A stretch of DNA of 64,000 bases. Origin: an uncultured Dehalococcoidia bacterium. GTDB lineage: Bacteria > Chloroflexota > Dehalococcoidia > Dehalococcoidales > UBA1222. The notes under the pieces were generated by a model. That model worked only from the letters and a program-made list of their open reading frames with translations, was not told the origin of the DNA and did not search any database. This document shows, piece after piece, positions 1-64,000 of the stretch (positions are counted from its first letter, which is position 1; every line of letters begins with the position of its first letter). The translations under genes and the position numbers were made by a program. The DNA lies in assembly GCA_903844845.1 (NCBI GenBank), contig CAIMVG010000010.1:62001-126000 (forward strand), written 5' to 3'.

Positions 1-2
1 TC

Positions 3-341
3 ACCAACCTGAAAGAAACATCCAGCATAATACCCAAGATGGAAGGCGCAAAAGGCGTCACCAAACAGATCCCCATTTCGAAAGAAGACGGAACACCTTC
101 TTTTTCGGTCAGGGTTTTCACTATCGAACCGGGCGGGCATACTCCGTTCCACAGTCATCCGTTCGAGCATCTGAACTACATCATCGAGGGCAAAGGCGCC
201 GTGGTCGGCAAAGACCGCGAACTGGACGTGAAAAAAGGCGATTTCGCGCTGATCCTGCCGGGCGAGACGCATCAATACAAGAATACCTCTTACAGCGAAC
301 CGTTCGTGATGATATGCGCCGTACCGAAGGAATACGAGTAG
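3..341 (+). CDS. Cupin-domain protein, 5' end outside window
   Basis: Small single-domain cupin. Counting from the Met at 39, motif 1 (GGHTPFHSHPFEH) supplies His38, His40 and Glu43, and motif 2 (GDFALILPGETHQY) supplies His78, the usual metal-binding set. The reading frame stays open to the left edge and the codons before the Met at 39 are protein-like, so the true start probably lies before base 1 and this entry is partial. No substrate can be assigned; such stand-alone cupins range from isomerases to metal-dependent sensors. An intrinsic terminator follows about 35 bases after the stop. Confidence 0.8.
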   Translation, partial: TNLKETSSIIPKMEGAKGVTKQIPISKEDGTPSFSVRVFTIEPGGHTPFHSHPFEHLNYIIEGKGAVVGKDRELDVKKGDFALILPGETHQYKNTSYSEPFVMICAVPKEYE

Positions 342-377
342 GACATTAGCAGTCAGCAGTCAGGATTTTAAAGCCGG

Positions 378-410
378 GGCCTCTTCTTGTAAAGAAGGGG
401 CCTTTTTTAT
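378..410 (+). terminator. Intrinsic terminator after cupin gene
   Basis: GGCCTCTTCTT and AAGAAGGGGCC form an 11-bp stem with one wobble pair around a short loop, followed by TTTTTTAT. Confidence 0.8.
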
Positions 411-445
411 TAACACCCCGCCGAACATCCCCAGGACTAACATCG

Positions 446-474
446 TTGCTAAGTAGAACATTTGTTCTTATTAT
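446..474 (+). promoter_or_regulatory. Promoter with LexA-like dyad in the spacer
   Basis: The -35 TTGCTA (446-451) and -10 TATTAT (469-474) are separated by 17 bp. The dyad AGAACATTTGTTCT (455-468) fills most of the spacer and has 6-bp perfect arms. GAAC-N4-GTTC is the core of Gram-positive-type LexA (SOS) boxes. It lies upstream of the three small genes 558-1435. A nearly identical arrangement occurs at 55304-55332. LexA control is inferred from the motif only. Confidence 0.6.
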
Positions 475-557
475 GCTAAACTGGATTAGTCTGAAGTTAC
501 CATTTTTGGTACATGACGAAGGAGAGGGAAGAAATACTTACGGAAAAGGAATACTAA

Positions 558-953
558 ATGGAACCAGAGGGCAAACACCTTTGCAACAGCAAAAAGGTCA
601 ATGGCGAAACGTGCAAAGGAAACGCGGGGCCCGACGGTTTCTGTTTCGCGCATTCACCAGCCCTCGCTTCAAAACATGCCGAAGTCAGCAAGATAGGTGG
701 CCGGAACAAATCCAACGCTATTCGGGCGCAAAAACTTATGCCATCCCGTCTCGTACCGGTATTCGTGATGATGGAAGGGGTCCTGGCAGATATATACAAC
801 GGCAAGATAACCGATTACAAGAAAGCACAAACGATTGCGCAAGTAGCCAGAGCGTTGGTGGCGATTTTCACGGCGGGAGAACTGGAGGAGAGGATTCGGG
901 CGCTGGAAGAAAAGACGGGAAAGGACCATCCGAACCCGGCATCCTTAAGATAA
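558..953 (+). CDS. Small Cys/His-motif protein, first gene of possible SOS cassette
   Basis: A 131-residue protein of unknown function. The N-terminus has Cys9, Cys19, Cys29 and His32 with even spacing (C-x9-C-x9-C-x2-H), suggesting a small zinc or metal knuckle. A KIGGRNKSNAIRAQ segment and a helical C-terminal part ending in a charged coiled-coil-like stretch follow. The arrangement recalls small phage-terminase-like or DNA-associated proteins that begin with a CxG...C..H knuckle, but the resemblance is weak. AAAGGA precedes the ATG. The gene is followed by two paralogous small genes and a terminator, all downstream of a LexA-like dyad. Confidence 0.7.
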   Translation: MEPEGKHLCNSKKVNGETCKGNAGPDGFCFAHSPALASKHAEVSKIGGRNKSNAIRAQKLMPSRLVPVFVMMEGVLADIYNGKITDYKKAQTIAQVARALVAIFTAGELEERIRALEEKTGKDHPNPASLR

Positions 954-979
954 AAATAATCAGTTTGGAGAGGGATCAA

Positions 980-1180
980 ATGAAACAGGAACATCGGGTA
1001 GGAAAGCTGGAACAAATCAACGATGTGAAACCGTTACCTAGAAAAATCACCGCCGCCATCAACGAGGATGGAACCCCATGCGGCGAATTCAACGCAAAAT
1101 TAATCCGGGAAGGAAAAGAGGCGGAAGCCAGAGGCGAAGAGATCGACTGGCTGATATTCAGAATGGTGACAGATCCTTAA
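980..1180 (+). CDS. Small protein, paralogue of the next gene
   Basis: A 66-residue protein starting at ATG 980 after a GGAGAGGG ribosome-binding site. The same frame stays open upstream through the preceding gene, but that part is a shadow. The C-terminal half (INEDGTPCGEFNAKLIREGK then EAEARGE) matches the protein at 1226-1435 (ILKEGKDAEARGEHIFW), so the two are tandem paralogues. Function is unknown. It is hydrophilic, with no membrane segment. Placement between a Cys/His protein and its own paralogue, on one likely transcript, suggests a three-gene cassette. Confidence 0.6.
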   Translation: MKQEHRVGKLEQINDVKPLPRKITAAINEDGTPCGEFNAKLIREGKEAEARGEEIDWLIFRMVTDP

Positions 1181-1225
1181 GGAAACAAGAATGAGATTAG
1201 AAAACAGGGTACAGAACAGGATAAT

Positions 1226-1435
1226 ATGGGATTAAAGAGCAGAATTTCTAAAATAGAAAAATCCGGAAAATTGGAACCGACACGAAGAGACATCATCGTC
1301 GAGGTATTCGCCCCGGATAATACACCGCGTAACGAAGAACAGGCAAGAATTTTGAAAGAGGGAAAAGACGCCGAAGCAAGGGGCGAACATATTTTTTGGA
1401 TATATGTCTGCATGCCGAAAGAAAGCGGCATATAA
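1226..1435 (+). CDS. Small protein, paralogue of the preceding gene
   Basis: A 69-residue protein sharing the EGK-[ED]-AEARGE-x-I-x-W motif with the 980-1180 product. The N-terminal KSRISKIEKSGKLE is probably a short helix. An AGG lies five bases before the ATG. An upstream ATG at 1191 in another frame gives a short stretch resembling the paralogue's first residues and then stops, which may be a trace of the duplication. Function is unknown. The gene closes the cassette; a clear intrinsic terminator follows. Confidence 0.6.
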   Translation: MGLKSRISKIEKSGKLEPTRRDIIVEVFAPDNTPRNEEQARILKEGKDAEARGEHIFWIYVCMPKESGI

Positions 1436-1464
1436 ATAGTTTAACCTGACAGTGTCCTCACTTT

Positions 1465-1495
1465 AAAAGCTTGATTTATCGCAAGCTTTTTGTTT
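1465..1495 (+). terminator. Intrinsic terminator of small-gene cassette
   Basis: AAAAGCTTG (1465-1473) pairs perfectly with CAAGCTTTT (1482-1490), followed by TGTTT. Confidence 0.75.
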
Positions 1496-1526
1496 ATTCT
1501 ATAATAGAACTAAGTGGAATAACTAT

Positions 1527-2108
1527 ATGTACGATGTTCTGAGCATAGGCGCCGGTTACCTGCTGGGTTCGATATCATCGACCTGGATTGTCATGAAAGT
1601 GTTCGCCAAGCAGAACGTCCGCTGCGGAGCCGACGGAACCATCAGCCCTGCGCTGGTATTCCACAAACTCGGAAAACTGACCTTCATGCTCGCCACCCTC
1701 ATGGACATATCACTCTCCGTGACAGCCGTATTGTTAGCCAAAGCGCTCACTCATTCGACTTCCATCGCCATGCTTGCCGGCCTCGCCGCAATGGCAGGGC
1801 ACAACTGGTCCGCATTCCTCCAGTTCAAGGGAGGCCAGGGAGCCACTTCCATGGGCGGAGCCATCTTGGCAGTGATGCTCGTGCCCCTTTGTTTCGGGGT
1901 TATCGCTGCATCCATCACCTCCTATTTTACCCACAAATCGGGTTTGAGCACGGCAGTCGGCGTTCTAGTAATCTCTTTCGTTGCTTTCATCCAGAAGGGG
2001 TTGAGTACTTTCACAATCTATCCTTTAAGCCTGTTTTCGCTGATGCTCATCAAACGGCTCCAGCTTGCCAGAGCGACGGGGCGCGGGGTGGTAAACCCGG
2101 ACAAATAG
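1527..2108 (+). CDS. Divergent PlsY-like glycerol-3-phosphate acyltransferase family membrane protein
   Basis: A 193-residue multi-pass protein. It keeps PlsY-family landmarks: N-terminal GYLLGSISSTWIV, an LGKLTFMLATLMDI segment, and AGHNWSAFLQFKGGQGATS, matching the GH...F..FKGGKGVAT motif of the family. PlsY transfers acyl groups from acyl-phosphate to glycerol-3-phosphate in the membrane. The usual GSGNPGATN substrate-binding motif after the first helix is replaced here by CGADGTISPALVF, so this copy may have altered substrate use or be a non-catalytic paralogue. It stands alone between two terminated or repeat-bounded units. Confidence 0.65.
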   Translation: MYDVLSIGAGYLLGSISSTWIVMKVFAKQNVRCGADGTISPALVFHKLGKLTFMLATLMDISLSVTAVLLAKALTHSTSIAMLAGLAAMAGHNWSAFLQFKGGQGATSMGGAILAVMLVPLCFGVIAASITSYFTHKSGLSTAVGVLVISFVAFIQKGLSTFTIYPLSLFSLMLIKRLQLARATGRGVVNPDK

Positions 2109-2166
2109 GCCAGCCCTCAACCTGCACGGTGTACCATCATCATGCAACGCCTTTCAAGGAGGACCA

Positions 2167-2418
2167 ATGGCTGACGAATCGATCCGCATCTACGGGGCCA
2201 CCTGGTGCCCGGATACCTCCAGGGCCAAGAGGATGTTCGATAAACATCACATCCACTTCGAGTGGTTCGACGTCGACGAAGACAGGGCCGCACGGAAATA
2301 CGTCGAAAGCGTGAACGACGGCGATTGCCGCATCCCTACCATAGTATTCCCGGACGGGTCTATCATGGTAGAACCGGGAGACGCGGAATTGGAAAGAAAA
2401 CTGCCGGGGGCAAGATAA
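2167..2418 (+). CDS. Glutaredoxin-like protein, monothiol CPDT
   Basis: An 83-residue thioredoxin-fold protein of the NrdH/mycoredoxin-like group. The active site is Cys14-Pro-Asp-Thr, so the resolving Cys is missing; the cis-proline RIPTIV segment and the DGSIMVEP turn are intact. A GGAGG site precedes the ATG. The related protein at 2583-2840 has a complete CPDC site, so the pair looks like a duplication in which one copy became monothiol. Family members reduce mixed disulfides or persulfides; the partner here is unknown. Confidence 0.85.
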   Translation: MADESIRIYGATWCPDTSRAKRMFDKHHIHFEWFDVDEDRAARKYVESVNDGDCRIPTIVFPDGSIMVEPGDAELERKLPGAR

Positions 2419-2422
2419 GAGT

Positions 2423-2550
2423 CTTTCAGCTGTCAGCGGTCGGCTGTCAGCAACAAGATTTGGGTAACAAGGGGGGCGGGGGGACATTTTTTGTTTGTCT
2501 GCGGACAAAATTAAGGAAATGGATTGTCGGAGCAAGTCCGACAATGACAA
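2423..2550. repeat. Interspersed palindromic repeat, composite copy
   Basis: Contains a CAGCTGTCAGCGGTC-type repeat, then a GGGGGACATT/TTGTTTGTC block, and ends in the palindrome ATTGTCGG-AGCAAGT-CCGACAAT (2523-2545). The same blocks recur near 3820-3900, 55690, 61300 and 63295. Confidence 0.75.
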
Positions 2551-2582
2551 CCTGAGAGAATTACATGAAAAAGGAGACCAAT

Positions 2583-2840
2583 ATGAGTGACGATAAAATA
2601 AAAGTTTACGGGACAACCTGGTGCCCCGACTGCGTACGTGCCAAACGGGTCCTTACCGATAAAGCCGTCACGTTCGAATGGATAGATATCTCGAACGACG
2701 AAAAAGCGCGTAGTTATGTCGAGAAAGTCAACAACGGCAACCGCAGCGTGCCGACGATAGTTTTTCCGGACGGGTCCGTATTAGTGGAACCCTCAAACCG
2801 GACACTCGAAGATAAACTGGCGAGCCTGAAAAAAGTTTAG
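2583..2840 (+). CDS. Glutaredoxin-like protein, dithiol CPDC
   Basis: An 85-residue thioredoxin-fold protein with Cys14-Pro-Asp-Cys17, a cis-Pro SVPTIVFPDG segment and a conserved VEP near the C-terminus. The start is taken at ATG 2583 because AAGGAG sits correctly before it; an in-frame ATG at 2565 would overlap that ribosome-binding site. Likely role: cytosolic dithiol reductant of protein disulfides or mixed disulfides. It is about half identical to the monothiol protein just upstream, separated from it by a dispersed repeat. The stop overlaps by four bases the stop of the convergent protease gene. Confidence 0.85.
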   Translation: MSDDKIKVYGTTWCPDCVRAKRVLTDKAVTFEWIDISNDEKARSYVEKVNNGNRSVPTIVFPDGSVLVEPSNRTLEDKLASLKKV

Positions 2841-3640
2841 CTTTTCAGCGAGGCCGCCGTCGCCACCAGGGCGGTGGCATTCCAGAGGGCGTGAATCATA
2901 ATCGTCGGCCAGAGGGAACGGGTTTTAAATCTCACTGTCCCCAACACCAGCCCGAGGATGACGATAGTCGCCATCCCCATCAAATTATACTGAAGATGCA
3001 GGGACGCCCAGACAAGGGAAGTCAGAAGAACAGTCCCCACCGCGCCGATGCGCGAACGCTCCAGCCCGGCAAAGAGAAATCCACGGAAAAATGCTTCCTC
3101 GAAAACCGGCGCGAATAATACCACGGCAACCCACAACAGAGGCAACCATCCTGCCGTCTGATACGTATCCGTCATAAAACTGGAATTTGCCGCCCCGGCC
3201 GAAGCCGAATGTGATAGGGAGGAGTACATTGATTCCAGCCCCAGAATGGCACCGAAGGCAACAATAAACACAACGACGGCGGTAATCACGAGCCTCCAGG
3301 AGATCTTTCCGAGACCAAGATAACCCGAGAAACTCTTATTCCCCCTGACCCTCACGAACAGAATAATAAAGGCAATCCCGGCCAGGGCTGAAACGACGGT
3401 AGCGAGAGAAACCACGAGCCCGTTAGATGAGAGGGACTGCAAGTATGCCAGCAAATCCGGAACAGGCCCTGACGCGATTTTAACCGCGAGATAAATGAAG
3501 AGGACGACCGTCTGGGCGGCAAAGAATACCAGACCCGTGGCCAGTCCAAGCCCGATGGTAGCCCAGGCGCCCCATAAAACGGGCGCAACCGGACATTCAG
3601 GAACTAAAGAAAGTTCCAAATCTGAAGGGGCAACATCCAT
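2837..3640 (-). CDS. CPBP-family intramembrane metalloprotease
   Basis: A multi-pass protein with the CPBP (Abi/Rce1-like) motifs: FEEAFFRGFLF (Glu181, Glu182), a WASLHL histidine (about 215) and an IHALWN histidine (about 250), which together form the membrane-embedded catalytic centre. The frame is open for 27 more codons upstream, but a consensus promoter (TTGACA-17-TAGTAT) lies inside that extension and its -10 ends seven bases before the Met at 3640. The start is therefore put at 3640 on a leaderless or near-leaderless transcript. Substrate unknown; family members cleave or modify prenylated proteins, peptides or bacteriocin precursors. Confidence 0.85.
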   Translation of the reverse strand: MDVAPSDLELSLVPECPVAPVLWGAWATIGLGLATGLVFFAAQTVVLFIYLAVKIASGPVPDLLAYLQSLSSNGLVVSLATVVSALAGIAFIILFVRVRGNKSFSGYLGLGKISWRLVITAVVVFIVAFGAILGLESMYSSLSHSASAGAANSSFMTDTYQTAGWLPLLWVAVVLFAPVFEEAFFRGFLFAGLERSRIGAVGTVLLTSLVWASLHLQYNLMGMATIVILGLVLGTVRFKTRSLWPTIMIHALWNATALVATAASLKS

Positions 3641-3647
3641 TCTTGAA

Positions 3648-3676
3648 ATACTATGCCGTAGGCACGAAACTGTCAA
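3648..3676 (-). promoter_or_regulatory. Sigma70-type promoter of CPBP gene, leaderless layout
   Basis: On the minus strand TTGACA (3676-3671), a 17-bp spacer and TAGTAT (3653-3648). The start codon at 3640 falls where transcription should begin, and no ribosome-binding site is present. Confidence 0.7.
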
Positions 3677-3759
3677 ACTCAAAGAGTCTAAATCGAGCAC
3701 ACCCGAGTGACGCCACGGCAAACTTTAGATTATCAATTGAGATAAGCTATACTGATACC

Positions 3760-3935
3760 GCAAAAAACGAGAAGGGTTAACGGATCCCGACTCCGGGCCC
3801 GGGATAACGGCCGGGGGCGGGGGACATTGATTGTTTGTCCGCGGGATCCGCCTAGGCGGATTAAGGAAATGGATTGTCGGGTCAAGCCCGACAATGACAA
3901 TAAACACGGATCCCACGTCAAGGGGCGGGATGGAG
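3760..3935. repeat. Interspersed palindromic repeats
   Basis: Contains GGGCCCGGGAT-type, GACATTGATTGTTTGTC and ATTGTCGG-GTCAAGC-CCGACAAT (3873-3895) blocks, the same series seen at 2460-2550. No gene is supported here; open frames in it are translated repeats. Confidence 0.75.
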
Positions 3936-3963
3936 GACTACTATTAAAGCAGCACGTGCCGAA

Positions 3964-4584
3964 ATGTTTTCTTTTTACTCGCATTTCGCGGGGGTTATCA
4001 CCGGACTCACGGGCCTGATATTTCTCGTGATCCGTGCCTGGGGGCGGGCCGACCTGGTTGCAGTCTCGGTTGTCTACGGATTGGCCATAACTAGCTTGTT
4101 CAGCTTTAGTTCGATATACCATTTCACTAAACAAGCGGAGAACGCCTCCAACATATGGCGCAAGCTGGACCATATAGCGATTTTTTTCATGATAGCCGGC
4201 ACTTACACCCCTATCTGTTATGTCTTCCTCACCGGAACATGGCGCTGGGGCATGATTATCGCATCGTGGAGCTTCGTCGCGGCCGGGATAATTTTAAAAG
4301 TGTTTTTTATCAGGGCTCCCCGCGTTCTTTCAACAGTGCTTTACCTGGCGATGGGGTGGCTGGCCGTCATTCCCCTGCGGCTCCTGTGGCAAAACATGCC
4401 CCGCCAATCGTTTTTCCTATTATTCGCCGGCGGTCTGGCTTACAGTGCAGGCGCAATCATGTATGCTCTCAAGAAGCCGAACCCGTTACCAGGAAGATTC
4501 GGTTTCCACGAGATTTTCCACGTTATGATACTTATAGGGGCTGCACTGCATTACGCGGTTGCCTATATGGCAATCGGGGGATAG
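3964..4584 (+). CDS. Hemolysin III (YqfA/PAQR) family membrane protein
   Basis: A 206-residue protein with about seven membrane segments and the family motifs SSIYHF, KLDHIAIFFMIAGTYTP and GFHEIFHVMILIGAALHY, which place Ser, Asp and His residues of the PAQR metal site. Physiological function in bacteria is unsettled. The ATG at 3964 has no ribosome-binding site and removes the usual start of the first helix. An in-frame ATT at 3943 has GGAGG six bases upstream and adds seven residues that fit the family, so the real start may be that AUU codon. A bidirectional-looking terminator separates it from the convergent SHOCT gene. Confidence 0.85.
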   Translation: MFSFYSHFAGVITGLTGLIFLVIRAWGRADLVAVSVVYGLAITSLFSFSSIYHFTKQAENASNIWRKLDHIAIFFMIAGTYTPICYVFLTGTWRWGMIIASWSFVAAGIILKVFFIRAPRVLSTVLYLAMGWLAVIPLRLLWQNMPRQSFFLLFAGGLAYSAGAIMYALKKPNPLPGRFGFHEIFHVMILIGAALHYAVAYMAIGG

Positions 4585-4610
4585 AGTGGTTATCCGAGGT
4601 AAGTGAAAAG

Positions 4611-4647
4611 AAAAGGGGGGGACTTTATCCACCCCCCTTTCTTTTGT
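4611..4647. terminator. Bidirectional intrinsic terminator
   Basis: AAAGGGGGG pairs with CCCCCCTTT (4632-4640). T-rich tracts follow on both strands, serving hemolysin III (+) and the SHOCT gene (-). Confidence 0.75.
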
Positions 4648-4660
4648 TTGTCTTGCCGGT

Positions 4661-4906
4661 TTAACCCAGGCCCTTTTTGATCTTCTGGAAATCTTCTTCG
4701 GAAATTTCACCCCGGGCATAGCGTTCTTTAGCGATATCCAGCGCATCCCTGGAACCGTGTAGATCTCCCCCGGTAGAACAACATCCGCCGCCCATCCAGC
4801 GGCCCCTCCGGGAAAATAGGAATACTACCAGAAGAATAAGAAGAAGCCAGAAAAACATCATGCCCCCTCCCCAACCACCAGCGAACCCAAAACCATGCCA
4901 CATCAT
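4661..4906 (-). CDS. SHOCT-domain small membrane protein
   Basis: An 81-residue protein with a Gly/Met-rich N-terminus, one membrane helix (about residues 17-33, FFWLLLILLVVFLF), a basic Arg-Arg-Gly segment and a C-terminal SHOCT domain (ALDIAKERYARGEISEEDF). SHOCT is a short oligomerisation domain usually at the end of membrane proteins. AAAGGA lies eight bases before the ATG. A Cys-Cys pair follows the helix. Function beyond membrane-anchored assembly is unknown. Confidence 0.85.
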   Translation of the reverse strand: MMWHGFGFAGGWGGGMMFFWLLLILLVVFLFSRRGRWMGGGCCSTGGDLHGSRDALDIAKERYARGEISEEDFQKIKKGLG

Positions 4907-4936
4907 ATTATTATTCCTTTCCGAAGAGACGCTCTA

Positions 4937-5400
4937 CGCATCTCAATTGATTCCAGTATACGACCAGGTTATGAAGACCTGATGAAGATACTGTGCAAAT
5001 CGTGTGAAAACGAGTGAAGAGCATCGAATTGTAAAGAGACCTTGTTATTCTGGATTGCCGGGTCTCGACGCCCGGCAATGACAGGGGAAGGGAAGAGCGA
5101 GGATGCTTTCCGCATCTCGATTGACTCCAGTATACGACCAGGTTATGAAGACCTGATGAAGAACCTGTGCAAATCGTGTAAAAACGAGTGAAGAGCATCA
5201 AATTGTAAAGAGACCCTGTTATTCTGGATTGCCGGGCCTCGACGCCCGGCAATGACAGGGGAAGGGAAGTGTGAGAATGCTTTCCGCATCCCTATTGACT
5301 CAGTATACGGCCAGATTATGAAGACCTGATGAAGATACTGTGCAATTCGTGTGAAAACGAGTGAAGAGCATCGAATTGTAAAGTGACCTTGTTATTCTGG
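4937..5400. repeat. 174-bp tandem repeat, about 2.7 copies
   Basis: Three successive units begin with CGCATC at 4937, 5111 and 5285, exactly 174 bp apart. Each carries CAGTATACG-ACCAGG, GTGAAAACGAGTGAAGAGCA and ends with a GATTGCCGGG...CCCGGCAATGACAGG palindrome; the third is cut short by another dispersed repeat. Copies differ by only a few bases, implying recent amplification. No coding potential is supported. Confidence 0.85.
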
Positions 5401-5451
5401 ATTGCCCCTTTATTCTGGATCCCGGGTCACGGCCCGGGATGACAGCGGAGT
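5400..5451. repeat. GGATCCCGGGT-type palindromic repeat
   Basis: TTCTGGATCCCGGGTC...GGCCCGGGATGACAG: a palindrome with the GATGACA tail common to most dispersed repeats of this window. Confidence 0.7.
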
Positions 5452-5462
5452 CCGGAAAACCC

Positions 5463-5491
5463 TTGACTCACCAATACCCCTAAAGTATCAT
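5463..5491 (+). promoter_or_regulatory. Promoter of GIDE-LemA gene
   Basis: TTGACT (5463-5468), 17-bp spacer, TATCAT (5486-5491), upstream of a GGAG ribosome-binding site and the ATG at 5514. Confidence 0.65.
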
Positions 5492-5513
5492 TGGCTGACT
5501 TAGGAGAATAACG

Positions 5514-6797
5514 ATGCAAACAACACCCCTCATCATAGGTTCTTTATGTGTTTTCGGATTGCTAATCGGAACTCTTACATGCCTTCGGCGCAAACGGCTC
5601 ATCGACGACCTGCCGACATCGAAAACACAGGGGGTTTTCATAGGCCTGACCGAGTTAAAAGGAACAGCGGAGATCGAAACACCGCTCACCAGTTACCTTG
5701 GCGCTGTCCGCTGCGTTGAGTACCACTGGCAGGTGGAAGAGAACTGGTCGCGCACAGTGACTTACACCGATTCGAAAGGCATCCATTCAAGGAGCGAAAG
5801 CGGGTGGACGACCGTCGCCAGCGGTGGTGAAAAACCGCCGTTTTACCTCCAGGACGACACCGGCGTGATCCGCATAAATCCTGAAGGGGCATCCATCACC
5901 GACCTTAACGTTTTTTCCCGCAACTGCAAGGAATCGGACCCCCTTTATTATGCCAAAGGGCCCCGAGCAGCTGTGCCCGATTCCACGCACAAGCGCCGCT
6001 TCAAAGAAAACGCATTGCTCCTTCACACGATGCTCTACGTGATAGGACAGGCGCAGGAATGCAAAGACATCGTTGCCGCCGAAATCGCCAAAGACGCCAA
6101 CGCGCCCCTGTATATCATCTCCATCAAGACCGAGAAACAGATCAGCTCATCTTATGTCAGGTGGGCCTGGCTTTGGGTCATCCTTGGACTGTTAACAACA
6201 TTGGGAACGGTTTTTATATCCAATCCACCCGAAGGGACCGGAAACCCGCTGACCTGGCAGCCTTTTACCGCAGGCGCTTTGATTTATTTTGCCGCACTGG
6301 CAGCCGGATGGACCATGACCGTATACAACAGCCTTATTACGCTTAGAAACCGAGTAAACCAGGCGTGGTCGCAGGTGGACATCCAGCTCAAGCGCCGTTC
6401 CGACCTGATACCCAACCTGGCGAGCTGTGTCGAGGGTTACAGCTCGCATGAAAAAGCGGCGCAGCTGCTAGCAGCCGAGCTTCGCAACCAGGCCGAGGTA
6501 TACGGCGAAACGAAGGAAGTCAGGGGGTACAGCAACGCAATAGCGGCGATCGCCGAAAGTTACCCTGCGCTGAAAGCAGACCAGTCGTTCCTGACGCTGC
6601 AAAAATCGCTGGCGGAGACCGAACAACGCATCGCGCTGGCTCGAAGTTATTTTAACGATATAGTCACATTCTACAACACGCGGCTGGAAATTATACCCGA
6701 CCGGTTCGTCGGCGCCATGGCCCGCCTCTTCAAACAAAATACGCTGAAGAGCACCGACCTCGAGCGCGCCCCAGTGCAGGTTTGCCTCGCCGCCTAG
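5514..6797 (+). CDS. Membrane protein with N-terminal GIDE-like and C-terminal LemA domains
   Basis: 427 residues. An N-terminal membrane helix is followed by a soluble region resembling the GIDE domain of E3-ligase-like membrane proteins (about 35-190, with VRCVEYHWQVEE and FYLQDDTGVIRINPEGA). Two membrane helices follow (about 215-275), then a LemA helical domain (about 275-405, NRVNQAWSQVDIQLKRRSDL). LemA proteins are membrane-anchored helical bundles of unclear function. Fusion of the two domains is known in bacteria. A GGAG site precedes the ATG. The neighbour downstream is a nitroreductase, 29 bases away, probably cotranscribed. Confidence 0.85.
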   Translation: MQTTPLIIGSLCVFGLLIGTLTCLRRKRLIDDLPTSKTQGVFIGLTELKGTAEIETPLTSYLGAVRCVEYHWQVEENWSRTVTYTDSKGIHSRSESGWTTVASGGEKPPFYLQDDTGVIRINPEGASITDLNVFSRNCKESDPLYYAKGPRAAVPDSTHKRRFKENALLLHTMLYVIGQAQECKDIVAAEIAKDANAPLYIISIKTEKQISSSYVRWAWLWVILGLLTTLGTVFISNPPEGTGNPLTWQPFTAGALIYFAALAAGWTMTVYNSLITLRNRVNQAWSQVDIQLKRRSDLIPNLASCVEGYSSHEKAAQLLAAELRNQAEVYGETKEVRGYSNAIAAIAESYPALKADQSFLTLQKSLAETEQRIALARSYFNDIVTFYNTRLEIIPDRFVGAMARLFKQNTLKSTDLERAPVQVCLAA

Positions 6798-6826
6798 GCG
6801 ATATGAAAAACCAAAGGAGGTTTCAG

Positions 6827-7612
6827 ATGAACCCTACTATCGATACCATCATGAACCGCCGTTCCGTGCGGTCGTATGACAAACGCCCGCTTGAGGAAAC
6901 CGATAAAGAAGCGATAATCAACGCAACACTGCGGGCACCTACCGCCGGCAACCTCATGCTTTACACGATCATCGAAGTTAACGATACAGAGAAAAAGAAA
7001 ACCCTTGCGAGGACCTGCGACAACCAGCCTTTTATAGCCGCCGCCCCCTGGGTACTGCTGTTCCTCGCCGATTACCAGAGATGGCACGACTATTTCCTGG
7101 CGTGTGACGTGGAAAAATTCTGTGCCCGAACAGGCCTCACGCCGCGGCTTCCCGCCGAGGGCGACCTGATGCTGGCCTGCTGTGACGCGGTCATCGCCGC
7201 CCAGACAGCAGTCATAGCGGCCGAATCACTGGGCATCGGCTCGTGCTACATCGGCGACATCATGGAAAACTACGAAGCCCACCAGTCGCTTTTCGACCTT
7301 CCACGATATACTTTTCCGATATGCATGCTGTGCTTCGGATACCCCGAGGCAAAAACCGGGAACGCCCACAAGCTGACCTCGCGTTTCGAGCGCAAGTTCG
7401 TCGTTTTCGAAGACGGCTACAAACGCCTGACCGCAGGCGATTTCGACGAGATGTTCAAGGGTGAAACGACTGCCAGGTTCAAGGGACGCACCGAAATCGA
7501 AGGCGCGGAGAATATCGGGCAGCACACTTACCGCAGAAAATTCGGGGCCGATTTCTCCATCGAAATGAACCGTTCGGTACAGGCCATAATGAAGAACTGG
7601 AAAGGGGCTTAA
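6827..7612 (+). CDS. Nitroreductase-family protein
   Basis: 261 residues, starting at ATG 6827 behind a near-perfect AAAGGAGG; an upstream in-frame codon overlaps the preceding gene and has no such site. The N-terminus (NRRSVRSYDKRPLEETD, RAPTAGNLMLYTIIEV) is the FMN-binding pattern of the family, and GIGSCYIGDIMEN and CFGYPEAKTGNAHKLTSRF correspond to the central and C-terminal FMN contacts. Likely an FMN-dependent NAD(P)H oxidoreductase acting in the cytosol; substrate unknown. It may share a transcript with the GIDE-LemA gene. Confidence 0.9.
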   Translation: MNPTIDTIMNRRSVRSYDKRPLEETDKEAIINATLRAPTAGNLMLYTIIEVNDTEKKKTLARTCDNQPFIAAAPWVLLFLADYQRWHDYFLACDVEKFCARTGLTPRLPAEGDLMLACCDAVIAAQTAVIAAESLGIGSCYIGDIMENYEAHQSLFDLPRYTFPICMLCFGYPEAKTGNAHKLTSRFERKFVVFEDGYKRLTAGDFDEMFKGETTARFKGRTEIEGAENIGQHTYRRKFGADFSIEMNRSVQAIMKNWKGA

Positions 7613-8100
7613 TGCTGTGCTGAACGCTGTCAGCACTCAGCTGTCAGCGATGGGATAGCCAGCCTTGTGGGGAAAATTATCGGACCCCTCATCATAGTCT
7701 TCTCCCCGTTAAAACGGGGAGAAGAAATACCTTGAGAGGAAATGAAGCAGCCCCCGGATCTCCTCGAACCTCGAGGAACAGCCCGAGGTCCGACACGCGG
7801 ACCGGGATGACGCGGGGGACACCTGAGAACATCTAATATTGTCTCGCTTCGCTCGGCAAGGCAATGGAAATGGATCCCCGGGTCTCACGCCCGAGGATGA
7901 CACTGCGAGGATTGGGTATGGGGCAAGGAACGAGGACATTTATTATTGTCTCGCTGCGCTCGGCCATGTGATGGGAGTGGATACATCGAACCTCGAGGGC
8001 AATAACACTCGAGCCTCGAGTGCGAGAACCTCGGGGGACATCCGAGGCCCCCGGGGAACAACCCGAGGTCACGCCCGAGGATGACGCGGGGTCTCTTTCA
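7613..8100. repeat. Cluster of dispersed palindromic repeats
   Basis: No gene is supported in 7613-8212. The stretch holds a CAGCTGTCAGC repeat, two copies of GACATTTATTATTGTCTCGC-like blocks (about 7827 and 7934), ATGGATCCCCGGGTCTCACG-like palindromes with GAGGATGACA tails, and several CCTCGAGG/CCCGAGG units. Open frames here are translated repeats. Confidence 0.75.
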
Positions 8101-8212
8101 ACAATATTTTTCAGAGGCCCATTTACGGGCTCAGTGGTCGGCATCAATCAGAACGAGCGAGATTATGGCCTGTTTGAACGAGCTTGAGAGATTTCTTTTT
8201 ATATGAATTGGT

Positions 8213-8242
8213 TTGACATCTCATAGCTATTCGCAGCATAAT
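8213..8242 (+). promoter_or_regulatory. Promoter of MgtA-type ATPase leader
   Basis: TTGACA (8213-8218), 18-bp spacer, CATAAT (8237-8242). The start codon is about 195 bases away, leaving a long leader that contains an intrinsic terminator. Confidence 0.6.
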
Positions 8243-8306
8243 ACCAAACGCTGTGGAACAGGCCGCTCTTTTTAGAGTGCGCCGGGCTTAAAAGGCAGTG
8301 GATTTT

Positions 8307-8344
8307 ACCCACGGGACCAGTATGTGGTCCGGTGGGTTTTTTTA
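8307..8344 (+). terminator. Leader terminator/attenuator upstream of MgtA-type ATPase
   Basis: ACCCACGGGACCA (8307-8319) pairs with TGGTCCGGTGGGT (8325-8337) apart from one G-G mismatch, followed by seven T. It sits about 60 bases after the predicted transcription start and about 100 bases before the gene. It may be an attenuator read by a metal-responsive leader, or the end of a short RNA of roughly 95 nt. I could not match the Mg2+ M-box or Mn2+ yybP-ykoY consensus. Confidence 0.65.
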
Positions 8345-8443
8345 GTCTCTGACACAGAATAATAATTAGAGTTAAAATCAAAATAGCGGCTAAGCCGACA
8401 ACCGGACTGACGGCTGTCCTGGACTAAAAGCGCGGAGATGGCC

Positions 8444-11086
8444 ATGACCGATAAGAAAATATTGGAACCGAACGCCGAAGAGACGACCATAAACGCGCAG
8501 GAAATCCTCTCGCTTCAGGGCACTCAACTGCTTGAAAAACTGGGAACCTCGACCGCCGGGCTGACCAAAGAAGAAGCGGAAAAACGCCTCGAGCAATACG
8601 GGGCAAACACGGTGACGGGACAGAGTAAAACACCCGTCGTGCTGGATTTCCTTTCGCATTTTAAAAATCCGATAACGATCATCCTGCTGGCTGCCGGAAT
8701 CCTTTCCGGCTTGCTCGGGGATTTCACCAACCTGATTATCATCCTGGTCATCGTCCTGATAAGCGTGACCCTCGATTTCACCCAGGAGTACCGCGCCAAC
8801 CGGGCCGCAGAGACCCTGAAAAAACGCGTGGCGACCACCGCAACCGTGATCAGGGACGGGAGAAAAGTCGAAATCGACGTGACCGAACTGGTGCTCGGAG
8901 ATGTTATAGCCCTGTCGGCAGGCGACGTGGTCCCCGCCGACGCGAGGGTCCTGAATGCCCGGGACTTTTTCGTCGACCAGTCCGCTCTTACCGGGGAATC
9001 TTTTCCTGCCGAAAAATTCAACGATTTGCCGACCGGCGTGGACCAGGCCGACACCAGCCGCTGGACGCATTACCTGTTTACAGGCACGTCCGTCACCAAC
9101 GGAACCGCCACAGCGGTTGTCGTCCGGACCGGCGGCGACACACAGTACGGCGAAATAGTGCGGCGCAACATCGAGCGCAAGCCCGAAACCGAGTTCGAGC
9201 GCGGCCTGAGGCGCTTCGGAGTACTGATATTAGAGGTGAGCATCGTCCTGGTCGTGTTCGTCTTTGTGGTCAACGCGATGTTCAAGCATACGGTGCTTGA
9301 ATCGCTGCTGTTTGCAGTGGCCCTCACGGTGGGCCTTACGCCCGGGCTGCTTCCCATGATCCTGTCGGTGAACCTGGCCAAAGGCTCGACCAACATGGCC
9401 AAGAAGGGCGTCATCGTAAAAAGGCTGGCAGCGATCCAGAACTTCGGAAGCATGGATGTGCTGTGCGCAGATAAAACGGGCACCCTGACGGAAAACAGGG
9501 TGACACTGATAAAACATGTTGACATCGCCGGGAGGGAGTCGGAAAAAGTCCTGCTGTATTCGTACCTGAACAGTTATAACCAGACCGGGCTCCGCAACCC
9601 TCTCGACGAAGCGATCATGAAACACAGCGAAATTCAGGCAAACCTCTACCGCAAGATAGACGAAATACCCTTCGACTTCGTGCGTAAAAGGCTGTCTGTC
9701 GTGATAGAAGACCAGGGTAAATCCCTGTTGATAACCAAAGGCGCCCCCGAGGAGATCACGAAAGTCTGTACTACTTTCGAACTGGAAGGGCGCGTAGACG
9801 AACTTAACCGTGACGAACAAGACAGGCTGGACATGGAATACCGGGCCCTCAGTTCGCAGGGCCTGAGGGTACTCGGAGTGTGCTACAGGGCGATGGAAGC
9901 CAAACCGGCGTATAAAGTGGCAGACGAAACAGACATGACTTTCGTCGGTTTTGTGGCATTCATGGACCCCTTGAAAGCAACGGCCGGCGAATCGATGGAA
10001 CTTCTGCGCCAGGCCGGGGTCAAACTAAAAGTCCTCACAGGCGATAACGAGATAGTAGCGAGCAATATCTGCAGCCAGCTGGGTTTCCAGGTGGTACAGG
10101 CGAGGCGAGGGAAAACGTTCGATTCCAGCCTTGGCCGCATGGTGAGCACGACCACCACCGAACCCATGAACATCGTAAAAGGCACCGAAATCGAAGCAAT
10201 AGACGACAACGCCCTCGCCATAGTCGTCGAACGCGCCGACATCTTTACCCGCGTGACCCCCGCGCAAAAAAGCCGGATCATGAGGGCTCTTAAAGCCAAC
10301 GGCCATGTCGTGGGCTTCATAGGCGACGGCATCAACGATACCCCCTCCATGAAAGTAGCCGACGTGAGCATATCGGTGGTCAACGCCGTGGACATCGCTA
10401 AAGAATCAGCTGAAATCATCCTGCTCAACAACGACTTGAAGATAATCCGCGACGGCGTGATCGAGGGCCGCAAGACCTTCGGGAACACCATGAAATATAT
10501 ACTGATGGCCATCAGTTCCAACTTCGGGAACATGTTCAGCGCCGCAGCGGCCTCGCTTTTCCTGACATTCCTCCCCATGCTGCCCATCCAGATACTGCTC
10601 AATAACCTGATGTATTCTTTCGCCCAGCTTTCGATCCCCACCGATAATGTCGACGACGAATACGTCACGCGCCCGCAGCGCCTCGAAATACCTTTCGTGC
10701 GCAGTTTCATGCTGTTCTTCGGGCCGGTAAGCTCGATATTCGATTTCCTGACTTTCGGCGTGATGCTGCTCGCTTTCCATGCCGGTCCCGCCCTCTTCCA
10801 GACGGCATGGTTCGTCGAGTCCCTCTTCACACAAACACTGGTCATATTCGCCATCAGGACGCGGAGGATACCTTTCCTGCGCAGCCAGCCGAGCAAATTC
10901 CTCGTATGGAACATCGTCATCGTCCTGGCGGTGGCGCTAGCGCTGCCCTTCGTCATCCTGGGCAAATTCTTCAGTTTTGTGCCGCTGCCGCTGGATTTCC
11001 TGCTCATCCTGGTGGTGTTTGTCGTTATATACCTGTGCCTGGTGGAATTGATGAAGAAATGGTTCTACCGCAACCACGGCAAATAA
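8444..11086 (+). CDS. mgtA: MgtA-type (P-IIIB) magnesium-translocating P-type ATPase
   Basis: 880 residues. P-type ATPase signatures are complete: TGES (about 183), the phosphorylated Asp343 in DKTGTLTEN, KGAPEE in the nucleotide-binding domain, and GDGINDTPS (about 627). The TVGLTPGLLPMILSV segment and VIVKRLAAIQNFGSMDVLC before the catalytic Asp are characteristic of MgtA/MgtB Mg2+ importers rather than Ca2+ or heavy-metal pumps. ATG 8444 is preferred over 8438 because GGAG lies six bases before it. A leader with terminator precedes it and a CorA-like gene follows 82 bases downstream, so a magnesium-uptake unit is likely. Ion selectivity is inferred. Confidence 0.9.
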   Translation: MTDKKILEPNAEETTINAQEILSLQGTQLLEKLGTSTAGLTKEEAEKRLEQYGANTVTGQSKTPVVLDFLSHFKNPITIILLAAGILSGLLGDFTNLIIILVIVLISVTLDFTQEYRANRAAETLKKRVATTATVIRDGRKVEIDVTELVLGDVIALSAGDVVPADARVLNARDFFVDQSALTGESFPAEKFNDLPTGVDQADTSRWTHYLFTGTSVTNGTATAVVVRTGGDTQYGEIVRRNIERKPETEFERGLRRFGVLILEVSIVLVVFVFVVNAMFKHTVLESLLFAVALTVGLTPGLLPMILSVNLAKGSTNMAKKGVIVKRLAAIQNFGSMDVLCADKTGTLTENRVTLIKHVDIAGRESEKVLLYSYLNSYNQTGLRNPLDEAIMKHSEIQANLYRKIDEIPFDFVRKRLSVVIEDQGKSLLITKGAPEEITKVCTTFELEGRVDELNRDEQDRLDMEYRALSSQGLRVLGVCYRAMEAKPAYKVADETDMTFVGFVAFMDPLKATAGESMELLRQAGVKLKVLTGDNEIVASNICSQLGFQVVQARRGKTFDSSLGRMVSTTTTEPMNIVKGTEIEAIDDNALAIVVERADIFTRVTPAQKSRIMRALKANGHVVGFIGDGINDTPSMKVADVSISVVNAVDIAKESAEIILLNNDLKIIRDGVIEGRKTFGNTMKYILMAISSNFGNMFSAAAASLFLTFLPMLPIQILLNNLMYSFAQLSIPTDNVDDEYVTRPQRLEIPFVRSFMLFFGPVSSIFDFLTFGVMLLAFHAGPALFQTAWFVESLFTQTLVIFAIRTRRIPFLRSQPSKFLVWNIVIVLAVALALPFVILGKFFSFVPLPLDFLLILVVFVVIYLCLVELMKKWFYRNHGK

Positions 11087-11168
11087 TCAAAATAGGGGTA
11101 TAATGTAATTCAGCCCCCTGAACGGGGTTATATTCTGGCGCAATTCGATAACCGGAAAGGATACTGAT

Positions 11169-12119
11169 ATGGTCATGCCACAAAAGGCCAACGGCGAAAA
11201 AAAGCGTATGACCTATACGGTTAAAATGGGGGACCTTACCTGGGTGGACATGTCCGACCCCGTGCAGGAAGACCGCAAATACCTCGCCGATAATTTTCAT
11301 TTCAACCCCATGGACATCGAAGACTATTTCAGCCCCGGGCAATTGCCCAAAGTAGACGAATACCAGAAATACCTGTCGGTCATCTTCCATATGCCCGCGT
11401 ACGACAAGACCACCAGGGTAAACACCATCTTCCAGTGGGCTGCGTTCGTCGGTGAAAATTTTCTCGTGACTTTGCACCCCGGAATCATGCGTTCCATCGC
11501 CGAGGTGCGGCAGGAATGCGAAGCCAGTGAAGAAGCGCGCAAGAACAACATGGCCCAGGGATCGGGTTTTCTGCTCTACCAGATACTCGACCGCAGCGTG
11601 GACTCATACTTCCCTGCGCTGGACAGGATAATCAGCCTGGTGGACGAAGTAGAGGACAGGGTCTTCGACGAGGGCGTCGAGGTAGGCAAAGAGATCAGCA
11701 TCCTGAGGCGCGACATCCTGACGCAGCGCCGGGTGATGTTCCCTCTCAGGGCCTTGCTCAAGGAACTGGAGGACAAGCTGAAGCGCTTTTCAAAGGTGGA
11801 CATGACGGTCTTCTACGGCGACCTGATGGACCACATGAACAAGATTTGCGACACGCTCGACACCGGCAAGGAAACCATCGAAATTTTCAAGGACGCCGAT
11901 TACACCCTGGCGGGGTACCGCGCCAACGGGGCCATCCGCTCCATCAACGCCATACTGGGTTCAACCCTGCCGTTCGTGGTAACCGCCGTACTTTTCATGG
12001 CGGCGATGACGGGCGGTGTGATACAGGGATCGATGACCGCATTTGTCGCGATTATTATTTTAGGCGGGCTGATCTCGGCAGGGACACTCTACCTGCTGCA
12101 CCGGAAACGACTGATCTAG
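11169..12119 (+). CDS. CorA-family divalent cation transporter without GMN motif
   Basis: 316 residues with a CorA cytoplasmic alpha/beta and long-helix domain (WVDMSDPVQEDRKYL, LDRIISLVDEVEDRVFDEG, TYCorA-like helix with ILRRDILTQRR) and two C-terminal membrane helices (about 258-310). The YGMNF selectivity motif that ends the first helix in canonical CorA is absent; MAAMTGGVIQGSM occupies the place. Basic HRKRLI ends the protein as usual. It probably moves Mg2+ or another divalent cation, or has another ion role, given the missing motif. GGAAAGGA precedes the ATG, and it lies directly behind an MgtA-type pump. Confidence 0.85.
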   Translation: MVMPQKANGEKKRMTYTVKMGDLTWVDMSDPVQEDRKYLADNFHFNPMDIEDYFSPGQLPKVDEYQKYLSVIFHMPAYDKTTRVNTIFQWAAFVGENFLVTLHPGIMRSIAEVRQECEASEEARKNNMAQGSGFLLYQILDRSVDSYFPALDRIISLVDEVEDRVFDEGVEVGKEISILRRDILTQRRVMFPLRALLKELEDKLKRFSKVDMTVFYGDLMDHMNKICDTLDTGKETIEIFKDADYTLAGYRANGAIRSINAILGSTLPFVVTAVLFMAAMTGGVIQGSMTAFVAIIILGGLISAGTLYLLHRKRLI

Positions 12120-12142
12120 CAGTTCTGCCCGCAGTCAATCAC

Positions 12143-12171
12143 TGGCAATCGAAACATGGTGGGTCTATAAT
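12143..12171 (+). promoter_or_regulatory. Promoter of glutaredoxin-disulfide reductase operon
   Basis: TGGCAA (12143-12148), 17-bp spacer, consensus TATAAT (12166-12171), 29 bases before the glutaredoxin start. Confidence 0.55.
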
Positions 12172-12200
12172 TTAAATCAAGTAAATAGCGGAGGTGGAAT

Positions 12201-12479
12201 ATGGCCAAGCACGTACCGGGTAAAAGAGGCCCTCACATCATGCTCTACGCCCTGAGCACATGCCCGTGGTGCCAGAAGACCAAACACCTGCTGGACGAAC
12301 TGGGCGTGGAATACAATTACGAGGACGTGGACCTGCTGGTCGGGGACGCACGGCGCGACGTGATGTCCGAGGTGGAGCGCTGGAACCCCAGCCGCTCGTT
12401 CCCTACTATCGTCGTAGATGACAACCGCTGCATCATAGGGTACCAGGAAGACGAACTGCGCAACCTTTTAAAAACATGA
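12201..12479 (+). CDS. Glutaredoxin, dithiol CPWC
   Basis: A 92-residue glutaredoxin with the active site STCPWCQKTK (Cys21 and Cys24), the cis-Pro motif RSFPTIVVD and the GYQEDELRNLL C-terminal helix. A GGAGGTGG site precedes the ATG. The stop overlaps the next start in ATGA, so it is translationally coupled to the ferredoxin:disulfide reductase-like gene; that protein is therefore its most likely electron donor. This proposes a ferredoxin or rubredoxin to disulfide reductase to glutaredoxin chain, in place of glutathione reductase. Confidence 0.9.
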   Translation: MAKHVPGKRGPHIMLYALSTCPWCQKTKHLLDELGVEYNYEDVDLLVGDARRDVMSEVERWNPSRSFPTIVVDDNRCIIGYQEDELRNLLKT

Positions 12480-12991
12480 GCCCTGAAATCACTCCCGGCC
12501 AGGCAGATATCGACAGGCTGTTCGGACAGCTGACCAAAGACGCCAAATCCGCCGGGTATTTTCTCAATCCCGACGCCGATTTCACGAAATCGCTGGTGAA
12601 AGGTCTGCTGTTAAACGAAGCCCGTTACGGCTACCAGGCCTGCCCCTGCCGATTGGCCGAGGGGGTAAAAAACGAGGACCTGGACATCATCTGCCCCTGC
12701 GATTACCGGGACGCAGACCTCGGGGCTTTCGACACCTGCTACTGAGGATTGTATGTTACCCGGAGAGTTTCTCTGGGCGAAAAGAACACCGGAACCATCC
12801 CGGAAAGAAGGCCGGTACGATCTGTGAGGATGAAAATGGCGGAAAATACACCAGGAGCCCCCGAAACCAGCAGCCTTTCGAAGCCCGTATGGAGGTGCAA
12901 GGTATGCGGATACCTGTGCGCCAGGGACGAACCGCCTGACCTTTGCCCGATATGCAAAGCCGAAAAAGAACGCTTCGAAAGGTTCATGTAG
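12476..12991 (+). CDS. Predicted selenocysteine-containing ferredoxin:disulfide reductase-rubredoxin fusion
   Basis: 171 residues if UGA 12743-12745 is read as Sec90. Residues 1-95 form a ferredoxin:thioredoxin reductase catalytic domain with CPC (56, 58), CPC (73, 75) and TCYU (88, 90) where the family has CxC; Cys58 and position 90 correspond to the redox-active pair beside the [4Fe-4S] cluster. After the UGA the frame continues GLYV, which matches the family C-terminus, then a linker, then a rubredoxin-type domain ([16 protein letters not shown]) ending at 12991. FTR-rubredoxin fusions (ferredoxin:disulfide reductases) are known in methanogens and anaerobes. A bSECIS-like hairpin lies 13 bases after the UGA. 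If UGA is a true stop, the product is an 89-residue protein lacking its last active-site thiol. Coupled to the upstream glutaredoxin. Confidence 0.8.
12759..12777 (+). promoter_or_regulatory. bSECIS-like hairpin downstream of UGA
   Basis: CCCGGAGA (12759-12766) pairs with TCTCTGGG (12770-12777) through eight bp including one G-U, closing a three-base GTT loop. The loop begins 21 bases after the UGA, and its first base is G. Loop size, G position and distance agree with the bacterial SECIS pattern. Confidence 0.6.
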
Positions 12992-13011
12992 CGCCAATGG
13001 GGCCATAGTTC

Positions 13012-13040
13012 AAAGAGAGGGGGCAGTACCTCTCTCTTTT
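13012..13040 (+). terminator. Intrinsic terminator after disulfide reductase operon
   Basis: AAAGAGAGG and CCTCTCTCTTT form a stem around GGGCAGTA, ending in TTTT. Confidence 0.7.
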
Positions 13041-13127
13041 ATGAGATTTATTTCTTTGAAACAGCACATTTCCCCTGCGGGTAATGTTAGAATACTAACG
13101 GCTAAAAATAACACGAGGTGATAGAAA

Positions 13128-13997
13128 ATGAAAATCGTTGTGGATAGCGGTGTGGACCTGTGCATCCCCGAGGAAAAAGCTGCCGACCTGGGGATATTCC
13201 GGGTTCCGCTCAGTGTAACATTCAAAGGAAAGACTTATCGTGAAGGGGTAGACCTCACCCGTGACGAATTCTATACCATGCTGGGGTCGAGCAACGATTT
13301 CCCGGTAACATCCCAGCCTTCACCGGGGCTGATCGCCGAGACTTACAAGACGGTAGCGGCCGAAGACCCCGATATCCTATCCATCCACATGTCGTCCGGC
13401 CTCAGCGGAACGTACAACGCCGCCCAACTGGCCGCCAGGCTGGTGCCGCAGGCCAAAGTTACCCTGTTCGACACCAAGACCCTTTCAGTCACCTCCGGGT
13501 GGCAAGCGCTGGCCGCGGCGCGGGCGATCAAACTGGGATGGCCCAAAGAAAAAATACTGGAAACCATGAAACGCATCAGCGATGCCGCCGATACGCTGTT
13601 CACTCTTAAAGAACTGCGCTACCTGGTACACGGCGGGCGCATCAGCCACCTCAAAGGCATGGTAGCTTCGATACTGAATATCAAACCAATAATCGGCGTC
13701 GAAAAAACGAAGGGCATCTACTCCCAGATGGGACAGGGGCGAAACTTCCCGCAGGCCATCGACGCCCTTGCGAATGTGATCGCCCGCCAGCATGCGCCCG
13801 GCACCGCCCTGCGCGCCCAGGTCGTGCACGGGCAGAACCCCGAAGGGGCTGTGATGCTGCAAAAAGCCGTGGACAAGATTTTTACCTGCAAATGGCTGCC
13901 AACCTGCCCCATTTCTCTGGTACTGGGCGCGCATACGGGGCCCAGCGTGGTTGGCCTTGCCTACGCGCCGGCGTCCGTGATGTCGGAAACCCCCTGA
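13128..13997 (+). CDS. DegV-family fatty-acid-binding protein
   Basis: 289 residues. DegV landmarks are the N-terminal KIVVDSGVDL (family VTDSTADL), the FPVTSQPSP segment, the HMSSGLSGTYNAAQ motif (family ISSxLSGTYQSA) and RYLVHGGRIS (family YLKKGGRI). Family members bind a fatty acid between two domains; in Firmicutes the homologues FakB deliver it to FakA kinase. No FakA is seen here. An AGGTGA site precedes the ATG, and TAGAAT at 13088 is a likely -10. It precedes a pseudouridine synthase by 31 bases. Confidence 0.9.
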   Translation: MKIVVDSGVDLCIPEEKAADLGIFRVPLSVTFKGKTYREGVDLTRDEFYTMLGSSNDFPVTSQPSPGLIAETYKTVAAEDPDILSIHMSSGLSGTYNAAQLAARLVPQAKVTLFDTKTLSVTSGWQALAAARAIKLGWPKEKILETMKRISDAADTLFTLKELRYLVHGGRISHLKGMVASILNIKPIIGVEKTKGIYSQMGQGRNFPQAIDALANVIARQHAPGTALRAQVVHGQNPEGAVMLQKAVDKIFTCKWLPTCPISLVLGAHTGPSVVGLAYAPASVMSETP

Positions 13998-14028
13998 GCA
14001 CACTCTTTCTCCAAAGAACGGCAACGCT

Positions 14029-14763
14029 TTGGAAAATCTGACCGTCCTTAAGACGCTCGTGCTGGCAGGCTGCGGTTCCAGGCGGGCCATGGCGGACGCC
14101 ATAAAACAGGGAAGGGTATCGGTAAACGGCGTTTTGGTCGAAAGCTTCAAGCAGGATTTCGACCCGGTCCGGGACACCGTCAACCTCGACGGCAAGCCAG
14201 TCGGAATCTCAAAGCGTGAACATGTCTATATCATGCTGAACAAGCCGGTCGGGGTGCTTTCCACCACGAGCGATGACAGGGGCCGCCCGACAGTGCTGGA
14301 GATGCTGCCCCGGGAATACCGGGAACGCAACCTTTATCCGGTCGGCCGGCTGGATTTGGACAGCAAAGGGCTTCTCCTGCTAACCGACGACGGTAACCTC
14401 ACATTCCGGCTGACACACCCCAGATTCGAGAAGGAAAAAGAGTACCTCGTCACACTGGACCGCAGGCTCGATCCGTTCGACAAAGACCTTTTCGAACGGG
14501 GGCTGGAACTGGAGGACGGCGTCACCTGGCCCACAACTGTAAAGGAAACGCCGGGGGCTCCTCTGACCTACAGCGTTATACTGCATGAAGGGCGCAAGAG
14601 GCAGCTCAGGCGCATGTTCGGGAGCCTGGGATACAGGGTGCAAACGCTCCAGAGGATACGTATCGGCAACCTGACGCTGGGGAACCTGCCGGAGGGGCAG
14701 ACCAGGGTGCTCCCAAAATCCGAGGCGGAAGCGGTCATGGAGCCAGAAACGCACGCCCCCTAG
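14029..14763 (+). CDS. RsuA/RluB-family rRNA pseudouridine synthase
   Basis: 244 residues, TTG start. An N-terminal S4 RNA-binding domain (about 1-60, VLAGCGSRRAMADAI and GRVSVNG) precedes the catalytic domain with GRLDLDSKGLLLLTDDG, where Asp109 is the nucleophile; the LHEGRKRQLRRMF motif follows. These enzymes isomerise specific uridines in 23S (RluB, RluE, RluF) or 16S (RsuA) rRNA; which one cannot be told from sequence alone, although S4 presence and length favour RluB-like. It probably follows degV on one transcript and is ended by a strong terminator. Confidence 0.9.
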   Translation: MENLTVLKTLVLAGCGSRRAMADAIKQGRVSVNGVLVESFKQDFDPVRDTVNLDGKPVGISKREHVYIMLNKPVGVLSTTSDDRGRPTVLEMLPREYRERNLYPVGRLDLDSKGLLLLTDDGNLTFRLTHPRFEKEKEYLVTLDRRLDPFDKDLFERGLELEDGVTWPTTVKETPGAPLTYSVILHEGRKRQLRRMFGSLGYRVQTLQRIRIGNLTLGNLPEGQTRVLPKSEAEAVMEPETHAP

Positions 14764-14792
14764 AAAATCCCGCCTGCCGCTTTTAAACAAGA

Positions 14793-14829
14793 ACGGAGAA
14801 GGCTACTCGCCTTCTCCGTCTGTTTTTTG
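14793..14829. terminator. Intrinsic terminator between convergent genes
   Basis: ACGGAGAAGGC (14793-14803) pairs perfectly with GCCTTCTCCGT (14809-14819), followed by CTGTTTTTTG on the plus strand. Confidence 0.8.
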
Positions 14830-14842
14830 TCGCACCCGAGAA

Positions 14843-16168
14843 TTATTTGGATGCTGCCGCGAGTTCGTCGTTCGCCATGGACTGCAATACTGCGAGGTTC
14901 CGTAGTATTTCATACGCCCCGTGCCACTGCGAGTAGTCCGGCCCCTGCATCCAGGCCCCGAACTTGGCCGTGCGGCCGTAGTCGTGCCATATATCGAAAT
15001 AGATGAACTTGATGGGCTGGTCAAACGGCGTCGTGGTGTAAAGCCCTTTGGCTTTCAGCGGCGCGATGATAGTGTCGGCTTGCTTCAGCATGCCCGTCAC
15101 GGTAGAGGTAACCTGGTTGGCCCCGGCGTAGAAATTCGTTACGAAATCGGACGCGTGGCACTGCAGGCACACCATCTGCATCCTCGTCCCATTGGCAGCG
15201 GCGTCCGGCCTCGCGGTGGTGTACTGGGCTGCCAGAAAATTGGTCAGGCGGGCACCGACGTCATGAGACCCGGGAACATTCCCGATGGCGCTGATATGGC
15301 AAACCGCGCAGGTAGGAGCAGGCATGTCCTTGATGGTAAGGGCACCCGGTGCGGCGTTCCAGTTATAGGCCGCTCCCAGAGTGGCGTACTTGATGCCGTG
15401 AGCAGATTCCTGGAATATCTCCCACTGGGGATGGTCAGGCCCGATGTGGCAGGCGCTGCAGGTTTCGGGCTTGCGGGCCTGTTCGAGGCTGAAAGTGTGG
15501 GTCAGGTGACATGACTGGCAACGCCCTACGGACCCGTCGGCGTTCGGCTGACCTATCTGATGACAGGTATTGCATGTATAAGACAGAAGGTTGTTTCCCT
15601 CGAGGGCGGCAAGCGGATGTTCGGTCTTGCTGGGGTCGAAACCGCCTTCCGGGACGGCCTGGTACATGGCGAGTTCCGCCGGTGTCAGCGAACTCACGCC
15701 GTTCACGGCGACAAAAGCCGGAAGCGAGTGCCTGCCCTGCTGGAACTGGCTTACCTGGTCAGGATGGCATTTCTGGCAGGTCGCGGGGGTGGGAGAAACG
15801 AGCCGGTATGTGCCGAAGTGGGCCTGGGCGCCCGGGTAATCGGCAGGCACCTGGTGGCAGTCGAAGCAGGTCACCCCTTTTTGAGCCATAACGCTGGACT
15901 CGAACTGCTGTGTGATCCCCGGCGTCGACGCGTTGTGACACGCATAACAAACGTTTGATTGAAGTTTACCGGTCGTAAGGGTGATTGTGTTCGTACCCGT
16001 GGTGAAGATGTTCGTCATCGCGGAGGTTGTACCAAGCGAACTGCCGGTAGTTGTCGTTTTGCAGGCTGAAAACGACAGGGGAACGACGACTAGAGCGATC
16101 AGGCACATGAATGCCATGAACATACGGATTTCCCAGCGCGGGGCATTATTCGTATCGGACGTACGCAT
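14843..16168 (-). CDS. HAO-family octaheme c-type cytochrome, probable lipoprotein
   Basis: 441 residues starting at 16168 behind AGGAGG (an upstream codon in frame lacks a site). An N-terminal membrane helix ends near FSAC, a plausible lipobox, followed by a Thr/Gly-rich linker. Eight CxxCH haem sites occur in order: CYACH, CFDCH, CQKCH, CNTCH, CQSCH, CSACH, CAVCH and CLQCH. The spacing, the PTCAVCHISAIGN segment and C-terminal QWHGAYEILRN fit the hydroxylamine oxidoreductase/octaheme nitrite reductase-like family. Location would be the outer face of the membrane. Catalysis on hydroxylamine, nitrite or another substrate cannot be decided; haem maturation genes are not in the window. Confidence 0.85.
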   Translation of the reverse strand: MRTSDTNNAPRWEIRMFMAFMCLIALVVVPLSFSACKTTTTGSSLGTTSAMTNIFTTGTNTITLTTGKLQSNVCYACHNASTPGITQQFESSVMAQKGVTCFDCHQVPADYPGAQAHFGTYRLVSPTPATCQKCHPDQVSQFQQGRHSLPAFVAVNGVSSLTPAELAMYQAVPEGGFDPSKTEHPLAALEGNNLLSYTCNTCHQIGQPNADGSVGRCQSCHLTHTFSLEQARKPETCSACHIGPDHPQWEIFQESAHGIKYATLGAAYNWNAAPGALTIKDMPAPTCAVCHISAIGNVPGSHDVGARLTNFLAAQYTTARPDAAANGTRMQMVCLQCHASDFVTNFYAGANQVTSTVTGMLKQADTIIAPLKAKGLYTTTPFDQPIKFIYFDIWHDYGRTAKFGAWMQGPDYSQWHGAYEILRNLAVLQSMANDELAAASK

Positions 16169-16272
16169 ACCGGATCCCTCCTGTAAATTAGTTCTAACCA
16201 GATCCACGACCAGCATATTTTAGCATCTGCCGGCCGTGATTGCCCACCCGGATTTACAAAAAAAGTGAAACC

Positions 16273-16731
16273 TTAATATTCCCGTTCGGGCAGCAATTCC
16301 TGATATTCCATCTCAAGCCTCATCTTGTGCTTGAGTTCTTCCTGAGCGAGGCGGGCGCAAAGCAGCTTGGCAGCCTCCAGGCGGAATACCGACATAAGCC
16401 GGGAGTAGAAGACCACGGACTGTTCTTCACGCTTCATGGCAAAAATAAGGACATCCTGCAAACCCGCCCCGACCAGGGTGTCCGGGCCCTGCAGATAATC
16501 GCTTAATTTAAGGTCGGTCAGTACAGCGGTGTTCAGGTCGCGGGGCTCCCAACCCGATTCTTTCATCTTGCGCAGTATCCCGGCATGTTTTAATTCTTCG
16601 GAAGCCAACTCCTCCAGCATCTTTACAGCCGCAGGGTCTTGCGTATCGCGCCCGGCTTCGATATACAGGGCCTGCGAGGCGATTTCCTTATAAATAGCGT
16701 TGTCCCAAATCTCTGCAAGTTCGTCGTTCAA
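16273..16731 (-). CDS. Ferritin-like (rubrerythrin-type) di-iron protein
   Basis: 152 residues, TTG start with GGAGG four bases upstream. A four-helix ferritin-like bundle is indicated by two ExxH-type metal sites, EELASEELKHAG (about 40-52) and AQEELKHKM (about 129-137), with further Glu at IEAGRD and MKREEQSV. There is no rubredoxin-like domain, so it is shorter than classic rubrerythrin. Probable role: peroxide or oxygen reduction, or iron handling, in an anaerobe. It lies 104 bases upstream of the octaheme cytochrome on the same strand and may be cotranscribed. Confidence 0.85.
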   Translation of the reverse strand: MNDELAEIWDNAIYKEIASQALYIEAGRDTQDPAAVKMLEELASEELKHAGILRKMKESGWEPRDLNTAVLTDLKLSDYLQGPDTLVGAGLQDVLIFAMKREEQSVVFYSRLMSVFRLEAAKLLCARLAQEELKHKMRLEMEYQELLPEREY

Positions 16732-16849
16732 ATTGCCTCCGTCGCCGGCATATCAAGCTGAGTCGTGCCAGGCAGCTTATGTTAACAGCAGGAACTCCGG
16801 GTTTCAATAAATATTTGAAATATTATGTTACAATTTTATCAAATCCGGC

Positions 16850-16878
16850 TTGACCCGGCTTTCAGGGTGTGATATAAA
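16850..16878 (+). promoter_or_regulatory. Promoter of small membrane protein gene
   Basis: TTGACC (16850-16855), 17-bp spacer, TATAAA (16873-16878); the ATG with a GGAGG site follows at 16927. Confidence 0.65.
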
Positions 16879-16926
16879 ATCTGGAAGTATCACCGTGCGC
16901 TTGTCGAAAATCCGGAGGAAAGAAAC

Positions 16927-17112
16927 ATGAAAATCAAAATCCTGCAAAAAGACATCATCGGATATGTTTTCTTACTGGCCCTCGCGGCGGTATGCATAAC
17001 GATAGGTGCGCGGGTACTTTCGACACATCGCCCTGTTTCCGGCTCTTTCGGATTAGCGCTGGGGGTAGCCCTGATAATAGCCTTTTTCAGCATGATAATC
17101 CGCAAAGATTAA
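16927..17112 (+). CDS. Small two-helix membrane protein, unknown
   Basis: 61 residues with two hydrophobic segments (about 11-28 and 41-57) and positively charged ends (MKIKILQKD, IIRKD). CCGGAGG lies nine bases before the ATG and a good promoter lies further upstream, so expression is likely. No family recognised. The 270 bases after it (17113-17383) hold no supported gene; they end in an ATGGC-TTGT-GCCAT hairpin with a T tract just before the next gene's ribosome-binding site. Confidence 0.65.
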   Translation: MKIKILQKDIIGYVFLLALAAVCITIGARVLSTHRPVSGSFGLALGVALIIAFFSMIIRKD

Positions 17113-17383
17113 ACTTTAGCTCCGATTTCCTAGCAATCGCGCGATTCACACCGCTTCCTTTTACCCCGAACGGTTAGCCGTTTGCCCCCCCGTGAAGTCC
17201 TACAAACTGTTATAAAGAGACACAAAGTAGGATAATTCTTACAACAACTTCAGCCAAATACGGATAGCATAACCGGTTGTAACGGTATAGCATAATATAC
17301 ATAAGGGACTAACCCGTTTGAGATGCATGTAAAATAACACGGTATTTTATGGCTTGTGCCATGGATTTTTTTAGGAGGGCAGG

Positions 17384-17575
17384 ATGACCAAGCTTCGCCG
17401 GACCACTATCGGTCTAAGAGAGACGACTAAGACCAAACTTGATTCCAACCGGGCACCGGGCCAGTGTTATGACGGATTCCTGTGCCAACTGGTCGACCTC
17501 TGGGAAAAAAATCACACCGGTGAGAAGCTGGCAACTGCAGGTTCATCGCCCAGAAAAGGCAAAGAGGCAGCCTAG
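17384..17575 (+). CDS. Ribbon-helix-helix-like small protein
   Basis: 63 residues. The core TTIGLRETTKTKLDS followed by APGQCYDGFLCQLVDLWEK matches the pattern of small ribbon-helix-helix DNA-binding proteins (a TTIRL-ETK-LD strand/helix followed by SYDDxI-LV). AGGAGG precedes the ATG. A hairpin with a T tract overlaps the region of the ribosome-binding site and could act as an attenuator. Probably a small transcription factor or antitoxin-like protein; no toxin gene lies beside it. Its stop overlaps the stop of the convergent membrane gene by four bases. Confidence 0.65.
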   Translation: MTKLRRTTIGLRETTKTKLDSNRAPGQCYDGFLCQLVDLWEKNHTGEKLATAGSSPRKGKEAA

Positions 17576-17913
17576 TCCCGTTCGCGGAACTCATCTTTCG
17601 ACAGCAGCATTAAAATCAGGGCGGCAATACCGAGACCGACCGGAATAGCTGTTATCGATCCGATCAGCGCCAAAAACCAGCGGCGCCGGCATATAGCGCA
17701 GATACCCCCGACGATATCCATCAATCCAATCACGGCAAGCACCACCAGAACTATCCAAAAACGCAACAGATAGATCCCATGCGGCGCACCGAACCCGACC
17801 GAGAACCCTATAGCCACGAGTACGGCGAAACCTGCGGCCAATAACCACACTACCCCAGCGATTATGTCCAACCACCCGGCGATAATGGGTTTAACGGTCT
17901 TTCCCATTTCCAC
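17572..17913 (-). CDS. Four-helix small membrane protein (DUF4064-like)
   Basis: 113 residues with about four membrane segments. The N-terminal KPIIAGWLDIIAGVVWLLAA and the GLMDIVGGICAICRRRWFLA segments resemble small membrane proteins with a G-x-L-x-I-I-x-G pattern. No enzymatic motif. Start may be Met1 or the Met at 17907. Function unknown. Confidence 0.7.
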   Translation of the reverse strand: MEMGKTVKPIIAGWLDIIAGVVWLLAAGFAVLVAIGFSVGFGAPHGIYLLRFWIVLVVLAVIGLMDIVGGICAICRRRWFLALIGSITAIPVGLGIAALILMLLSKDEFRERD

Positions 17914-17969
17914 AATATACCATCACGCGCTTTCCTGTGTACGCCTCCGGTTCAGCAGCATAACCAGCT

Positions 17970-17999
17970 TTGCAGAAAACCTCTGGTTTAGTGTATCAT
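17970..17999 (+). promoter_or_regulatory. Promoter of VTT-domain gene, near-leaderless
   Basis: TTGCAG (17970-17975), 18-bp spacer, TATCAT (17994-17999). The ATG at 18010 is only ten bases further, leaving no room for a ribosome-binding site. Confidence 0.5.
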
Positions 18000-18009
18000 C
18001 CGAAATGTT

Positions 18010-18597
18010 ATGACTCGCGAAAGATGGATACACTACATCAAAATAGCCGGCATTTTGCTGGCAGTTGTCCTATTGAGCTTCGTTGTGGCTTACTACTTCA
18101 ACCGGCTCGTGAAAGAACTCAACCTGCCCATTTACAAGTATGCCTGGCTGGCATATGCGGTCGTTTTCGTAGTCACTCTGGTCGCCAACCTGACGGTACT
18201 TGCCCCCGTGCCCATTGCGGTGATAGTCATGACCGTCGTGGCCAAAGAATGGAATCCTGCCCTGGCAGCACTTTCCGCGGCGGCAGGGGGGACCCTGGGG
18301 GAATTGAGCGGATATTACGCCGGCTACGCCGGACGCAAGATAGCTATAACAAGTGATTTTATCGGTTTCGACCGAGTGGAAAAATGGATAAACCATTACG
18401 GGGCCTGGGCCATCGTTTTCCTGGCATTCCAGCCCCTCGTGCCTTTCGATGTGGGAGGCCTTATCGCCGGGGCTGCCAAAATGCCGATGCGCAAATTCCT
18501 GCCCGCGCTTTTTGCAGGAAAACTCCCAAAATACCTGATCATGGCTTATGCCGCAGTGGGGTTGATCCAGTTCCTGCCCAAGTCATGGTTTTCCTGA
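18010..18597 (+). CDS. VTT/DedA-type (SNARE-associated) membrane protein
   Basis: 195 residues with about five membrane segments. The central GGTLGELSGYYAGYAGRK motif and the F-x-R-x-V-E-K-W-I-x-H-Y-G segment, followed by AFQPLVPFDVGGLIAGAAKMPMRKF, are typical of DedA/TMEM41/VTT-domain proteins, which include lipid scramblases and transporters. No ribosome-binding site is visible and the promoter -10 is ten bases before the ATG, so the mRNA is probably leaderless or nearly so. It stands alone. Confidence 0.85.
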   Translation: MTRERWIHYIKIAGILLAVVLLSFVVAYYFNRLVKELNLPIYKYAWLAYAVVFVVTLVANLTVLAPVPIAVIVMTVVAKEWNPALAALSAAAGGTLGELSGYYAGYAGRKIAITSDFIGFDRVEKWINHYGAWAIVFLAFQPLVPFDVGGLIAGAAKMPMRKFLPALFAGKLPKYLIMAYAAVGLIQFLPKSWFS

Positions 18598-18672
18598 TTA
18601 TTTGTAGTCCCGCCCCCTGGTTTGGTCAATCGCTTTTAGTGCCTGCCAACCAGGCAAAACAGGACTGCGCAG

Positions 18673-18701
18673 TTGACAACACCGGAAAAGAATGGTAATG
18701 T
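18673..18701 (+). promoter_or_regulatory. Promoter of unassigned RNA
   Basis: Consensus TTGACA (18673-18678), 17-bp spacer, TAATGT (18696-18701); no coding sequence follows before the strong terminator at 19034. Confidence 0.65.
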
Positions 18702-18707
18702 GAATTG

Positions 18708-19070
18708 TTGCGCAAAATAGACAAATCGCTATACATCGGTAATCTTTTATAGGGCAGGAGGTGCCGCAAAAAGCAAAGGTAAAGACAAAACGCTACAATC
18801 TGTTGTCGTGATTACAGAATGGATGCGCGGAAGGAACACTGCCTGACAGTGTTAAAGGGTGAAAACCCGTCCGCCCAGACCGATAATATTTCAGGGGATA
18901 CAGAATCCCGGTGTCAGTGTCATCAGTCTGAAAGTCACGCGGGAAGAGAGCAGCGAAATGTTTGACCTTGGCCGCAAATCAGGTATCATGGGCAGAGATA
19001 TGAGAGTTATCGTTGGCGTCAGCCAGCGAATGGACCCGGAGTGCCAGGCGGCATCTGGGTTGTTTTTTGT
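18708..19070 (+). ncRNA. Candidate structured RNA, family not recognised
   Basis: A roughly 360-nt unit bounded by a consensus promoter and a strong intrinsic terminator, with no supportable reading frame. Local hairpins are evident: AACACTG-CCTGA-CAGTGTT, GGGT-GAAA-ACCC with a GNRA loop, GGGAT-ACAGA-ATCCC, and a longer-range CAGAC...GTCTG. Size would suit RNase P RNA, tmRNA or a large regulatory RNA, but conserved RNase P blocks, the tmRNA ends and the SRP GGAA/AGCAG apical loop are not found in order. It lies just upstream of tatA and could be a leader or an independent RNA. Confidence 0.5.
19034..19070 (+). terminator. Intrinsic terminator of unassigned RNA
   Basis: ACCCGGAGTGCC (19034-19045) pairs with GGCATCTGGGT (19050-19060) with one bulged G and one wobble, loop AGGC, followed by TGTTTTTTGTTT. 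Confidence 0.8.
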
Positions 19071-19141
19071 TTAACCGACAAATCCGTTTCATCATTGTTT
19101 CCATATAGAAATAGAGAACAAAATTAGGTAGGAGGAAAATA

Positions 19142-19339
19142 ATGCCTTTCAAACTCGGACCCATGGAGCTCGTTATCATCCTCGTCATCGTCTTCATCAT
19201 CTTCGGCGCCGGCAAACTGCCCCAGATTTTTTCGGACACGGGAAAGGCCATGCGCAATTTCCGCGAGTCACAGAAGAATGACGACGGCGAAGAAGTAGTA
19301 GTCGTCCGCCGCAAGAAAAAAACCACCAAGTCGACCTAA
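19142..19339 (+). CDS. tatA: Twin-arginine translocase subunit TatA
   Basis: 65 residues: one N-terminal membrane helix (about 8-24), the FGAGKLPQIF hinge, an amphipathic helix (GKAMRNFRESQ) and a Lys/Arg-rich tail. TatA forms the protein-conducting assembly for folded precursors. GGAGG precedes the ATG. First of a tatA-tatB-like-tatC run; the window also encodes an RR-x-FLK lipoprotein precursor at 27113 that would use it. Confidence 0.95.
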   Translation: MPFKLGPMELVIILVIVFIIFGAGKLPQIFSDTGKAMRNFRESQKNDDGEEVVVVRRKKKTTKST

Positions 19340-19368
19340 AAGCATAACCTCTAACAGGAGATAAAACC

Positions 19369-19956
19369 TTGAGTTTTCTAGGCATGGATATCGGATGGGG
19401 GGAGATCCTCATCATCCTGATCGTCGCCCTGGTGGTAGTAGGCCCTGAGAAACTGCCTTCTTACGCGCGTAAAGGCGCCCGTTTCGTGCGGAACATCCAA
19501 AAGGTGACCACCAATCTCACGGGCCAGATATCCAAGGCCATCAACCTGGACGACGAAGAGGGAGGCAAAGCCTCGGACTTTAAAAAAGACTTGATGGCGG
19601 CCAAGAAATCCCTCGAAAAGGACGTGGCCGAGCTCAAGTCCTCATTCGACGAGCAAGCCAAGACCATCTCCAAGACAATCGACGACGGCACAAAGGATGT
19701 TTCTGCGAGCCTTAAACAGAGTGCAACCGAAATATCTAGCACACTTTCCGCACAGGCGAACGAGATAAAGACCACTTTGGAAGCCCAGGGCGACGCTGTT
19801 TCCAAGACAATCGAAACCGGCGTCAAAGAAACCGCAGCCAGCATCGAACAGGCGACCGCAGAGGTTCCGGCCCCGGCCGGGGCTTCTGCTCCGCCCTCGA
19901 TGGTGCCCCCACCCCCGGCACCCGCCGTGATCCCCGGGAATGGCGACATAAACTAG
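19369..19956 (+). CDS. TatB-like (TatA/B family) protein with long coiled-coil tail
   Basis: 195 residues, TTG start with AGGAGA upstream. An N-terminal membrane helix (GWGEILIILIVALVVVGPEKLP) with the Glu typical of TatB precedes an amphipathic helix, then a long charged coiled-coil region (about 60-165) and a Pro/Ala-rich end. The GPEKLP hinge fits the TatB/TatA family. Length is well above TatA and close to TatB. It would act as the receptor with TatC. The repeated S-K-T-I-x-x-G-x-K heptad-like pattern in the tail is unusual. Confidence 0.85.
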   Translation: MSFLGMDIGWGEILIILIVALVVVGPEKLPSYARKGARFVRNIQKVTTNLTGQISKAINLDDEEGGKASDFKKDLMAAKKSLEKDVAELKSSFDEQAKTISKTIDDGTKDVSASLKQSATEISSTLSAQANEIKTTLEAQGDAVSKTIETGVKETAASIEQATAEVPAPAGASAPPSMVPPPPAPAVIPGNGDIN

Positions 19957-19970
19957 TAATCGGGTAGAAC

Positions 19971-20717
19971 ATGGTAGATGAACCTGTCGCAATAGCGGGA
20001 ATCGAAGGCCGGGCCCCTTTCATGCAGCATCTTAAAGAGCTGCGCAACCGGGTGCTTTACGCTGCGCTTTCCGTCGCAGGCGGCCTGGGCATCGGTATGA
20101 TCTTCGGAAACCGATTCATCGAACTGTTGAAAGAGCCTGCAGGCAGGATCAACCTCGTAACTCTCGACCTCATAGAACCGGTGAGCGTTTATTTCAAGGT
20201 TAGCCTGACTGCCGGGTTCATCATGGCGATGCCCTTCATCATCTACCAGATTTTTGCCTTTGTCGCACCCGGCCTGACGCCCAAAGAAAAACGCTACGTT
20301 TTCACCGTCATCCCGGCCATCACCTTCATGTTCCTGGCCGGCGTGGCTTTCGCCTATTTCGTGGCCCTCCCCCCGGCACTTGGGTTCCTCTACGGCTTCA
20401 ACGCCAACGTGGCGCAACCGCTGCCATCGCTTTCAAACTATATCGATATAGTAAGTAAGATCCTTCTAATAATCGGGATTATTTTCGAGACGCCTTTTGT
20501 CATCCTGGGGCTTGCCAGGCTTGGAGTCGTTTCACCCCAGTGGCTGGCCTCCCGCCGTAAATGGTGGATAGTGCTCGCATTTATCATAGCCGCGGTTGTA
20601 GGCCCCACACCCGACCCGGTCACCCAGACCATCCTGGCGGTGACCATGATCCTTCTTCTGGAAGTCGGCATCCTGCTGGCCCGGATAGTCTATAGAAAAC
20701 GACCGCAACCGGCGTAA
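19971..20717 (+). CDS. tatC: Twin-arginine translocase subunit TatC
   Basis: 248 residues, six membrane helices. The N-terminal MQHLKELRNRVLY motif (family HLxELRxRL), the FAFVAPGLTPKEKRY loop with conserved Pro and Glu, and the IIFETPFVILGLARLGVV helix are diagnostic. TatC binds the twin-arginine signal. It lies 14 bases after the TatB-like gene. Confidence 0.95.
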   Translation: MVDEPVAIAGIEGRAPFMQHLKELRNRVLYAALSVAGGLGIGMIFGNRFIELLKEPAGRINLVTLDLIEPVSVYFKVSLTAGFIMAMPFIIYQIFAFVAPGLTPKEKRYVFTVIPAITFMFLAGVAFAYFVALPPALGFLYGFNANVAQPLPSLSNYIDIVSKILLIIGIIFETPFVILGLARLGVVSPQWLASRRKWWIVLAFIIAAVVGPTPDPVTQTILAVTMILLLEVGILLARIVYRKRPQPA

Positions 20718-20739
20718 AACCGGGAATCCTCCCCTGTGA

Positions 20740-20835
20740 CATCTGCTCGCCGGGTTCGCGATAACGGCCTTTTTCTGGTGGCTCAACCGCGACCGGCAAC
20801 CGGCCCTCGTAGAATCCGACGAAACACCCCCGTAA
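20740..20835 (+). other. Possible micro-ORF or gene remnant
   Basis: A short open frame reading LLAGFAITAFFWWLNRDRQP and ending in ALVESDETPP and TAA. It looks like one membrane helix with a charged tail, but has no ATG, GTG or TTG start and no ribosome-binding site; the upstream frame is closed by TGA. Either a remnant of a small membrane gene or chance. Confidence 0.25.
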
Positions 20836-20924
20836 CAGCTAATTTCACCTTCGTGCTCCCGGTGTATAATGAATAAATAAGCCAAAACCGCGCCAGGGGA
20901 GCGTGTTTCATTCAGGAGACAAGG

Positions 20925-21275
20925 GTGTACGAACATTACAAACAACCGGTATTGCCTTTCCCCGCTTTCGTAAAGCGGCTCGTGCGCCACATCGGAATAG
21001 CGATATCGATACTCGCAGTTTCGCTGGGAATCGGGGTGATTGGCTACCACACCCTCGGCGGACTCGGTTGGGTAGATTCCCTGCTCAACGCTTCCATGAT
21101 CCTGGGCGGTATGGGGCCTGTAAATGCCCTCACCAGCAATTCAGCCAAGATATTCGCCTCGCTATATGCTCTTTTTGCAGGAATGATTTTCCTTGTGGCG
21201 GCGGGCGTGCTCATAGCCCCGGTTGCACACAGACTGCTGCACCGCTTCCACCTGAATACTTCTTCAAAATCATAA
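20925..21275 (+). CDS. Small membrane protein, unknown
   Basis: 116 residues, GTG start behind CAGGAGA. Two to three hydrophobic segments: about 21-44, a YHTLGGLGWVDSLLNASMIL re-entrant-like stretch, and about 82-102. The GYHTLGG...MILGGMGPV pattern resembles small proteins sometimes labelled ion-channel-like, but there is no K+ filter motif. A His-rich C-terminus (HRLLHRFHL) follows. Function unknown. Confidence 0.7.
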   Translation: MYEHYKQPVLPFPAFVKRLVRHIGIAISILAVSLGIGVIGYHTLGGLGWVDSLLNASMILGGMGPVNALTSNSAKIFASLYALFAGMIFLVAAGVLIAPVAHRLLHRFHLNTSSKS

Positions 21276-21341
21276 TATGACCACAGTACGCCGTTCCAGT
21301 ATGGAAATTATCTTTGATTCTCATGGTATTCTCTTCATCCC

Positions 21342-21370
21342 TTGACATGTTGTTACACCTTATGTAATAT
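21342..21370 (+). promoter_or_regulatory. Promoter and operator of ModE-type gene
   Basis: TTGACA (21342-21347), 17-bp spacer, TAATAT (21365-21370). The dyad TTACACCTTATGTAA (21353-21367) overlaps the spacer and the -10, the usual place for an autoregulatory repressor site. Confidence 0.6.
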
Positions 21371-21399
21371 AGCGACATGACCGGAAATCAAAATAGCCT

Positions 21400-21783
21400 A
21401 TGACAGACAGCGATAAATCAAAAGCAGGCAGCCGCAAACCTTCACGATTCGGGAGGCATCCTCAGGCGGGGTATACCACCCAGGCAAGCGTATGGATCGA
21501 AAAAGATGGGGAGTTATATCTCGGTGGCGGCCGTGCCATGCTGCTTGAACGTCTGGAGCAGCTCGGCTCCATAGCCGCCGCTGCCCGCTCGATGGGGCTC
21601 ACTTACCGCAATGCATGGCTCTGGATAGACGCGATGAACCGCCTGGCTCCTTACCCTGTGGTTCAAAAAATAACAGGAGGCGCCGGCGGAGGGCATGCCC
21701 AGCTAACTGACGAAGGACGCAAAGCCGTAGCGGAATACAAGGAATTGCGCTCTAAACTCGCCGAACTATTTCCTGTCGACTAG
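21400..21783 (+). CDS. ModE-type winged-helix regulator, DNA-binding domain only
   Basis: 127 residues. The region LGGGRAMLLERLEQLGSIAA, then ARSMGLTYRNAWLWIDAMNR, is the LysR-like helix-turn-helix of the ModE N-terminal domain, and ITGGAGGGHAQLTDEGR is its wing. The C-terminal molybdate-binding (TOBE) domains of E. coli ModE are missing, as in many stand-alone ModE-N proteins. A dyad in its own promoter suggests autoregulation. The molybdenum genes at 45-54 kb are plausible targets, though the dyad near modB has a different sequence. No ribosome-binding site is seen before the ATG. Confidence 0.85.
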   Translation: MTDSDKSKAGSRKPSRFGRHPQAGYTTQASVWIEKDGELYLGGGRAMLLERLEQLGSIAAAARSMGLTYRNAWLWIDAMNRLAPYPVVQKITGGAGGGHAQLTDEGRKAVAEYKELRSKLAELFPVD

Positions 21784-21878
21784 CTTGCCTCTCTCCTGAC
21801 CCAACCATCGCCTCTGCAAATCCAAGAGAGTTTACGTTTTACACCCTATGCCCATTAATGTAAAATAGGCGTAACTCC

Positions 21879-21954
21879 GGGCGGTTAGCTCAGTGGTTAG
21901 AGCGCTTGCTTCACACGCAAGAAGTCAGAGGTTCAAATCCTCTACCGCCCACCA
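21879..21954 (+). tRNA. tRNA-Val (anticodon CAC)
   Basis: A full cloverleaf: acceptor GGGCGGT/ACCGCCC, anticodon stem CTTGC/GCAAG with loop TTCACAC (anticodon CAC reading GUG), T arm CAGAGG-TTCAAAT-CCTCT, and encoded CCA at 21952-21954. Confidence 0.95.
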
Positions 21955-22019
21955 TACTGATTGCTTAAATGGTTGCTTGAGAATGGTGCTGCCGTCGCAC
22001 TATCGCCAGGGGAAAAAGA

Positions 22020-22853
22020 CTAGCTTTCCAGCATCTTACCTTTTTCATAACTACCCAGCATCCGCTCCATGCTTACAACCTTGCCTAAGTTTTTCAGGGC
22101 GCGCTGCACTTCCGGAGCATCTATTCCGGCTTCCAGGTCCAGGTAGAAGTAGTATTGCCAGACGTCTCCGATGACCGGCCGTGACTCGATCTTGGTGAGA
22201 TTGATACCCTCGTCGGCAAAGCACTTCAAGCACAAGAATAGACTTCCGGGGATATTTTTCGCCCGAATGACCAGGGAACTTTTATTGGGCTTATCTGTCA
22301 GAGGGGCTCCGTCCCGGGCGATGATCAGGAAACGGGTGTAATTTTTCTTATTGGTACCTATATCACGCGACAGGACATGCATCCTATATAGTTCGGCAGT
22401 AAGTTTTGGGGCGATAGCTGCTGCATGGTGTAAGTTTTGCTCTTTAATCATTCGAACAGCGCCCGCGGTGTCATCGGTCTCGATGCGCTTGATTTGAGGA
22501 TGCTGGTCCAGAAAATGATGGCTCTCCGCCATGGCAGTCGGGTGGCTGTAAACTTCGGTGATGCTTTTAATATCAGCGCCGGGGAAAGCAATAAGGTTAT
22601 GTACGATGTGCAGGTATACCTCGGCGGCAATAGAGGAATCATATTTAAGCAACAGATCGTAATTGTCCAGGAATGAACCATAACTGGAGTTTTCAATGGC
22701 CACCACCCCATACTGCGCGGTGCCCTTTTTGATGTCCTCGAATACCTGCTGGTAAGTAGGGCTCTCGATGATTTCGGTCTCGTCCGGAAAATAGGAACGA
22801 GCTACGATATCGTGGAACGAACCGCGGGCTCCCTGGATAGAAATCTTGACCAT
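22020..22853 (-). CDS. pheA: Prephenate dehydratase
   Basis: 277 residues: a prephenate dehydratase domain (about 1-185, with the N-terminal GARGSFHD, the IENSSYGSF motif and the YTRFLII motif carrying the catalytic Thr-Arg) and a C-terminal ACT domain (about 195-270) with the ESRP phenylalanine-binding motif. It makes phenylpyruvate from prephenate and should be inhibited by phenylalanine. There is no fused chorismate mutase. The gene is monocistronic here, with GGAGG before its ATG. Confidence 0.95.
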   Translation of the reverse strand: MVKISIQGARGSFHDIVARSYFPDETEIIESPTYQQVFEDIKKGTAQYGVVAIENSSYGSFLDNYDLLLKYDSSIAAEVYLHIVHNLIAFPGADIKSITEVYSHPTAMAESHHFLDQHPQIKRIETDDTAGAVRMIKEQNLHHAAAIAPKLTAELYRMHVLSRDIGTNKKNYTRFLIIARDGAPLTDKPNKSSLVIRAKNIPGSLFLCLKCFADEGINLTKIESRPVIGDVWQYYFYLDLEAGIDAPEVQRALKNLGKVVSMERMLGSYEKGKMLES

Positions 22854-22973
22854 GGTTCACCTCCTGCAGCCGGGCGCAGAGCTAATAATAGATGAAGAAT
22901 TGTGTAAAAACAAGACACGGTCTTTTTCCCTCCGCAAACCGGTGGTGAGCACTCATTTTTTAATATGCGTTGT

Positions 22974-23002
22974 TTGACAGGAGAAAAGCACCATGTTACA
23001 AT
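22974..23002 (+). promoter_or_regulatory. Promoter of acyl-CoA synthetase/Liv cluster
   Basis: TTGACA (22974-22979), 17-bp spacer, TACAAT (22997-23002). A leader of about 175 bases follows. The rest of 22854-22973 shows nothing else. Confidence 0.65.
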
Positions 23003-23136
23003 CCCGCCATCGTATAGGATGGTTCATGGGCATTATGCATTTTCAAGGACATTTAAAGTTCACATTTACCCGGCGCAAATCGATGCGCTCGGGTGTTGTA
23101 CTCACAAGGTAAAAATATCCATGTAATGTCAAGAGT

Positions 23137-23160
23137 ACCTCCCGAAAGGGAGGTTTTTAG
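23137..23160 (+). terminator. Leader terminator 25 bases before acyl-CoA synthetase start
   Basis: ACCTCCC-GAAA-GGGAGGT followed by TTTTT. Its position between promoter and first gene suggests transcription attenuation; alternatively it ends a roughly 150-nt RNA. A second leader hairpin, GCGC-AAATCGAT-GCGC, lies upstream. Confidence 0.7.
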
Positions 23161-23184
23161 TTACCGGGAGTTTTATCCAAATAG

Positions 23185-25086
23185 ATGATAGACGCAACCT
23201 CCCTGCCGCAAATCATAGAAGCTAACGGCAAAAAATGGCCGAAGCAACCGGCTATGTGCATGAAAAAGTTTGGCATCTGGCGGCGTTATGGATGGGAAGA
23301 ATATTTAAAGAATGTAAAATATTTTTCACTCGGTATGATCAGCCTGGGACTGGTGCCCGGGGACGTTGTCGCAATCATCGGTGATAACGAACCAGAATGG
23401 TTCTGGGGGGAGTTCGCCGTGCAGGCGGCAGGCGGGATCGTCACAGGTATCTTCGTGGACTCGGTACCGTCCGAAGTTGAACATATCGCCACCCACTCCG
23501 GAGCCCGATTCGCCCTCGTAAACGACCAGGAGCAGGTAGATAAATTTCTGGAGTTACAATCCAGGCTGCCAAACATCGAACGCATCATCTACTGGGAAGC
23601 TAAAGGCCTCAAGAACTACGATGAACCCCTGCTTATCTCCTTCAGCGAAGTATTGCAAGCGGGGACTGAGTATGAGCGGAACCACCCCGGTCTATTTGAG
23701 GCCAATATTTCGAAAATAAACCCGGATGACATCGCTTTCATATACTACACTTCCGGTACGACAGGCCTACCCAAAGGGGCACGTTTGAGCCACCGGTCGC
23801 TGATAACCACAGCAGAAGCATTCCTTGACAGGTTCCCGCTAACCGAAGCAGACGACCTGATTTCAAATTTCCCTGCCGCCTGGGTTGGAGACAGTTTCTT
23901 CGCTACGGTTCCCCATCTTCTATCCGGTGCGCGGCTCAACTTTCCCGAAGAACCTGAGACGATAGCGATGGATACGCGGGAGGTCGGCCCCAATTTCGTC
24001 ATTTACGGGCCGCGCCAGTGGGAAAGTCTCGTCAGCGATATCCAGGTCAAGATGTTGGACGCCCACTTTTTTAAGCGTTTTGTTTATAACTTGATTATGC
24101 CTATGGGTTATAAAATGGCAGACATCAAACTGGCGGGCGCCAGACCCAATTTAGGCTGGCGGTTTTTGTATCGCGTGGCGGATATGTTGCTGTTCCACCC
24201 GCTCAAAGACCAGTTGGGACTGAGCCGGGTCCGCTTCGCGGTCACCGGAAGTTCTGTTTTAAGCCTGGATACATTTCGCCTAATCCATGCTATCGGCATC
24301 GAGCTGCGACAGAATTATGCCAGCACCGAGGCCGGTTACATCTCTTCGCATGGTGAAGGTGAAATCCGCTTCGAGAGCGTTGGAAGGCCGGTGCGAGGAA
24401 CCGAGGTGAGACTGATGGATACCGGCGAACTGCTGGTGAGAAGTTCCTCGATGTTTAGCGGCTATCATAAAAACCCTGCAAAAACCGCCGAAACGATGTC
24501 CAACGGATGGTGTAAAACCGGAGATGCGGTGAACATCGACGAGCAGGGGCACATCATCTTCCTGGACCGCCTGGAGCATATGGGTGAACTTGCTTCAGGC
24601 ATCAAATACGCTCCCCAGTATATCGAGAGCCGCCTGCGCTTCAGCCCCTATATCAAGGACGCGATGGTCGTGGGCGGGCGTGAGCGCGATTATGTCTCGG
24701 CTATTATCAACATGGATTTCACCCAGGTCGGCAAATGGGCTGAGCGCAACCGCGTGGCCTACACCACTTTCGTTGATCTTTCTCAAAAGAAAGAGGTGGC
24801 TGACCTTATCCAGAAAGACCTTATCCGGGTCAACCGATTCCTCCCTTCTGTTTCTCGCGCACGGCGTTTCGTTTTACTGCATAAGGAATTCGACCCGGAC
24901 GAGTCGGAACTCACACGGACGCGCAAACTGAGGCGCGAGTTTATGGAAAAACGTTACAAGGAACTCATCGAGAGCATGTATGGTTCGAGCGCCGAGGTCA
25001 AGGTGGAAGCCCCTGTGACATACCGTGACGGCCGGCGCGGTGTTGTAACTACGAGCATCAAGGTAAGGGAGGTGCCGGAAGGCTAA
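23185..25086 (+). CDS. AMP-forming long-chain acyl-CoA synthetase-like protein
   Basis: 633 residues of the ANL superfamily. The P-loop is YYTSGTTGLPKGA (about 188), the adenine-binding region is RQNYASTEAGY, and GWCKTGDAVNID carries the conserved TGD; the C-terminal domain is of FadD15-like long form. It would activate a carboxylic acid to its CoA thioester. Liv-type permease genes abut it directly, so the substrate is probably the acid imported by that transporter. No ribosome-binding site is obvious; it is preceded by an attenuator-like leader. Confidence 0.85.
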   Translation: MIDATSLPQIIEANGKKWPKQPAMCMKKFGIWRRYGWEEYLKNVKYFSLGMISLGLVPGDVVAIIGDNEPEWFWGEFAVQAAGGIVTGIFVDSVPSEVEHIATHSGARFALVNDQEQVDKFLELQSRLPNIERIIYWEAKGLKNYDEPLLISFSEVLQAGTEYERNHPGLFEANISKINPDDIAFIYYTSGTTGLPKGARLSHRSLITTAEAFLDRFPLTEADDLISNFPAAWVGDSFFATVPHLLSGARLNFPEEPETIAMDTREVGPNFVIYGPRQWESLVSDIQVKMLDAHFFKRFVYNLIMPMGYKMADIKLAGARPNLGWRFLYRVADMLLFHPLKDQLGLSRVRFAVTGSSVLSLDTFRLIHAIGIELRQNYASTEAGYISSHGEGEIRFESVGRPVRGTEVRLMDTGELLVRSSSMFSGYHKNPAKTAETMSNGWCKTGDAVNIDEQGHIIFLDRLEHMGELASGIKYAPQYIESRLRFSPYIKDAMVVGGRERDYVSAIINMDFTQVGKWAERNRVAYTTFVDLSQKKEVADLIQKDLIRVNRFLPSVSRARRFVLLHKEFDPDESELTRTRKLRREFMEKRYKELIESMYGSSAEVKVEAPVTYRDGRRGVVTTSIKVREVPEG

Positions 25087-25971
25087 ATGTCCATGTTCTT
25101 ACAGTTCACAGTAACCGGAATAGCCGTCGGGCTGGTTTACTCCCTGATCGCGCTCGGGTTCGTCATGGTCTGGAAATCCAGCGGCGTCGCCAATCTTTCC
25201 ATGGGGCAAATGCTGCTGCTCTTTGCCTGGTTCGCATACAGCATGCTGGCCCAAAAAGGGATCCCGATCTGGCTGGCGCTCATCCTGGTGCTCGTTTTTT
25301 CGCTGGCAGTCGGATGGCTTATGGAGAGGGTGATCCTGCGGCCGCTGATAGCACAACCCATACTTTCGCTGATCACGGTCACGCTCGGGGTGTCTTTCGT
25401 GATAACCGGCCTGGTGAGTTTTCTCTGGCCGAAGGGAATAGCTGCGTTGCCCCGCCTTTTCCCTCAGAATCCCGTTCACATCGGAAGCGCCATAGTTTCT
25501 CAGGAGTACTTGTGGGCGGCCGTCATTTCGCTGATGCTTTTTGCACTTCTCTCGCTTTATTTCAAATATAACCGCACAGGTATAGTGATGCGCGCGACGG
25601 CTGATGACCAGAAGGCCGTACAGGCTTGCGGTATAGCTGTGACCAAAATATTCTCCAGGTCATGGATGCTTGCGGGAGCTCTGGCGGCAATAAGCGGGGT
25701 CCTCATGGCCAGCATTGGCGGGATCACGTTCGGCCTGGTGGATACAGGTATGAGGGCTTTTTCGGTAGTTATCCTGGGTGGTTTGGATTCCTTCCTGGGG
25801 GCGATAGTTGCCGGGCCGATCATCGGACTGGCCCAGATGGTGGGCGGCGGGTATTTGACACCTCTCACATGGCCCGGCGTGAACGACGTTATCCCTTTCA
25901 TCATCATCATTATCGTGATGTTCATCAAACCCTTTGGTCTGTTCGGTGAAGAACGCATAGAGAGGATTTAA
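25087..25971 (+). CDS. Branched-chain amino-acid-type ABC transporter permease LivH-like
   Basis: 294 residues with about eight membrane helices. The N-terminal GIAVGLVYSLIALGFVMVWK and the RATADDQKAVQACGI cytoplasmic EAA-type loop are typical of LivH permeases. It begins on the base after the stop of the synthetase gene, indicating tight coupling. In clusters with CoA ligases, such HAAT-family transporters often import aromatic or other carboxylic acids instead of amino acids; that is the inference here. Confidence 0.9.
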   Translation: MSMFLQFTVTGIAVGLVYSLIALGFVMVWKSSGVANLSMGQMLLLFAWFAYSMLAQKGIPIWLALILVLVFSLAVGWLMERVILRPLIAQPILSLITVTLGVSFVITGLVSFLWPKGIAALPRLFPQNPVHIGSAIVSQEYLWAAVISLMLFALLSLYFKYNRTGIVMRATADDQKAVQACGIAVTKIFSRSWMLAGALAAISGVLMASIGGITFGLVDTGMRAFSVVILGGLDSFLGAIVAGPIIGLAQMVGGGYLTPLTWPGVNDVIPFIIIIIVMFIKPFGLFGEERIERI

Positions 25972-25973
25972 GA

Positions 25974-27026
25974 TTGGACCTGCCTACCGGCATACGAAGT
26001 TTCAGTTACGGCGAGGATATGGCTGTATTCCGGACCAAAACCCACTGGTTCTGGTTATTGCTTTTACTGGCTGTATTGTTCAGCATGCCGTTGTTTTTGG
26101 CTAATTATTGGCTCAGCGTCGCCAATCTCATATTTATAACGATCATCGCGGCTACCGGGCTGAATATTCTAACGGGCTACTGCGGCCAGTTATCCATCGG
26201 TCACGCGGGCTTTATGGCGGTAGGCGCCTACACCTCTGTTATCTTGACAACCCGTTTCGGTCTCCCCTTTCCGCTGGTTCTGCTCAGTTCAGGGATAATG
26301 GCAGGGTTGATCGGCATGTTGTTCGGCATATCGTCGCTTAGAATCAAAGGGTTTTACCTGGCTATCAGTACTCTGGCGGCCCAATTTATCATCCTCTGGG
26401 TCATCAGCCACTGGGATAGCGTCACGGGCGGGACCAACGGCCTGCCCGTCCCCCCGGCCAAAGTTTTGGGGTTGGTACTTAAAAGCCAGTCTGATAAATT
26501 TTACCTGATATTGATTGTGACCATTATTATCATCTTCGTAGCCAAAAACCTGAGCCGCACAAAGACCGGGCGTGCATTTGTCGCCATAAGGGATAACGAC
26601 CTGGCTGCCGAGGTGATGGGAGTCAACCCTTTCAGATATAAACTGCTGGCTTTTTTCACAGGATGTTTTTTCGCCGGCATTGCAGGGTCTTTATTCGCTC
26701 ACTGGACCGGCTATATAAACCCTGAGAGTTTTCCGTTTACCAATTCCATCCTTTACATCGGCATGATTATTATCGGCGGGCTGGGTACTACCGTCGGCCC
26801 GATTTTCGGTGTTATCTTCATCCAGCTCCTGGATGTGCTTGTGACGCATGTCTCTCCAACTCTGCAGGCGGCTTTTCCCGGCCTATCGAGCGGTTTTGTA
26901 GTCGGAATAGCTCCGATGCTTTTTGGTGTGACAATCATACTTTTCATCATTTTCGAACCCCGCGGATTGGCCCACCGATGGCAGATTTTCAAGACTTCTT
27001 ACCGGCTCTGGCCCTTTTCATACTAA
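25974..27026 (+). CDS. Branched-chain amino-acid-type ABC transporter permease LivM-like
   Basis: 350 residues with about ten membrane helices, TTG start with AGAGGA seven bases upstream. LivM landmarks are ATGLNILTGYCGQLSIGHAG and the VAIRDNDLAAEVMGVNPFRYKL loop (first part of each shown). It partners LivH in the membrane; the gap between the genes is two bases. Confidence 0.9.
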   Translation: MDLPTGIRSFSYGEDMAVFRTKTHWFWLLLLLAVLFSMPLFLANYWLSVANLIFITIIAATGLNILTGYCGQLSIGHAGFMAVGAYTSVILTTRFGLPFPLVLLSSGIMAGLIGMLFGISSLRIKGFYLAISTLAAQFIILWVISHWDSVTGGTNGLPVPPAKVLGLVLKSQSDKFYLILIVTIIIIFVAKNLSRTKTGRAFVAIRDNDLAAEVMGVNPFRYKLLAFFTGCFFAGIAGSLFAHWTGYINPESFPFTNSILYIGMIIIGGLGTTVGPIFGVIFIQLLDVLVTHVSPTLQAAFPGLSSGFVVGIAPMLFGVTIILFIIFEPRGLAHRWQIFKTSYRLWPFSY

Positions 27027-27112
27027 CTGAACCAGAGGAGGAAGTATGTAAACGGCACCCGGGGTTATCATTATTAAGTTCGAAATTAAGTTCGAAATAA
27101 TAGGAGGAAGAA

Positions 27113-28402
27113 ATGCAACATATGTCGGTAAGCCGGAGAGAATTTCTGAAAGTTGCGGGCGCACTCGGACTTGTTGCAGCCACAGGAGGCAGTCTGCCGC
27201 TGTTCACTGCATGCGGCGCCAAAGTCAAGACGGGACAAACGCTCAAAGTCGGGTCTATGACCCCTTCCACCGGACCGGCAGCGGAAAAGGGCAAACCCGG
27301 CCAGGACGGGCTGCTTGACTGTTTCAATTACATCAATACCGAACTTAAGGGGGTGAATGGCCACCTGATCGAGCCGGTCTGGCGGGACAGCAAGTATGAC
27401 CCGGCCGTGGTCGCCACAATCGTCCCTGAGTTTATGGATGCGGGTTGCTTGATCTTCACGACGCACGCCTCCGCCGAAATGACCGCCGCCATGGCCATAG
27501 CCAATCCGGCTGAGTTCCCCGGAATCTCGACTTTCACTTCCCAAACGCTCTATCATCCGCCCAAGCATATTTATGGCCAGATGCCGGATTATGGTGACGA
27601 CTGGATCGCGTTCGCAAAATATTACCTCGCCAACATCTGGAAGGGCACGGGCAAACCAAGGATGGCGTTGCACCTTTTAAATAACTCAACCGGCAAAGGA
27701 GCGGAATACGGCGCTGATGCGATGGCAGACACTCTCGGGATCCAGATTGTTGCCAATGAGCAGCATACGGCCACAATCACCTCCGCCATAGACAGCCTGA
27801 CCAGAATCAAAGCCCAAAACCCGGATGTCATGTTCATTTCCAGCACTCCTCAACCGACTTCGATTATCCTCAAGGACGCCCATAGCCTGGGCTTGTACCC
27901 GGGGATAACTGTTGGATGCGCTCACGCGAGTTTTACCAGCGCGCTAGTACAGCTCGCGGGTGCGGACGTCTCCGAAGGTGTTTATGGAGTCTATTCGACC
28001 GTGACCTGGACTGACAACGTTCCCGGGATTGCCAAAGCAACCGAGTACTGCAAAAAGTACAACAGCCAGGACTTCGGTAACATGGATTATCTCTCCACGT
28101 GGTCAACCGGCCTGGTGATTGCCCAGATACTGAAGCAGGCTTTGGATAATGTCGGCTACGATGTTCTGGCCAAGGGTGATGTCAATTCCTGGAGAGCGAT
28201 AGAAAAATCAGGGATTCAAAAGCTGAACGGGTATGGTGTCGAGGGGATGACCGCTGAAGTCGGTTATGTGCCAGGGGACCAAAGGCTTTCCAAGTCTCTC
28301 AAAATGTACCGTATCACCGGGGGCAACATCACCTCTATAGGCAACTGGATAGCCGCTCCTTATATCAAATACGAAGATTATTCCTGGTTCCCCAAGTCAT
28401 AA
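27113..28402 (+). CDS. Tat-exported lipoprotein, Liv-type substrate-binding protein
   Basis: 429 residues. The signal peptide has a twin-arginine motif (SRREFLKVAG) and a lipobox-like LFTAC, so it should be exported by Tat and lipidated. The mature part is a periplasmic-binding-protein type I fold (VGSMTPSTGPAAEKGKPGQD, then VPEFMDAGCLIFTTH and VMFISSTPQPTS) of the Leu/Ile/Val-binding superfamily. GGAGG precedes the ATG; a direct repeat AAGTTCGAAAT precedes it. Ligand unknown, expected to be a carboxylic acid or amino acid. Confidence 0.9.
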   Translation: MQHMSVSRREFLKVAGALGLVAATGGSLPLFTACGAKVKTGQTLKVGSMTPSTGPAAEKGKPGQDGLLDCFNYINTELKGVNGHLIEPVWRDSKYDPAVVATIVPEFMDAGCLIFTTHASAEMTAAMAIANPAEFPGISTFTSQTLYHPPKHIYGQMPDYGDDWIAFAKYYLANIWKGTGKPRMALHLLNNSTGKGAEYGADAMADTLGIQIVANEQHTATITSAIDSLTRIKAQNPDVMFISSTPQPTSIILKDAHSLGLYPGITVGCAHASFTSALVQLAGADVSEGVYGVYSTVTWTDNVPGIAKATEYCKKYNSQDFGNMDYLSTWSTGLVIAQILKQALDNVGYDVLAKGDVNSWRAIEKSGIQKLNGYGVEGMTAEVGYVPGDQRLSKSLKMYRITGGNITSIGNWIAAPYIKYEDYSWFPKS

Positions 28403-28412
28403 TGCCTTTGCG

Positions 28413-28443
28413 GGAGCACCGGGAAATGCCCGGTGCTCCTTTA
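28413..28443 (+). terminator. Intercistronic hairpin after binding-protein gene
   Basis: GGAGCACCGGG (28413-28423) pairs with CCCGGTGCTCC (28429-28439), followed by TTTA. The short T tract suggests partial termination or 3'-end protection, favouring higher levels of binding protein than of downstream subunits. Confidence 0.6.
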
Positions 28444-28454
28444 GAGAAGATGTC

Positions 28455-29246
28455 ATGCTCAAGCTCAACAATATAGAGGTCGCCTATCTCAACATCATCC
28501 GCGTACTGCACGGGGTGTCCCTGCAGGTCGAAGACGGCAGCATCGTGGCGCTCCTGGGGGCTAACGGGGCTGGAAAATCCACAACTCTCAAGGCCATCTC
28601 GGGGCTGCTCCACGTCGAAGATGGGGCAGTCACGGATGGCGAGATTGAGTGGAACGGGGCAAAGATACATAAGAAAAACGCCGAAGAGATAGGCAAAATG
28701 GGCATTATCCAGGCTCTCGAAGGCAGGCACGTGTTCGGGCACCTCACTGTCGAAGAGAACTTGATTGTGGGTTCATACAACCGCAAGGACCGCGGCGCTA
28801 TAAAAAGCGATATCGAGATGGTATATGACTATTTCCCCAGACTGAAAGCTCTCCGCCGAAAAATGAGCGGGTATCTTTCCGGGGGCGAACAACAGATGCT
28901 TGTCATCGGGCGGGCGATGGTCGCACAGCCTAAGCTTATGATGCTTGATGAACCTTCGCTCGGGCTGGCGCCTCTGCTCGTGGAAGAGATTTACGAGATA
29001 ATCCGCCGTTTCAATACCGAGCGTAAGGTATCCGTTCTTCTGGTGGAACAGAACGTGAGGGTCGCTTTAGGTATCGCCCATTATGGTTATGTCATGGAGA
29101 ACGGGCGCGTCGTGCTGGATGGGACGGCTGATTTCCTGAAGAATAACGAGGATATCAAGGAGTTTTATCTCGGCCTCTCGGCCGTAGGGGCTCAAAAGAG
29201 CTTCCGCGCCGTCAAGCACTATAAGAGACGGAAAAGGTGGCTGTAA
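28455..29246 (+). CDS. ABC transporter ATP-binding protein LivF-like
   Basis: 263 residues. Walker A GANGAGKST (35-43), signature LSGGEQQM, Walker B LMMLDEPSLGLAP and the H-loop-like region LLVEQNVRVAL are typical of LivF. It energises the LivHM permease together with LivG, which here is encoded on the other strand. The C-terminus is extended and basic (KHYKRRKRWL). Its stop overlaps the next start in TAATG. Confidence 0.9.
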   Translation: MLKLNNIEVAYLNIIRVLHGVSLQVEDGSIVALLGANGAGKSTTLKAISGLLHVEDGAVTDGEIEWNGAKIHKKNAEEIGKMGIIQALEGRHVFGHLTVEENLIVGSYNRKDRGAIKSDIEMVYDYFPRLKALRRKMSGYLSGGEQQMLVIGRAMVAQPKLMMLDEPSLGLAPLLVEEIYEIIRRFNTERKVSVLLVEQNVRVALGIAHYGYVMENGRVVLDGTADFLKNNEDIKEFYLGLSAVGAQKSFRAVKHYKRRKRWL

Positions 29247-30511
29247 TGCAATCGCCCTATTTCGATCATTTTGAGACGATGAGTGAGGAAGCCCGGGCGC
29301 GGCACCAGGCAGCCGGGCTTTTTCAGACAATTCAAAATGCATATGCAAAATCGGTTTCCGCAAGAGAAATAATTGATCGCTCCGGGGTTAAGCCGGGAGA
29401 TGTTAAAACCGTCGCTGATCTGCAAAAACTGCCCATCACACGGAAGAACGACCTTATAGACCTAGAAAAACAAAGGCTCTTCGGCGGTTTTCTGACAGTC
29501 CCGTTTGAGGAAGTGGCACGTATCTTCATATCCCCGGGGCCCATCTATGAGCCCTTGCATGCAGAAAGCATCAAATGGTTTGCAAAATCATTCTGGGCTT
29601 CAGGTTTGCGCAAGGGAGACATTGCGGTCAACACATTCAACTTTCACATGTCCCCGGCCGGGATGTTGTTTCACGAAGCTATCAGGGATTGCGGAGCCAC
29701 TGCGCTGCCCATGGGCACGGGCAACACCGAAATCCTTATACGCGCCATGCTGGACTTAAAAGCCAGCGTTTTTGTCGGCACTCCCAGCCATCTGCTCAGC
29801 GTGATTAAAAAAGCCGAAGAACTGGGGCATCCGTGGGCAGAATTCAACGTAAAGAAGGCATGGTTTACCGGTGAAATGTTGACTGCGTCAATGCGGCACA
29901 CTCTCGAGTCGGTATACGGAATAGATACCTATCAGGCCTATGCAGTGAGCGAGCCCGGCGGGGCATTGGCTTATGAATGCAGTGAGAAAAACGGACTGCA
30001 TTTCATGGACGATTATATTATCGAAATTGTAGATCCGGTCACAGGCAAACAATTCGGAGCGGGTGAAGTCGGGGAGGTCGTTGTCACTCCGATCAACAAC
30101 CCGACCTGGGGGCTCATCCGTTTTGGAACAGGTGACCTGTCCTCATTCGTTGCAGGCGGCTGTCGATGCGGCCGTACCGCGCACCGTCTCACGGGCATAG
30201 CAGGCAGGGTAGGAGACTCGGTCAAGGTACGCGGACAATTCGTGGTAGGCAAGCAGGCGGCTGATATTTTTTCTGGATTTGCCGATATTACCCGGGCTCA
30301 GATCACGGTTGAACGCCCCAACGAGCGCGACGAAATGACTTTTAGATTTGAATTACGACCCGGGGACTGCGATAAAGAGGCCCTTTCCAAAGATATCGCC
30401 AGGAAATTCCAGAACTTGTGTTTGCTGAGGCCCGACAGGATCGAGTATGTGGAGATAGGGACTATCGGGGAGGCTGCGAAAACTGTGGTTGACCTGAGGC
30501 GGTTTGTCTAG
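29246..30511 (+). CDS. PaaK-like phenylacetate-CoA ligase family protein
   Basis: 421 residues of the ANL superfamily, PaaK branch: short N-terminal domain (YFDHFETMS), VADLQKLPITRKNDLI, TFNFHMSPAGMLFH, the AYAVSEPGGALAYEC adenine-binding region and RFGTGDLS. The usual Ser/Gly/Lys P-loop is degenerate at ISPGPIYEP, as in some PaaK relatives. ATG 29246 follows AAGGTGG and overlaps the livF stop; an upstream GTG is less likely. Probably makes a CoA thioester from an aromatic or other carboxylic acid, consistent with the neighbouring transporter. Confidence 0.85.
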   Translation: MQSPYFDHFETMSEEARARHQAAGLFQTIQNAYAKSVSAREIIDRSGVKPGDVKTVADLQKLPITRKNDLIDLEKQRLFGGFLTVPFEEVARIFISPGPIYEPLHAESIKWFAKSFWASGLRKGDIAVNTFNFHMSPAGMLFHEAIRDCGATALPMGTGNTEILIRAMLDLKASVFVGTPSHLLSVIKKAEELGHPWAEFNVKKAWFTGEMLTASMRHTLESVYGIDTYQAYAVSEPGGALAYECSEKNGLHFMDDYIIEIVDPVTGKQFGAGEVGEVVVTPINNPTWGLIRFGTGDLSSFVAGGCRCGRTAHRLTGIAGRVGDSVKVRGQFVVGKQAADIFSGFADITRAQITVERPNERDEMTFRFELRPGDCDKEALSKDIARKFQNLCLLRPDRIEYVEIGTIGEAAKTVVDLRRFV

Positions 30512-30569
30512 CTGATTTTCCCCCGCTGAAAAAGCTGGTGTAACCCGCCGTTAACAACACAACAGCCGT

Positions 30570-31424
30570 CTATTTTCTCTCTCCGAGATAAGCCGAAATA
30601 ACGCCAGGGTTGGCTTTAATTTCAGCAGGTGTGCCCTCGGCGATCTTGCTTCCAAAATCCAGGACAATAATCCGATCAGCCAGGTCCATCACCACTTCCA
30701 TATCGTGCTCGATGAGAACGATGCTTTTGACCCCGTCCCGCAGGACCCGCGTTTCAGAGTAGGTTTCCCCCTGCCCTTCAAAGATGTCCACGATGAAACG
30801 GGCGATGTCCTCTTTTTCCTCGATGTTCATGCCTGCCATAGGTTCATCCAATAGTAAAACATTCGGCTCAAGCGCCAGGGCCCTTCCCAGCTCGACGCGC
30901 TTCCGCATGCCGTACGGCAAGGTGCCTACATTACTTTTACGGATTGGCTCCATCTCCAGGAAGTCGATGATATCCTCAACCGTGCGGCGATGGCAGATCT
31001 CTTCTTTATGCGCCGGGCCAAAATAGAGCGCCCCGGACAGAAAGTTCTGATGCATAAGCACGTGCCGGGCAGCCATCAAGTTGTCGAGAGTGGAGAGCCC
31101 GGTATAAAGCTCAATATTCTGGAAGGTGCGTGCCAGACCGAGTTTGGCGATTGAGTTCGGTCGCTTGCGCGTGATGCGCTGCCCTCGATAAAAAACCTCT
31201 CCCTCCTGGGGATGATAGAAGCCGCTGATGCAATTGAAAAGGCAGGTTTTTCCTGCACCGTTGGGACCGATGACAGCGAGAATCTCATTTTCTCTGACAT
31301 CAATAGTGATATCGGAAAGTGCTTTGACCCCTCCGAAAGAAAGAGATAAGTTTTCTACACGGATAACAGGTTGTCCCCGGGATGAAATACTTCCGGCGGG
31401 TGCGTCCAATTCAACCCTGGGCAC
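30570..31424 (-). CDS. ABC transporter ATP-binding protein LivG-like
   Basis: 284 residues. Walker A GPNGAGKTC (about 53), LivG-type signature LPYGMRKRVELGRAL, Walker B LLLDEPMAGM and IEHDMEVVM with the H-loop His. Compared with usual LivG there is an insertion of about a dozen residues (EGQGETYSETRVLRDGVKS) before the H-loop. It lies convergent to the rest of the transporter cluster instead of within it. It overlaps the small Cys-rich gene upstream by 14 bases. Confidence 0.9.
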   Translation of the reverse strand: MPRVELDAPAGSISSRGQPVIRVENLSLSFGGVKALSDITIDVRENEILAVIGPNGAGKTCLFNCISGFYHPQEGEVFYRGQRITRKRPNSIAKLGLARTFQNIELYTGLSTLDNLMAARHVLMHQNFLSGALYFGPAHKEEICHRRTVEDIIDFLEMEPIRKSNVGTLPYGMRKRVELGRALALEPNVLLLDEPMAGMNIEEKEDIARFIVDIFEGQGETYSETRVLRDGVKSIVLIEHDMEVVMDLADRIIVLDFGSKIAEGTPAEIKANPGVISAYLGERK

Positions 31425-31635
31425 TTTGTTCCTCCGCGTCTAACCTTGCCTTATATTCTGCCATTCGAGAGCATGTGTCGGTTGAACAGGTGACGTTTGA
31501 GGTTTTCTTACTTGTACCCGGTCGTCTCGAAGCTCCGGTGCACTTTACCTTGCCGTCCTTGTAAACCATGAGGGTAACCTCGTCACGACAAATATCGCAA
31601 AAAATAGTGGCGGCAGTTACTTGCCAATCAGGCAT
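31411..31635 (-). CDS. Small Cys-rich protein upstream of livG
   Basis: 74 residues with FCDIC near the N-terminus, then KCTG and CSTDTC, giving five or six cysteines that could form a zinc ribbon. An AGGGGGT site precedes the ATG. Its end overlaps the livG start, suggesting coupling. It has no recognisable family; conservation beside LivG genes elsewhere would test whether it is real. Confidence 0.55.
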   Translation of the reverse strand: MPDWQVTAATIFCDICRDEVTLMVYKDGKVKCTGASRRPGTSKKTSNVTCSTDTCSRMAEYKARLDAEEQSAQG

Positions 31636-31717
31636 GGCGACCCCCTGAATCCACAGAAAGTGGCTAATATTACTCTATCGACAAGTTAAAACACAAGCTG
31701 AAAAAGAAATAGTCCGT

Positions 31718-31772
31718 CTCCCGGATACGACGCCATCGCCCTGGTCTAAAAGCGATGGAAATAATCCGGGAG
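31718..31772. repeat. Nested inverted repeat between divergent units
   Basis: CTCCCGGAT (31718-31726) pairs with ATCCGGGAG (31764-31772) and inside it CCATCGC (31733-31739) pairs with GCGATGG (31752-31758). It could be a structured leader for either the minus-strand unit ending in livG or the plus-strand crcB. It does not match the fluoride riboswitch consensus. Confidence 0.6.
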
Positions 31773-31885
31773 TCAGTTTATACTCAAATATACGTGGATT
31801 TCTCGACCAGCTCCGGCAAGGGTAACAGCATTTCCATTACATCATCAGAAATCATTTTGAGGGCATTTTGCCTGCAGGAGAAAAA

Positions 31886-32275
31886 GTGACGCTGGTATTA
31901 TTAGTTGGAACCGGCGGGTTCCTGGGTTCCATCGCCCGCTATCTGTTGAGCGGATGGGTGCAACGTTTGGTCCAGGATTCTTGGTTCCCTTATGGCACCA
32001 TGACGGTCAACATCGCCGGATGCCTGGTGATTGGTACGATTGCCGGGCTGGCTGAAAGCCGGGGAATACTCTCCCCGAACTCCCGGGCTTTCCTCCTGGT
32101 GGGGGTGCTTGGCGGATTCACAACATTCTCAAGCTTCAGCTACGATACAGTTTCTCTTTTCAATGGAGGCCGGACATTCGCAGCCTTGCTGAATGTCGCA
32201 GTACAGGTATTGCTGGGCATCACGGCCACTCTGTTGAGCTACAACCTGGTGCATAAAATAGGAGGCGCCCAATGA
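31886..32275 (+). CDS. crcB: Fluoride exporter CrcB/Fluc
   Basis: 129 residues and four membrane helices. GFLGSIARYLLSG, PYGTMTVNIAGC (family GTLxVNxxG), and VGVLGGFTTFSSFSYD (family GxLGGxTTFSTF) are the pore motifs of Fluc channels. GTG 31886 is chosen because AGGAG lies five bases upstream; an earlier TTG has none. The stop overlaps the DUF190 gene in ATGA. It exports F- as a dual-topology dimer. Confidence 0.9.
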   Translation: MTLVLLVGTGGFLGSIARYLLSGWVQRLVQDSWFPYGTMTVNIAGCLVIGTIAGLAESRGILSPNSRAFLLVGVLGGFTTFSSFSYDTVSLFNGGRTFAALLNVAVQVLLGITATLLSYNLVHKIGGAQ

Positions 32276-32619
32276 TACTCCCAGAGGAAGGACAACTGCT
32301 GCGGATCTTTATCGGAGAAAGCGATCGGCACGGAGGCCTCCCTCTTTATGAATGGATAGTGCGTGAGGCACGCAGGCGCGGACTGGCCGGCGCCACGGTG
32401 CTCCGAGGTATCGCGGGATTCGGAGCAGGTTCCCGGATCCACACAGCTAATATCCTGCGGATGTCGCTTGACCTTCCTATCATCGTCGAGATAATAGATA
32501 AACCAGAACTTATCGAGGCTTTCCTTCCTGTGGTCGACGGTGTTGTAAAAGAGGGACTCGTCACAACCGAGAAAGCCCACATCAAGCTTTACCGTTCTCT
32601 CAAATCCGAACAGGTATAA
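32272..32619 (+). CDS. DUF190 protein, CrcB partner
   Basis: 115 residues. DUF190 landmarks are LLRIFIGESDRHGGLPLYEW and GLAGATVLRGIAGFG (PII-like fold); the family is often encoded beside crcB. The ATGA overlap with crcB implies coupling. A role as a regulator or partner of fluoride export is plausible but unproven. Confidence 0.9.
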   Translation: MILPEEGQLLRIFIGESDRHGGLPLYEWIVREARRRGLAGATVLRGIAGFGAGSRIHTANILRMSLDLPIIVEIIDKPELIEAFLPVVDGVVKEGLVTTEKAHIKLYRSLKSEQV

Positions 32620-32707
32620 TTCCCAAAACATACATAATAGATGAGCGTATTGTCGTACTCCTCTTGAGTAGGAGGGATTATCAGACTCAAATTCTTTATA
32701 AAGGGTA

Positions 32708-32756
32708 TTGACAGGCAGGGAATGGCTTGTTAGAATATATTCGCATGTTTGAATAT
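32708..32756 (+). promoter_or_regulatory. Promoter and dyad operator of arsR-dsrE operon
   Basis: TTGACA (32708-32713), 17-bp spacer, TAGAAT (32731-32736). Directly downstream, over the expected transcription start, is the dyad ATATTC-N8-GAATAT (32737-32756), typical of ArsR-family operators. Confidence 0.7.
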
Positions 32757-32782
32757 TTAATAAAACCAATTGGAGGCCATAC

Positions 32783-33121
32783 GTGCCGAGCCCACAACAA
32801 ATAGAGATTTTCAAGATGCAGGCAGAGATCTGCAAAACCCTCTCAGACCCCAAAAGACTCATGATAGTTCATGAATTGAGAGAAGGGGAGCTTTCGGTCG
32901 GGCAACTGGGCACACGGCTGGAATTGCCCCAGGCCAACGTGTCACAGCACCTGGCCATACTGCGTAAACGGGGGGTAGTAGGCACCCGCCGTGAAGGCAC
33001 AACGGTTTTCTACAGCCTGGCCAGCTGCAAAATAGGAGAGGCCTGCGATATGGTGCGTAACGTTCTCAGCGAACAACTGTCCGGCAACCAGGCCCTGTCT
33101 CAAATGCTTGCAGGCAAATAG
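32783..33121 (+). CDS. ArsR-family winged-helix regulator
   Basis: 112 residues, GTG start behind TTGGAGG. The ArsR helix-turn-helix is clear: LSDPKRLMIVHELREGELSV, then GQLGTRLELPQANVSQHLAILRKRG in two parts. Cysteines at ICKTL and SCKIGEAC could sense thiols, persulfide or a metal; there is no classical ELCVCD metal site. First gene of an operon with dsrE, tusA and DsrMK-like genes, so a reactive-sulfur-responsive repressor (as in BigR/SqrR relatives) is a reasonable guess. Confidence 0.9.
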   Translation: MPSPQQIEIFKMQAEICKTLSDPKRLMIVHELREGELSVGQLGTRLELPQANVSQHLAILRKRGVVGTRREGTTVFYSLASCKIGEACDMVRNVLSEQLSGNQALSQMLAGK

Positions 33122-33142
33122 AAATAATATTAGGAGGAATCG

Positions 33143-33631
33143 ATGGCTGAAGAAGAGAAAAAGAAAAAGGTATCGATGGTGGTCTTTTCCGGGGACATGG
33201 ACAAACTGTACGCGGCTTTTATCATAGCGACAGGCTCTGCCGCCGCGGGCTTTGACGTGACCATGTTTTTCACTTTCTGGGGCTTGAAAGCACTCCAAAA
33301 GAAAGGCGTCTCGACCGGTCATTCCCTCTTCGGGCGCATGATTGGCTGGGTCAATGGCGGGGACATATCCAAAGCCAACCCCAGCCGCTACGGGTTCCTC
33401 GGAATGGGCCGCTGGATGTTCCACAAGATGATGAAAAACAAGAACGTCTCAACCCTGCCCGAACTGCGCCAACTCGCGGTTGACCTCGGGGTCAAGATGT
33501 ATCCGTGCCAGATGACGATGGACGTTATGGAATACGAGCGCGAAAAATTCATCCCCGAAATAACCGATTGTGTCGGAGTAGGCTTCTTTATCGAACAAGC
33601 ATCCCAATCCGCTTTCACAATGTTCATTTAA
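33143..33631 (+). CDS. DsrE-family (DsrE2-like) sulfur-transfer protein
   Basis: 162 residues with the DsrE/F-like alpha/beta fold: VSMVVFSGDMDKLYAAFIIA, GFDVTMFFTFWGLKALQKK, and the conserved Cys motif MYPCQMTMDVM. DsrE2-type proteins carry persulfide sulfur and often pair with TusA. AGGAGG precedes the ATG. Possible weak membrane association through the aromatic FFTFWG segment. Confidence 0.9.
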   Translation: MAEEEKKKKVSMVVFSGDMDKLYAAFIIATGSAAAGFDVTMFFTFWGLKALQKKGVSTGHSLFGRMIGWVNGGDISKANPSRYGFLGMGRWMFHKMMKNKNVSTLPELRQLAVDLGVKMYPCQMTMDVMEYEREKFIPEITDCVGVGFFIEQASQSAFTMFI

Positions 33632-33652
33632 TAATTTTATAAGGAGGATTTT

Positions 33653-33895
33653 ATGGCAGACGAACTGAAACCCGACCTGGAACTGGATCTCAAGGGGCTT
33701 CTTTGTCCCCTACCGATGGTCCGCGTGAGCCAGAACATCACTAAAGTTGCCGTCGGCGGGATAATCAAGGCTACCGCTTCCGACCCTGGGAGCATGGCAG
33801 ACATCCCCTCATGGGCCCGCACCACTGGCAATGAGGTTGTTAAAACCGAGAGAGACGGCAAGAATTTCGTGTTTTATGTCAAAAGGCTGAAGTAG
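33653..33895 (+). CDS. TusA/SirA-family sulfur carrier
   Basis: 80 residues with the TusA signature LDLKGLLCPLPMVRV (Cys18-Pro-Leu-Pro) and the DPGSMADIPSWARTTGNEV segment. The Cys carries persulfide sulfur to or from partners such as the DsrE2-like protein encoded 22 bases upstream. Strong AAGGAGG site. No tRNA-thiolation genes are nearby, so a dissimilatory or redox role is more likely. Confidence 0.95.
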   Translation: MADELKPDLELDLKGLLCPLPMVRVSQNITKVAVGGIIKATASDPGSMADIPSWARTTGNEVVKTERDGKNFVFYVKRLK

Positions 33896-33896
33896 G

Positions 33897-34616
33897 ATGG
33901 ACTGGTTTTCCTTTATAGTCGCCGGAATCATGGTTTACGTAGCCGTAGCCGTTTTTCTGATCGGCAGCATCTACCGTGTTATCCAGTGGCGCCGGGCGCC
34001 GAAAAGCACGGTGAAGCAGGGGATGTTCCCGCGAGCCGAAAACCCGTTTAAACGCACCCTGAAACTGGGTAAAGACAGCCTTCTTTTCCCCCAGGTGCTG
34101 GACACCGACCGCTGGATGTGGTTTTTCGTGATCGGCATGCACCTCGCGGGGATCGGCCTCTTTTTCGGGCACCTGAGGCTGCTGTTCGAAATCACGCCCC
34201 TTTATAACGCGCTGGGTGCCGGCGGGATGGAAACACTCGCCAGCTGGGTAGGCGGAGCGATCGGGATATCGCTTTTCATCGCCTTCACATACTTCCTTCT
34301 GCGGCGCTTTAAATCGCCCTACCGGGAGCTATCGGTTCCGGAGGATTATCTCCTCCTGTTGCTGATATTGCTGCTGGTCCTGCTGGGAGACCACCTGCGC
34401 CTAACTCATCCATTCGACCTGGCTAGCTACCGCGATTACATGTCCAGCCTGCTGCATTTTAAACCCGCTTTCTCGACAGCCATCACGTTTTCTGCGGATA
34501 AGTGGGTGCTGGACGCTCACGTCCTTACGGCCAACATGCTCCTCATATATTTCCCCTTCTCCAAACTGGTCCATGCCATGGGGGGCTTCGCCGGAAACCT
34601 CCTGAGGAGTGAATGA
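33897..34616 (+). CDS. NarI/DsrM-like membrane cytochrome b subunit
   Basis: 239 residues with five to six membrane helices and candidate haem-b His residues at IGMHLAGIGLFFGHL, GDHLRLTHP, DAHVLTANM and KLVHAMGG. This pattern fits the NarI/DsrM/HmeC/HdrE family, which passes electrons between menaquinone and a Fe-S partner. It starts one base after the tusA stop and overlaps the DsrK-like gene in ATGA. Confidence 0.85.
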   Translation: MDWFSFIVAGIMVYVAVAVFLIGSIYRVIQWRRAPKSTVKQGMFPRAENPFKRTLKLGKDSLLFPQVLDTDRWMWFFVIGMHLAGIGLFFGHLRLLFEITPLYNALGAGGMETLASWVGGAIGISLFIAFTYFLLRRFKSPYRELSVPEDYLLLLLILLLVLLGDHLRLTHPFDLASYRDYMSSLLHFKPAFSTAITFSADKWVLDAHVLTANMLLIYFPFSKLVHAMGGFAGNLLRSE

Positions 34617-35896
34617 TGGTTACGCGCGAAGAACAGGACCTGGCTGTCAAAATTCTGGATGAAAAGACCAATCGCCAGCTGCTGTATTATCTGGACATAT
34701 GCACCCGCTGCGGCATCTGCAAAGATGCCTGCCACCAGTACGTAGCGACAGGCGACGTTCTTTATCTGCCTGCTTCCAGGGCGCAGCTGATACGCAAGGT
34801 ATTCCGCAAATACTTCACGATCCAGGGGAAACTTATACCTTCCGTGGTAGAGGCGACCGCCCCAAACGACAAGCTGCTTGAAGACCTTTACCGCGCCTCG
34901 TACGCCTGCACATCCTGCAGACGGTGCATGTACTACTGCCCATTCTCGATAGACACCACCTGGTTCACGTCCATAGGCAGGGCCATGCTGGTCGCCATTG
35001 GGCGCGGCGCAACCATCCTCGGTGAACTGGCGGACGCCGCTATCATGAAGGGCGAAAACATCGACATGTTCCGCGACATCCTGATAGAGGGCCTCAAGGA
35101 CACAGAGGATGAATTCAAAGCCAGAGTGGGAGACCCCGCAGCCACCATACCCATCGGGAAAAAAGGGGCGCATTCCCTGTACGTGGCGCTCGCCGGTACG
35201 CATACCATCCTGCCGATGGCCATCATCTTCCACCAGGCCAAGGCTGACTGGAGCCTTTCGCTGTTCGAAGCGGCCAACTACGGCTATTTCTACGGCGACA
35301 CCGCCAGGGCTAAAAAGATAGCACAGCGTTTCGTGGACGAAGCCAAGGCCCTCGGGGTCCAGGAACTCATCATATCGGAATGCGGACACGCCTACCGCGT
35401 GATGGAATTCCTGTACGAAGCCTGGGCGAAAGAGAAGCTTCCCTTCAAGATACGCGCTGTCGTGGACGTAATGCATGACTATATAAAAGAGGGACGAATC
35501 AAGCTCAAACCCGGCAGCCTGCTTGAACCGGTGACCTACCATGACCCGTGCCAGGTAGGGCGGAACGGCGGCTTTTATGAAGAACCCAGGAATATAGTGA
35601 AAGCCGTAGCCGCAGATTACCGCGAAATGACCCCCAACCGCGAAAAACAGTGGTGCTGCGGGGGCGGCGGGGGCCTTGTGGCGGAAAGCGAGTTCGACAC
35701 TTTACGACAGGTGAGCGGACAGAAAAAGGTCGAGCAGATACGCAAAACGGGGGCCAAAGTGCTGGTAACGCCATGCGAAAACTGCCGGCTTCAGATAGAG
35801 ATGCTCAATGAAAAGAATAATCTCGGCATACGCATCAGTTCGATGATGGACCTGGTAGTCGAGTCCATGGACCTACCGGGGGCCAAACCCGCCTAG
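34613..35896 (+). CDS. DsrK/HdrD-like iron-sulfur protein
   Basis: 427 residues. Two ferredoxin-type motifs lie in the N-terminal part (CTRCGICKDACH, about 30-41, and CTSCRRCMYYCP, about 99-110); the C-terminal part has one CCG domain (HDPCQVGR, WCCGGGGG, PCENC), the site of the noncubane-type [4Fe-4S] cluster in HdrB/HdrD/DsrK. With the cytochrome b subunit it would form a DsrMK-like menaquinol:disulfide (or persulfide) oxidoreductase. No dsrAB or dsrC is in the window, so its substrate is probably a sulfur carrier such as the adjacent TusA/DsrE proteins. Confidence 0.9.
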   Translation: MMVTREEQDLAVKILDEKTNRQLLYYLDICTRCGICKDACHQYVATGDVLYLPASRAQLIRKVFRKYFTIQGKLIPSVVEATAPNDKLLEDLYRASYACTSCRRCMYYCPFSIDTTWFTSIGRAMLVAIGRGATILGELADAAIMKGENIDMFRDILIEGLKDTEDEFKARVGDPAATIPIGKKGAHSLYVALAGTHTILPMAIIFHQAKADWSLSLFEAANYGYFYGDTARAKKIAQRFVDEAKALGVQELIISECGHAYRVMEFLYEAWAKEKLPFKIRAVVDVMHDYIKEGRIKLKPGSLLEPVTYHDPCQVGRNGGFYEEPRNIVKAVAADYREMTPNREKQWCCGGGGGLVAESEFDTLRQVSGQKKVEQIRKTGAKVLVTPCENCRLQIEMLNEKNNLGIRISSMMDLVVESMDLPGAKPA

Positions 35897-35934
35897 ATTC
35901 AACCCTGAGCCCCACTGGAGGGCATGTGAACACC

Positions 35935-35970
35935 AAAGCGGGGAGCTTCTGCGCAGAAGCTCCCCGCTTT
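35935..35970. terminator. Strong bidirectional terminator
   Basis: A perfect 36-bp palindrome: the arm AAAGCGGGGAGCTTCTGC and its complement, with T-rich flanks, between the DsrK-like gene (+) and rlmN (-). Confidence 0.9.
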
Positions 35971-35991
35971 ATTTTACGAAGTGACAGAAAG

Positions 35992-37035
35992 TCAGGAACC
36001 GATGCGGCTTTTCAGCTGCCCGCAGCCGCCTTTGATGTCCCGGCCGAAACTCCTCCTGAGGGTAACTGTGATGCGGAGCCGCTTCAATTCTTCTTCGAAG
36101 GCCAGGACGGCTTCGGGTTTGGGCGGCTTGTAGTCACAGCCCAGGGTCTCGTTGGCGGCTATAAGGTTCACGTGGCAGTTCATCCCACGAAGCAGATGTG
36201 CCAGTTCACGCGCCTGCACAAGGCTGTCGTTGATGCCCTCGAACAAGCAGTACTCGAAAGTCATCCGCCGGCCGGTCGCCTCTATGTATGCTGCGCAGGC
36301 CGGGATCAGTTTATCCAGCGGGTATTTACGGTTAAGCGGAACAAGTTTGTTCCTCAGGTCATTGTTCGCAGCATGCAACGAGACCGCAAGTCCCAACTGG
36401 AGTTTCTCCTTGCTTAGCTTCTCGATGCCCGGTATGTGCCCGGCGGTGGAAATTGTGATATTGCGCGCCCCGAGTCCAAACCCCCAGGGCGCGTTGAGAT
36501 GCTCTACCGCCGACATCACATCAAGATAATTGGCGAAGGGTTCGCCCATCCCCATAAATACTATGTTGGAAATTGTGCCTTTGTCCCCCAGCAGCCTCGC
36601 GAAGTAGAGCACCTGGTCGCATATTTCGGACACCGCCAGGTTGCGTTCGAATCCCTGCTGGCCGGTCGCGCAGAAAGGGCATCCAGTGGCGCAGCCCACC
36701 TGGCTGGAAACGCAAACGGTGTATTGCCCGGTGGATGAGGGAAGCAGGGCAGTTTCGACGGTGCGCCCTTCCCAGAGGCCAAGCAGGGCTTTTACGGTAC
36801 CGTCCTTGGCTTTCTGGACTTCGATTTCTTCCACGCTCGCAACTTTGATCGTCTGGATCAGCTTGTCCCTGAGCGCTCTGGGGAAATCCGTCATATCATT
36901 GAAATTGGCAGCGCGCTTCTGATAAACCCAGGCCAGCAGGGCTTTGGCCCGATAAGCGGGCTCACCGAAGGAGGACATCAATTCCTCGGTTTTGTCAAGG
37001 CTGAAATCGGTAATAAAAACAGGTCGTTCAATCAT
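35992..37035 (-). CDS. rlmN: 23S rRNA/tRNA adenine-C2 methyltransferase RlmN
   Basis: 347 residues. The radical-SAM cluster motif is CATGCPFC (CX3CX2C), preceded by SSQVGC; the SFGRDIKGGCGQL C-terminal motif carries the methylated Cys, and FMGMGEPFANYLDV binds SAM. It methylates A2503 of 23S rRNA and A37 of some tRNAs. No obvious frame disruption. Neighbours are unrelated. Confidence 0.95.
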   Translation of the reverse strand: MIERPVFITDFSLDKTEELMSSFGEPAYRAKALLAWVYQKRAANFNDMTDFPRALRDKLIQTIKVASVEEIEVQKAKDGTVKALLGLWEGRTVETALLPSSTGQYTVCVSSQVGCATGCPFCATGQQGFERNLAVSEICDQVLYFARLLGDKGTISNIVFMGMGEPFANYLDVMSAVEHLNAPWGFGLGARNITISTAGHIPGIEKLSKEKLQLGLAVSLHAANNDLRNKLVPLNRKYPLDKLIPACAAYIEATGRRMTFEYCLFEGINDSLVQARELAHLLRGMNCHVNLIAANETLGCDYKPPKPEAVLAFEEELKRLRITVTLRRSFGRDIKGGCGQLKSRIGS

Positions 37036-37073
37036 AATAATCCCTTAAATCGAGAAATTTCGCAGGGGGATAT

Positions 37074-37403
37074 TTACTTGCCGATGCGTTCGATGTCACG
37101 AGTCAGGAAGAAGCTCAGGACCGTCCTTATCCCGACGATGACCGCCAGGACCGTCACCTGTTCCAGTGTGGGCTGTGCGATAGTTCGCATGATATCGGCG
37201 GCGATGAGAAATTCAAGGCCAAGAAGCAGGTGGCGGCCAACGTAAAACCTTATCGTCTCGAGGGGAACGTCCTGGATGTTTCGCCTGGCCAAACCGTTGA
37301 TTTCACCGCGCAGAAACAGGAAAGCCCCTACCAGCACGCCCCATCCAACCACCACCACACCGATGATACCGACCCCGAGCGCGACTTCATCCAAAAAACT
37401 CAT
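37074..37403 (-). CDS. DUF1622 small membrane protein
   Basis: 109 residues with three membrane helices (about 5-32, 55-75 and 83-99). The RFYVGRHLLLGLEFLIAADI and RTVLSFFLTRDIE segments are typical of DUF1622. Function unknown; it may cotranscribe with rlmN, 38 bases away. Confidence 0.85.
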   Translation of the reverse strand: MSFLDEVALGVGIIGVVVVGWGVLVGAFLFLRGEINGLARRNIQDVPLETIRFYVGRHLLLGLEFLIAADIMRTIAQPTLEQVTVLAVIVGIRTVLSFFLTRDIERIGK

Positions 37404-37476
37404 TGTATTTATATCTTACGGCAAAAGCCTGTAGATAACAAAACAAGAGCCCTCTTTGAGCCCAGCAGGCTGCCGG

Positions 37477-38838
37477 CTAGAGAATCGGCAGGTAATGGGC
37501 GATCTCGTAATCGGTTATCTGCACCCGGAACTGGTCCCATTCCTTCTTTTTGTTCTCAACGAAGGCATTCAGGATATGGTCGCCGAGGGCTTTCCGCACG
37601 ATATCGCTCTTCTCAGCCAACTCCACGGCTTCCATGAGGTTGGAGGGGAGTGTCTTGATGCCGCGCTTTTTCCGCTGTGCCGGCGTCATCTCGTAGACGT
37701 TCTCCTCTACAGGATCGGGGGGAACCATCCCCTTTTCGATGCCATCCAGCCCTGCCGTCAGCATCACTGCGAAAGTCAGGTATGGGTTGCATGCGGGATC
37801 CGGCGAGCGGTACTCGATACGGGTTGCTTTTTCCCTCCCGGGTTTATACTGGGGCACGCGGACCAGGTCTGAGCGGTTTCGGCGTGCCCATGAAATGTAT
37901 ACGGGTGCTTCATAGCCGGGGACCAGCCGTTTATACGAATTCACCCACTGGCTGGTGACTGCGGTTATCTCTGGAGCGTGCGCCAAAAGGCCGGCGACGT
38001 AACTCCTGGCCAGTTTCGAAAGATGATACGGGTCATTCTTGTCGAAGAAAGCGTTAGAATCCCCTTTGAACAATGACTGGTGCACGTGCATCCCCGAACC
38101 GTTTACCCCGAAAACCGGTTTAGGCATGAAAGTGGCGTAGACCCCGTTCTGGTAGGCGATCTGCTTTACAACCAGCCGGTAGGTCATCACGTTATCGGCC
38201 ATCGTAAGGGCGTCGGTATAACGCATATCTATCTCGTGCTGGGAAGGGGCTACTTCGTGGTGCGAATATTCTACGCCGATACCCATCTGTTCCAGCGTCA
38301 GAACCGTGTCGCGCCTGAGATCGGAGGCTTCATCGAGGGGGGTCAGGTCAAAATAACCGCCCGCGTCCAGGAAACCGGTGCCCTGGGGCAGTTTGCCCTC
38401 GGGGTCTTTCTTGAAATAGAAATATTCCAGCTCGGGCCCGACGTAGAAGGTGTACCCCATGTCGGCGGCCCTTTTCAGGACCTTCTTGAGAGCGTAGCGG
38501 GGGTCGCCTTCGAAGGGCGTTCCTTCCGGCAACTGGATGTCGCAGAACATGCGGGCCACCGCGTTATGTTCCCTCGGCCTCCAGGGGAGGATGCAGAAGG
38601 TCTCGGGGTCGGGCATGGCTATCATGTCGCTTTCGTCGATACGCGTATAACCTTCGATCGACGACCCGTCGAAACCCATGCCTTCTTCAAGCGCACCCTC
38701 GAGTTCTTCGACGTTGATGGCGAAGCTCTTGAGCATACCCAGTACGTCTGTAAACCAGATGCGGATGAATCTTACATCCTGTTCTTTGCATTGTTTCAGA
38801 ACATAGGCTTTTGAATCAGCGTTTGATTTAGCAGGCAT
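37477..38838 (-). CDS. glnA: Glutamine synthetase, type I
   Basis: 453 residues, ATG 38838 behind AGGAGG; an upstream TTG would overlap that site. Active-site motifs: MGFDGSSIEGYTRIDESDM, the EHHEV/SHHEVAPSQHEIDMRYTDA metal region (parts), [27 protein letters not shown] and ATRIEYRSPDPACNPY. There is no adenylylation-loop NLYELP motif; VYEMTPAQRKKRGI occupies the place, as in the GSI-alpha subtype, which is usually feedback regulated. Makes glutamine from glutamate and ammonium. Confidence 0.95.
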   Translation of the reverse strand: MPAKSNADSKAYVLKQCKEQDVRFIRIWFTDVLGMLKSFAINVEELEGALEEGMGFDGSSIEGYTRIDESDMIAMPDPETFCILPWRPREHNAVARMFCDIQLPEGTPFEGDPRYALKKVLKRAADMGYTFYVGPELEYFYFKKDPEGKLPQGTGFLDAGGYFDLTPLDEASDLRRDTVLTLEQMGIGVEYSHHEVAPSQHEIDMRYTDALTMADNVMTYRLVVKQIAYQNGVYATFMPKPVFGVNGSGMHVHQSLFKGDSNAFFDKNDPYHLSKLARSYVAGLLAHAPEITAVTSQWVNSYKRLVPGYEAPVYISWARRNRSDLVRVPQYKPGREKATRIEYRSPDPACNPYLTFAVMLTAGLDGIEKGMVPPDPVEENVYEMTPAQRKKRGIKTLPSNLMEAVELAEKSDIVRKALGDHILNAFVENKKKEWDQFRVQITDYEIAHYLPIL

Positions 38839-38929
38839 GGGCAACCTCCTATCGATGATTATATTAATTATAACACAGCGACCTGGGCTGAAAAGCTCCC
38901 TTTCGGTCTAACGCTTCCGGAAACAATAA

Positions 38930-38963
38930 AAAGAGGGCTGCCGTTAAATTGGCAGCCCTCTTT
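38930..38963 (-). terminator. Intrinsic terminator after glnA (GSI-beta)
   Basis: AAAGAGGGCTGCC and GGCAGCCCTCTTT form a perfect 13-bp stem around eight bases; on the minus strand it is followed by TTATTG after the T run. Confidence 0.85.
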
Positions 38964-38978
38964 ATTCTGAAGCGAAAG

Positions 38979-40415
38979 TTAAATATCGAAATACATGTGG
39001 AACTCGTAGGGATGCGGGCGCATGCGGATGGCGTCAACTTCCTGGGTCCGCTTGTACTCGATCCAGACATCAAGGACGTCCTGGGTGAAGACCCCGCCTT
39101 TCAGAAGGAAGTCATGGTCTTTCTCCAGTGCGATCAGGGCCTGGTCAAGAGAGCCCGGAACAGTGCGGATCTTCGCCGCTTCTTCTTTGGGAAGTTCGTA
39201 AAGGTTCATGTCATGGGGATCCCCGGGATCGATCTTGTTCTGGATGCCATCGAGACCGGCCATGAGAAGAGCAGCCAGGCACAGGTAACCGTTGGAGGTC
39301 GCGTCCGGACAGCGGAACTCGAGCCGTTTGGCTTTCGGGTTCTCGTTATACATGGGGATGCGGACCGAAGCCGAACGGTTTCTGGCGGAATACACCAGGT
39401 TAACCGGGGCTTCGTACCCGGGAACGAGCCTTTTGTAAGAGTTGGTCGTGGGGGCGCAGATAGCCATCAGAGCATCAGCGTGCTTCAACAGGCCGCCGAT
39501 GTAGTACTTGGCCGTCTGGCTGATAAGAGCATACCCGGCGGCATCGAAGAAGGTGTTCTTGCCTTCTTTGAACAGGGACTGATGGACATGCATGCCAGAA
39601 CCGTTGTCCTTAAAGAGAGGCTTGGGCATGAAAGTCGCTACTTTACCATTCGCCTTGCAAACATTCTTTACGATGTACTTGAACCATTGCATCTGGTCGG
39701 CCATCTTGACCAGGGTTGTATAACGCATATCGATTTCACATTGCCCTGCGGTAGCGACTTCATGATGATGGACTTCGATGGGCAGGCCGGTTTCCATCAT
39801 CTTGAGGACAATCTTGCTGCGCAGTTCCTGCAATGAATCGATGGGGGAAACGGGGAAATAACCTTCCTTGTAGCGCGGTTTGTAGCCAAGGTTATGAGAA
39901 TTGCCGTCGGTATCGATGTTCTCTTCCCGGCCCGTATTCCAGGCGCCTTCGGACGAGTCTACATTATAGAAAGCCGAGTGCTCGTTCTGCTCGAACTGGA
40001 CATTGTCGAAGATGAAAAATTCGAATTCCGGGCCAAAATAGGCAGTATCGGCGATACCCGTGCTTTTCAGGTAGGCTTCAGCCTTGCGCGCGATATAACG
40101 GGGGTCACGGCTATAGGGTTTTTTGGTCAAAGGGTCATAGACGTCGCAGATAATGGAAAGTGTTGGAGTTTCGCATGCGGGATCGAGGATTGCCGTCGAA
40201 GCATCAGGCATAAGCAGCATGTCGCTCTCGTTGATCGCCTGGAAGCCGCGGATGGAGGATCCGTCAAAGCCGATTCCGCCTTTCCAGAAATCATCGGAAA
40301 TCTCGGCAAGCGTGATAGAGAAGTGCTGCCAGAGTCCGGGCAAGTCATTGAATTTGAGGTCGATGAATTTGACCCCGTTATCATTGCAATACTTTAGAAC
40401 TTCTTCAGGTTTCAT
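38979..40415 (-). CDS. glnA: Glutamine synthetase, type I-beta (adenylylation-loop type)
   Basis: 478 residues. Motifs: [73 protein letters not shown]. The [14 protein letters not shown] segment contains the Tyr that GlnE adenylylates in the I-beta subtype; GlnE itself is not in this window. It ends the amt-glnB-(small ORF)-glnA unit. AAGGAGAG precedes the ATG. With the 453-residue enzyme at 37477 this gives two different GSI subtypes side by side. Confidence 0.95.
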
Positions 40416-40545
40416 ATCTCTCCTTATATATTTTTTCTACGGTTGGCAAGCCATCAAGGCCTTCTTCCGTATGCCACCAAATTGTATCTCTTGAATATTT
40501 CCACCATATTACAGGATTGCCAGTCACGCTAGCAACAGATTCCAT
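40405..40545 (-). CDS. Candidate 46-residue small protein between glnB and glnA
   Basis: The frame reads [20 protein letters not shown], continues [14 protein letters not shown] and ends [12 protein letters not shown], a protein-like composition rich in Trp, Glu and Lys. Its stop overlaps the glnA start, and the glnA ribosome-binding site lies inside it, so its translation would be coupled to glnA. No good ribosome-binding site is seen before its ATG; the frame is open further upstream (LSDGFNKLD). It could be a leader peptide or a small glutamine synthetase regulator, in the way short GS-inactivating proteins act in other phyla; no sequence similarity to those is claimed. Confidence 0.4.
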
Positions 40546-40574
40546 ATCCAGTTTGTTGAATCCGTCTGAAAGGC

Positions 40575-42139
<1,565 letters not shown>

Positions 42140-42421
42140 ACCAACACCTCTAAAATAGATTTTAGTTTATTCTATCGGAGAGATGTTTCCAGAATGTTAC
42201 GTGCCGAACAAAGTGCCTGCTTGAAACAATCAACAACTAAAAGAGAATTTACCGAACAGCGAAATATCTTTAGTAATTCATACCCCTAAAATTAGGAGTT
42301 CATAGTTTCTTAATCATTACGCTTATGTTAAAAATATATTTCAAACTCAGGGAACTGTGGTTGGTTGTCAAGTCGCGCAAAGCGTTGTAGAAAACGCACC
42401 AGTTCTATGGACGGGCGGATT

Positions 42422-43099
42422 TTATCTGTCGGCCTCCTCCTGCTTGCGGAAACGGTAACCCATGTTGCGTACTGTATCAATGAAATTGTGCCCGGCGTCC
42501 TCGATCTTGCTTCGAAGGCGCCTGATATGAACATCTACTGTGCGGTCCCCTCCAAAATAGTCATACCCCCAAACGTAGTTGAGCAGCGCATCCCGGGAAT
42601 ACATCCGGCCCGGGTGGCTTGCGAGGAAGCGCAGTAACTCGTATTCACGAAAAGTGAGGTCAATCGCCCTCCCGCTGAGGAAAACTTCAGCCTGGGTTGT
42701 ATTGATTATCAGGTCTCCGGCGGTCAGCAACTGGTCGGCGGCATGGCTTTCGTCTCCGATGATTTTCCTCACGCGCAGCAGTAGTTCATGTTTGTCGTAT
42801 GGTTCCATGACAAAATCGTCACAGGGAAAATTTTTGAGTTCGCCCGCACGGGTCGTAAGAGCGTTCCTGCTGACCATGGCGATAAGATGAAGCCGGCGGT
42901 CCAGTTTCAAGGAACGGCAGAGTTCCTCGGTCTGCTCGAATGATTGTGCCCCGTCTACTTCTACGAGAACTACGTCCGCCCCGATATGGCTGACGTCTTC
43001 GGAGGGCACGGCGGTGTAGCAACTGAAACCTTCCGACTCGAGTTCGCGGGAAAACCTCCGGGCTAAATCTGCCTGTGCAACTATAAACAAGCGGTTCAA
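42422..43099 (-). CDS. OmpR-type response regulator with degenerate receiver (GlnR-like role possible)
   Basis: 225 residues from TTG 43099, which has AAGGAA seven bases upstream; an upstream GTG in frame would overlap hisF. The winged-helix output domain (about 125-222, LTFREYELLRFLASHPGR and VDVHIRRLRSKIED) is intact. In the receiver the phosphoacceptor Asp is replaced by Glu47 (VLVEVDG), the conserved Lys by Glu99 (VMEPYD) and the acidic pair is broken (VAQAD). It therefore probably works without phosphorylation, like orphan GlnR-type regulators of nitrogen genes. It lies beside amt-glnB-glnA, which makes those genes likely targets. Confidence 0.85.
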   Translation of the reverse strand: MNRLFIVAQADLARRFSRELESEGFSCYTAVPSEDVSHIGADVVLVEVDGAQSFEQTEELCRSLKLDRRLHLIAMVSRNALTTRAGELKNFPCDDFVMEPYDKHELLLRVRKIIGDESHAADQLLTAGDLIINTTQAEVFLSGRAIDLTFREYELLRFLASHPGRMYSRDALLNYVWGYDYFGGDRTVDVHIRRLRSKIEDAGHNFIDTVRNMGYRFRKQEEADR

Positions 43100-43115
43100 T
43101 CGCTTTTCCTTAAAG

Positions 43116-43883
43116 TTAACAAAGGCGTACGGGCACACCCCTTTTTGCGAGAAATTCTTTCGCCTGCGCTACGGAGTATGTCCCGTAGTGGAAAATACTC
43201 GCCGCCAGAACGGCGTCGGCCTTTCCCCCGGCCAGTGCTTCGTAAAGATCTTCAAGCGAACCGGCGCCCCCCGATGCGATTACAGGAACATTCACTGCTT
43301 CGGAAATGGCCCGGGTCAGCTCGATGTCGTAACCCGTGCAGTGCCCATCGGCATCCATACTCGTCAGCAGTATTTCGCCGGCCCCCAGTTCGACTGCCCG
43401 CGTGGCCCATTCAACGGCATCCAGTTTGACAGGTTTCTGCCCGCTGGATACATATACCTGCCACCAGGTTTTTTCACCCTCGTTCTTTTTAGCGTCGATC
43501 GCCACAACCATGCACTGGCTGCCGAACCGGTCCGCACCTTCAGAAATGAGAGTGGGGTTCATGACTGCCGACGTATTTAAAGAGACTTTGTCGGCTCCGG
43601 CGCGCAGTAATTTATGTATATCCTGGATTGTGCGCAGCCCACCCCCTACCGTAAGAGGCATAAATACTTTTTCAGATATGCGCTCAACTACTCCGGCCAT
43701 AGTCTGGCGCCCTTCCGGCGTCGCGGTAATGTCCAAAAAAACTAACTCGTCAGCTCCCGCTTTGTAATAAAAGTCAGCCAGCTCGACTGGGTCCCCTGCA
43801 TCCTTTAATTGGACAAAACTGGTGCCTTTTACTACCCTTCCATTTTTTACGTCCAGGCACGGTATGATGCGTCTCGTCAACAC
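43116..43883 (-). CDS. hisF: Imidazole glycerol phosphate synthase cyclase subunit HisF
   Basis: 255 residues, (beta/alpha)8 barrel: [17 protein letters not shown] with catalytic Asp11, the VVAIDAKK second Asp (about 130), and phosphate-binding LTVGGGLRT and VIASGGAG. It forms the cyclase of the HisFH complex, using ammonia delivered from HisH. The start overlaps hisH by seven bases. No other his genes are in the window. Confidence 0.95.
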
Positions 43884-44506
43884 TGTATTGGCTCCGATGC
43901 CATCTCTACAAAATTGGCATAAAACTTGAGGCCTAATTCGCCGCTCTTCTCCGGATGGAATTGAGTAGCGACCAGGTTACCGCGCGTCAAAACACTGCAA
44001 AAGGTGAGCCCGTAATCCGTAGTCCCCGAAACAACCGATACTTCGGTGGGCTCGGCATAATAACTGTGCACGAAATAGAAGTTGGAGTTATCGGGGATCC
44101 CGGAGAATATCCTATGTGGGCGCACCTGTTTAACCTGGTTCCAACCCATGTGGGGGATTTTCACACTGCCAGTAAGCATCTTCACTCTTCCGGGAAGCAA
44201 ACCCATACACGGGGCCAGTCCACCTTCTTCGGTATCAGTGAGAAGAAGCTGCAATCCCAGGCAAACACCCAGCAAAGGCTTGCCTGAAGATACATGGATC
44301 TTGATGGGGTCTATCAGGCCTTTGGTGGCGAGTTCTTTCATGGCAGCCCCTGCTGCCCCAACGCCGGGCAGCACGACGGCATCGGCTCTGGATATGTCTT
44401 CCGAAGAGCTTGAAAGGACGGGGGTGCAGTCCAATATACGCAGGGCATTCACCACACTGCGTAAATTTCCAGCCCCATAATCTACGATGACAACAGAAAT
44501 CGGCAT
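43877..44506 (-). CDS. hisH: Imidazole glycerol phosphate synthase glutaminase subunit HisH
   Basis: 209 residues from the ATG at 44506 (another at 44512). Class-I glutamine amidotransferase: nucleophile Cys82 in [10 protein letters not shown], and His184 and Glu186 in QFHPEKS. The frame is open another 60 codons upstream, but a promoter and hairpin lie in that stretch, so it is excluded. HisH makes ammonia for HisF. There is no ribosome-binding site and the leader is a short hairpin plus a T tract. Confidence 0.95.
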
Positions 44507-44517
44507 GGTCATTAAAT

Positions 44518-44574
44518 AAAAAACGGCAACCCAGTTGCCTTTATCATAATAAGGAAGGTTACCTGGACTGTCAA
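44518..44574 (-). promoter_or_regulatory. Promoter and 5' hairpin of hisHF
   Basis: On the minus strand TTGACA (44574-44569), 17-bp spacer, TATTAT (44551-44546). Transcription should begin near 44539, exactly at GGCAAC-TGG-GTTGCC (44539-44525) followed by GTTTTTT. A terminator-shaped hairpin at the very 5' end is unusual; it may stabilise the mRNA or control initiation. Confidence 0.6.
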
Positions 44575-44645
44575 GGAACCATGATATCAAGGCCTGCAAA
44601 GAAAGACGCCGACTTGACGTTAACCTGTTAACAAGACCTGTGGTT

Positions 44646-45668
44646 CTACTTGCAGAAAGGACACAAGGGATAAACACAGGGCTCACAGTTCAGGCAAAGA
44701 CCACCGTGCCCGAGCTCAGCTACCTCATTCCTGGTTATCCTGTCGCCGGCCAGCATACGCGGAAAGAAAACCTCTATGACCGTGGCTTTGTTCCAGATAG
44801 CACACGCAGGCGCACCCAGGATTGGCACGCCGTCGAGGTACGCCACCAGGCACATGCTGCCCGGCATCACAGGAGCCCCGTAAGCTATAATTTCGGCTCC
44901 GGTCTGTTCCACGCCCTCTACTGTCACGTCGTCGGGATCGACCGAAAATCCCCCGCATGCGAAAATTATCTCACACCCGCGTGCTTTCATGTCCAGAATA
45001 GCGCCTGCAATCATGTTCTCATCGTCAGGGACAACGACGCTGTGTTCGATGTGGGCACCAAGTTCCTCCGCTTTGCGCTTGATAGTATCGGTAAACTTGT
45101 CCTGGATAAGGCCTTTATAAACCTCGCTGCCTGTGACCACTACTCCCACTTTCGTAAGTTTGAAAGGAAGTATCCTTAAAACCTGGTCCTGTTTCTTGCA
45201 CAAATCTTCAACTTTGCGTAAATCGGCTTCGGGTATATAAAGAGGAATGATTTTTGTCCCTGCAAGCACCATTCCTGGATGGCAAACTGTATTATTATGT
45301 CTTGTAGCAAGGACTACGCCGTCAACTGAGTTTATCTGACCGAGCAAAGGCAGATCGACCTTGAAAACGCCGTTCTTGGCTGCAACGAGGTTGATGCGTC
45401 CCTCTTTAACCCCAGACCTGTCGAACTCACCGCCAGCGAAAGCGTCGGCCAGGCGCCTGGCGGCTACTTCCTCATGGACCTCGCCGTCCTGACCTTCAGT
45501 AATAAAGACATGTTCTTTACCCATACTCAGAAGAACGGGTATGTCCTCTTTACGGATCACGTGGCCTCGCGGGAAAGCAACTTCTTTGCATTTCCCCGGA
45601 ATCACCCTGGTCATGTCGTGGCCTAACGTCAAACCGACGGCCTGTTCGACGTGTATCTTTTTCAGCAT
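44646..45668 (-). CDS. Molybdopterin-binding (MoeA/MoaB-fold) protein of Mo-hydroxylase cluster
   Basis: 340 residues. The N-terminal half (VGLTLGHDMTRVIPG, FPRGHVI) resembles the MoeA lid region; the C-terminal half is a molybdopterin-binding domain (VGVVVTGSEVYKG, CGGFSVDPDDVT, GAPVMPGSMCLVAYLDGVPI). It ends in a Cys-rich tail, CLNCEPCVYPLCPFC. Proteins of this form occur with XdhC, MocA and YqeB/YqeC in molybdenum-hydroxylase maturation loci. GGAGG precedes the ATG. Exact reaction unknown. Confidence 0.85.
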   Translation of the reverse strand: MLKKIHVEQAVGLTLGHDMTRVIPGKCKEVAFPRGHVIRKEDIPVLLSMGKEHVFITEGQDGEVHEEVAARRLADAFAGGEFDRSGVKEGRINLVAAKNGVFKVDLPLLGQINSVDGVVLATRHNNTVCHPGMVLAGTKIIPLYIPEADLRKVEDLCKKQDQVLRILPFKLTKVGVVVTGSEVYKGLIQDKFTDTIKRKAEELGAHIEHSVVVPDDENMIAGAILDMKARGCEIIFACGGFSVDPDDVTVEGVEQTGAEIIAYGAPVMPGSMCLVAYLDGVPILGAPACAIWNKATVIEVFFPRMLAGDRITRNEVAELGHGGLCLNCEPCVYPLCPFCK

Positions 45669-45727
45669 GCAGAACCTCCGGGATGCAGCAAGTGCTTTTT
45701 TATATCTGGCTATTGTTGATTTTCAGG

Positions 45728-46336
45728 CTATAAGCCTTTGAGCCGTTTTTCGTATTCTTCTTTGGTATTGATATTGACTACCACGCCTTCGCAATCTACA
45801 GGCACTTCAAGGACATCCTCGGGATGAATTTTGAGCAATTCGCGTCCGCCGATATCGCCGGTCTGAGCAAGCAATTCAGCCCGGTATTTGGTCGAAATGA
45901 TGATTGGATTCCCACGTTCGCCTTTGCAAACAGGTAATATTATGCCTTTTTCTGAGTTCAGGGCAGTTTCGATCAGCTGGTTATAAACTTTAGTCGTTAT
46001 CAGGGGCTGGTCCCCCAGCGCAATAATGATAAACCTGGCTTGCTGGTTTACCATACCAAGGCCGGTTACGAGAGAAGTGCTCATCCCTTTGGCAAAGTTC
46101 GGATTGAGAACTGAAAGGGCCCTGCGGTTGCCGATGGAAGCGTTTATCTCCTGGGCCTTGTTCCCCAGGACTACTATTACCTCACCGGCGCGCGAAGCAA
46201 GCAGACTGTCGAGCGTCCGCTGTATAACGGTTCGCCCGCCAAACGGCAGAAGCAGCTTGTTCTGCCCCATTCGCTCAGATTTTCCGGCCGCCAGTAAAAT
46301 AGCGGACACAAGGGATGTTTTGGCTTCGCTCATCAT
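45728..46336 (-). CDS. MocA-like molybdenum cofactor nucleotidyltransferase
   Basis: 202 residues. The nucleotidyltransferase signature LAAGKSERMGQNKLLLPFGG is complete (residues 16-35) and LGDQPLI carries the metal-binding Asp, with KGERGNPIIIS further on. Closest in form to MocA, which makes the cytosine-dinucleotide form of the cofactor for xanthine-dehydrogenase-type enzymes. It lies 59 bases before the molybdopterin-binding gene on the same strand. The degenerate relative fused to RelE at 53922 lacks the same key residues. Confidence 0.9.
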   Translation of the reverse strand: MMSEAKTSLVSAILLAAGKSERMGQNKLLLPFGGRTVIQRTLDSLLASRAGEVIVVLGNKAQEINASIGNRRALSVLNPNFAKGMSTSLVTGLGMVNQQARFIIIALGDQPLITTKVYNQLIETALNSEKGIILPVCKGERGNPIIISTKYRAELLAQTGDIGGRELLKIHPEDVLEVPVDCEGVVVNINTKEEYEKRLKGL

Positions 46337-46531
46337 GACTCCGGGTTTGAGAGTTTTGTTGAAGTTCGAATTGTTGGATTCAAACGACTTTATAGTATGT
46401 CATGAAAAGTGAGCAGGGTCAAACGTATCGGTACATTTCAGGCCTACATTATTTTAACAACGTTTGCGAGCTTGACTCGCCTGTGTCCCTGCTCTATGCT
46501 ATGCCCGAATTGGCCAGGGGGGAAATGCCGT

Positions 46532-46562
46532 TTTGACAACAATATTGTCAAACGTCGATAAT
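46532..46562 (+). promoter_or_regulatory. Promoter with palindromic operator upstream of tetrapyrrole methylase
   Basis: TTGACA (46533-46538), 18-bp spacer, GATAAT (46557-46562). The perfect dyad TTTGACAA-CAATA-TTGTCAAA (46532-46552) covers the -35 and spacer, so a repressor site is likely. Confidence 0.6.
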
Positions 46563-46604
46563 TCAGGCTGTGGGAATTAACCACAAGTGTCCAGGCGGAA
46601 TCAA

Positions 46605-47348
46605 ATGAACGGAACAGTTTACATCGTAGGCTTGGGCCCAGGGAGGGCCGGTTTGATCACTCCTGAAGCCCTGGCGGTTATTCAGAAAGTGCCGACGGCC
46701 ATCGGCCAGCCCGAATGCTTCAATCTGATTGAGGAACTGGTCAACGGTAAAGAGATCATCTTCGAACGCCAAAGTCCTCTTGAAGTCAGCCGGTTGGCAG
46801 TGGAAAAAGCCCTGTCGGGAAAGGATGTTGCCGTGGTGTCCTCAGGTGACCCGGGAACATTTGCCATTGCCTCGACATTCCTCGGATATATCAAGGAAAA
46901 CCACATCTCTCTTAACGCGCGCGTCATCCCAGGGCTAAACCTTGCGGGATACGCCGCTTCACTGATGGGGGCTCCGCTGGGCAATGATTGGGCCAGCATT
47001 ACCCTCACAGACCAGGGGACCCCATGGAATGTAACAAGACGCAGGCTTGAAGCTGCCGCGGAGGCGGATTTTGTCATCGTCATTTATAATCCCGTAGGCA
47101 AATTGGGACAATCCCGGTTAAAGGAAACATTCAGTGTCATTTCGGGTTTACGGACCGCCGAAACCCCCGTCGGTCTGGTCAGCCACGCGGCCTCTCCGGA
47201 TGAAAAAATCGTCCTTACCACAGTCAAGGCGATGGAGGGGGTAATCGTCCCCACCGACACTCTAGTAATAATCGGCAATTCGCAGAGTTACGTTGCCGAC
47301 GGTAAATTCAACACCCCCAGGTTTTATAAAAAAGGGACAGGATATTAA
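46605..47348 (+). CDS. cobJ: Precorrin-3B/cobalt-precorrin-3 C17-methyltransferase (CobJ/CbiH)
   Basis: 247 residues from ATG 46605 (GGCGGA upstream; an earlier GTG is possible). Tetrapyrrole methylase fold: VYIVGLGPGRAGLITPEA, VAVVSSGDPGTFAIAS, VIPGLNLAGYAASLMGAPLG (first residues) and the VIYNPVGKLGQ motif specific for CobJ/CbiH. SAM-dependent ring-contracting step of cobalamin synthesis. No other cobalamin genes flank it, so this is either a scattered pathway gene or a repurposed methylase. A palindromic promoter site precedes it. Confidence 0.85.
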   Translation: MNGTVYIVGLGPGRAGLITPEALAVIQKVPTAIGQPECFNLIEELVNGKEIIFERQSPLEVSRLAVEKALSGKDVAVVSSGDPGTFAIASTFLGYIKENHISLNARVIPGLNLAGYAASLMGAPLGNDWASITLTDQGTPWNVTRRRLEAAAEADFVIVIYNPVGKLGQSRLKETFSVISGLRTAETPVGLVSHAASPDEKIVLTTVKAMEGVIVPTDTLVIIGNSQSYVADGKFNTPRFYKKGTGY

Positions 47349-47349
47349 A

Positions 47350-47390
47350 AAAGCACCCCATCTCAAAGAGGCGGGGCGCTTTTATTTTTG
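47350..47390. terminator. Intrinsic terminator after cobJ
   Basis: AAAGCACCCC and GGGGCGCTTTT form a stem with one unpaired base, followed by ATTTTT; it separates cobJ from the convergent gene. Confidence 0.7.
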
Positions 47391-47415
47391 TTGGCGTGCC
47401 TGGTTTTAACGGGAA

Positions 47416-48666
47416 TTATCCAGTTGGTTGTGTCCCTCGGGGTTTCTCAGCTTTCACCTTTTCCGTGGCTTGCACGATGGCTTCCACAATTGGTTCAAGC
47501 TTTGTCACATCGTAACCCACGTCGAGAACATGAATCTTGTCCTGCAGTTCAGCGAGGCTCAATGCACGCGCTATCGGGGTTTCGGCCGGTGATAATGATC
47601 CCTCCATCCCTTCAGACGGGTTTGTTCCTGAGGATAAAACCACGGTACTGGCTTCCTGGGGCTTGAAGGCTTCAGGCGGCACTTTCACACGTGATACGAC
47701 GTAACTGCCAAGGCTCGGATTAAGCACCCTGTTGTGGCGTACGATATCTTCAACGCGCTTCGCGTCATACCAGTCATCTTCTTCCATAAACTCGATTATT
47801 ACATCAGGTCTTGCCAACCGGTAATAATCCGCAATCATCTTCAGGTCGTCGGGGTTCTCGTCAGTAACATGCACCATCATATCCGGCCAAAGATTTGCGT
47901 TGCCGAAGTCTTTATACGTTTGTTTCAGGTCTATCCAGTCCATCTTTTCGCTGACCAAACGGGCTTTCCACCGCGGGAGATACCACCGAAGGAGCAAACT
48001 GACGAAAGCCTGGGTACGTCCGGAATAAATCAACTGGTTTGGGACCACGAATGATGCCCGCACGAGGTTATCGAAAACAATCTTCTTGGACTCAACTACA
48101 TCCGGGACAAAATCACCTTGGTTGCTCCCGATGATGTCCCCTTCCATGGTCGGTCCCGTGTAAAAATCTTGCGTTTTCCCAGCCCACAGACGTTCCGGGG
48201 TAAGAAGATTCAGCAGGGCCAGGGATCCCCATCGTTCGTAGCCCTCGCGAAAGAGCATCTTATATGATTCCGAGATAGCGGTTTCACCAGTACGGGTGAA
48301 ACCCTCCAGATCGACTTTGCCTTTCAACAGTTCAAACAGGGGGTCGAAAATCACCCTCATCAACCCGTTAACAGGGTCAAGCAGGAACCAATTTAGGCTG
48401 GCATCGATTTCAATCGACTCAAGGTGCATCTCTTCTTTCGCGGCCTTGGCCGCTTCAGAATAGGCAACGCTGAGAACATAGCTTTTCTCGAGTTGGGAGG
48501 CGAAACGCTCTTTGACAAATCCTGCCCGCACTTTGTCGAACAAGCTATAAAATCCCGGCCTTATGTCACCCGGTATCACGATCGAAGTTGCATCGATTTC
48601 TATGCTCGGATGCGCCGTGATAAATTGTTTAAGCTCTTCGTATGAAATTTGCCAGGTTTCCACCAT
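47416..48666 (-). CDS. Hypothetical protein, 416 residues
   Basis: No family recognised. Soluble, with no signal peptide or membrane segment; the central part is rich in aromatic residues (RWYLPRWKARLVSEKMDW, GNANLWPDMMVHVTDENPDD). The C-terminal 70 residues are Ser/Pro/Glu-rich and then a short helical segment. It lies between cobJ and xdhC on the strand of the Mo-hydroxylase genes, 70 bases after xdhC, and may be cotranscribed with them. A start at the ATG 48666 has GGGAG upstream. Confidence 0.65.
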   Translation of the reverse strand: MVETWQISYEELKQFITAHPSIEIDATSIVIPGDIRPGFYSLFDKVRAGFVKERFASQLEKSYVLSVAYSEAAKAAKEEMHLESIEIDASLNWFLLDPVNGLMRVIFDPLFELLKGKVDLEGFTRTGETAISESYKMLFREGYERWGSLALLNLLTPERLWAGKTQDFYTGPTMEGDIIGSNQGDFVPDVVESKKIVFDNLVRASFVVPNQLIYSGRTQAFVSLLLRWYLPRWKARLVSEKMDWIDLKQTYKDFGNANLWPDMMVHVTDENPDDLKMIADYYRLARPDVIIEFMEEDDWYDAKRVEDIVRHNRVLNPSLGSYVVSRVKVPPEAFKPQEASTVVLSSGTNPSEGMEGSLSPAETPIARALSLAELQDKIHVLDVGYDVTKLEPIVEAIVQATEKVKAEKPRGTQPTG

Positions 48667-48736
48667 ATTTATCTCCCGAATCCCGCATCGATATTATGAT
48701 TCAAACCTTATTTTTATATAAATTTCAAATATGGGT

Positions 48737-49537
48737 TTAAATTGAAACAGATCCCGGCGACTTTTCGCCAGAAGCCCGTTTCACGGAAATCATTTCCGCC
48801 AGAATGCTGACAGCGATTTCTTCCGGAGTCTGGGCTTTGATGTTTAATCCGATGGGGGCATGCGCACGGTCAAGATCTGTTTGTTTAAATCCTTTTTCCA
48901 GCAGGTGAGCGAAAACTGCTTGATTTTTGGTTTTGCTGCCTATCATACCGATATATTTTGCTGGGGTCTTCAGAGCCCCTTCGAGAGCGGTTTCATCACC
49001 CTTGTGTCCATGGGTCACGATAACAATATAACTACCCTTCTCAATGTTAAGGCGGGCATAAGCCGGAATTATTTCAGAGACGACGACTTCGGCAGCGTCA
49101 GGGAAACGGGCTGCGGTGGCAAAATCAGGGCGCTCGTCGATAACACTGATTTTATATCCGACGATAGCCGCCATCTTTGCGAGCGGAACGGCGATGTGGC
49201 CCGCACCGAAAACAAACAGGGAAGGAGCGCCGCCTATAGGCTCTATGAATACTTCTGCGTCGCCCCCGCACAGCATGCCGAGTTCGCCGCCTTTGCTCAA
49301 CCGGTATTCGATTTTTCTAGCCTTGCCTGCACGGATGACCTCCAATGCGTCTTTAATAGCTGCTTTTTCTATGGCGCCTCCGCCGATGGTGCCCATTATG
49401 GAGCCATCCGGCTTCACGAGCATCTTGGCGCCTTCTTCCCGGGGGGTCGAACCTACCGACAAGATAAGCGTAGCCAGTGCGGCCTCCTGGCCCGCAGCAC
49501 TCAACCGCACTATTTCAGCATATATGTCGTTCTGCAT
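48737..49537 (-). CDS. XdhC/CoxI-family molybdenum-cofactor insertion protein
   Basis: 266 residues. N-terminal XdhC/CoxI domain (TLILSVGSTPREEGAKMLV, GTIGGGAIEKAA) and C-terminal Rossmann domain (LFVFGAGHIAVPLAKMA, VIDERPDFA, YIVIVTHGHKGDE, YIGMIGSKTK). XdhC chaperones the sulfurated cofactor into xanthine-dehydrogenase-type hydroxylases. GGAGG precedes the ATG. It sits in order with yqeC and yqeB fusion genes upstream. Confidence 0.9.
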   Translation of the reverse strand: MQNDIYAEIVRLSAAGQEAALATLILSVGSTPREEGAKMLVKPDGSIMGTIGGGAIEKAAIKDALEVIRAGKARKIEYRLSKGGELGMLCGGDAEVFIEPIGGAPSLFVFGAGHIAVPLAKMAAIVGYKISVIDERPDFATAARFPDAAEVVVSEIIPAYARLNIEKGSYIVIVTHGHKGDETALEGALKTPAKYIGMIGSKTKNQAVFAHLLEKGFKQTDLDRAHAPIGLNIKAQTPEEIAVSILAEMISVKRASGEKSPGSVSI

Positions 49538-49548
49538 GATTTCCTCCG

Positions 49549-50886
49549 TTATTTAATCGATTCCGTCTCAAAAACATTGTAGGCGGATTTGGAATTTTTA
49601 AGAGAGCCCGTTACAACGCGCGTTATCGATGGGTTACGCCGCGAAAGTATGGCAGCAGCCAGGTCCCGGACACCCGCACCGCCGGAGACCAGGTCTGACT
49701 TGTTGATGAAAGGGATGATGCGCGCCGACACGGGGCTGAACTGAGAGATGCCTCCCTTGGCTGTGATGAGAGTGGCCATTATTTCCGCAGTTATACATTT
49801 GCCTTCAGGTAAACCGGTCAAACGCGTGATCAATTCTGTGCGGAAGGCAACTTCACCGGACAGCTTCGTGTTCAAAGCGTCAATGCCGGCTACCCCAATT
49901 ACAAGCGTCGTTGATGACGGGATGACCGGTTCGGTAGCATTGGGGGCTTTTATGGGTTTGCGCCCGGCCCCGTCTGCTTCATTGATGATATAATCGGCGA
50001 GTTTCAGATCTGCGATTTTGTCTATCGTTTCCGGGAGCAGTCCTTTGAGCTTCCCGTCGCCCGGCCTTAAACGGGCCGCCGTCACATGCCGGTGCCGCGC
50101 GATTTTCTCTTTCAAAAGAGAAATCAAAATCTTTTCATCTTCTTCGACGATGACGCAGGGGGATTCGGATTGAGATGGTTCCATGATCCTCGTGGTGGTA
50201 GTGGTAATCACCGTTTTTCCACGCTTCTGCAATTCATCCGCCAGGTGAAACATCATCGTGGTCTTCCCGCCGCCACCTACAAGGCTGACGATCTCTGACG
50301 GACGCAGTTCGAAAGCCTCGGTCAGGCTGGAGGTTGTTTTCACCTCGGCAAGATCGGACCGTCGGGTGATCAGGATCCATACCCCGCCTTCTTCGGTTAT
50401 CAAGGATTTATTTTCAAGCCCATTGGCTTTGAGCATGTCCTTAAGAAAGCTGATTTCGACTCTTCGCCTGCCCAACCGGTCATTCAAAACACGGGATTCC
50501 TCAGCGATACCTTCGATAACGCTGTTCGGAATGCCCTTTCCGTAGCCCCCGCCGACAAAAGCAAAACCGCCGGGTGCGAGGATGCGGTTGATTTCAGACA
50601 AGATACGCGGCTTGTCTACCAGAAAAAAGAAGGCGCCCCTCAGGATGACCAGGTCAAAGCTGTCATCTCCGAATGGCGGATTGTCCATCGACGCGTCGAC
50701 AATCTCAAAACGAGCACTCAGTCCTCGCTTGCCTATCTCTTCGTTCAGGACATCCAGGTACGCCCCGTTGTCGTCGGCCAGTGTGAATTCCAAGGCCGGA
50801 TAACGGTCCGCCAGGTCAAAGGAGATGCCACCAGAAAATGGCCCCAGTTCCAGCACTCTGCCGTAAGTTCGCCCGTACCCCTCCAT
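49549..50886 (-). CDS. SAM-methyltransferase fused to YqeC-type selenium-dependent hydroxylase accessory protein
   Basis: 445 residues from the first ATG. Residues 1-175 are a class-I methyltransferase (RVLELGPFSGGISFDLADRY, DSFDLVILRGAFFFL, LAPGGFAFVGG). Residues about 190-445 are YqeC-like (LVGGGGKTTMMFHLADEL P-loop, TTTTTRI, NEADGAGRKPIKAP, GVAGIDAL). The protein-like frame extends 24 codons upstream (DIQDLKAVNDLWRDVYPYLA) to an ATA at 50958 preceded by GGAG; there is no ATG, GTG or TTG in that stretch. YqeC occurs in labile-selenium molybdenum hydroxylase systems; the methyltransferase fusion is unusual. Confidence 0.85.
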   Translation of the reverse strand: MEGYGRTYGRVLELGPFSGGISFDLADRYPALEFTLADDNGAYLDVLNEEIGKRGLSARFEIVDASMDNPPFGDDSFDLVILRGAFFFLVDKPRILSEINRILAPGGFAFVGGGYGKGIPNSVIEGIAEESRVLNDRLGRRRVEISFLKDMLKANGLENKSLITEEGGVWILITRRSDLAEVKTTSSLTEAFELRPSEIVSLVGGGGKTTMMFHLADELQKRGKTVITTTTTRIMEPSQSESPCVIVEEDEKILISLLKEKIARHRHVTAARLRPGDGKLKGLLPETIDKIADLKLADYIINEADGAGRKPIKAPNATEPVIPSSTTLVIGVAGIDALNTKLSGEVAFRTELITRLTGLPEGKCITAEIMATLITAKGGISQFSPVSARIIPFINKSDLVSGGAGVRDLAAAILSRRNPSITRVVTGSLKNSKSAYNVFETESIK

Positions 50887-50970
50887 GATCTGCGAAGCCA
50901 GATAAGGATAAACATCCCGCCAGAGGTCATTTACTGCCTTTAAATCCTGAATATCTATGCCGGTTCTCCG

Positions 50971-51771
50971 TTAAATATTGAAATGGTCCAATATAGCTTC
51001 GAGTACACCGCCCGAGATAGTGCGTCCCTTGTCCGAAATCGTGAAACAGTATTCCTTGTTCCCGCGGGGATCCACGTCGCCCGCTTTGAGGCCCCTGGTG
51101 ACGGGGGTCCCGTCCCGCAGAAGGCCGCGCACGATTCCGGGAATAACGGTTTTCACAGGTTCTTTCCCGACGAAAGCGACCGTGTCGCCCGCCTTTACCA
51201 TGTCACCGATCTTCTTGACGGTTTTAATAGTCCCGTCAGCCGGCGCACGCATGACACGTTCAGTGGTGAATCCCCCGATGTTGCCGGGGTTGCCGGTATC
51301 GGCTTCGGCGATGCCTTTACGTATCACCCTGCCGAGATTATGCCCGCGGTTAGTTTCGATAACGACATGCACATCCTTGCCGGCTTCAAACCCGATGCCC
51401 AGCCCGATGACCAGTTCCGCATCAGTTATTTTGGTGCCCAGGTTCTTTTTTGCGATTATGGCATCGATCTCTATGTCGGGCTTGATATCGGAAAGGATAG
51501 TGACGTCAGGGTCCACGATGAGCGCAAGCTGCCCTGCTTTCCACGCGGCCCGCGTTTCACCGGCAGAAGAAACCAGCCGGGCGGTTTTGCCCTCAACCGT
51601 CTTCGTGCCTTCGTAAACCGCTTCGCAGAAAGACACATTGCGCCGGACGGCCTGGGGTTTTGAGACCTCGGTCATAATGACTTTGAAATGGCTGTCGGCG
51701 AGACGGCAGGCCATCGCGGTTGCGAGTTCACCGCCGCCCCTGATCAGCACTTTCAGATTTTTAACTGGCAT
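50971..51771 (-). CDS. yqeB: YqeB-type (EF2563 family) selenium-dependent molybdenum hydroxylase system protein
   Basis: 266 residues: LIRGGGELATAMACRLADSH, EVSKPQAVRRNVSFCEAVYEG (motif split), DPDVTILSDIKPDIEIDAII, AELVIGLGIGFEAGKDVHVV, NRGHNLGRVI. The family is found by genome comparison with SelD, YqeC and selenium-dependent xanthine-dehydrogenase-type enzymes; its reaction is unknown. Together with yqeC, xdhC and mocA-like genes it shows that this organism likely makes labile-selenium molybdenum hydroxylases. The hydroxylase structural genes are not in the window. Confidence 0.9.
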   Translation of the reverse strand: MPVKNLKVLIRGGGELATAMACRLADSHFKVIMTEVSKPQAVRRNVSFCEAVYEGTKTVEGKTARLVSSAGETRAAWKAGQLALIVDPDVTILSDIKPDIEIDAIIAKKNLGTKITDAELVIGLGIGFEAGKDVHVVIETNRGHNLGRVIRKGIAEADTGNPGNIGGFTTERVMRAPADGTIKTVKKIGDMVKAGDTVAFVGKEPVKTVIPGIVRGLLRDGTPVTRGLKAGDVDPRGNKEYCFTISDKGRTISGGVLEAILDHFNI

Positions 51772-51803
51772 ATTTTTCTCCTAGTCTTTAGTAAATCCTG
51801 GAT

Positions 51804-52892
51804 CTATCCGTTTGCGGCCGGGATGACGATAAGGTTTTCCGGCGGAAAATGGAGCAGGCAGGTTTGCCCGTCCTCAAAACAGAGCGCGTTCGATTTTGAA
51901 ATCGTGGCGTTGATATAATGCTTCGCCTGCTGGTCGGACTGCACGTGGAAGCGATACGTAACGCTTGATATCCCTTCCACAGCCTGAAGTATGCGGCTGG
52001 GGAAAACATTCTCGCCTTCGGCTTGTTTCAGGTCGACGTATTCCGGGCGGATGCCCACTGTCACTTTCTGACCGGGAACCAACCCTGCGTCCGGGCTGGA
52101 CAACGCTTTCAACGGAACGTCCCAGGCGACGATATTGATCCAGGCGAAAGGCCCGTCGAGCCGCGTTACTATCCCGTCCATCAGGTTCCGGACCCCCGTC
52201 AGGCGGGCCACGGTGCGGTTTACCGGCGAGGCGAATACCTTATGCCTGGTATCGCACTGGGCGATGCGCCCCGCCTGGTAAATGGCTATCTGAGAACCAA
52301 GTTTATATCCCTCGGCCAGGTCATGCGTCACGAGGATCATGCTGCCGTGGTATTCCGTCTGCAGGGCCAATAATTCGAGTTCGAGGCGCTCTTTGAGCTG
52401 TGAATCGAGAGCGGAGAAAGGTTCGTCCAGCAGGAGCACTTCGGGGTCGGGGGCCAGCGCACGGGCGATCGCCACCCGCTGCTGCTGTCCTGCGGAAAGC
52501 TGCCTGGGATAACGATCTGTCAGCGGAATGATGTTCATGATATTCATGAGCCGTTCCACCTTGAGGTTCACTTCGTTTACCGGAAGGTGCCGGATACTGT
52601 AAGCCACGTTTTCCATAACCGTCATGTGGGGGAAAAGGGCGTAATTCTGAAATACGAATCCCACTTTTCGCTTCTGGGGGGGCAGGTTTATACCCGCTTC
52701 CGAATCGTAGAGCACTTTACCGTTGAGTTCGATACGCCCTTCATCCGGTTTGGTAAGACCGGCGATGCATTGCAGTGTCATGGTTTTCCCGGACCCGGAA
52801 GGCCCCAGCACTGCCAGCAGTTCACGGTTGACCGAGAAATCGACGTTGAGATCGAACCCCGGCAAAGACCTTTTGATAACAGCTTTAAGCAT
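51804..52892 (-). CDS. modC: Molybdate/tungstate ABC transporter ATP-binding protein ModC-like
   Basis: 362 residues. Walker A GPSGSGKTM (about 33), signature LSAGQQQRVAIARAL, Walker B LLLDEPFSALD, H-loop VTHDLAEGYKLG, then a C-terminal MOP/TOBE-like region (VGIRPEYVDL, AVEGISSVTYRFHV). It overlaps the mod permease region closely (18-base gap). Order minus strand: modB, modC, yqeB, yqeC fusion, xdhC. No substrate-binding ModA/WtpA is present beside it. Confidence 0.9.
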   Translation of the reverse strand: MLKAVIKRSLPGFDLNVDFSVNRELLAVLGPSGSGKTMTLQCIAGLTKPDEGRIELNGKVLYDSEAGINLPPQKRKVGFVFQNYALFPHMTVMENVAYSIRHLPVNEVNLKVERLMNIMNIIPLTDRYPRQLSAGQQQRVAIARALAPDPEVLLLDEPFSALDSQLKERLELELLALQTEYHGSMILVTHDLAEGYKLGSQIAIYQAGRIAQCDTRHKVFASPVNRTVARLTGVRNLMDGIVTRLDGPFAWINIVAWDVPLKALSSPDAGLVPGQKVTVGIRPEYVDLKQAEGENVFPSRILQAVEGISSVTYRFHVQSDQQAKHYINATISKSNALCFEDGQTCLLHFPPENLIVIPAANG

Positions 52893-52910
52893 GGGCGTTC
52901 GATAACTCCG

Positions 52911-53597
52911 TCACGTGATGAGGAAACCCTTGGACCTCGGAGTGCGGCCTTTCCAGTAGGCTATGGCTGCCAGGGCGGCAAACGAGATGACCAGCACGAT
53001 GCCGACCAGTACGAGGGCCTGGGATTTTTCCCCGGCCTGGATATCGAAATAGATGGCCACCGGAATGGTCGCGGTCCTTCCCGGGATATTGCCCGCAAGC
53101 ATCAATGTGGCGCCGAATTCGCCGAGAGACCGGGCGAGGGCCAATACGGTGCCTGCGGCGACGCCCGGCCATGCGAGAGGCAGGGTCACGGTCCAAAAGA
53201 CCCGCCATTCGCTGGCCCCGAGGGTGCGGGCGGCATCCTGGATATTGGGTTCAACCTGTTCGAAGGCGCCCCTCGCCGTGATGTACATCAGGGGGAAAGC
53301 CATTACCACGGCGGCTATGACGGTCGCCCACCAGGAAAAAACTATCGTCGTTCCGAAATGGAGGAGCATCTTACCGAGCGGGCCGTTCTTGCCGAACAGC
53401 AGCAGCAGGCCGTAACCGACCACGGTAGGGGGCAAGACCATCGGCATGATGAAAAGCCCGTCAATGACGCTCTTCAGGCGGCCCGAATAACGCGCCATCC
53501 AGCGGGCGGCGGCGATGCCGACAAAAAAAGTGACGAAAGTAGCCACCAGGACTGTTCGCAGCGAGATCCAGAGCGGCGCCAGATAAAGGTCGGTCAT
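52911..53597 (-). CDS. modB: Molybdate/tungstate ABC transporter permease ModB-like
   Basis: 228 residues, five to six membrane helices with the ABC permease EAA loop at ARTLGASEWRVFWTVTLPLA and the ModB/WtpB-type VLPPTVVGYGLLLLFGKNG segment. AAGGAG lies further than usual from the ATG at 53597. Upstream are an AACGATAA/TTATCGTT dyad and a long structured element. Delivers oxyanion for the Mo-hydroxylase cofactor made by the following genes. Confidence 0.9.
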   Translation of the reverse strand: MTDLYLAPLWISLRTVLVATFVTFFVGIAAARWMARYSGRLKSVIDGLFIMPMVLPPTVVGYGLLLLFGKNGPLGKMLLHFGTTIVFSWWATVIAAVVMAFPLMYITARGAFEQVEPNIQDAARTLGASEWRVFWTVTLPLAWPGVAAGTVLALARSLGEFGATLMLAGNIPGRTATIPVAIYFDIQAGEKSQALVLVGIVLVISFAALAAIAYWKGRTPRSKGFLIT

Positions 53598-53699
53598 CGG
53601 TCTAAAACGGCTCTCCTTAGATAACTCAAAGCGACATTCGCCAATATCATTTCGACACTATAAAAAAGAAACCTGAAACAAGTATTTCTATATTTATGA

Positions 53700-53724
53700 G
53701 AACGATAATCAGTGCTTATCGTTC
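53700..53724 (-). promoter_or_regulatory. Dyad operator candidate upstream of modB
   Basis: GAACGATAA-TCAGTGC-TTATCGTTC: 9-bp perfect arms, 7-base spacer, about 100 bases before modB. The form recalls ModE boxes (palindromic, A/T-rich with CG), but does not match the dyad near the ModE-type gene at 21353. Confidence 0.5.
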
Positions 53725-53738
53725 CCCCTGACATGAGT

Positions 53739-53759
53739 AAAGCCGCTTGCAGCGGCTTT
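53739..53759. terminator. Terminator-like hairpin in modB leader
   Basis: AAAGCCGC-TTGCA-GCGGCTTT, without a strong T tract on the minus strand, between the structured element and the dyad. Confidence 0.4.
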
Positions 53760-53787
53760 CTTCCGGGATATTGTAAACCTTTTTAAC

Positions 53788-53921
53788 ATTGTCCGGTAGA
53801 TCCTGCCGCTCGCCCGATTACATCCAGGGCAACACACGGGAGGGGGAGGCTAATCTTTAAGTCGGGGCTGGCTGACCTCGACACCCTGGTTTCCCCCGGC
53901 AGGACCTACCGTCGGAACAAT
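53788..53921 (-). promoter_or_regulatory. Long imperfect inverted repeat, predicted structured RNA before modB
   Basis: The two ends (53788-53808 and 53897-53921) pair over about 20 bp, CGGTAGATCCTGCCG with CGGCAGGACCTACCG plus an ATTGT/ACAAT closing part. Inside, CCAGGG pairs with CCCTGG and GTCGGGG with CCTCGAC. The element begins directly at the stop of the RelE-MobA-like gene and would be the leader of modBC on the minus strand. Moco or tungsten-cofactor riboswitches occupy such sites, but I could not match their consensus; orientation is inferred. Confidence 0.5.
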
Positions 53922-54734
53922 CTAATTAAGCCAGGTGCGCTCCAGCACACCGGCGTCGCCCACATCGACCTCGGTCAGCTCCTTGAAATGATGTTTTATC
54001 ACGTCCCTGCCGCCCGCGTTGCCGCGGACCTTGAGCAATTCGGGAAGCAGCTTGGCGTCAAATATAACGGGATGCCCGCGCATCTGGGAATAAGAGGGCA
54101 CGACCACTTTGGAACCGCCTTCGCGGTAGGCTTTTATCAAAGCGGATATCACTTCGCGTGAAACGAACGGCCGGTTTCCCAGCGACAGCATGACGGCGCT
54201 TGTCACCGACTGAAGCATCTTGAGACCCCCGCGCAGGGACTTGCTCAAGCCTTCGCTGAAATCATTGTTCACCACGATAGTCACATTCTTGCGGCTGAGC
54301 TCTTCGCGGGCCTGTTCGGCGTGGTCTCCTACCACGATAATCAGGTCGTCGACGCCGGATGCAAGAAAGGTATCGGCCAGGGAAGAGAACGGCATCGTAT
54401 CCGCATAGGCTGTGCGCCCCGCAGCCAGCACCAGGGCGGATATATGGGGATGGGAATCGATGACCGGAACGGGGACTTGCAGGGAATTCACGCCCAGGAC
54501 CTGTATCTCGGTCGCAGAAACACGGTAGACGATCCTCGCATCGGTCATCGTCTGGTAAAGAAGGATATCGTCCCGGCCCCATAATTTGAGTCCCAATCCG
54601 GGAGCCGACTGCAATTTTTCGAGGCTCTTGCGGACGAACCCGGCTTCGAATTCCCCGATATTCGCGATATCGGCGGCTGCCTGGGGGGTAAGCATAAGCT
54701 TATACATGGGAACGTTTGGCTCCGTTAACTTCAA
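53922..54734 (-). CDS. RelE/ParE-type toxin domain fused to degenerate MobA-like nucleotidyltransferase
   Basis: 270 residues. Residues about 10-88 follow the RelE/ParE fold (MYKLMLTPQAAADIANIGEF, LEKLQSAPGLGLKLWG, DARIVYRVSATEIQVL). Residues about 95-270 resemble MobA/MocA transferases (ALVLAAGRTAYADTMPFSSL, DDLIIVVGDHAEQ, EGLSKSLRGGLKML, GHPVIFDAKLLPELL, GGRDVIKHH). The RMG-x-x-K nucleotide motif is absent and the metal Asp of GDxP is Asn in LGNRPFV, so catalysis is doubtful. The antitoxin gene upstream overlaps it by 35 bases. A molybdenum-cofactor-sensing toxin is one hypothesis. Confidence 0.8.
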   Translation of the reverse strand: MKLTEPNVPMYKLMLTPQAAADIANIGEFEAGFVRKSLEKLQSAPGLGLKLWGRDDILLYQTMTDARIVYRVSATEIQVLGVNSLQVPVPVIDSHPHISALVLAAGRTAYADTMPFSSLADTFLASGVDDLIIVVGDHAEQAREELSRKNVTIVVNNDFSEGLSKSLRGGLKMLQSVTSAVMLSLGNRPFVSREVISALIKAYREGGSKVVVPSYSQMRGHPVIFDAKLLPELLKVRGNAGGRDVIKHHFKELTEVDVGDAGVLERTWLN

Positions 54735-54963
54735 GCATTACGCCCCCGCGGGCCTGGTTCAATCCCTGGTCGACGCGATGGGCCCACTGGCGGTCTTCCA
54801 GCAATTTGAGGGTTTCCACCATGCGAGAATATTCGGCGTAATCCATGACGACTGCGACCGGTTTCCCGTATTTGGTAACCATGAAGCGATAAGGCTCGCT
54901 CTCGATTTTGGACAGGAGCGGCAGAAATTTTTCCCTCGCCTCGGTTATAGAAATAGCTTCTAA
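54700..54963 (-). CDS. Phd/YefM-family antitoxin
   Basis: 87 residues from ATG 54963. The frame is open upstream, but its first TTG is the -35 of a consensus promoter, so the longer form is excluded. The Phd/YefM pattern is clear: ISITEAREKFLPLLSKIESE, FMVTKYGKPVAVVMDYAEYS (DNA-binding and dimer part), then a C-terminal tail that would bind toxin. Overlap with the toxin gene implies coupled translation. Usual autoregulation expected. Confidence 0.85.
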   Translation of the reverse strand, partial: LEAISITEAREKFLPLLSKIESEPYRFMVTKYGKPVAVVMDYAEYSRMVETLKLLEDRQWAHRVDQGLNQARGGVMLEVNGAKRSHV

Positions 54964-55012
54964 CATATCTTTTACGGAATAATGTACATTTTTCTGAGCA
55001 TTTTGTTGAACC

Positions 55013-55041
55013 AATATATCACCAGCGATAGTGGTTGTCAA
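55013..55041 (-). promoter_or_regulatory. Promoter of toxin-antitoxin operon
   Basis: On the minus strand TTGACA (55041-55036), 17-bp spacer, TATATT (55018-55013), 50 bases before the antitoxin ATG. Confidence 0.7.
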
Positions 55042-55129
55042 TAGGCATAACGCCCTTCTGTTCTATGTTGTACAAAATATTTCCTCTATTGTTATGTGCA
55101 CCGATAATTTATCCATATTTGCCTAGCCC

Positions 55130-55300
55130 CACCCCCGTCTCCAGGAAATGGGCCCGGGTCGCGGCCCGGGATGACAGGCGAAAGAAGCAGGAACAAAATT
55201 GCCACAGCCTGTGCGTGGCTTAGTAATGACAAACGCAGGTTCCGGATCCCCGTGACTCCCCGATCTTCCAGGGCTAGACTCCCGGATAATACAATCACTC
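55130..55300. repeat. Dispersed palindromic repeats
   Basis: GGGCCCGGGTC-GCG-GCCCGGGATGACAGG and a ...CCCGGATAATACAA fragment. 55042-55990 holds no supported gene; it contains these repeats and the SOS-like promoter at 55304. Confidence 0.7.
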
Positions 55301-55303
55301 GTA

Positions 55304-55332
55304 TTGGATAATTAGAACATTTGTGCTATTAT
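55304..55332 (+). promoter_or_regulatory. Second promoter with LexA-like dyad
   Basis: TTGGAT (55304-55309), 17-bp spacer, TATTAT (55327-55332), with AGAACATTTGTGCT (55314-55327) in the spacer: one mismatch to the dyad at 455-468, same geometry. No convincing gene follows; short frames at 55391-55611 run into repeat sequence, so the downstream gene may have been lost. Confidence 0.5.
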
Positions 55333-55629
55333 TAGTTTGTACCCTGCCGGCACTTTATACCGGGCTGATTAACAAAGAGACACGAATATCTTGAAGAAAC
55401 TAACAAAAGAACCCGGAGGATGGATATTAGTTTTGTTAAAACGAAAAACGAATGCTATGCCTGTTCCCCGACTGTTGAAACTATTCGTTTCCTTGAAAAG
55501 ACGCTCTCTGTTATGTCAATACCGGCAACGCTTCGGCATCCACGCCAGGCAATGAAATGGATGACAAATAGCTTTGAATGCAGTGAACAACATAATTCTG
55601 TCGATCAATAAAGGATGAAGTACGGGATT

Positions 55630-55920
55630 GTCCTTTGCTCTGGATCCCGACTCGTGGGTCGGGATGACCCATCCCACGTGCCACCGTCATTGTCGGACTT
55701 GCTCCGACAACCCAGATACCAGGTGCGATGACATTTAGTATTGTTTCGCTACGCTCAACAAGGAAAAGGAAATGGATCCCGGGTCGCCACCTGAGATGAC
55801 ATATATTAAGGTTGGAACGTCCTGGAGAAATACAAACATCTTCAAAACGACTCTGGATCCCTCGAAAATAAGAACCCGGGGAACAGCCCGAGGTCGAGGG
55901 CCGGCAATGTGACGGACTCA
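55630..55920. repeat. Cluster of dispersed palindromic repeats
   Basis: Holds GGATCCCGACTC...GGTCGGGATGAC, an inverted copy of the ATTGTCGG palindrome (55689-55710), GACATTTAGTATTGTTTCGC, and GGATCCCGGGTCGCC units. Confidence 0.7.
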
Positions 55921-55990
55921 AATAGCGGAGAGGCCCGATCCGCGGGTATCATTTTTCGAAGTGATATAATAAAAAGCGGAGGGAAATACA

Positions 55991-56680
55991 ATGGAAACCA
56001 AGAAGAATGCTGATAAAACGCCTGCGCAACAGAAGATAAAAGTCACCAAAAACGGCCCTTACCTCGTATCTGGCGGGATTCCGCTTTCCGCGCAAAAAAT
56101 ACGCGTAGACTCCGACCAGCAAAGCCACGGCTGGCAAGAAGGACAGAAATTCCCGGCACAGGAAAATTACGCGCTGTGCCGCTGCGGTAAAAGCGCCAAT
56201 AAGCCATACTGCGACGGCAGTCATGTGAAGGCACATTTCGACGGAACGGAGACGGCTTCCGACCAGACTTACCTGAAACAGGCCAAGGTTTTCAACGGGC
56301 CGGACCTCAAGCTGACCGACGCAGGGGAATTCTGCGCCAGCGCGCGGTACTGCGACAGGGCCGGGGGAACCTGGACCCTCACCGATAACTCAGATAAGGC
56401 GGAAGCCCGAAAAACCGCTATCGAAGAAGCAGGCGAGTGCCCTTCCGGGAGGCTCATAACCTGGGACAAGAACGGGAAACCCATCGAGCCGCATTTCGAA
56501 CCTTCCATCGGACTCGTGCACGACACGCTATACAACAAGATGGGCCCGATATGGGTAAAGGGCGGGATCGCCGTCGAATCTGCGGAAGGCAAAACCTATG
56601 AAGTCCGCAACAAGGCCACTTTGTGCCGCTGCGGCAAAAGCGCCAACAAACCATTCTGCGACGGCAATCATCTGAAATAG
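55991..56680 (+). CDS. CDGSH iron-sulfur protein with two CDGSH motifs
   Basis: 229 residues. Two CDGSH-type [2Fe-2S] sites: CRCGKSANKPYCDGSH (Cys63, 65, 74, His78) and CRCGKSANKPFCDGNH (Cys212, 214, 223, His227). Between them is a divergent Fer4-like/DUF1271-type segment (FCASARYCDRAGG, ECPSGRL). This is the common bacterial tandem CDGSH architecture. Role unknown; probably Fe-S or redox sensing. GGAGG precedes the ATG and TATAAT lies at 55964. Confidence 0.95.
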   Translation: METKKNADKTPAQQKIKVTKNGPYLVSGGIPLSAQKIRVDSDQQSHGWQEGQKFPAQENYALCRCGKSANKPYCDGSHVKAHFDGTETASDQTYLKQAKVFNGPDLKLTDAGEFCASARYCDRAGGTWTLTDNSDKAEARKTAIEEAGECPSGRLITWDKNGKPIEPHFEPSIGLVHDTLYNKMGPIWVKGGIAVESAEGKTYEVRNKATLCRCGKSANKPFCDGNHLK

Positions 56681-56718
56681 CAGAAAATAACCTCAAATAA
56701 AAACATAAACAGCCAGCT

Positions 56719-56748
56719 GCGCCCGTGTTTACACACGGGCGCTTTTTA
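56719..56748 (+). terminator. Intrinsic terminator after CDGSH gene
   Basis: GCGCCCGTGT-TTAC-ACACGGGCGC, perfect 10-bp stem, followed by TTTTTA. Confidence 0.9.
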
Positions 56749-56856
56749 TCTTCGAGCCATTCAACGACGTGCCCCCGGATTGGAACTGCCACTCTACGGA
56801 CCGGGGGGAAAAAAGCCGTCCCGTCAAAAATCGGGATTTAGGCTATAATTACTTTT

Positions 56857-57411
56857 ATGAGAGTCATCGCAGGCACAGTCAAGGGATTCCCCATCAAGAT
56901 GCCTAAAGGCACCCCTACCCGCCCGGCAACGGAACTGGTGCGGGGGGCCATCTTTTCGATACTGACGTCTTCGGTAGACGACTGGTCACGCGTTCTCGAC
57001 CTATTTTCCGGCTCGGGGTCCCTCGGCATCGAGGCGTTAAGCAGGGGCGCCGGAAGCGTGGATTTCGTAGACCAGGAATCAAGATGCTGTGCTATAATCA
57101 AGGAAAATCTCGAGAAAACCGGGATGCTAGGCAAGGCCAGGGTACACTGTACAACAGTGGGCAGGGCCATAAGTTCGTTTAACGAAGAGTTCGACATAGT
57201 GCTCATGGACCCGCCTTACAAAGACACCGGGATAGGCACAATCATCGAACAGCTGGCGGCCTCGAAGGCGGTGGGTCCGGACACGACGGTAGTGATAACG
57301 CACTCGTCGAGGTTCAAATTCCAGCCGCAATACGGAGCGCTCGTCATGAAACGCGAGATACGGCACGGAGACAGCACGATAGCCATTTTTCGAAAGGAAC
57401 AACTGAATTGA
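56857..57411 (+). CDS. rsmD: 16S rRNA (guanine966-N2)-methyltransferase RsmD
   Basis: 184 residues: MRVIAGTVKGFPIKMPKG, RPATELVRGAIFSIL (family RPTTDRVREALFNIL), LDLFSGSGSLGIEALSRGA (SAM site), VLMDPPY catalytic motif. No ribosome-binding site; consensus TATAAT (56844-56849) ends seven bases before the ATG, so translation is probably leaderless. It overlaps coaD by four bases, the common rsmD-coaD pairing. Confidence 0.95.
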   Translation: MRVIAGTVKGFPIKMPKGTPTRPATELVRGAIFSILTSSVDDWSRVLDLFSGSGSLGIEALSRGAGSVDFVDQESRCCAIIKENLEKTGMLGKARVHCTTVGRAISSFNEEFDIVLMDPPYKDTGIGTIIEQLAASKAVGPDTTVVITHSSRFKFQPQYGALVMKREIRHGDSTIAIFRKEQLN

Positions 57412-57893
57412 CCATAGCCATCTACCCCGGCAGTTTCGACCCCATAACGAACGGCCACCTGGACGTGGCCCAGCGCGCGGCGCGCGTATTCGATAAAGTC
57501 ATCATCGGCGTCTACGACACACCCGAAAAGAAACTCATGTTCAGCCAGGCGGAACGAGTCGAGATGGCCCGCCTCGCGGTTAAAAACATACCCAACGTCG
57601 AGGTCCAGCCTTACAGCGGCCTCACAGTGGGTTTCGCGCATAAAGTAAAAGCCCCCGTCATGGTGCGGGGACTGCGGGTCAGCGCCGACTTCGAGTTCGA
57701 ATTCGACCTCGCCATGATGACGAACAAACTGTCACCCGAACTCGAGATGGTCTGCTTCATGGCCAGCCCCCAGTACCAGTTCCTCAGCTCCAGCCTCCTC
57801 AAGGAAGTCGCCAGGCTGGGCGGCAAAGTGGACGACTGGGTTCCGGCGAACGTCGCCGTGGAAGTGAAGAAAAAAGTGTCCGCTCTCAAATGA
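57408..57893 (+). CDS. coaD: Phosphopantetheine adenylyltransferase CoaD
   Basis: 161 residues, TTG start overlapping the rsmD stop. AIYPGSFDPITNGHLDV contains the TxGH nucleotide motif, VRGLRVSADFEFEF the conserved RGLR and acidic region, and YQFLSSSLLKEVA the ISSxxxKE motif. It makes dephospho-CoA from phosphopantetheine, the penultimate step of CoA synthesis. Confidence 0.95.
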   Translation: MTIAIYPGSFDPITNGHLDVAQRAARVFDKVIIGVYDTPEKKLMFSQAERVEMARLAVKNIPNVEVQPYSGLTVGFAHKVKAPVMVRGLRVSADFEFEFDLAMMTNKLSPELEMVCFMASPQYQFLSSSLLKEVARLGGKVDDWVPANVAVEVKKKVSALK

Positions 57894-57934
57894 TCCCTAT
57901 TAATTAAGGATTATAATCGGAGGTTAAATCGAAA

Positions 57935-58201
57935 ATGGCTTACAAAATCAGCGACGACTGCATCAGCTGCGGGGCCTGCGAATCGGAATGTCCCAACAAG
58001 GCCATCAAGGAAGGGGGCAACATCTACGAGATCAACCCCGACCTGTGCACCGAGTGTGTGGGTTCATTCGCCAAGCAGCAATGCGCAGAGATCTGTCCCG
58101 TCGGGGCCCCCGTCCCGGACAAGACACACCCCGAGGACCGCGAAGCTCTCCTGGCCAAGTGGAAAAAGAGCCATCCCGGCGAAACGCCCAAAGTAACTTA
58201 A
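57935..58201 (+). CDS. 2[4Fe-4S] ferredoxin (YfhL-type)
   Basis: 88 residues. First cluster Cys9, 12, 15 and 19 (CISCGACESECP); second CTECVGSFAKQQCAEICP with the extended spacing (Cys38, 41, 50 and 54) of YfhL/Alvin-type ferredoxins. The C-terminal 30 residues are helical and charged. GGAGG precedes the ATG. Candidate electron donor to the FTR-like reductases here. Confidence 0.95.
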   Translation: MAYKISDDCISCGACESECPNKAIKEGGNIYEINPDLCTECVGSFAKQQCAEICPVGAPVPDKTHPEDREALLAKWKKSHPGETPKVT

Positions 58202-58210
58202 GCACGCTGT

Positions 58211-58248
58211 TTTAACGGGGAGGCCATAATCTCCCCGTTAAACTTTTT
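58211..58248 (+). terminator. Intrinsic terminator after ferredoxin gene
   Basis: TTTAACGGGGAG (58211-58222) pairs with CTCCCCGTTAAA (58231-58242), followed by CTTTTTC. Confidence 0.85.
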
Positions 58249-58308
58249 CCGGTAATGGAATCTTTTCTATCCTGAGTCTTCTAATCCAAAACGGAGGTCA
58301 AGCCAGAA

Positions 58309-58470
58309 ATGAAAAAATACAAGTGTTCGGTCTGCGGTTACATCTACGACCCGGTCAAGGGCGACCCTGACAGCGGAATCGCACCGGGGACGGCCTTCGA
58401 ACAGATACCGGCAAACTGGAGCTGTCCTGTTTGCGGCGCAAGCAAGGGTTCGTTCAAGCCGATAAATTAA
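58309..58470 (+). CDS. Rubredoxin
   Basis: 53 residues: CxxC pairs Cys6/Cys9 ([20 protein letters not shown], first part) and Cys39/Cys42 ([10 protein letters not shown]) bind one Fe. Full length and canonical, so it can serve as a one-electron carrier to rubrerythrin-like and flavo-proteins. GGAGG lies upstream of the ATG. Confidence 0.95.
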
Positions 58471-58481
58471 CTGCCAGCGCC

Positions 58482-59045
58482 ATGGAAATCGGCAAAACAG
58501 TCTATTTCGCCGACAGGAAAGGCTGGCACGACTGGCTTGAAGCCAACCACGATAAAGAGAAGGCGATCTGGCTGATAAACCCTTCCCTGAAGTCCGGCAA
58601 GCCCCGGATCCTGTATAACGATGCCGTAGAAGAAGCCCTTTCTTTCGGCTGGATAGACAGCCAGGTGAAACGCGTCGATGAAAACTCGACGGCACAGCGG
58701 TACTCCCTCCGGAACCCCTCCACAAAATATTCTCAGCCCAACAAGGAACGCCTGAAAAAGCTCCTCACGGAAAACCGCCTGGACACGTCGGTAAAAGCGT
58801 CAGCCGAGAAGGCCCTCGGCGAAGAGTTCGTCTTCCCTCCCGACATCATGAAGGCCATCAAAGCGAACAAACAGGCCTGGACTAATTACGGGAATTTCTC
58901 TCCGTCTTACCAGAGGATACGGATAGCTTATATCGAGGGCGCCCGAAAGAGGCCCGAGGAATTCAAAAAAAGGCTGGACAACTTCATCAAAAACTCCGCA
59001 CAGAATAAGCTCATCGGCTACGGCGGTATAGAGAAATACTTCTGA
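58482..59045 (+). CDS. YdeI/OmdA-family protein
   Basis: 187 residues from ATG 58482. YFADRKGWHDWLEANHDKEK, then SFGWIDSQVKRVDEN and NRLDTSVKASAEKALGEEF, are the YdeI (OmpD-associated, bacteriocin-protection) family pattern, with a C-terminal helical part (KRPEEFKKRLDNFIKN). Function is poorly defined. It follows rubredoxin by 11 bases. Confidence 0.85.
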   Translation: MEIGKTVYFADRKGWHDWLEANHDKEKAIWLINPSLKSGKPRILYNDAVEEALSFGWIDSQVKRVDENSTAQRYSLRNPSTKYSQPNKERLKKLLTENRLDTSVKASAEKALGEEFVFPPDIMKAIKANKQAWTNYGNFSPSYQRIRIAYIEGARKRPEEFKKRLDNFIKNSAQNKLIGYGGIEKYF

Positions 59046-59047
59046 GT

Positions 59048-59497
59048 TTATTCCGGCTTGCTGAAAGGCCGGTACTCCAAACCAAGCTGCTTACCATTCT
59101 GTATCAACCTGAGGATATCCCCGCTTCCCGGGCAGCCGGCGATTACCACCCAGGCGGTATCCGAGTCCACAGGTTTTCTCTGGTGAAAGGGATACTTGCG
59201 GCAAACCGAAGGCTTTATGTCATGCACGCTGCAGGCGTCGTTCACCAGGTAACGGCAGGGTTGAGGGAGGATATATGTCCCGCGGTCTTCTACGAGGCCG
59301 ACAACGTATTCCTGTACACTGACGCCTTGCCTCTGTGCGAATCTCTCGGCTTCCGCATGGGTGATCCTCAGCCCGATAGTGTGCATCCGGCAGCACCGGC
59401 CGCACTGCTTGCATTCAAAATGGGCCAGCAGCCATTCAAGGTTGGCGGGAGTGTCCGGCAAACCCTCGATGATGTAGCTGTAGAAAGGTTCAGCCAA
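59048..59497 (-). CDS. YkgJ-family Cys-cluster protein
   Basis: 149 residues with CKQCGRCCRM near residue 29, and further Cys at QPCRYL, DACSVHDIKPSVCRKYPF and AGCPGSG, the YkgJ (Zn/Fe-S binding) pattern C-x2-C-G-x-C-C...C-x5-C-x(n)-R-P-x2-C. Role unknown. It is 13 bases from the flavodoxin gene on the same strand. Confidence 0.9.
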   Translation of the reverse strand: MAEPFYSYIIEGLPDTPANLEWLLAHFECKQCGRCCRMHTIGLRITHAEAERFAQRQGVSVQEYVVGLVEDRGTYILPQPCRYLVNDACSVHDIKPSVCRKYPFHQRKPVDSDTAWVVIAGCPGSGDILRLIQNGKQLGLEYRPFSKPE

Positions 59498-59510
59498 CGG
59501 CTTGAAGCCT

Positions 59511-59924
59511 CTATTTGCCCAATAAATAGTCGGCTATGGGCTGCACCTTGTCTTTCGTAACTTCTTCCGCGTTCTGATTGCCGGCTTTCCCGCGGAGGTG
59601 GAAATGCTTGATAGCCGCCCGGATGTTTTCAGGGAGTTTGTCATAAGTCTTGACGCTCACCTCATCTATCTCAGGCGCACCGGCGACGGTGACAAATACT
59701 ACCCGTTTTGACTGAAGCCCCTTCCAGTTTTTCTTGATGTAGCCGAGGAGGGATGGGCGGTACATGTAGGTGCCGCCGAACATGACAACGGTGTCATGGG
59801 CTTCAAGGGCTTTGGCGTTGGCCTTGCTGAATTTCATCAGGTCAGATGGGACCGCTTCATGGAGCCACTCGGCATATTTCTTGGACGAACCCAGGAACGT
59901 GCGGTAGATGATAAGAGTTTTCAT
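59511..59924 (-). CDS. Flavodoxin-domain protein
   Basis: 137 residues. IIYRTFLGSSKKYAEWL carries the phosphate-binding loop of FMN, and DTVVMFGGTYMYRPSL and VVFVTVAGAPEIDE are the later FMN loops. Short-form flavodoxin used for low-potential electron transfer. AGGTTTTC precedes the ATG. Confidence 0.85.
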   Translation of the reverse strand: MKTLIIYRTFLGSSKKYAEWLHEAVPSDLMKFSKANAKALEAHDTVVMFGGTYMYRPSLLGYIKKNWKGLQSKRVVFVTVAGAPEIDEVSVKTYDKLPENIRAAIKHFHLRGKAGNQNAEEVTKDKVQPIADYLLGK

Positions 59925-60083
59925 GAAAACCTCCCAATATCCGGACCGATTCGATTATATCACCGTAAAAGAGCTAAATACATAAATAAGACAATCCCAT
60001 GCCCGAGGTTTATGAGCATGTCATATTCAAGGAGCCATCTTATCCTTTGACAACCGGGCCGATTTGAACATAAACTGAATCAT

Positions 60084-60362
60084 ATGAACAACGATGAAAT
60101 CAACACCAGTGAAAACGACGAAAAAGTCATTCGTGACCGCCTGACCACCTACTGCACAGCGAACGGCTATCACCTTTCACCTGACGCAGACGCTATGATA
60201 AAAGACATGGTCGAAGTCAAACGCCTCACCGGGCAATTTTATTGCCCCTGCCAGACCCAGCGCCTCCCGGAAACAATCTGCGTTTGCAAACCGGTCCGCA
60301 ACGGGATGGTAGATATCCTGGGAGCATGTTTTTGTGACCTTATAAGAGCAGGAAAAGAATAA
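60084..60362 (+). CDS. FTR catalytic-subunit-like protein, all-Cys
   Basis: 92 residues with the ferredoxin:thioredoxin-reductase catalytic Cys set: CPC (Cys54, 56), CVC (66, 68) and CFC (82, 84), plus Cys24. It is the Cys-containing counterpart of the UGA-containing protein at 12476, where the last CxC reads TCYU. It lacks a rubredoxin domain. The thioredoxin-like gene begins 12 bases after it, suggesting an FTR to thioredoxin pair. Confidence 0.85.
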   Translation: MNNDEINTSENDEKVIRDRLTTYCTANGYHLSPDADAMIKDMVEVKRLTGQFYCPCQTQRLPETICVCKPVRNGMVDILGACFCDLIRAGKE

Positions 60363-60374
60363 CAGGGGGATTTT

Positions 60375-60956
60375 ATGCCAGATACTTCAAGCATAATCAC
60401 AGCTCAGCGTTTCGCCAAGGGCCTTACCTTTCAGGAATACTTGAATTCATTGGGGGAAACCAAAGCCAGGTTCGAACCGCACATAGCAGCTTTCAAGCTG
60501 GCGGATTCCGACGCATCATTCTTCAAAGATGCCGTCAAGAAATGTGGAGCAATCAAAATCGTCGCTATCGGCGAGGACTGGTGCCCGGACGTCCATCGCG
60601 GCCTGCCCATCGTCGAGAAAATCGCCGAAGCCAGCGGGATGGAAGTGCGTTTCTTCCACAGGGAAAAGAACCCGGACATCATGAACCTGTTCCTCAAAGA
60701 CGGAAAGTTTCAATCCATACCCGTGTTTGCCTTCTTCGACGGAAATTTCAAATACCTGACCCACTGGACCGAGCGCCCCGTCGAGGCCTCCAAATTTTAC
60801 GACCTGATAAGGACCGAACTTTCCCAGCAGAAAATGCCCGAAGAGGAAATGCGGAAGGCCATGAGAGAAAAGGTAGCGCCGCTGGCGGATGAATGGCGCA
60901 AGGAAACGGTCAAAGAGATCAGGGCACATCTGGCAGACGCAATCAAGAAGCGGTAG
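60375..60956 (+). CDS. Thioredoxin-fold protein with monothiol WCPD site
   Basis: 193 residues. The thioredoxin core VAIGEDWCPDVHRG has a single Cys70 (CPDV), a cis-Pro segment FQSIPVFAFFD and a long helical C-terminus (about 150-193). A second Cys57 lies before it. Coupled to the FTR-like gene, it is the likely substrate or partner of that reductase. Confidence 0.85.
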   Translation: MPDTSSIITAQRFAKGLTFQEYLNSLGETKARFEPHIAAFKLADSDASFFKDAVKKCGAIKIVAIGEDWCPDVHRGLPIVEKIAEASGMEVRFFHREKNPDIMNLFLKDGKFQSIPVFAFFDGNFKYLTHWTERPVEASKFYDLIRTELSQQKMPEEEMRKAMREKVAPLADEWRKETVKEIRAHLADAIKKR

Positions 60957-60982
60957 AAAACCGATCCAAGGGGAACACGTTA

Positions 60983-61018
60983 AGAGGGCGGGTATTCATA
61001 CACCCGCCCTCTCGTTTT
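60983..61018 (+). terminator. Intrinsic terminator
   Basis: AGAGGGCGGGT (60983-60993) pairs with ACCCGCCCTCT (61002-61012), followed by CGTTTT. Confidence 0.85.
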
Positions 61019-61330
61019 ACCTCTTTGACCCCACCGCCTCCTTATTCTGGATTCCCGAGTCTGCGGCTCGAGAATGACAATGAAAGGCGTCTCGGCTTCA
61101 AGCATTCGATAGTCAACCGGGAGTATCAATCTGGATTGCAGGGAATGACAAACGTATGGGCGGGATGACAGGCGGGAGTGGGGACGAGGGAAGCCATGCA
61201 GCGCCAGATTCTGGATCCCCGGGTCTGCGGCCCGAGGATGACAAGAAGGAAATCCGGTATCTAAGAATAGCCGCAAGTCAACCGAGAGGCTCAGGAAATG
61301 GATTGTCGGAGCAAGTCCGACAATAACAGG
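61019..61330. repeat. Cluster of dispersed palindromic repeats
   Basis: Holds GGATTCCCGAGTC...GAGAATGACAATGA, GGATCCCCGGGTCTGCGG and the ATTGTCGG palindrome at 61302-61325. No gene in 61019-61355. Confidence 0.75.
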
Positions 61331-61355
61331 TTTTCAAATTGGAATGACATTTTCA

Positions 61356-62063
61356 TCAGGATTTGATGTTTAATAAATCATCGACGGTCACGAACCGATA
61401 GCCGTTCTCCAATATCCGGGGAATCAGCAAATCGACAGCCTCCACCGTCCGTGAACGGTCCCCGCCCTTGGTGTTATAACCATCGTGGAAAATCAAAATC
61501 ACTCCCGGTTTTAACCTGGTCATGGCCCTGTTAACCATCAGTTGCGCCGAAGGCCGGAAAACTTCCAGCTCGCTGCCGAAAAGCCCGGAAACGGCCCTCA
61601 GATCATTCGCTTTAAGAGTCTTGAACAGCCGGGGGTAACGGAAGAGCCAGGGGGGACGGAATAACACCGGAGCCCGGCCAACGGCTTTCTTGAGTATATC
61701 CTGAGTGCGCGTTATCTCCGAAATGAAAGCAGTCCCGTCAAAATACTTGTCGAACGAATGGCTATAGCTGTGATTCCCGAGGGTATGGCCGGCTTCGGAA
61801 ATTGCCCGGGTCAAATCGGGGTTATTTTCAACATTCTGGCCGCAAACAAAAAAAGTGGACTTGGCGTTATATTTAGCCAGGATTTCCAGTATTTTACCGG
61901 TGGAGGATGGATTAGGGCCGTCGTCGAAAGTCAGTGCGATGATTTTTTCACGGGTATTTATACGGTAGGGGAAACGGCCGAATACCTGAGATTCCGACGA
62001 AAAAAACAGGTAATAGATGATTCCGACAATAAAAAGGCCACAGAGAGGTATCAGGGCGTCCAT
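61356..62063 (-). CDS. Polysaccharide deacetylase (NodB-type), membrane-anchored
   Basis: 235 residues. One N-terminal membrane helix (about 5-22), then a NodB domain: TFDDGP with metal Asp47/48, GNHSYSH with metal His98 and His102, and RPPWLFRYP as the third motif. It would deacetylate a cell-wall or exopolysaccharide sugar on the outer face of the membrane. It overlaps the glycosyltransferase gene by 13 bases. Confidence 0.9.
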   Translation of the reverse strand: MDALIPLCGLFIVGIIYYLFFSSESQVFGRFPYRINTREKIIALTFDDGPNPSSTGKILEILAKYNAKSTFFVCGQNVENNPDLTRAISEAGHTLGNHSYSHSFDKYFDGTAFISEITRTQDILKKAVGRAPVLFRPPWLFRYPRLFKTLKANDLRAVSGLFGSELEVFRPSAQLMVNRAMTRLKPGVILIFHDGYNTKGGDRSRTVEAVDLLIPRILENGYRFVTVDDLLNIKS

Positions 62064-63040
62064 GAAATCCCATGGATGTGATGAGCCAGGCTGGACAGCG
62101 TGTGGCCAGTGTTCACAAGCCTGTGCCCCGTGTTTACTATACTGGTACGGGTCTCCACGACGGCATCATGGGCAAAAGCATTATGCGATTGAAAAACGAA
62201 GAACGTCAACGCCACGGCCACCGCCACCGACGCCCGCTTAAAGAATAGCCACCTGTCCCTTGCCTGCTCCGCCCTGAAGGCAGGCCAGGAGAATATGGAG
62301 AGGCTTTTGCCTATTATCAAAGAAATAGCGTAGTTCACGATGTAATACCAGAGGAGGGTAACAACCATCCCGTAGAACATACCGCGGCGCAAGCGCCTGC
62401 TGGATGTGAAGATGTAATTGCCGGGAACATATTCGATTTTGCCAATCCTGTTCAGTTTGCGCAGGAAATCCAGCTCGTCCCCGCCCTGACTGATCTTTGT
62501 GTTGTACCCCGGAAAGATGCCCCTCTTGAAGGCAGTGTTGCAGGCGGTGATATACCAGACCTTGCCGGTCAGGCGGTAAACAGACTTAATGCTCCAAAAG
62601 AGGAAGGACTGAGACGACCTTGCCCACCACGGGGCATCGATGAACCTGCAGGGGCCGCCAACGGCGATGACTCCCGGATTTCTCGAAAAGCCGCTCCAGA
62701 TTTCGCTCAGCCAGTTCGGCGAAAACACGTTGTCGGCATCGGTTGAAACGACCACCTCGCCGAGCGCGGCACGGGTGCCCGCTTCACGGGCGGCGCAGAC
62801 GCCTTTCTGCGGTTCAAATACCACACGAGCACCCAGCCGACGGGCGATATCGCCGGTGCCGTCGGTGCTGTTATTGTCGGCGACGATAATCTCGAAATCG
62901 CCGCTGAAATCCTGGGCCTTTAACGAATCGAGACAAGCCGCAATAACCAGTTCTTCGTTATAACAGGGGATAACGATGGAGATGGACGGTTTTAAATTAT
63001 TTTTTGTGCTGTTTTCGATGAACATAGATAAAGCTATCAT
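62051..63040 (-). CDS. GT2-family glycosyltransferase with C-terminal membrane helices
   Basis: 329 residues. GT2 core SIVIPCYNEELVIAACLDSL, IIVADNNSTDGTGDIAR and VSTDADNVFSPNW (DxD), with an acceptor-side GGDELDFLRKL motif. One or two membrane helices near 250-290. A later Met (about residue 6) may be the real start. Coupled to a deacetylase, it resembles small exopolysaccharide or poly-N-acetylglucosamine systems, but no other such genes are present. Confidence 0.85.
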   Translation of the reverse strand: MIALSMFIENSTKNNLKPSISIVIPCYNEELVIAACLDSLKAQDFSGDFEIIVADNNSTDGTGDIARRLGARVVFEPQKGVCAAREAGTRAALGEVVVSTDADNVFSPNWLSEIWSGFSRNPGVIAVGGPCRFIDAPWWARSSQSFLFWSIKSVYRLTGKVWYITACNTAFKRGIFPGYNTKISQGGDELDFLRKLNRIGKIEYVPGNYIFTSSRRLRRGMFYGMVVTLLWYYIVNYAISLIIGKSLSIFSWPAFRAEQARDRWLFFKRASVAVAVALTFFVFQSHNAFAHDAVVETRTSIVNTGHRLVNTGHTLSSLAHHIHGISWTP

Positions 63041-63084
63041 AATTGGTTTTCACGCATGATTCAAGTACCAACTCCGAAACGGGA

Positions 63085-63720
63085 AGGGGAAAATACCATG
63101 TCGACTCTGGATCCCGGCTGTCGCGCCGGAATGACCACCGGGGGGGACGTGGGGAAAAGGGGACATTTATTATTGTCTCGCGATGCTCGACAAAGCATTT
63201 GAAATGGATCCCCGGGTCTGCGGCCCGAGGATGACAAGAAGGGGATCCGGTATCTAAGAACAGATGACAGTCAACCGAGAGGCCAAAGAGATGGATTGTC
63301 TGAGCTAGTCCGACAATGACAGATAAACTATTCTTGGCCCCTTGTAGACACGCTCGAGGGCAAGAACCTCGGGGACCCGCCCAGGGTCCGGGGCGCGACC
63401 CGGGATGAACAAAAGGGGTTGAAAAAAGAAGAACAGACGCGAGGACATTTGTTGCTCGCCTTGCTGCGCTTCGACGAGGCTAAGGATGTGGATTCCCGAG
63501 TCTGCGCTCGAGAATGACGATGAAAGGCGTCTCGGCTTCAAGCATTCGATAGTCAACAGGGAGTGTTAATCGGGATTGAAGTGAATGACAGACGTCTGGC
63601 CTGAAGGACAGGTGGATGTGAGGACCAGATTGCCACACTCGCTCCGCTCGCAATGACAATGTAACGGGAGCTCCCCCTTATTCTGGATCCCGGGCCGCAG
63701 CCCGGGATGACAGACGTGGT
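63085..63720. repeat. Cluster of dispersed palindromic repeats
   Basis: Holds CTGGATCCCGGCTGTCGCGC, GACATTTATTATTGTCTCGC, GGATCCCCGGGTCTGCGG, the ATTGTC(T)G palindrome at 63295-63317, ACACTCGCTCCGCTCGCAAT and GGATCCCGGGC...GCCCGGGATGACAG. No gene in 63041-63753. Confidence 0.75.
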
Positions 63721-63753
63721 TTTGGTTTCCCGCCTTCGAGGGAATAACATGTG

Positions 63754-64000
63754 CTATTTGAAGAAGTTTTTAACGGCATCGAAACTTGCCGGTAGTAGAT
63801 TCAGGACGAGCGGGAAATTATAAAGCAGAACTTTTGCCAGAAATGAGTGGTAGACCGTTCCGTTCAAATTGGGGAGAAATTTGACCCACAGGGCGAGCAG
63901 TGCGCCCCATGAAACCGCTCCTACCCCCAACCCCATTACGCCGCCTAAAAAACGGTCAAGCCAACCCAGCATAATGCCGGAAAGTATTTTGTGAAGGATC
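63754..64000 (-). CDS. CvpA-like membrane protein, 5' end outside window
   Basis: The C-terminal part (MLGWLDRFLGGVMGLGVGAV onward, two membrane helices) fits the end of a CvpA-family protein. The frame continues upstream to the window edge as ILHKILSGI, so the gene is incomplete. Function unknown beyond colicin-V-production-like membrane protein. Confidence 0.6.
   Translation of the reverse strand, partial: ILHKILSGIMLGWLDRFLGGVMGLGVGAVSWGALLALWVKFLPNLNGTVYHSFLAKVLLYNFPLVLNLLPASFDAVKNFFK

Follow-up and report, generated by a model that had tools for sequence, protein, structure and literature searches.

The window (the whole stretch of 64,000 nucleotides analysed here) comes from contig 10 of the Dehalococcoidales genome G000, an uncultured Dehalococcoidia. 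A dedA-type gene is separated in it from the tatA-tatB-tatC genes (19142–20717) by a gap of 544 bases, which holds the leader of the tat operon. The order is dedA, structured element, 38-codon ORF, terminator, tatA (of the tatA2 type), tatB and tatC, with the following features:

18010–18597, plus strand: dedA-type (VTT domain) gene (PF09335, 61.8 bits), syntenic with G004, G007 and G008
18673–19141, plus strand: leader of the tatA-tatB-tatC operon, between dedA and tatA
18673–18701, plus strand: putative promoter, TTGACA (18673–18678), 17-base spacer, TAATGT (18696–18701); matching layout in relatives, TTGACA-N17-TATnTT
18702–18826, plus strand: lineage-specific 5' part of the leader, with no conservation detectable by DNA search of relatives or by alignment
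18827–18874, plus strand: three-way junction P1-P3, with compensatory changes in seven sequences
18876–18930, plus strand: second domain, a variable P4 enclosing hairpin P5, which is identical in seven of seven copies
18941–18948, plus strand: SD-like GGGAAGAG before the short ORF, at the position of the tatA SD in relatives
18958–19074, plus strand: 38-codon ORF MFDLGRKSGIMGRDMRVIVGVSQRMDPECQAASGLFFV, starting where tatA1 does in relatives
19033–19068, plus strand: intrinsic terminator between leader and tatA, a hairpin of −18.3 kcal/mol (19033–19061, 12-pair stem with one bulged base) followed by TGTTTTTTG
19142–19339, plus strand: tatA, tatA2 type (PF02416, 53.2 bits), nearest to the second tatA of G001
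19369–19956, plus strand: tatB (PF02416, 31.7 bits)
19971–20717, plus strand: tatC (PF00902, 208.6 bits)

Some neighbouring genes are worth recording. Many CxxCH motifs mark a multihaem cytochrome-like protein encoded on the minus strand at 14843–16216, within a few kilobases of the tat operon. A ModE-like regulator lies near the operon (21400–21783), and a molybdenum-related cluster at 44646–54734 encodes, as judged from translations only, molybdate-type ABC transporter, MocA-like, XdhC-like and MoeA-like proteins. Together, the cluster and the regulator suggest a molybdoenzyme-rich organism.

The unit of about 360 bases upstream of tatA is composite, made of the lineage-specific 5' part, a conserved element of about 105 bases, the short ORF and the terminator. 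The sequence-only reading had described it as an RNA gene with a consensus promoter, several hairpins including a GNRA loop, no coding frame and a strong terminator. The terminator is as described. For the promoter, TTGACA and the 17-base spacer stand, but the −10 sequence TAATGT is poor and was missed by a consensus scan; the promoter is nevertheless believable, because relatives carry TTGACA-17-TATnTT at the equivalent place. The absence of a coding frame did not hold, given the 38-codon ORF and its SD-like sequence.

The same reading had seen no signature of a known RNA family, and the Rfam search that it proposed gave the same answer. At the gathering score, Rfam 15 found only a tRNA in the window and no family matching the element. 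At E≤10, the interval 18400–19400 gave three sub-threshold eukaryotic or snoRNA chance matches, none of them credible, and six related loci had no match at E≤3. A search of the window for tmRNA and tRNA with ARAGORN returned only tRNA-Val at 21879. No match at the element was obtained with the RNase P and tmRNA models (RF00010, RF00011, RF00023), nor with the SRP and 6S models in the Rfam search. Other contigs of G000 carry the genes for RNase P RNA and tmRNA, which score 303.7 and 153.5 bits respectively; these high scores elsewhere, with the lack of an Rfam match here, exclude an RNase P RNA or tmRNA identity. The suggestion of a divergent housekeeping RNA (RNase P, tmRNA, SRP or 6S) was thus not borne out: size and fold only speak for it, whereas G000 has two copies of the element, each before a tat operon, and we give it practically no chance.

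Folding energies agree with the hairpins claimed. A stretch of 374 nt folds at −122.4 kcal/mol (z −3.2; one of 100 shuffles was equally good), and the core alone (18823–18932) at −38.7 kcal/mol (z −3.1; none of 200 shuffles as good). The core (18827–18930) consists of a three-way junction followed by a second domain. In the junction, P1 pairs 18827–18831 with 18870–18874, P2 pairs 18835–18841 with 18847–18853, and P3 pairs 18857–18860 with 18865–18868, the joining bases being AGG, AAA and G. The GNRA loop is the GAAA (18861–18864) that caps P3, though it is not conserved, relatives having TAAT, ATGA, ATAT or TAGT instead. In the second domain, P4 (18876–18880 with 18926–18930) encloses P5 (18895–18899 with 18905–18909), which reads GGGAU-ACAGA-AUCCC here and GGGAU-AYNGM-AUCCC across copies. 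The common core sequence can be written GCGGA-AGG-(GACACUG...CAGUGUC)-AAA-(GGGU...ACCC)-G-UCCGC, then the P4 stem around GGGAU-AYNGM-AUCCC.

A DNA search of 60 relatives gave matches confined to about 18824–18875, in three genomes, together with a short match on another contig of G000 and one chance match in G043. Inspection of the matched places revealed the element immediately 5' of tatA in G003, G008 and G009, then in G007, and a divergent copy before a second tat operon of G000. The four relatives share one arrangement: a promoter comes first, then the element, an SD and tatA, followed by a terminator-like hairpin, some 250 bases, tatB and tatC. RNAalifold applied to these four copies and that of the window yielded P1-P5 with compensatory changes, and a covariance model, R1, was built from the five. 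Across the 156 genomes available for the order, R1 recovered its five source copies and detected two on which it had not been trained. The first, in G004, which belongs to another genus, precedes tatA1 (53.9 bits, E 1.9e-11), in the order dedA, element, tatA1, tatA2; tatB and tatC are on another contig starting with tatA2. The second is the divergent copy heading the second tat operon, on contig 15 of G000 (30.7 bits, E 5.7e-5), composed of a small ORF, tatC, tatA, tatB and tatC. Counting the window's own copy, G000 has only two R1 matches at E≤0.1, and both precede tat operons.

Several features of these operons were noted in passing. The second operon of G000 (L076, L057) has two tatC genes, and its small ORF (MLRVLGQWIDSLLFTGIIITILLELSG...) has a likely membrane helix at its start and no Pfam match. 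Between tatA and tatB of G003, G008, G009 and G007 (L081-L084), where some 250 bases are non-coding, a strong terminator-like hairpin immediately follows tatA, and is possibly a means of making TatA in excess. On contig 27 of G001 (L085), two tandem tatA genes occur without the RNA element.

The covariation check on related genomes, also proposed by the sequence-only reading, was positive, within a sample of only seven copies from six genomes, mostly incomplete or fragmented MAGs. Compensatory (double) changes affect 11 of the 26 pairs, versus 3.4 expected by shuffling, and none of 500 shuffles reached 11. Over the seven sequences 96.6% of cells are paired, a value also reached by none of 500 shuffles, and shifting the structure by one to three columns destroyed the signal. 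By helix, compensatory pairs number 3/5 in P1, 4/7 in P2 and 2/4 in P3, with 100% of the P1-P3 cells paired. A plain MAFFT alignment, fitted neither to the structure nor to the model, reproduced P1-P3 and P5 and contained 12 compensatory pairs, nine of them within P1-P3. P5 brings no covariation evidence, because it never varies. P4 is less regular than the other helices: it is only 82% paired in the seven-sequence alignment, shifts position and differs in sequence (GGCUC/GAGCC, AGGC/GCCU or GGAAC/GUUCC, and CAGAC/GUCUG here). Folded singly, five copies adopt the consensus fold, the copy of the second operon a variant with P1 extended, and the G007 copy a partly different fold without P1.

The distribution of the element is narrow. 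It is present in six of ten genomes of one Dehalococcoidales family, in three of its five genera. In G001, which is of the same genus, a tat operon is present without the element, which is therefore dispensable. Models R1 and R2 gave nothing credible in other families of the order, complete single-contig genomes included, and nothing credible among 393 genomes of the class and 400 of the phylum (overlapping samples), a search in which a limited number of candidates were scored per genome and weak relatives could be missed. Weak matches were discarded as chance: the G014 and G046 matches fall within or across long ORFs, G456 and G460 gave matches inside such ORFs or antisense to them, and the weak one of G048 lacks a matching core.

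All seven confident copies precede tat operons, a link to one gene class of the kind found for riboswitches. P5 and the ATG that follows it are 57–69 bases apart in every copy: 57–64 for the tatA of relatives, 63 for the short ORF of the window and 69 for the small ORF of the second operon. By this distance, the start of the 38-codon ORF corresponds to that of the relatives' tatA. The ORF has no Pfam match, and no similarity to tatA1 reaches significance (best p = 0.06, for G008); its position and the terminator after it fit an origin as a tatA1 relic. It may be either such a relic or a leader peptide. The terminator of the window occupies the spot of the relatives' post-tatA terminator-like hairpin, and the first position seems to have lost its tatA1. 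What had been called an RNA gene is best seen, from these comparisons, as a tat leader in which the first cistron would have been replaced by a short ORF.

The term RNA gene does not fit the relatives, where the element belongs to the tat operon 5' leader and no terminator separates it from tatA. In the window, the promoter at 18673 and the strong terminator at 19033–19068 do delimit a transcript of about 370 nt, which could be a stand-alone small RNA acting in trans. However, its 5' part is not conserved, in the relatives' copies the element is followed by the next ORF without a terminator in between, and a start codon is kept at equal spacing, all of which make such an RNA very unlikely. The proposal of a novel RNA stood in part: the structure is conserved and covarying and has no Rfam family, but it is a tat operon leader rather than a gene standing alone.

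We consider it likely that the element is a cis-acting regulatory RNA, hereafter the "tat-leader motif", of tat operon 5' leaders in one Dehalococcoidales family. Action in cis is supported by its place, its spacing and its exclusive association with tat operons. By binding a small molecule, an ion or a protein, or by changing conformation, the folded element would set ribosome access to the first cistron, tatA, or the stability of that cistron, so that the amount of Tat translocase made is adjusted. Control at the level of translation or mRNA stability is favoured over attenuation as the putative ancestral mode, because relatives have no terminator before tatA and the start-codon spacing is constant. 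In the window, with its terminator after the element, attenuation is also possible, and the output may there be an attenuated transcript of about 370 nt plus read-through into tatA2BC. For neither terminator arm does the window hold an upstream segment whose pairing clearly beats that of shuffles, as an antiterminator's should.

A possible switch would have the 3' strand of P5, AUCCC, either held in P5 or paired with the GGGA or GGGGAU of the SD. GGGA occurs within 25 bases 5' of the ATG in five of seven copies, versus 8 of the window's 53 long ORFs. The pairing is feasible in some copies only, G004 and G007 being without GGGA, so that SD sequestration by P5 is suggestive, not consistent.

Since the element adjoins the SD at a fixed spacing, it might instead be a constitutive 5'-UTR element that senses nothing, and that stabilises the tatA mRNA or keeps the SD open so that TatA is abundant. 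The hairpin after tatA in relatives also suggests an operon built for an excess of TatA over TatB and TatC. Two folded domains, an invariant hairpin and conserved joining bases (A, G) nevertheless exceed what a stabilising hairpin needs, and we regard this explanation as unlikely. Several GGA or GGG stretches near the SD could point to a protein-binding leader, for example a CsrA target or a leader under autogenous control by a Tat protein or a ribosomal protein. CsrA was tried as a candidate and is unlikely, because csrA was found in none of six genomes of the family, by a search that detects CsrA of E. coli, B. subtilis and T. maritima; protein-binding leaders as a whole seem rather improbable.

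The preferred reading, a cis-acting regulatory leader, places the element beside riboswitches and similar leaders. It shares with them an aptamer-like, covarying fold in a 5' leader, conserved joining bases, an invariant hairpin, and a fixed place beside the SD and start codon of one kind of operon. It differs from them in having no Rfam family or known ligand, and in that its target is machinery for protein export, not a gene of metabolism or transport. A more specific version, possible but less probable than not, is that of a new riboswitch class which would sense a metabolite or cofactor that Tat-exported redox enzymes need and tune the number of Tat translocases. To our knowledge, an RNA sensor governing a protein-export machine has no precedent.

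Reductive dehalogenases are typical Tat substrates. In theme, the closest published counterpart is the rdhA motif (WRC-34-1) of Dehalococcoides, a candidate leader RNA upstream of a reductive dehalogenase gene (PMC11109978). It belongs to the same bacterial class and shares the Tat-substrate theme but, going by its description, precedes a gene other than the tatA found here, and in other genomes. Chloroflexi-1 RNA (RF01698), described from Chloroflexus aggregans (PMC2864571), is likewise a structured RNA candidate of the same phylum, but its model matched nothing in the window at the gathering score and nothing near the element at E≤10. For an RNA leader of tat genes, nothing relevant was found in the open-licence literature. 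As no Rfam family or paper found describes a tat leader, we put the element forward as a candidate for a new family within the structured regulatory leader RNAs, one that is narrowly distributed and, on sequence comparison, well supported. It probably serves as an RNA control on protein export that has not been described before.

Beyond a few model bacteria, it is poorly understood how cells set their Tat translocase level and the TatA:TatB:TatC ratio. Close relatives of this lineage respire via Tat-exported enzymes. The tat-leader motif is a further candidate family of structured RNAs, whose core is short and testable and whose association with particular genes is defined, and a compact conserved RNA before tatA would give a direct handle on both the amount of translocase and the ratio of its components.
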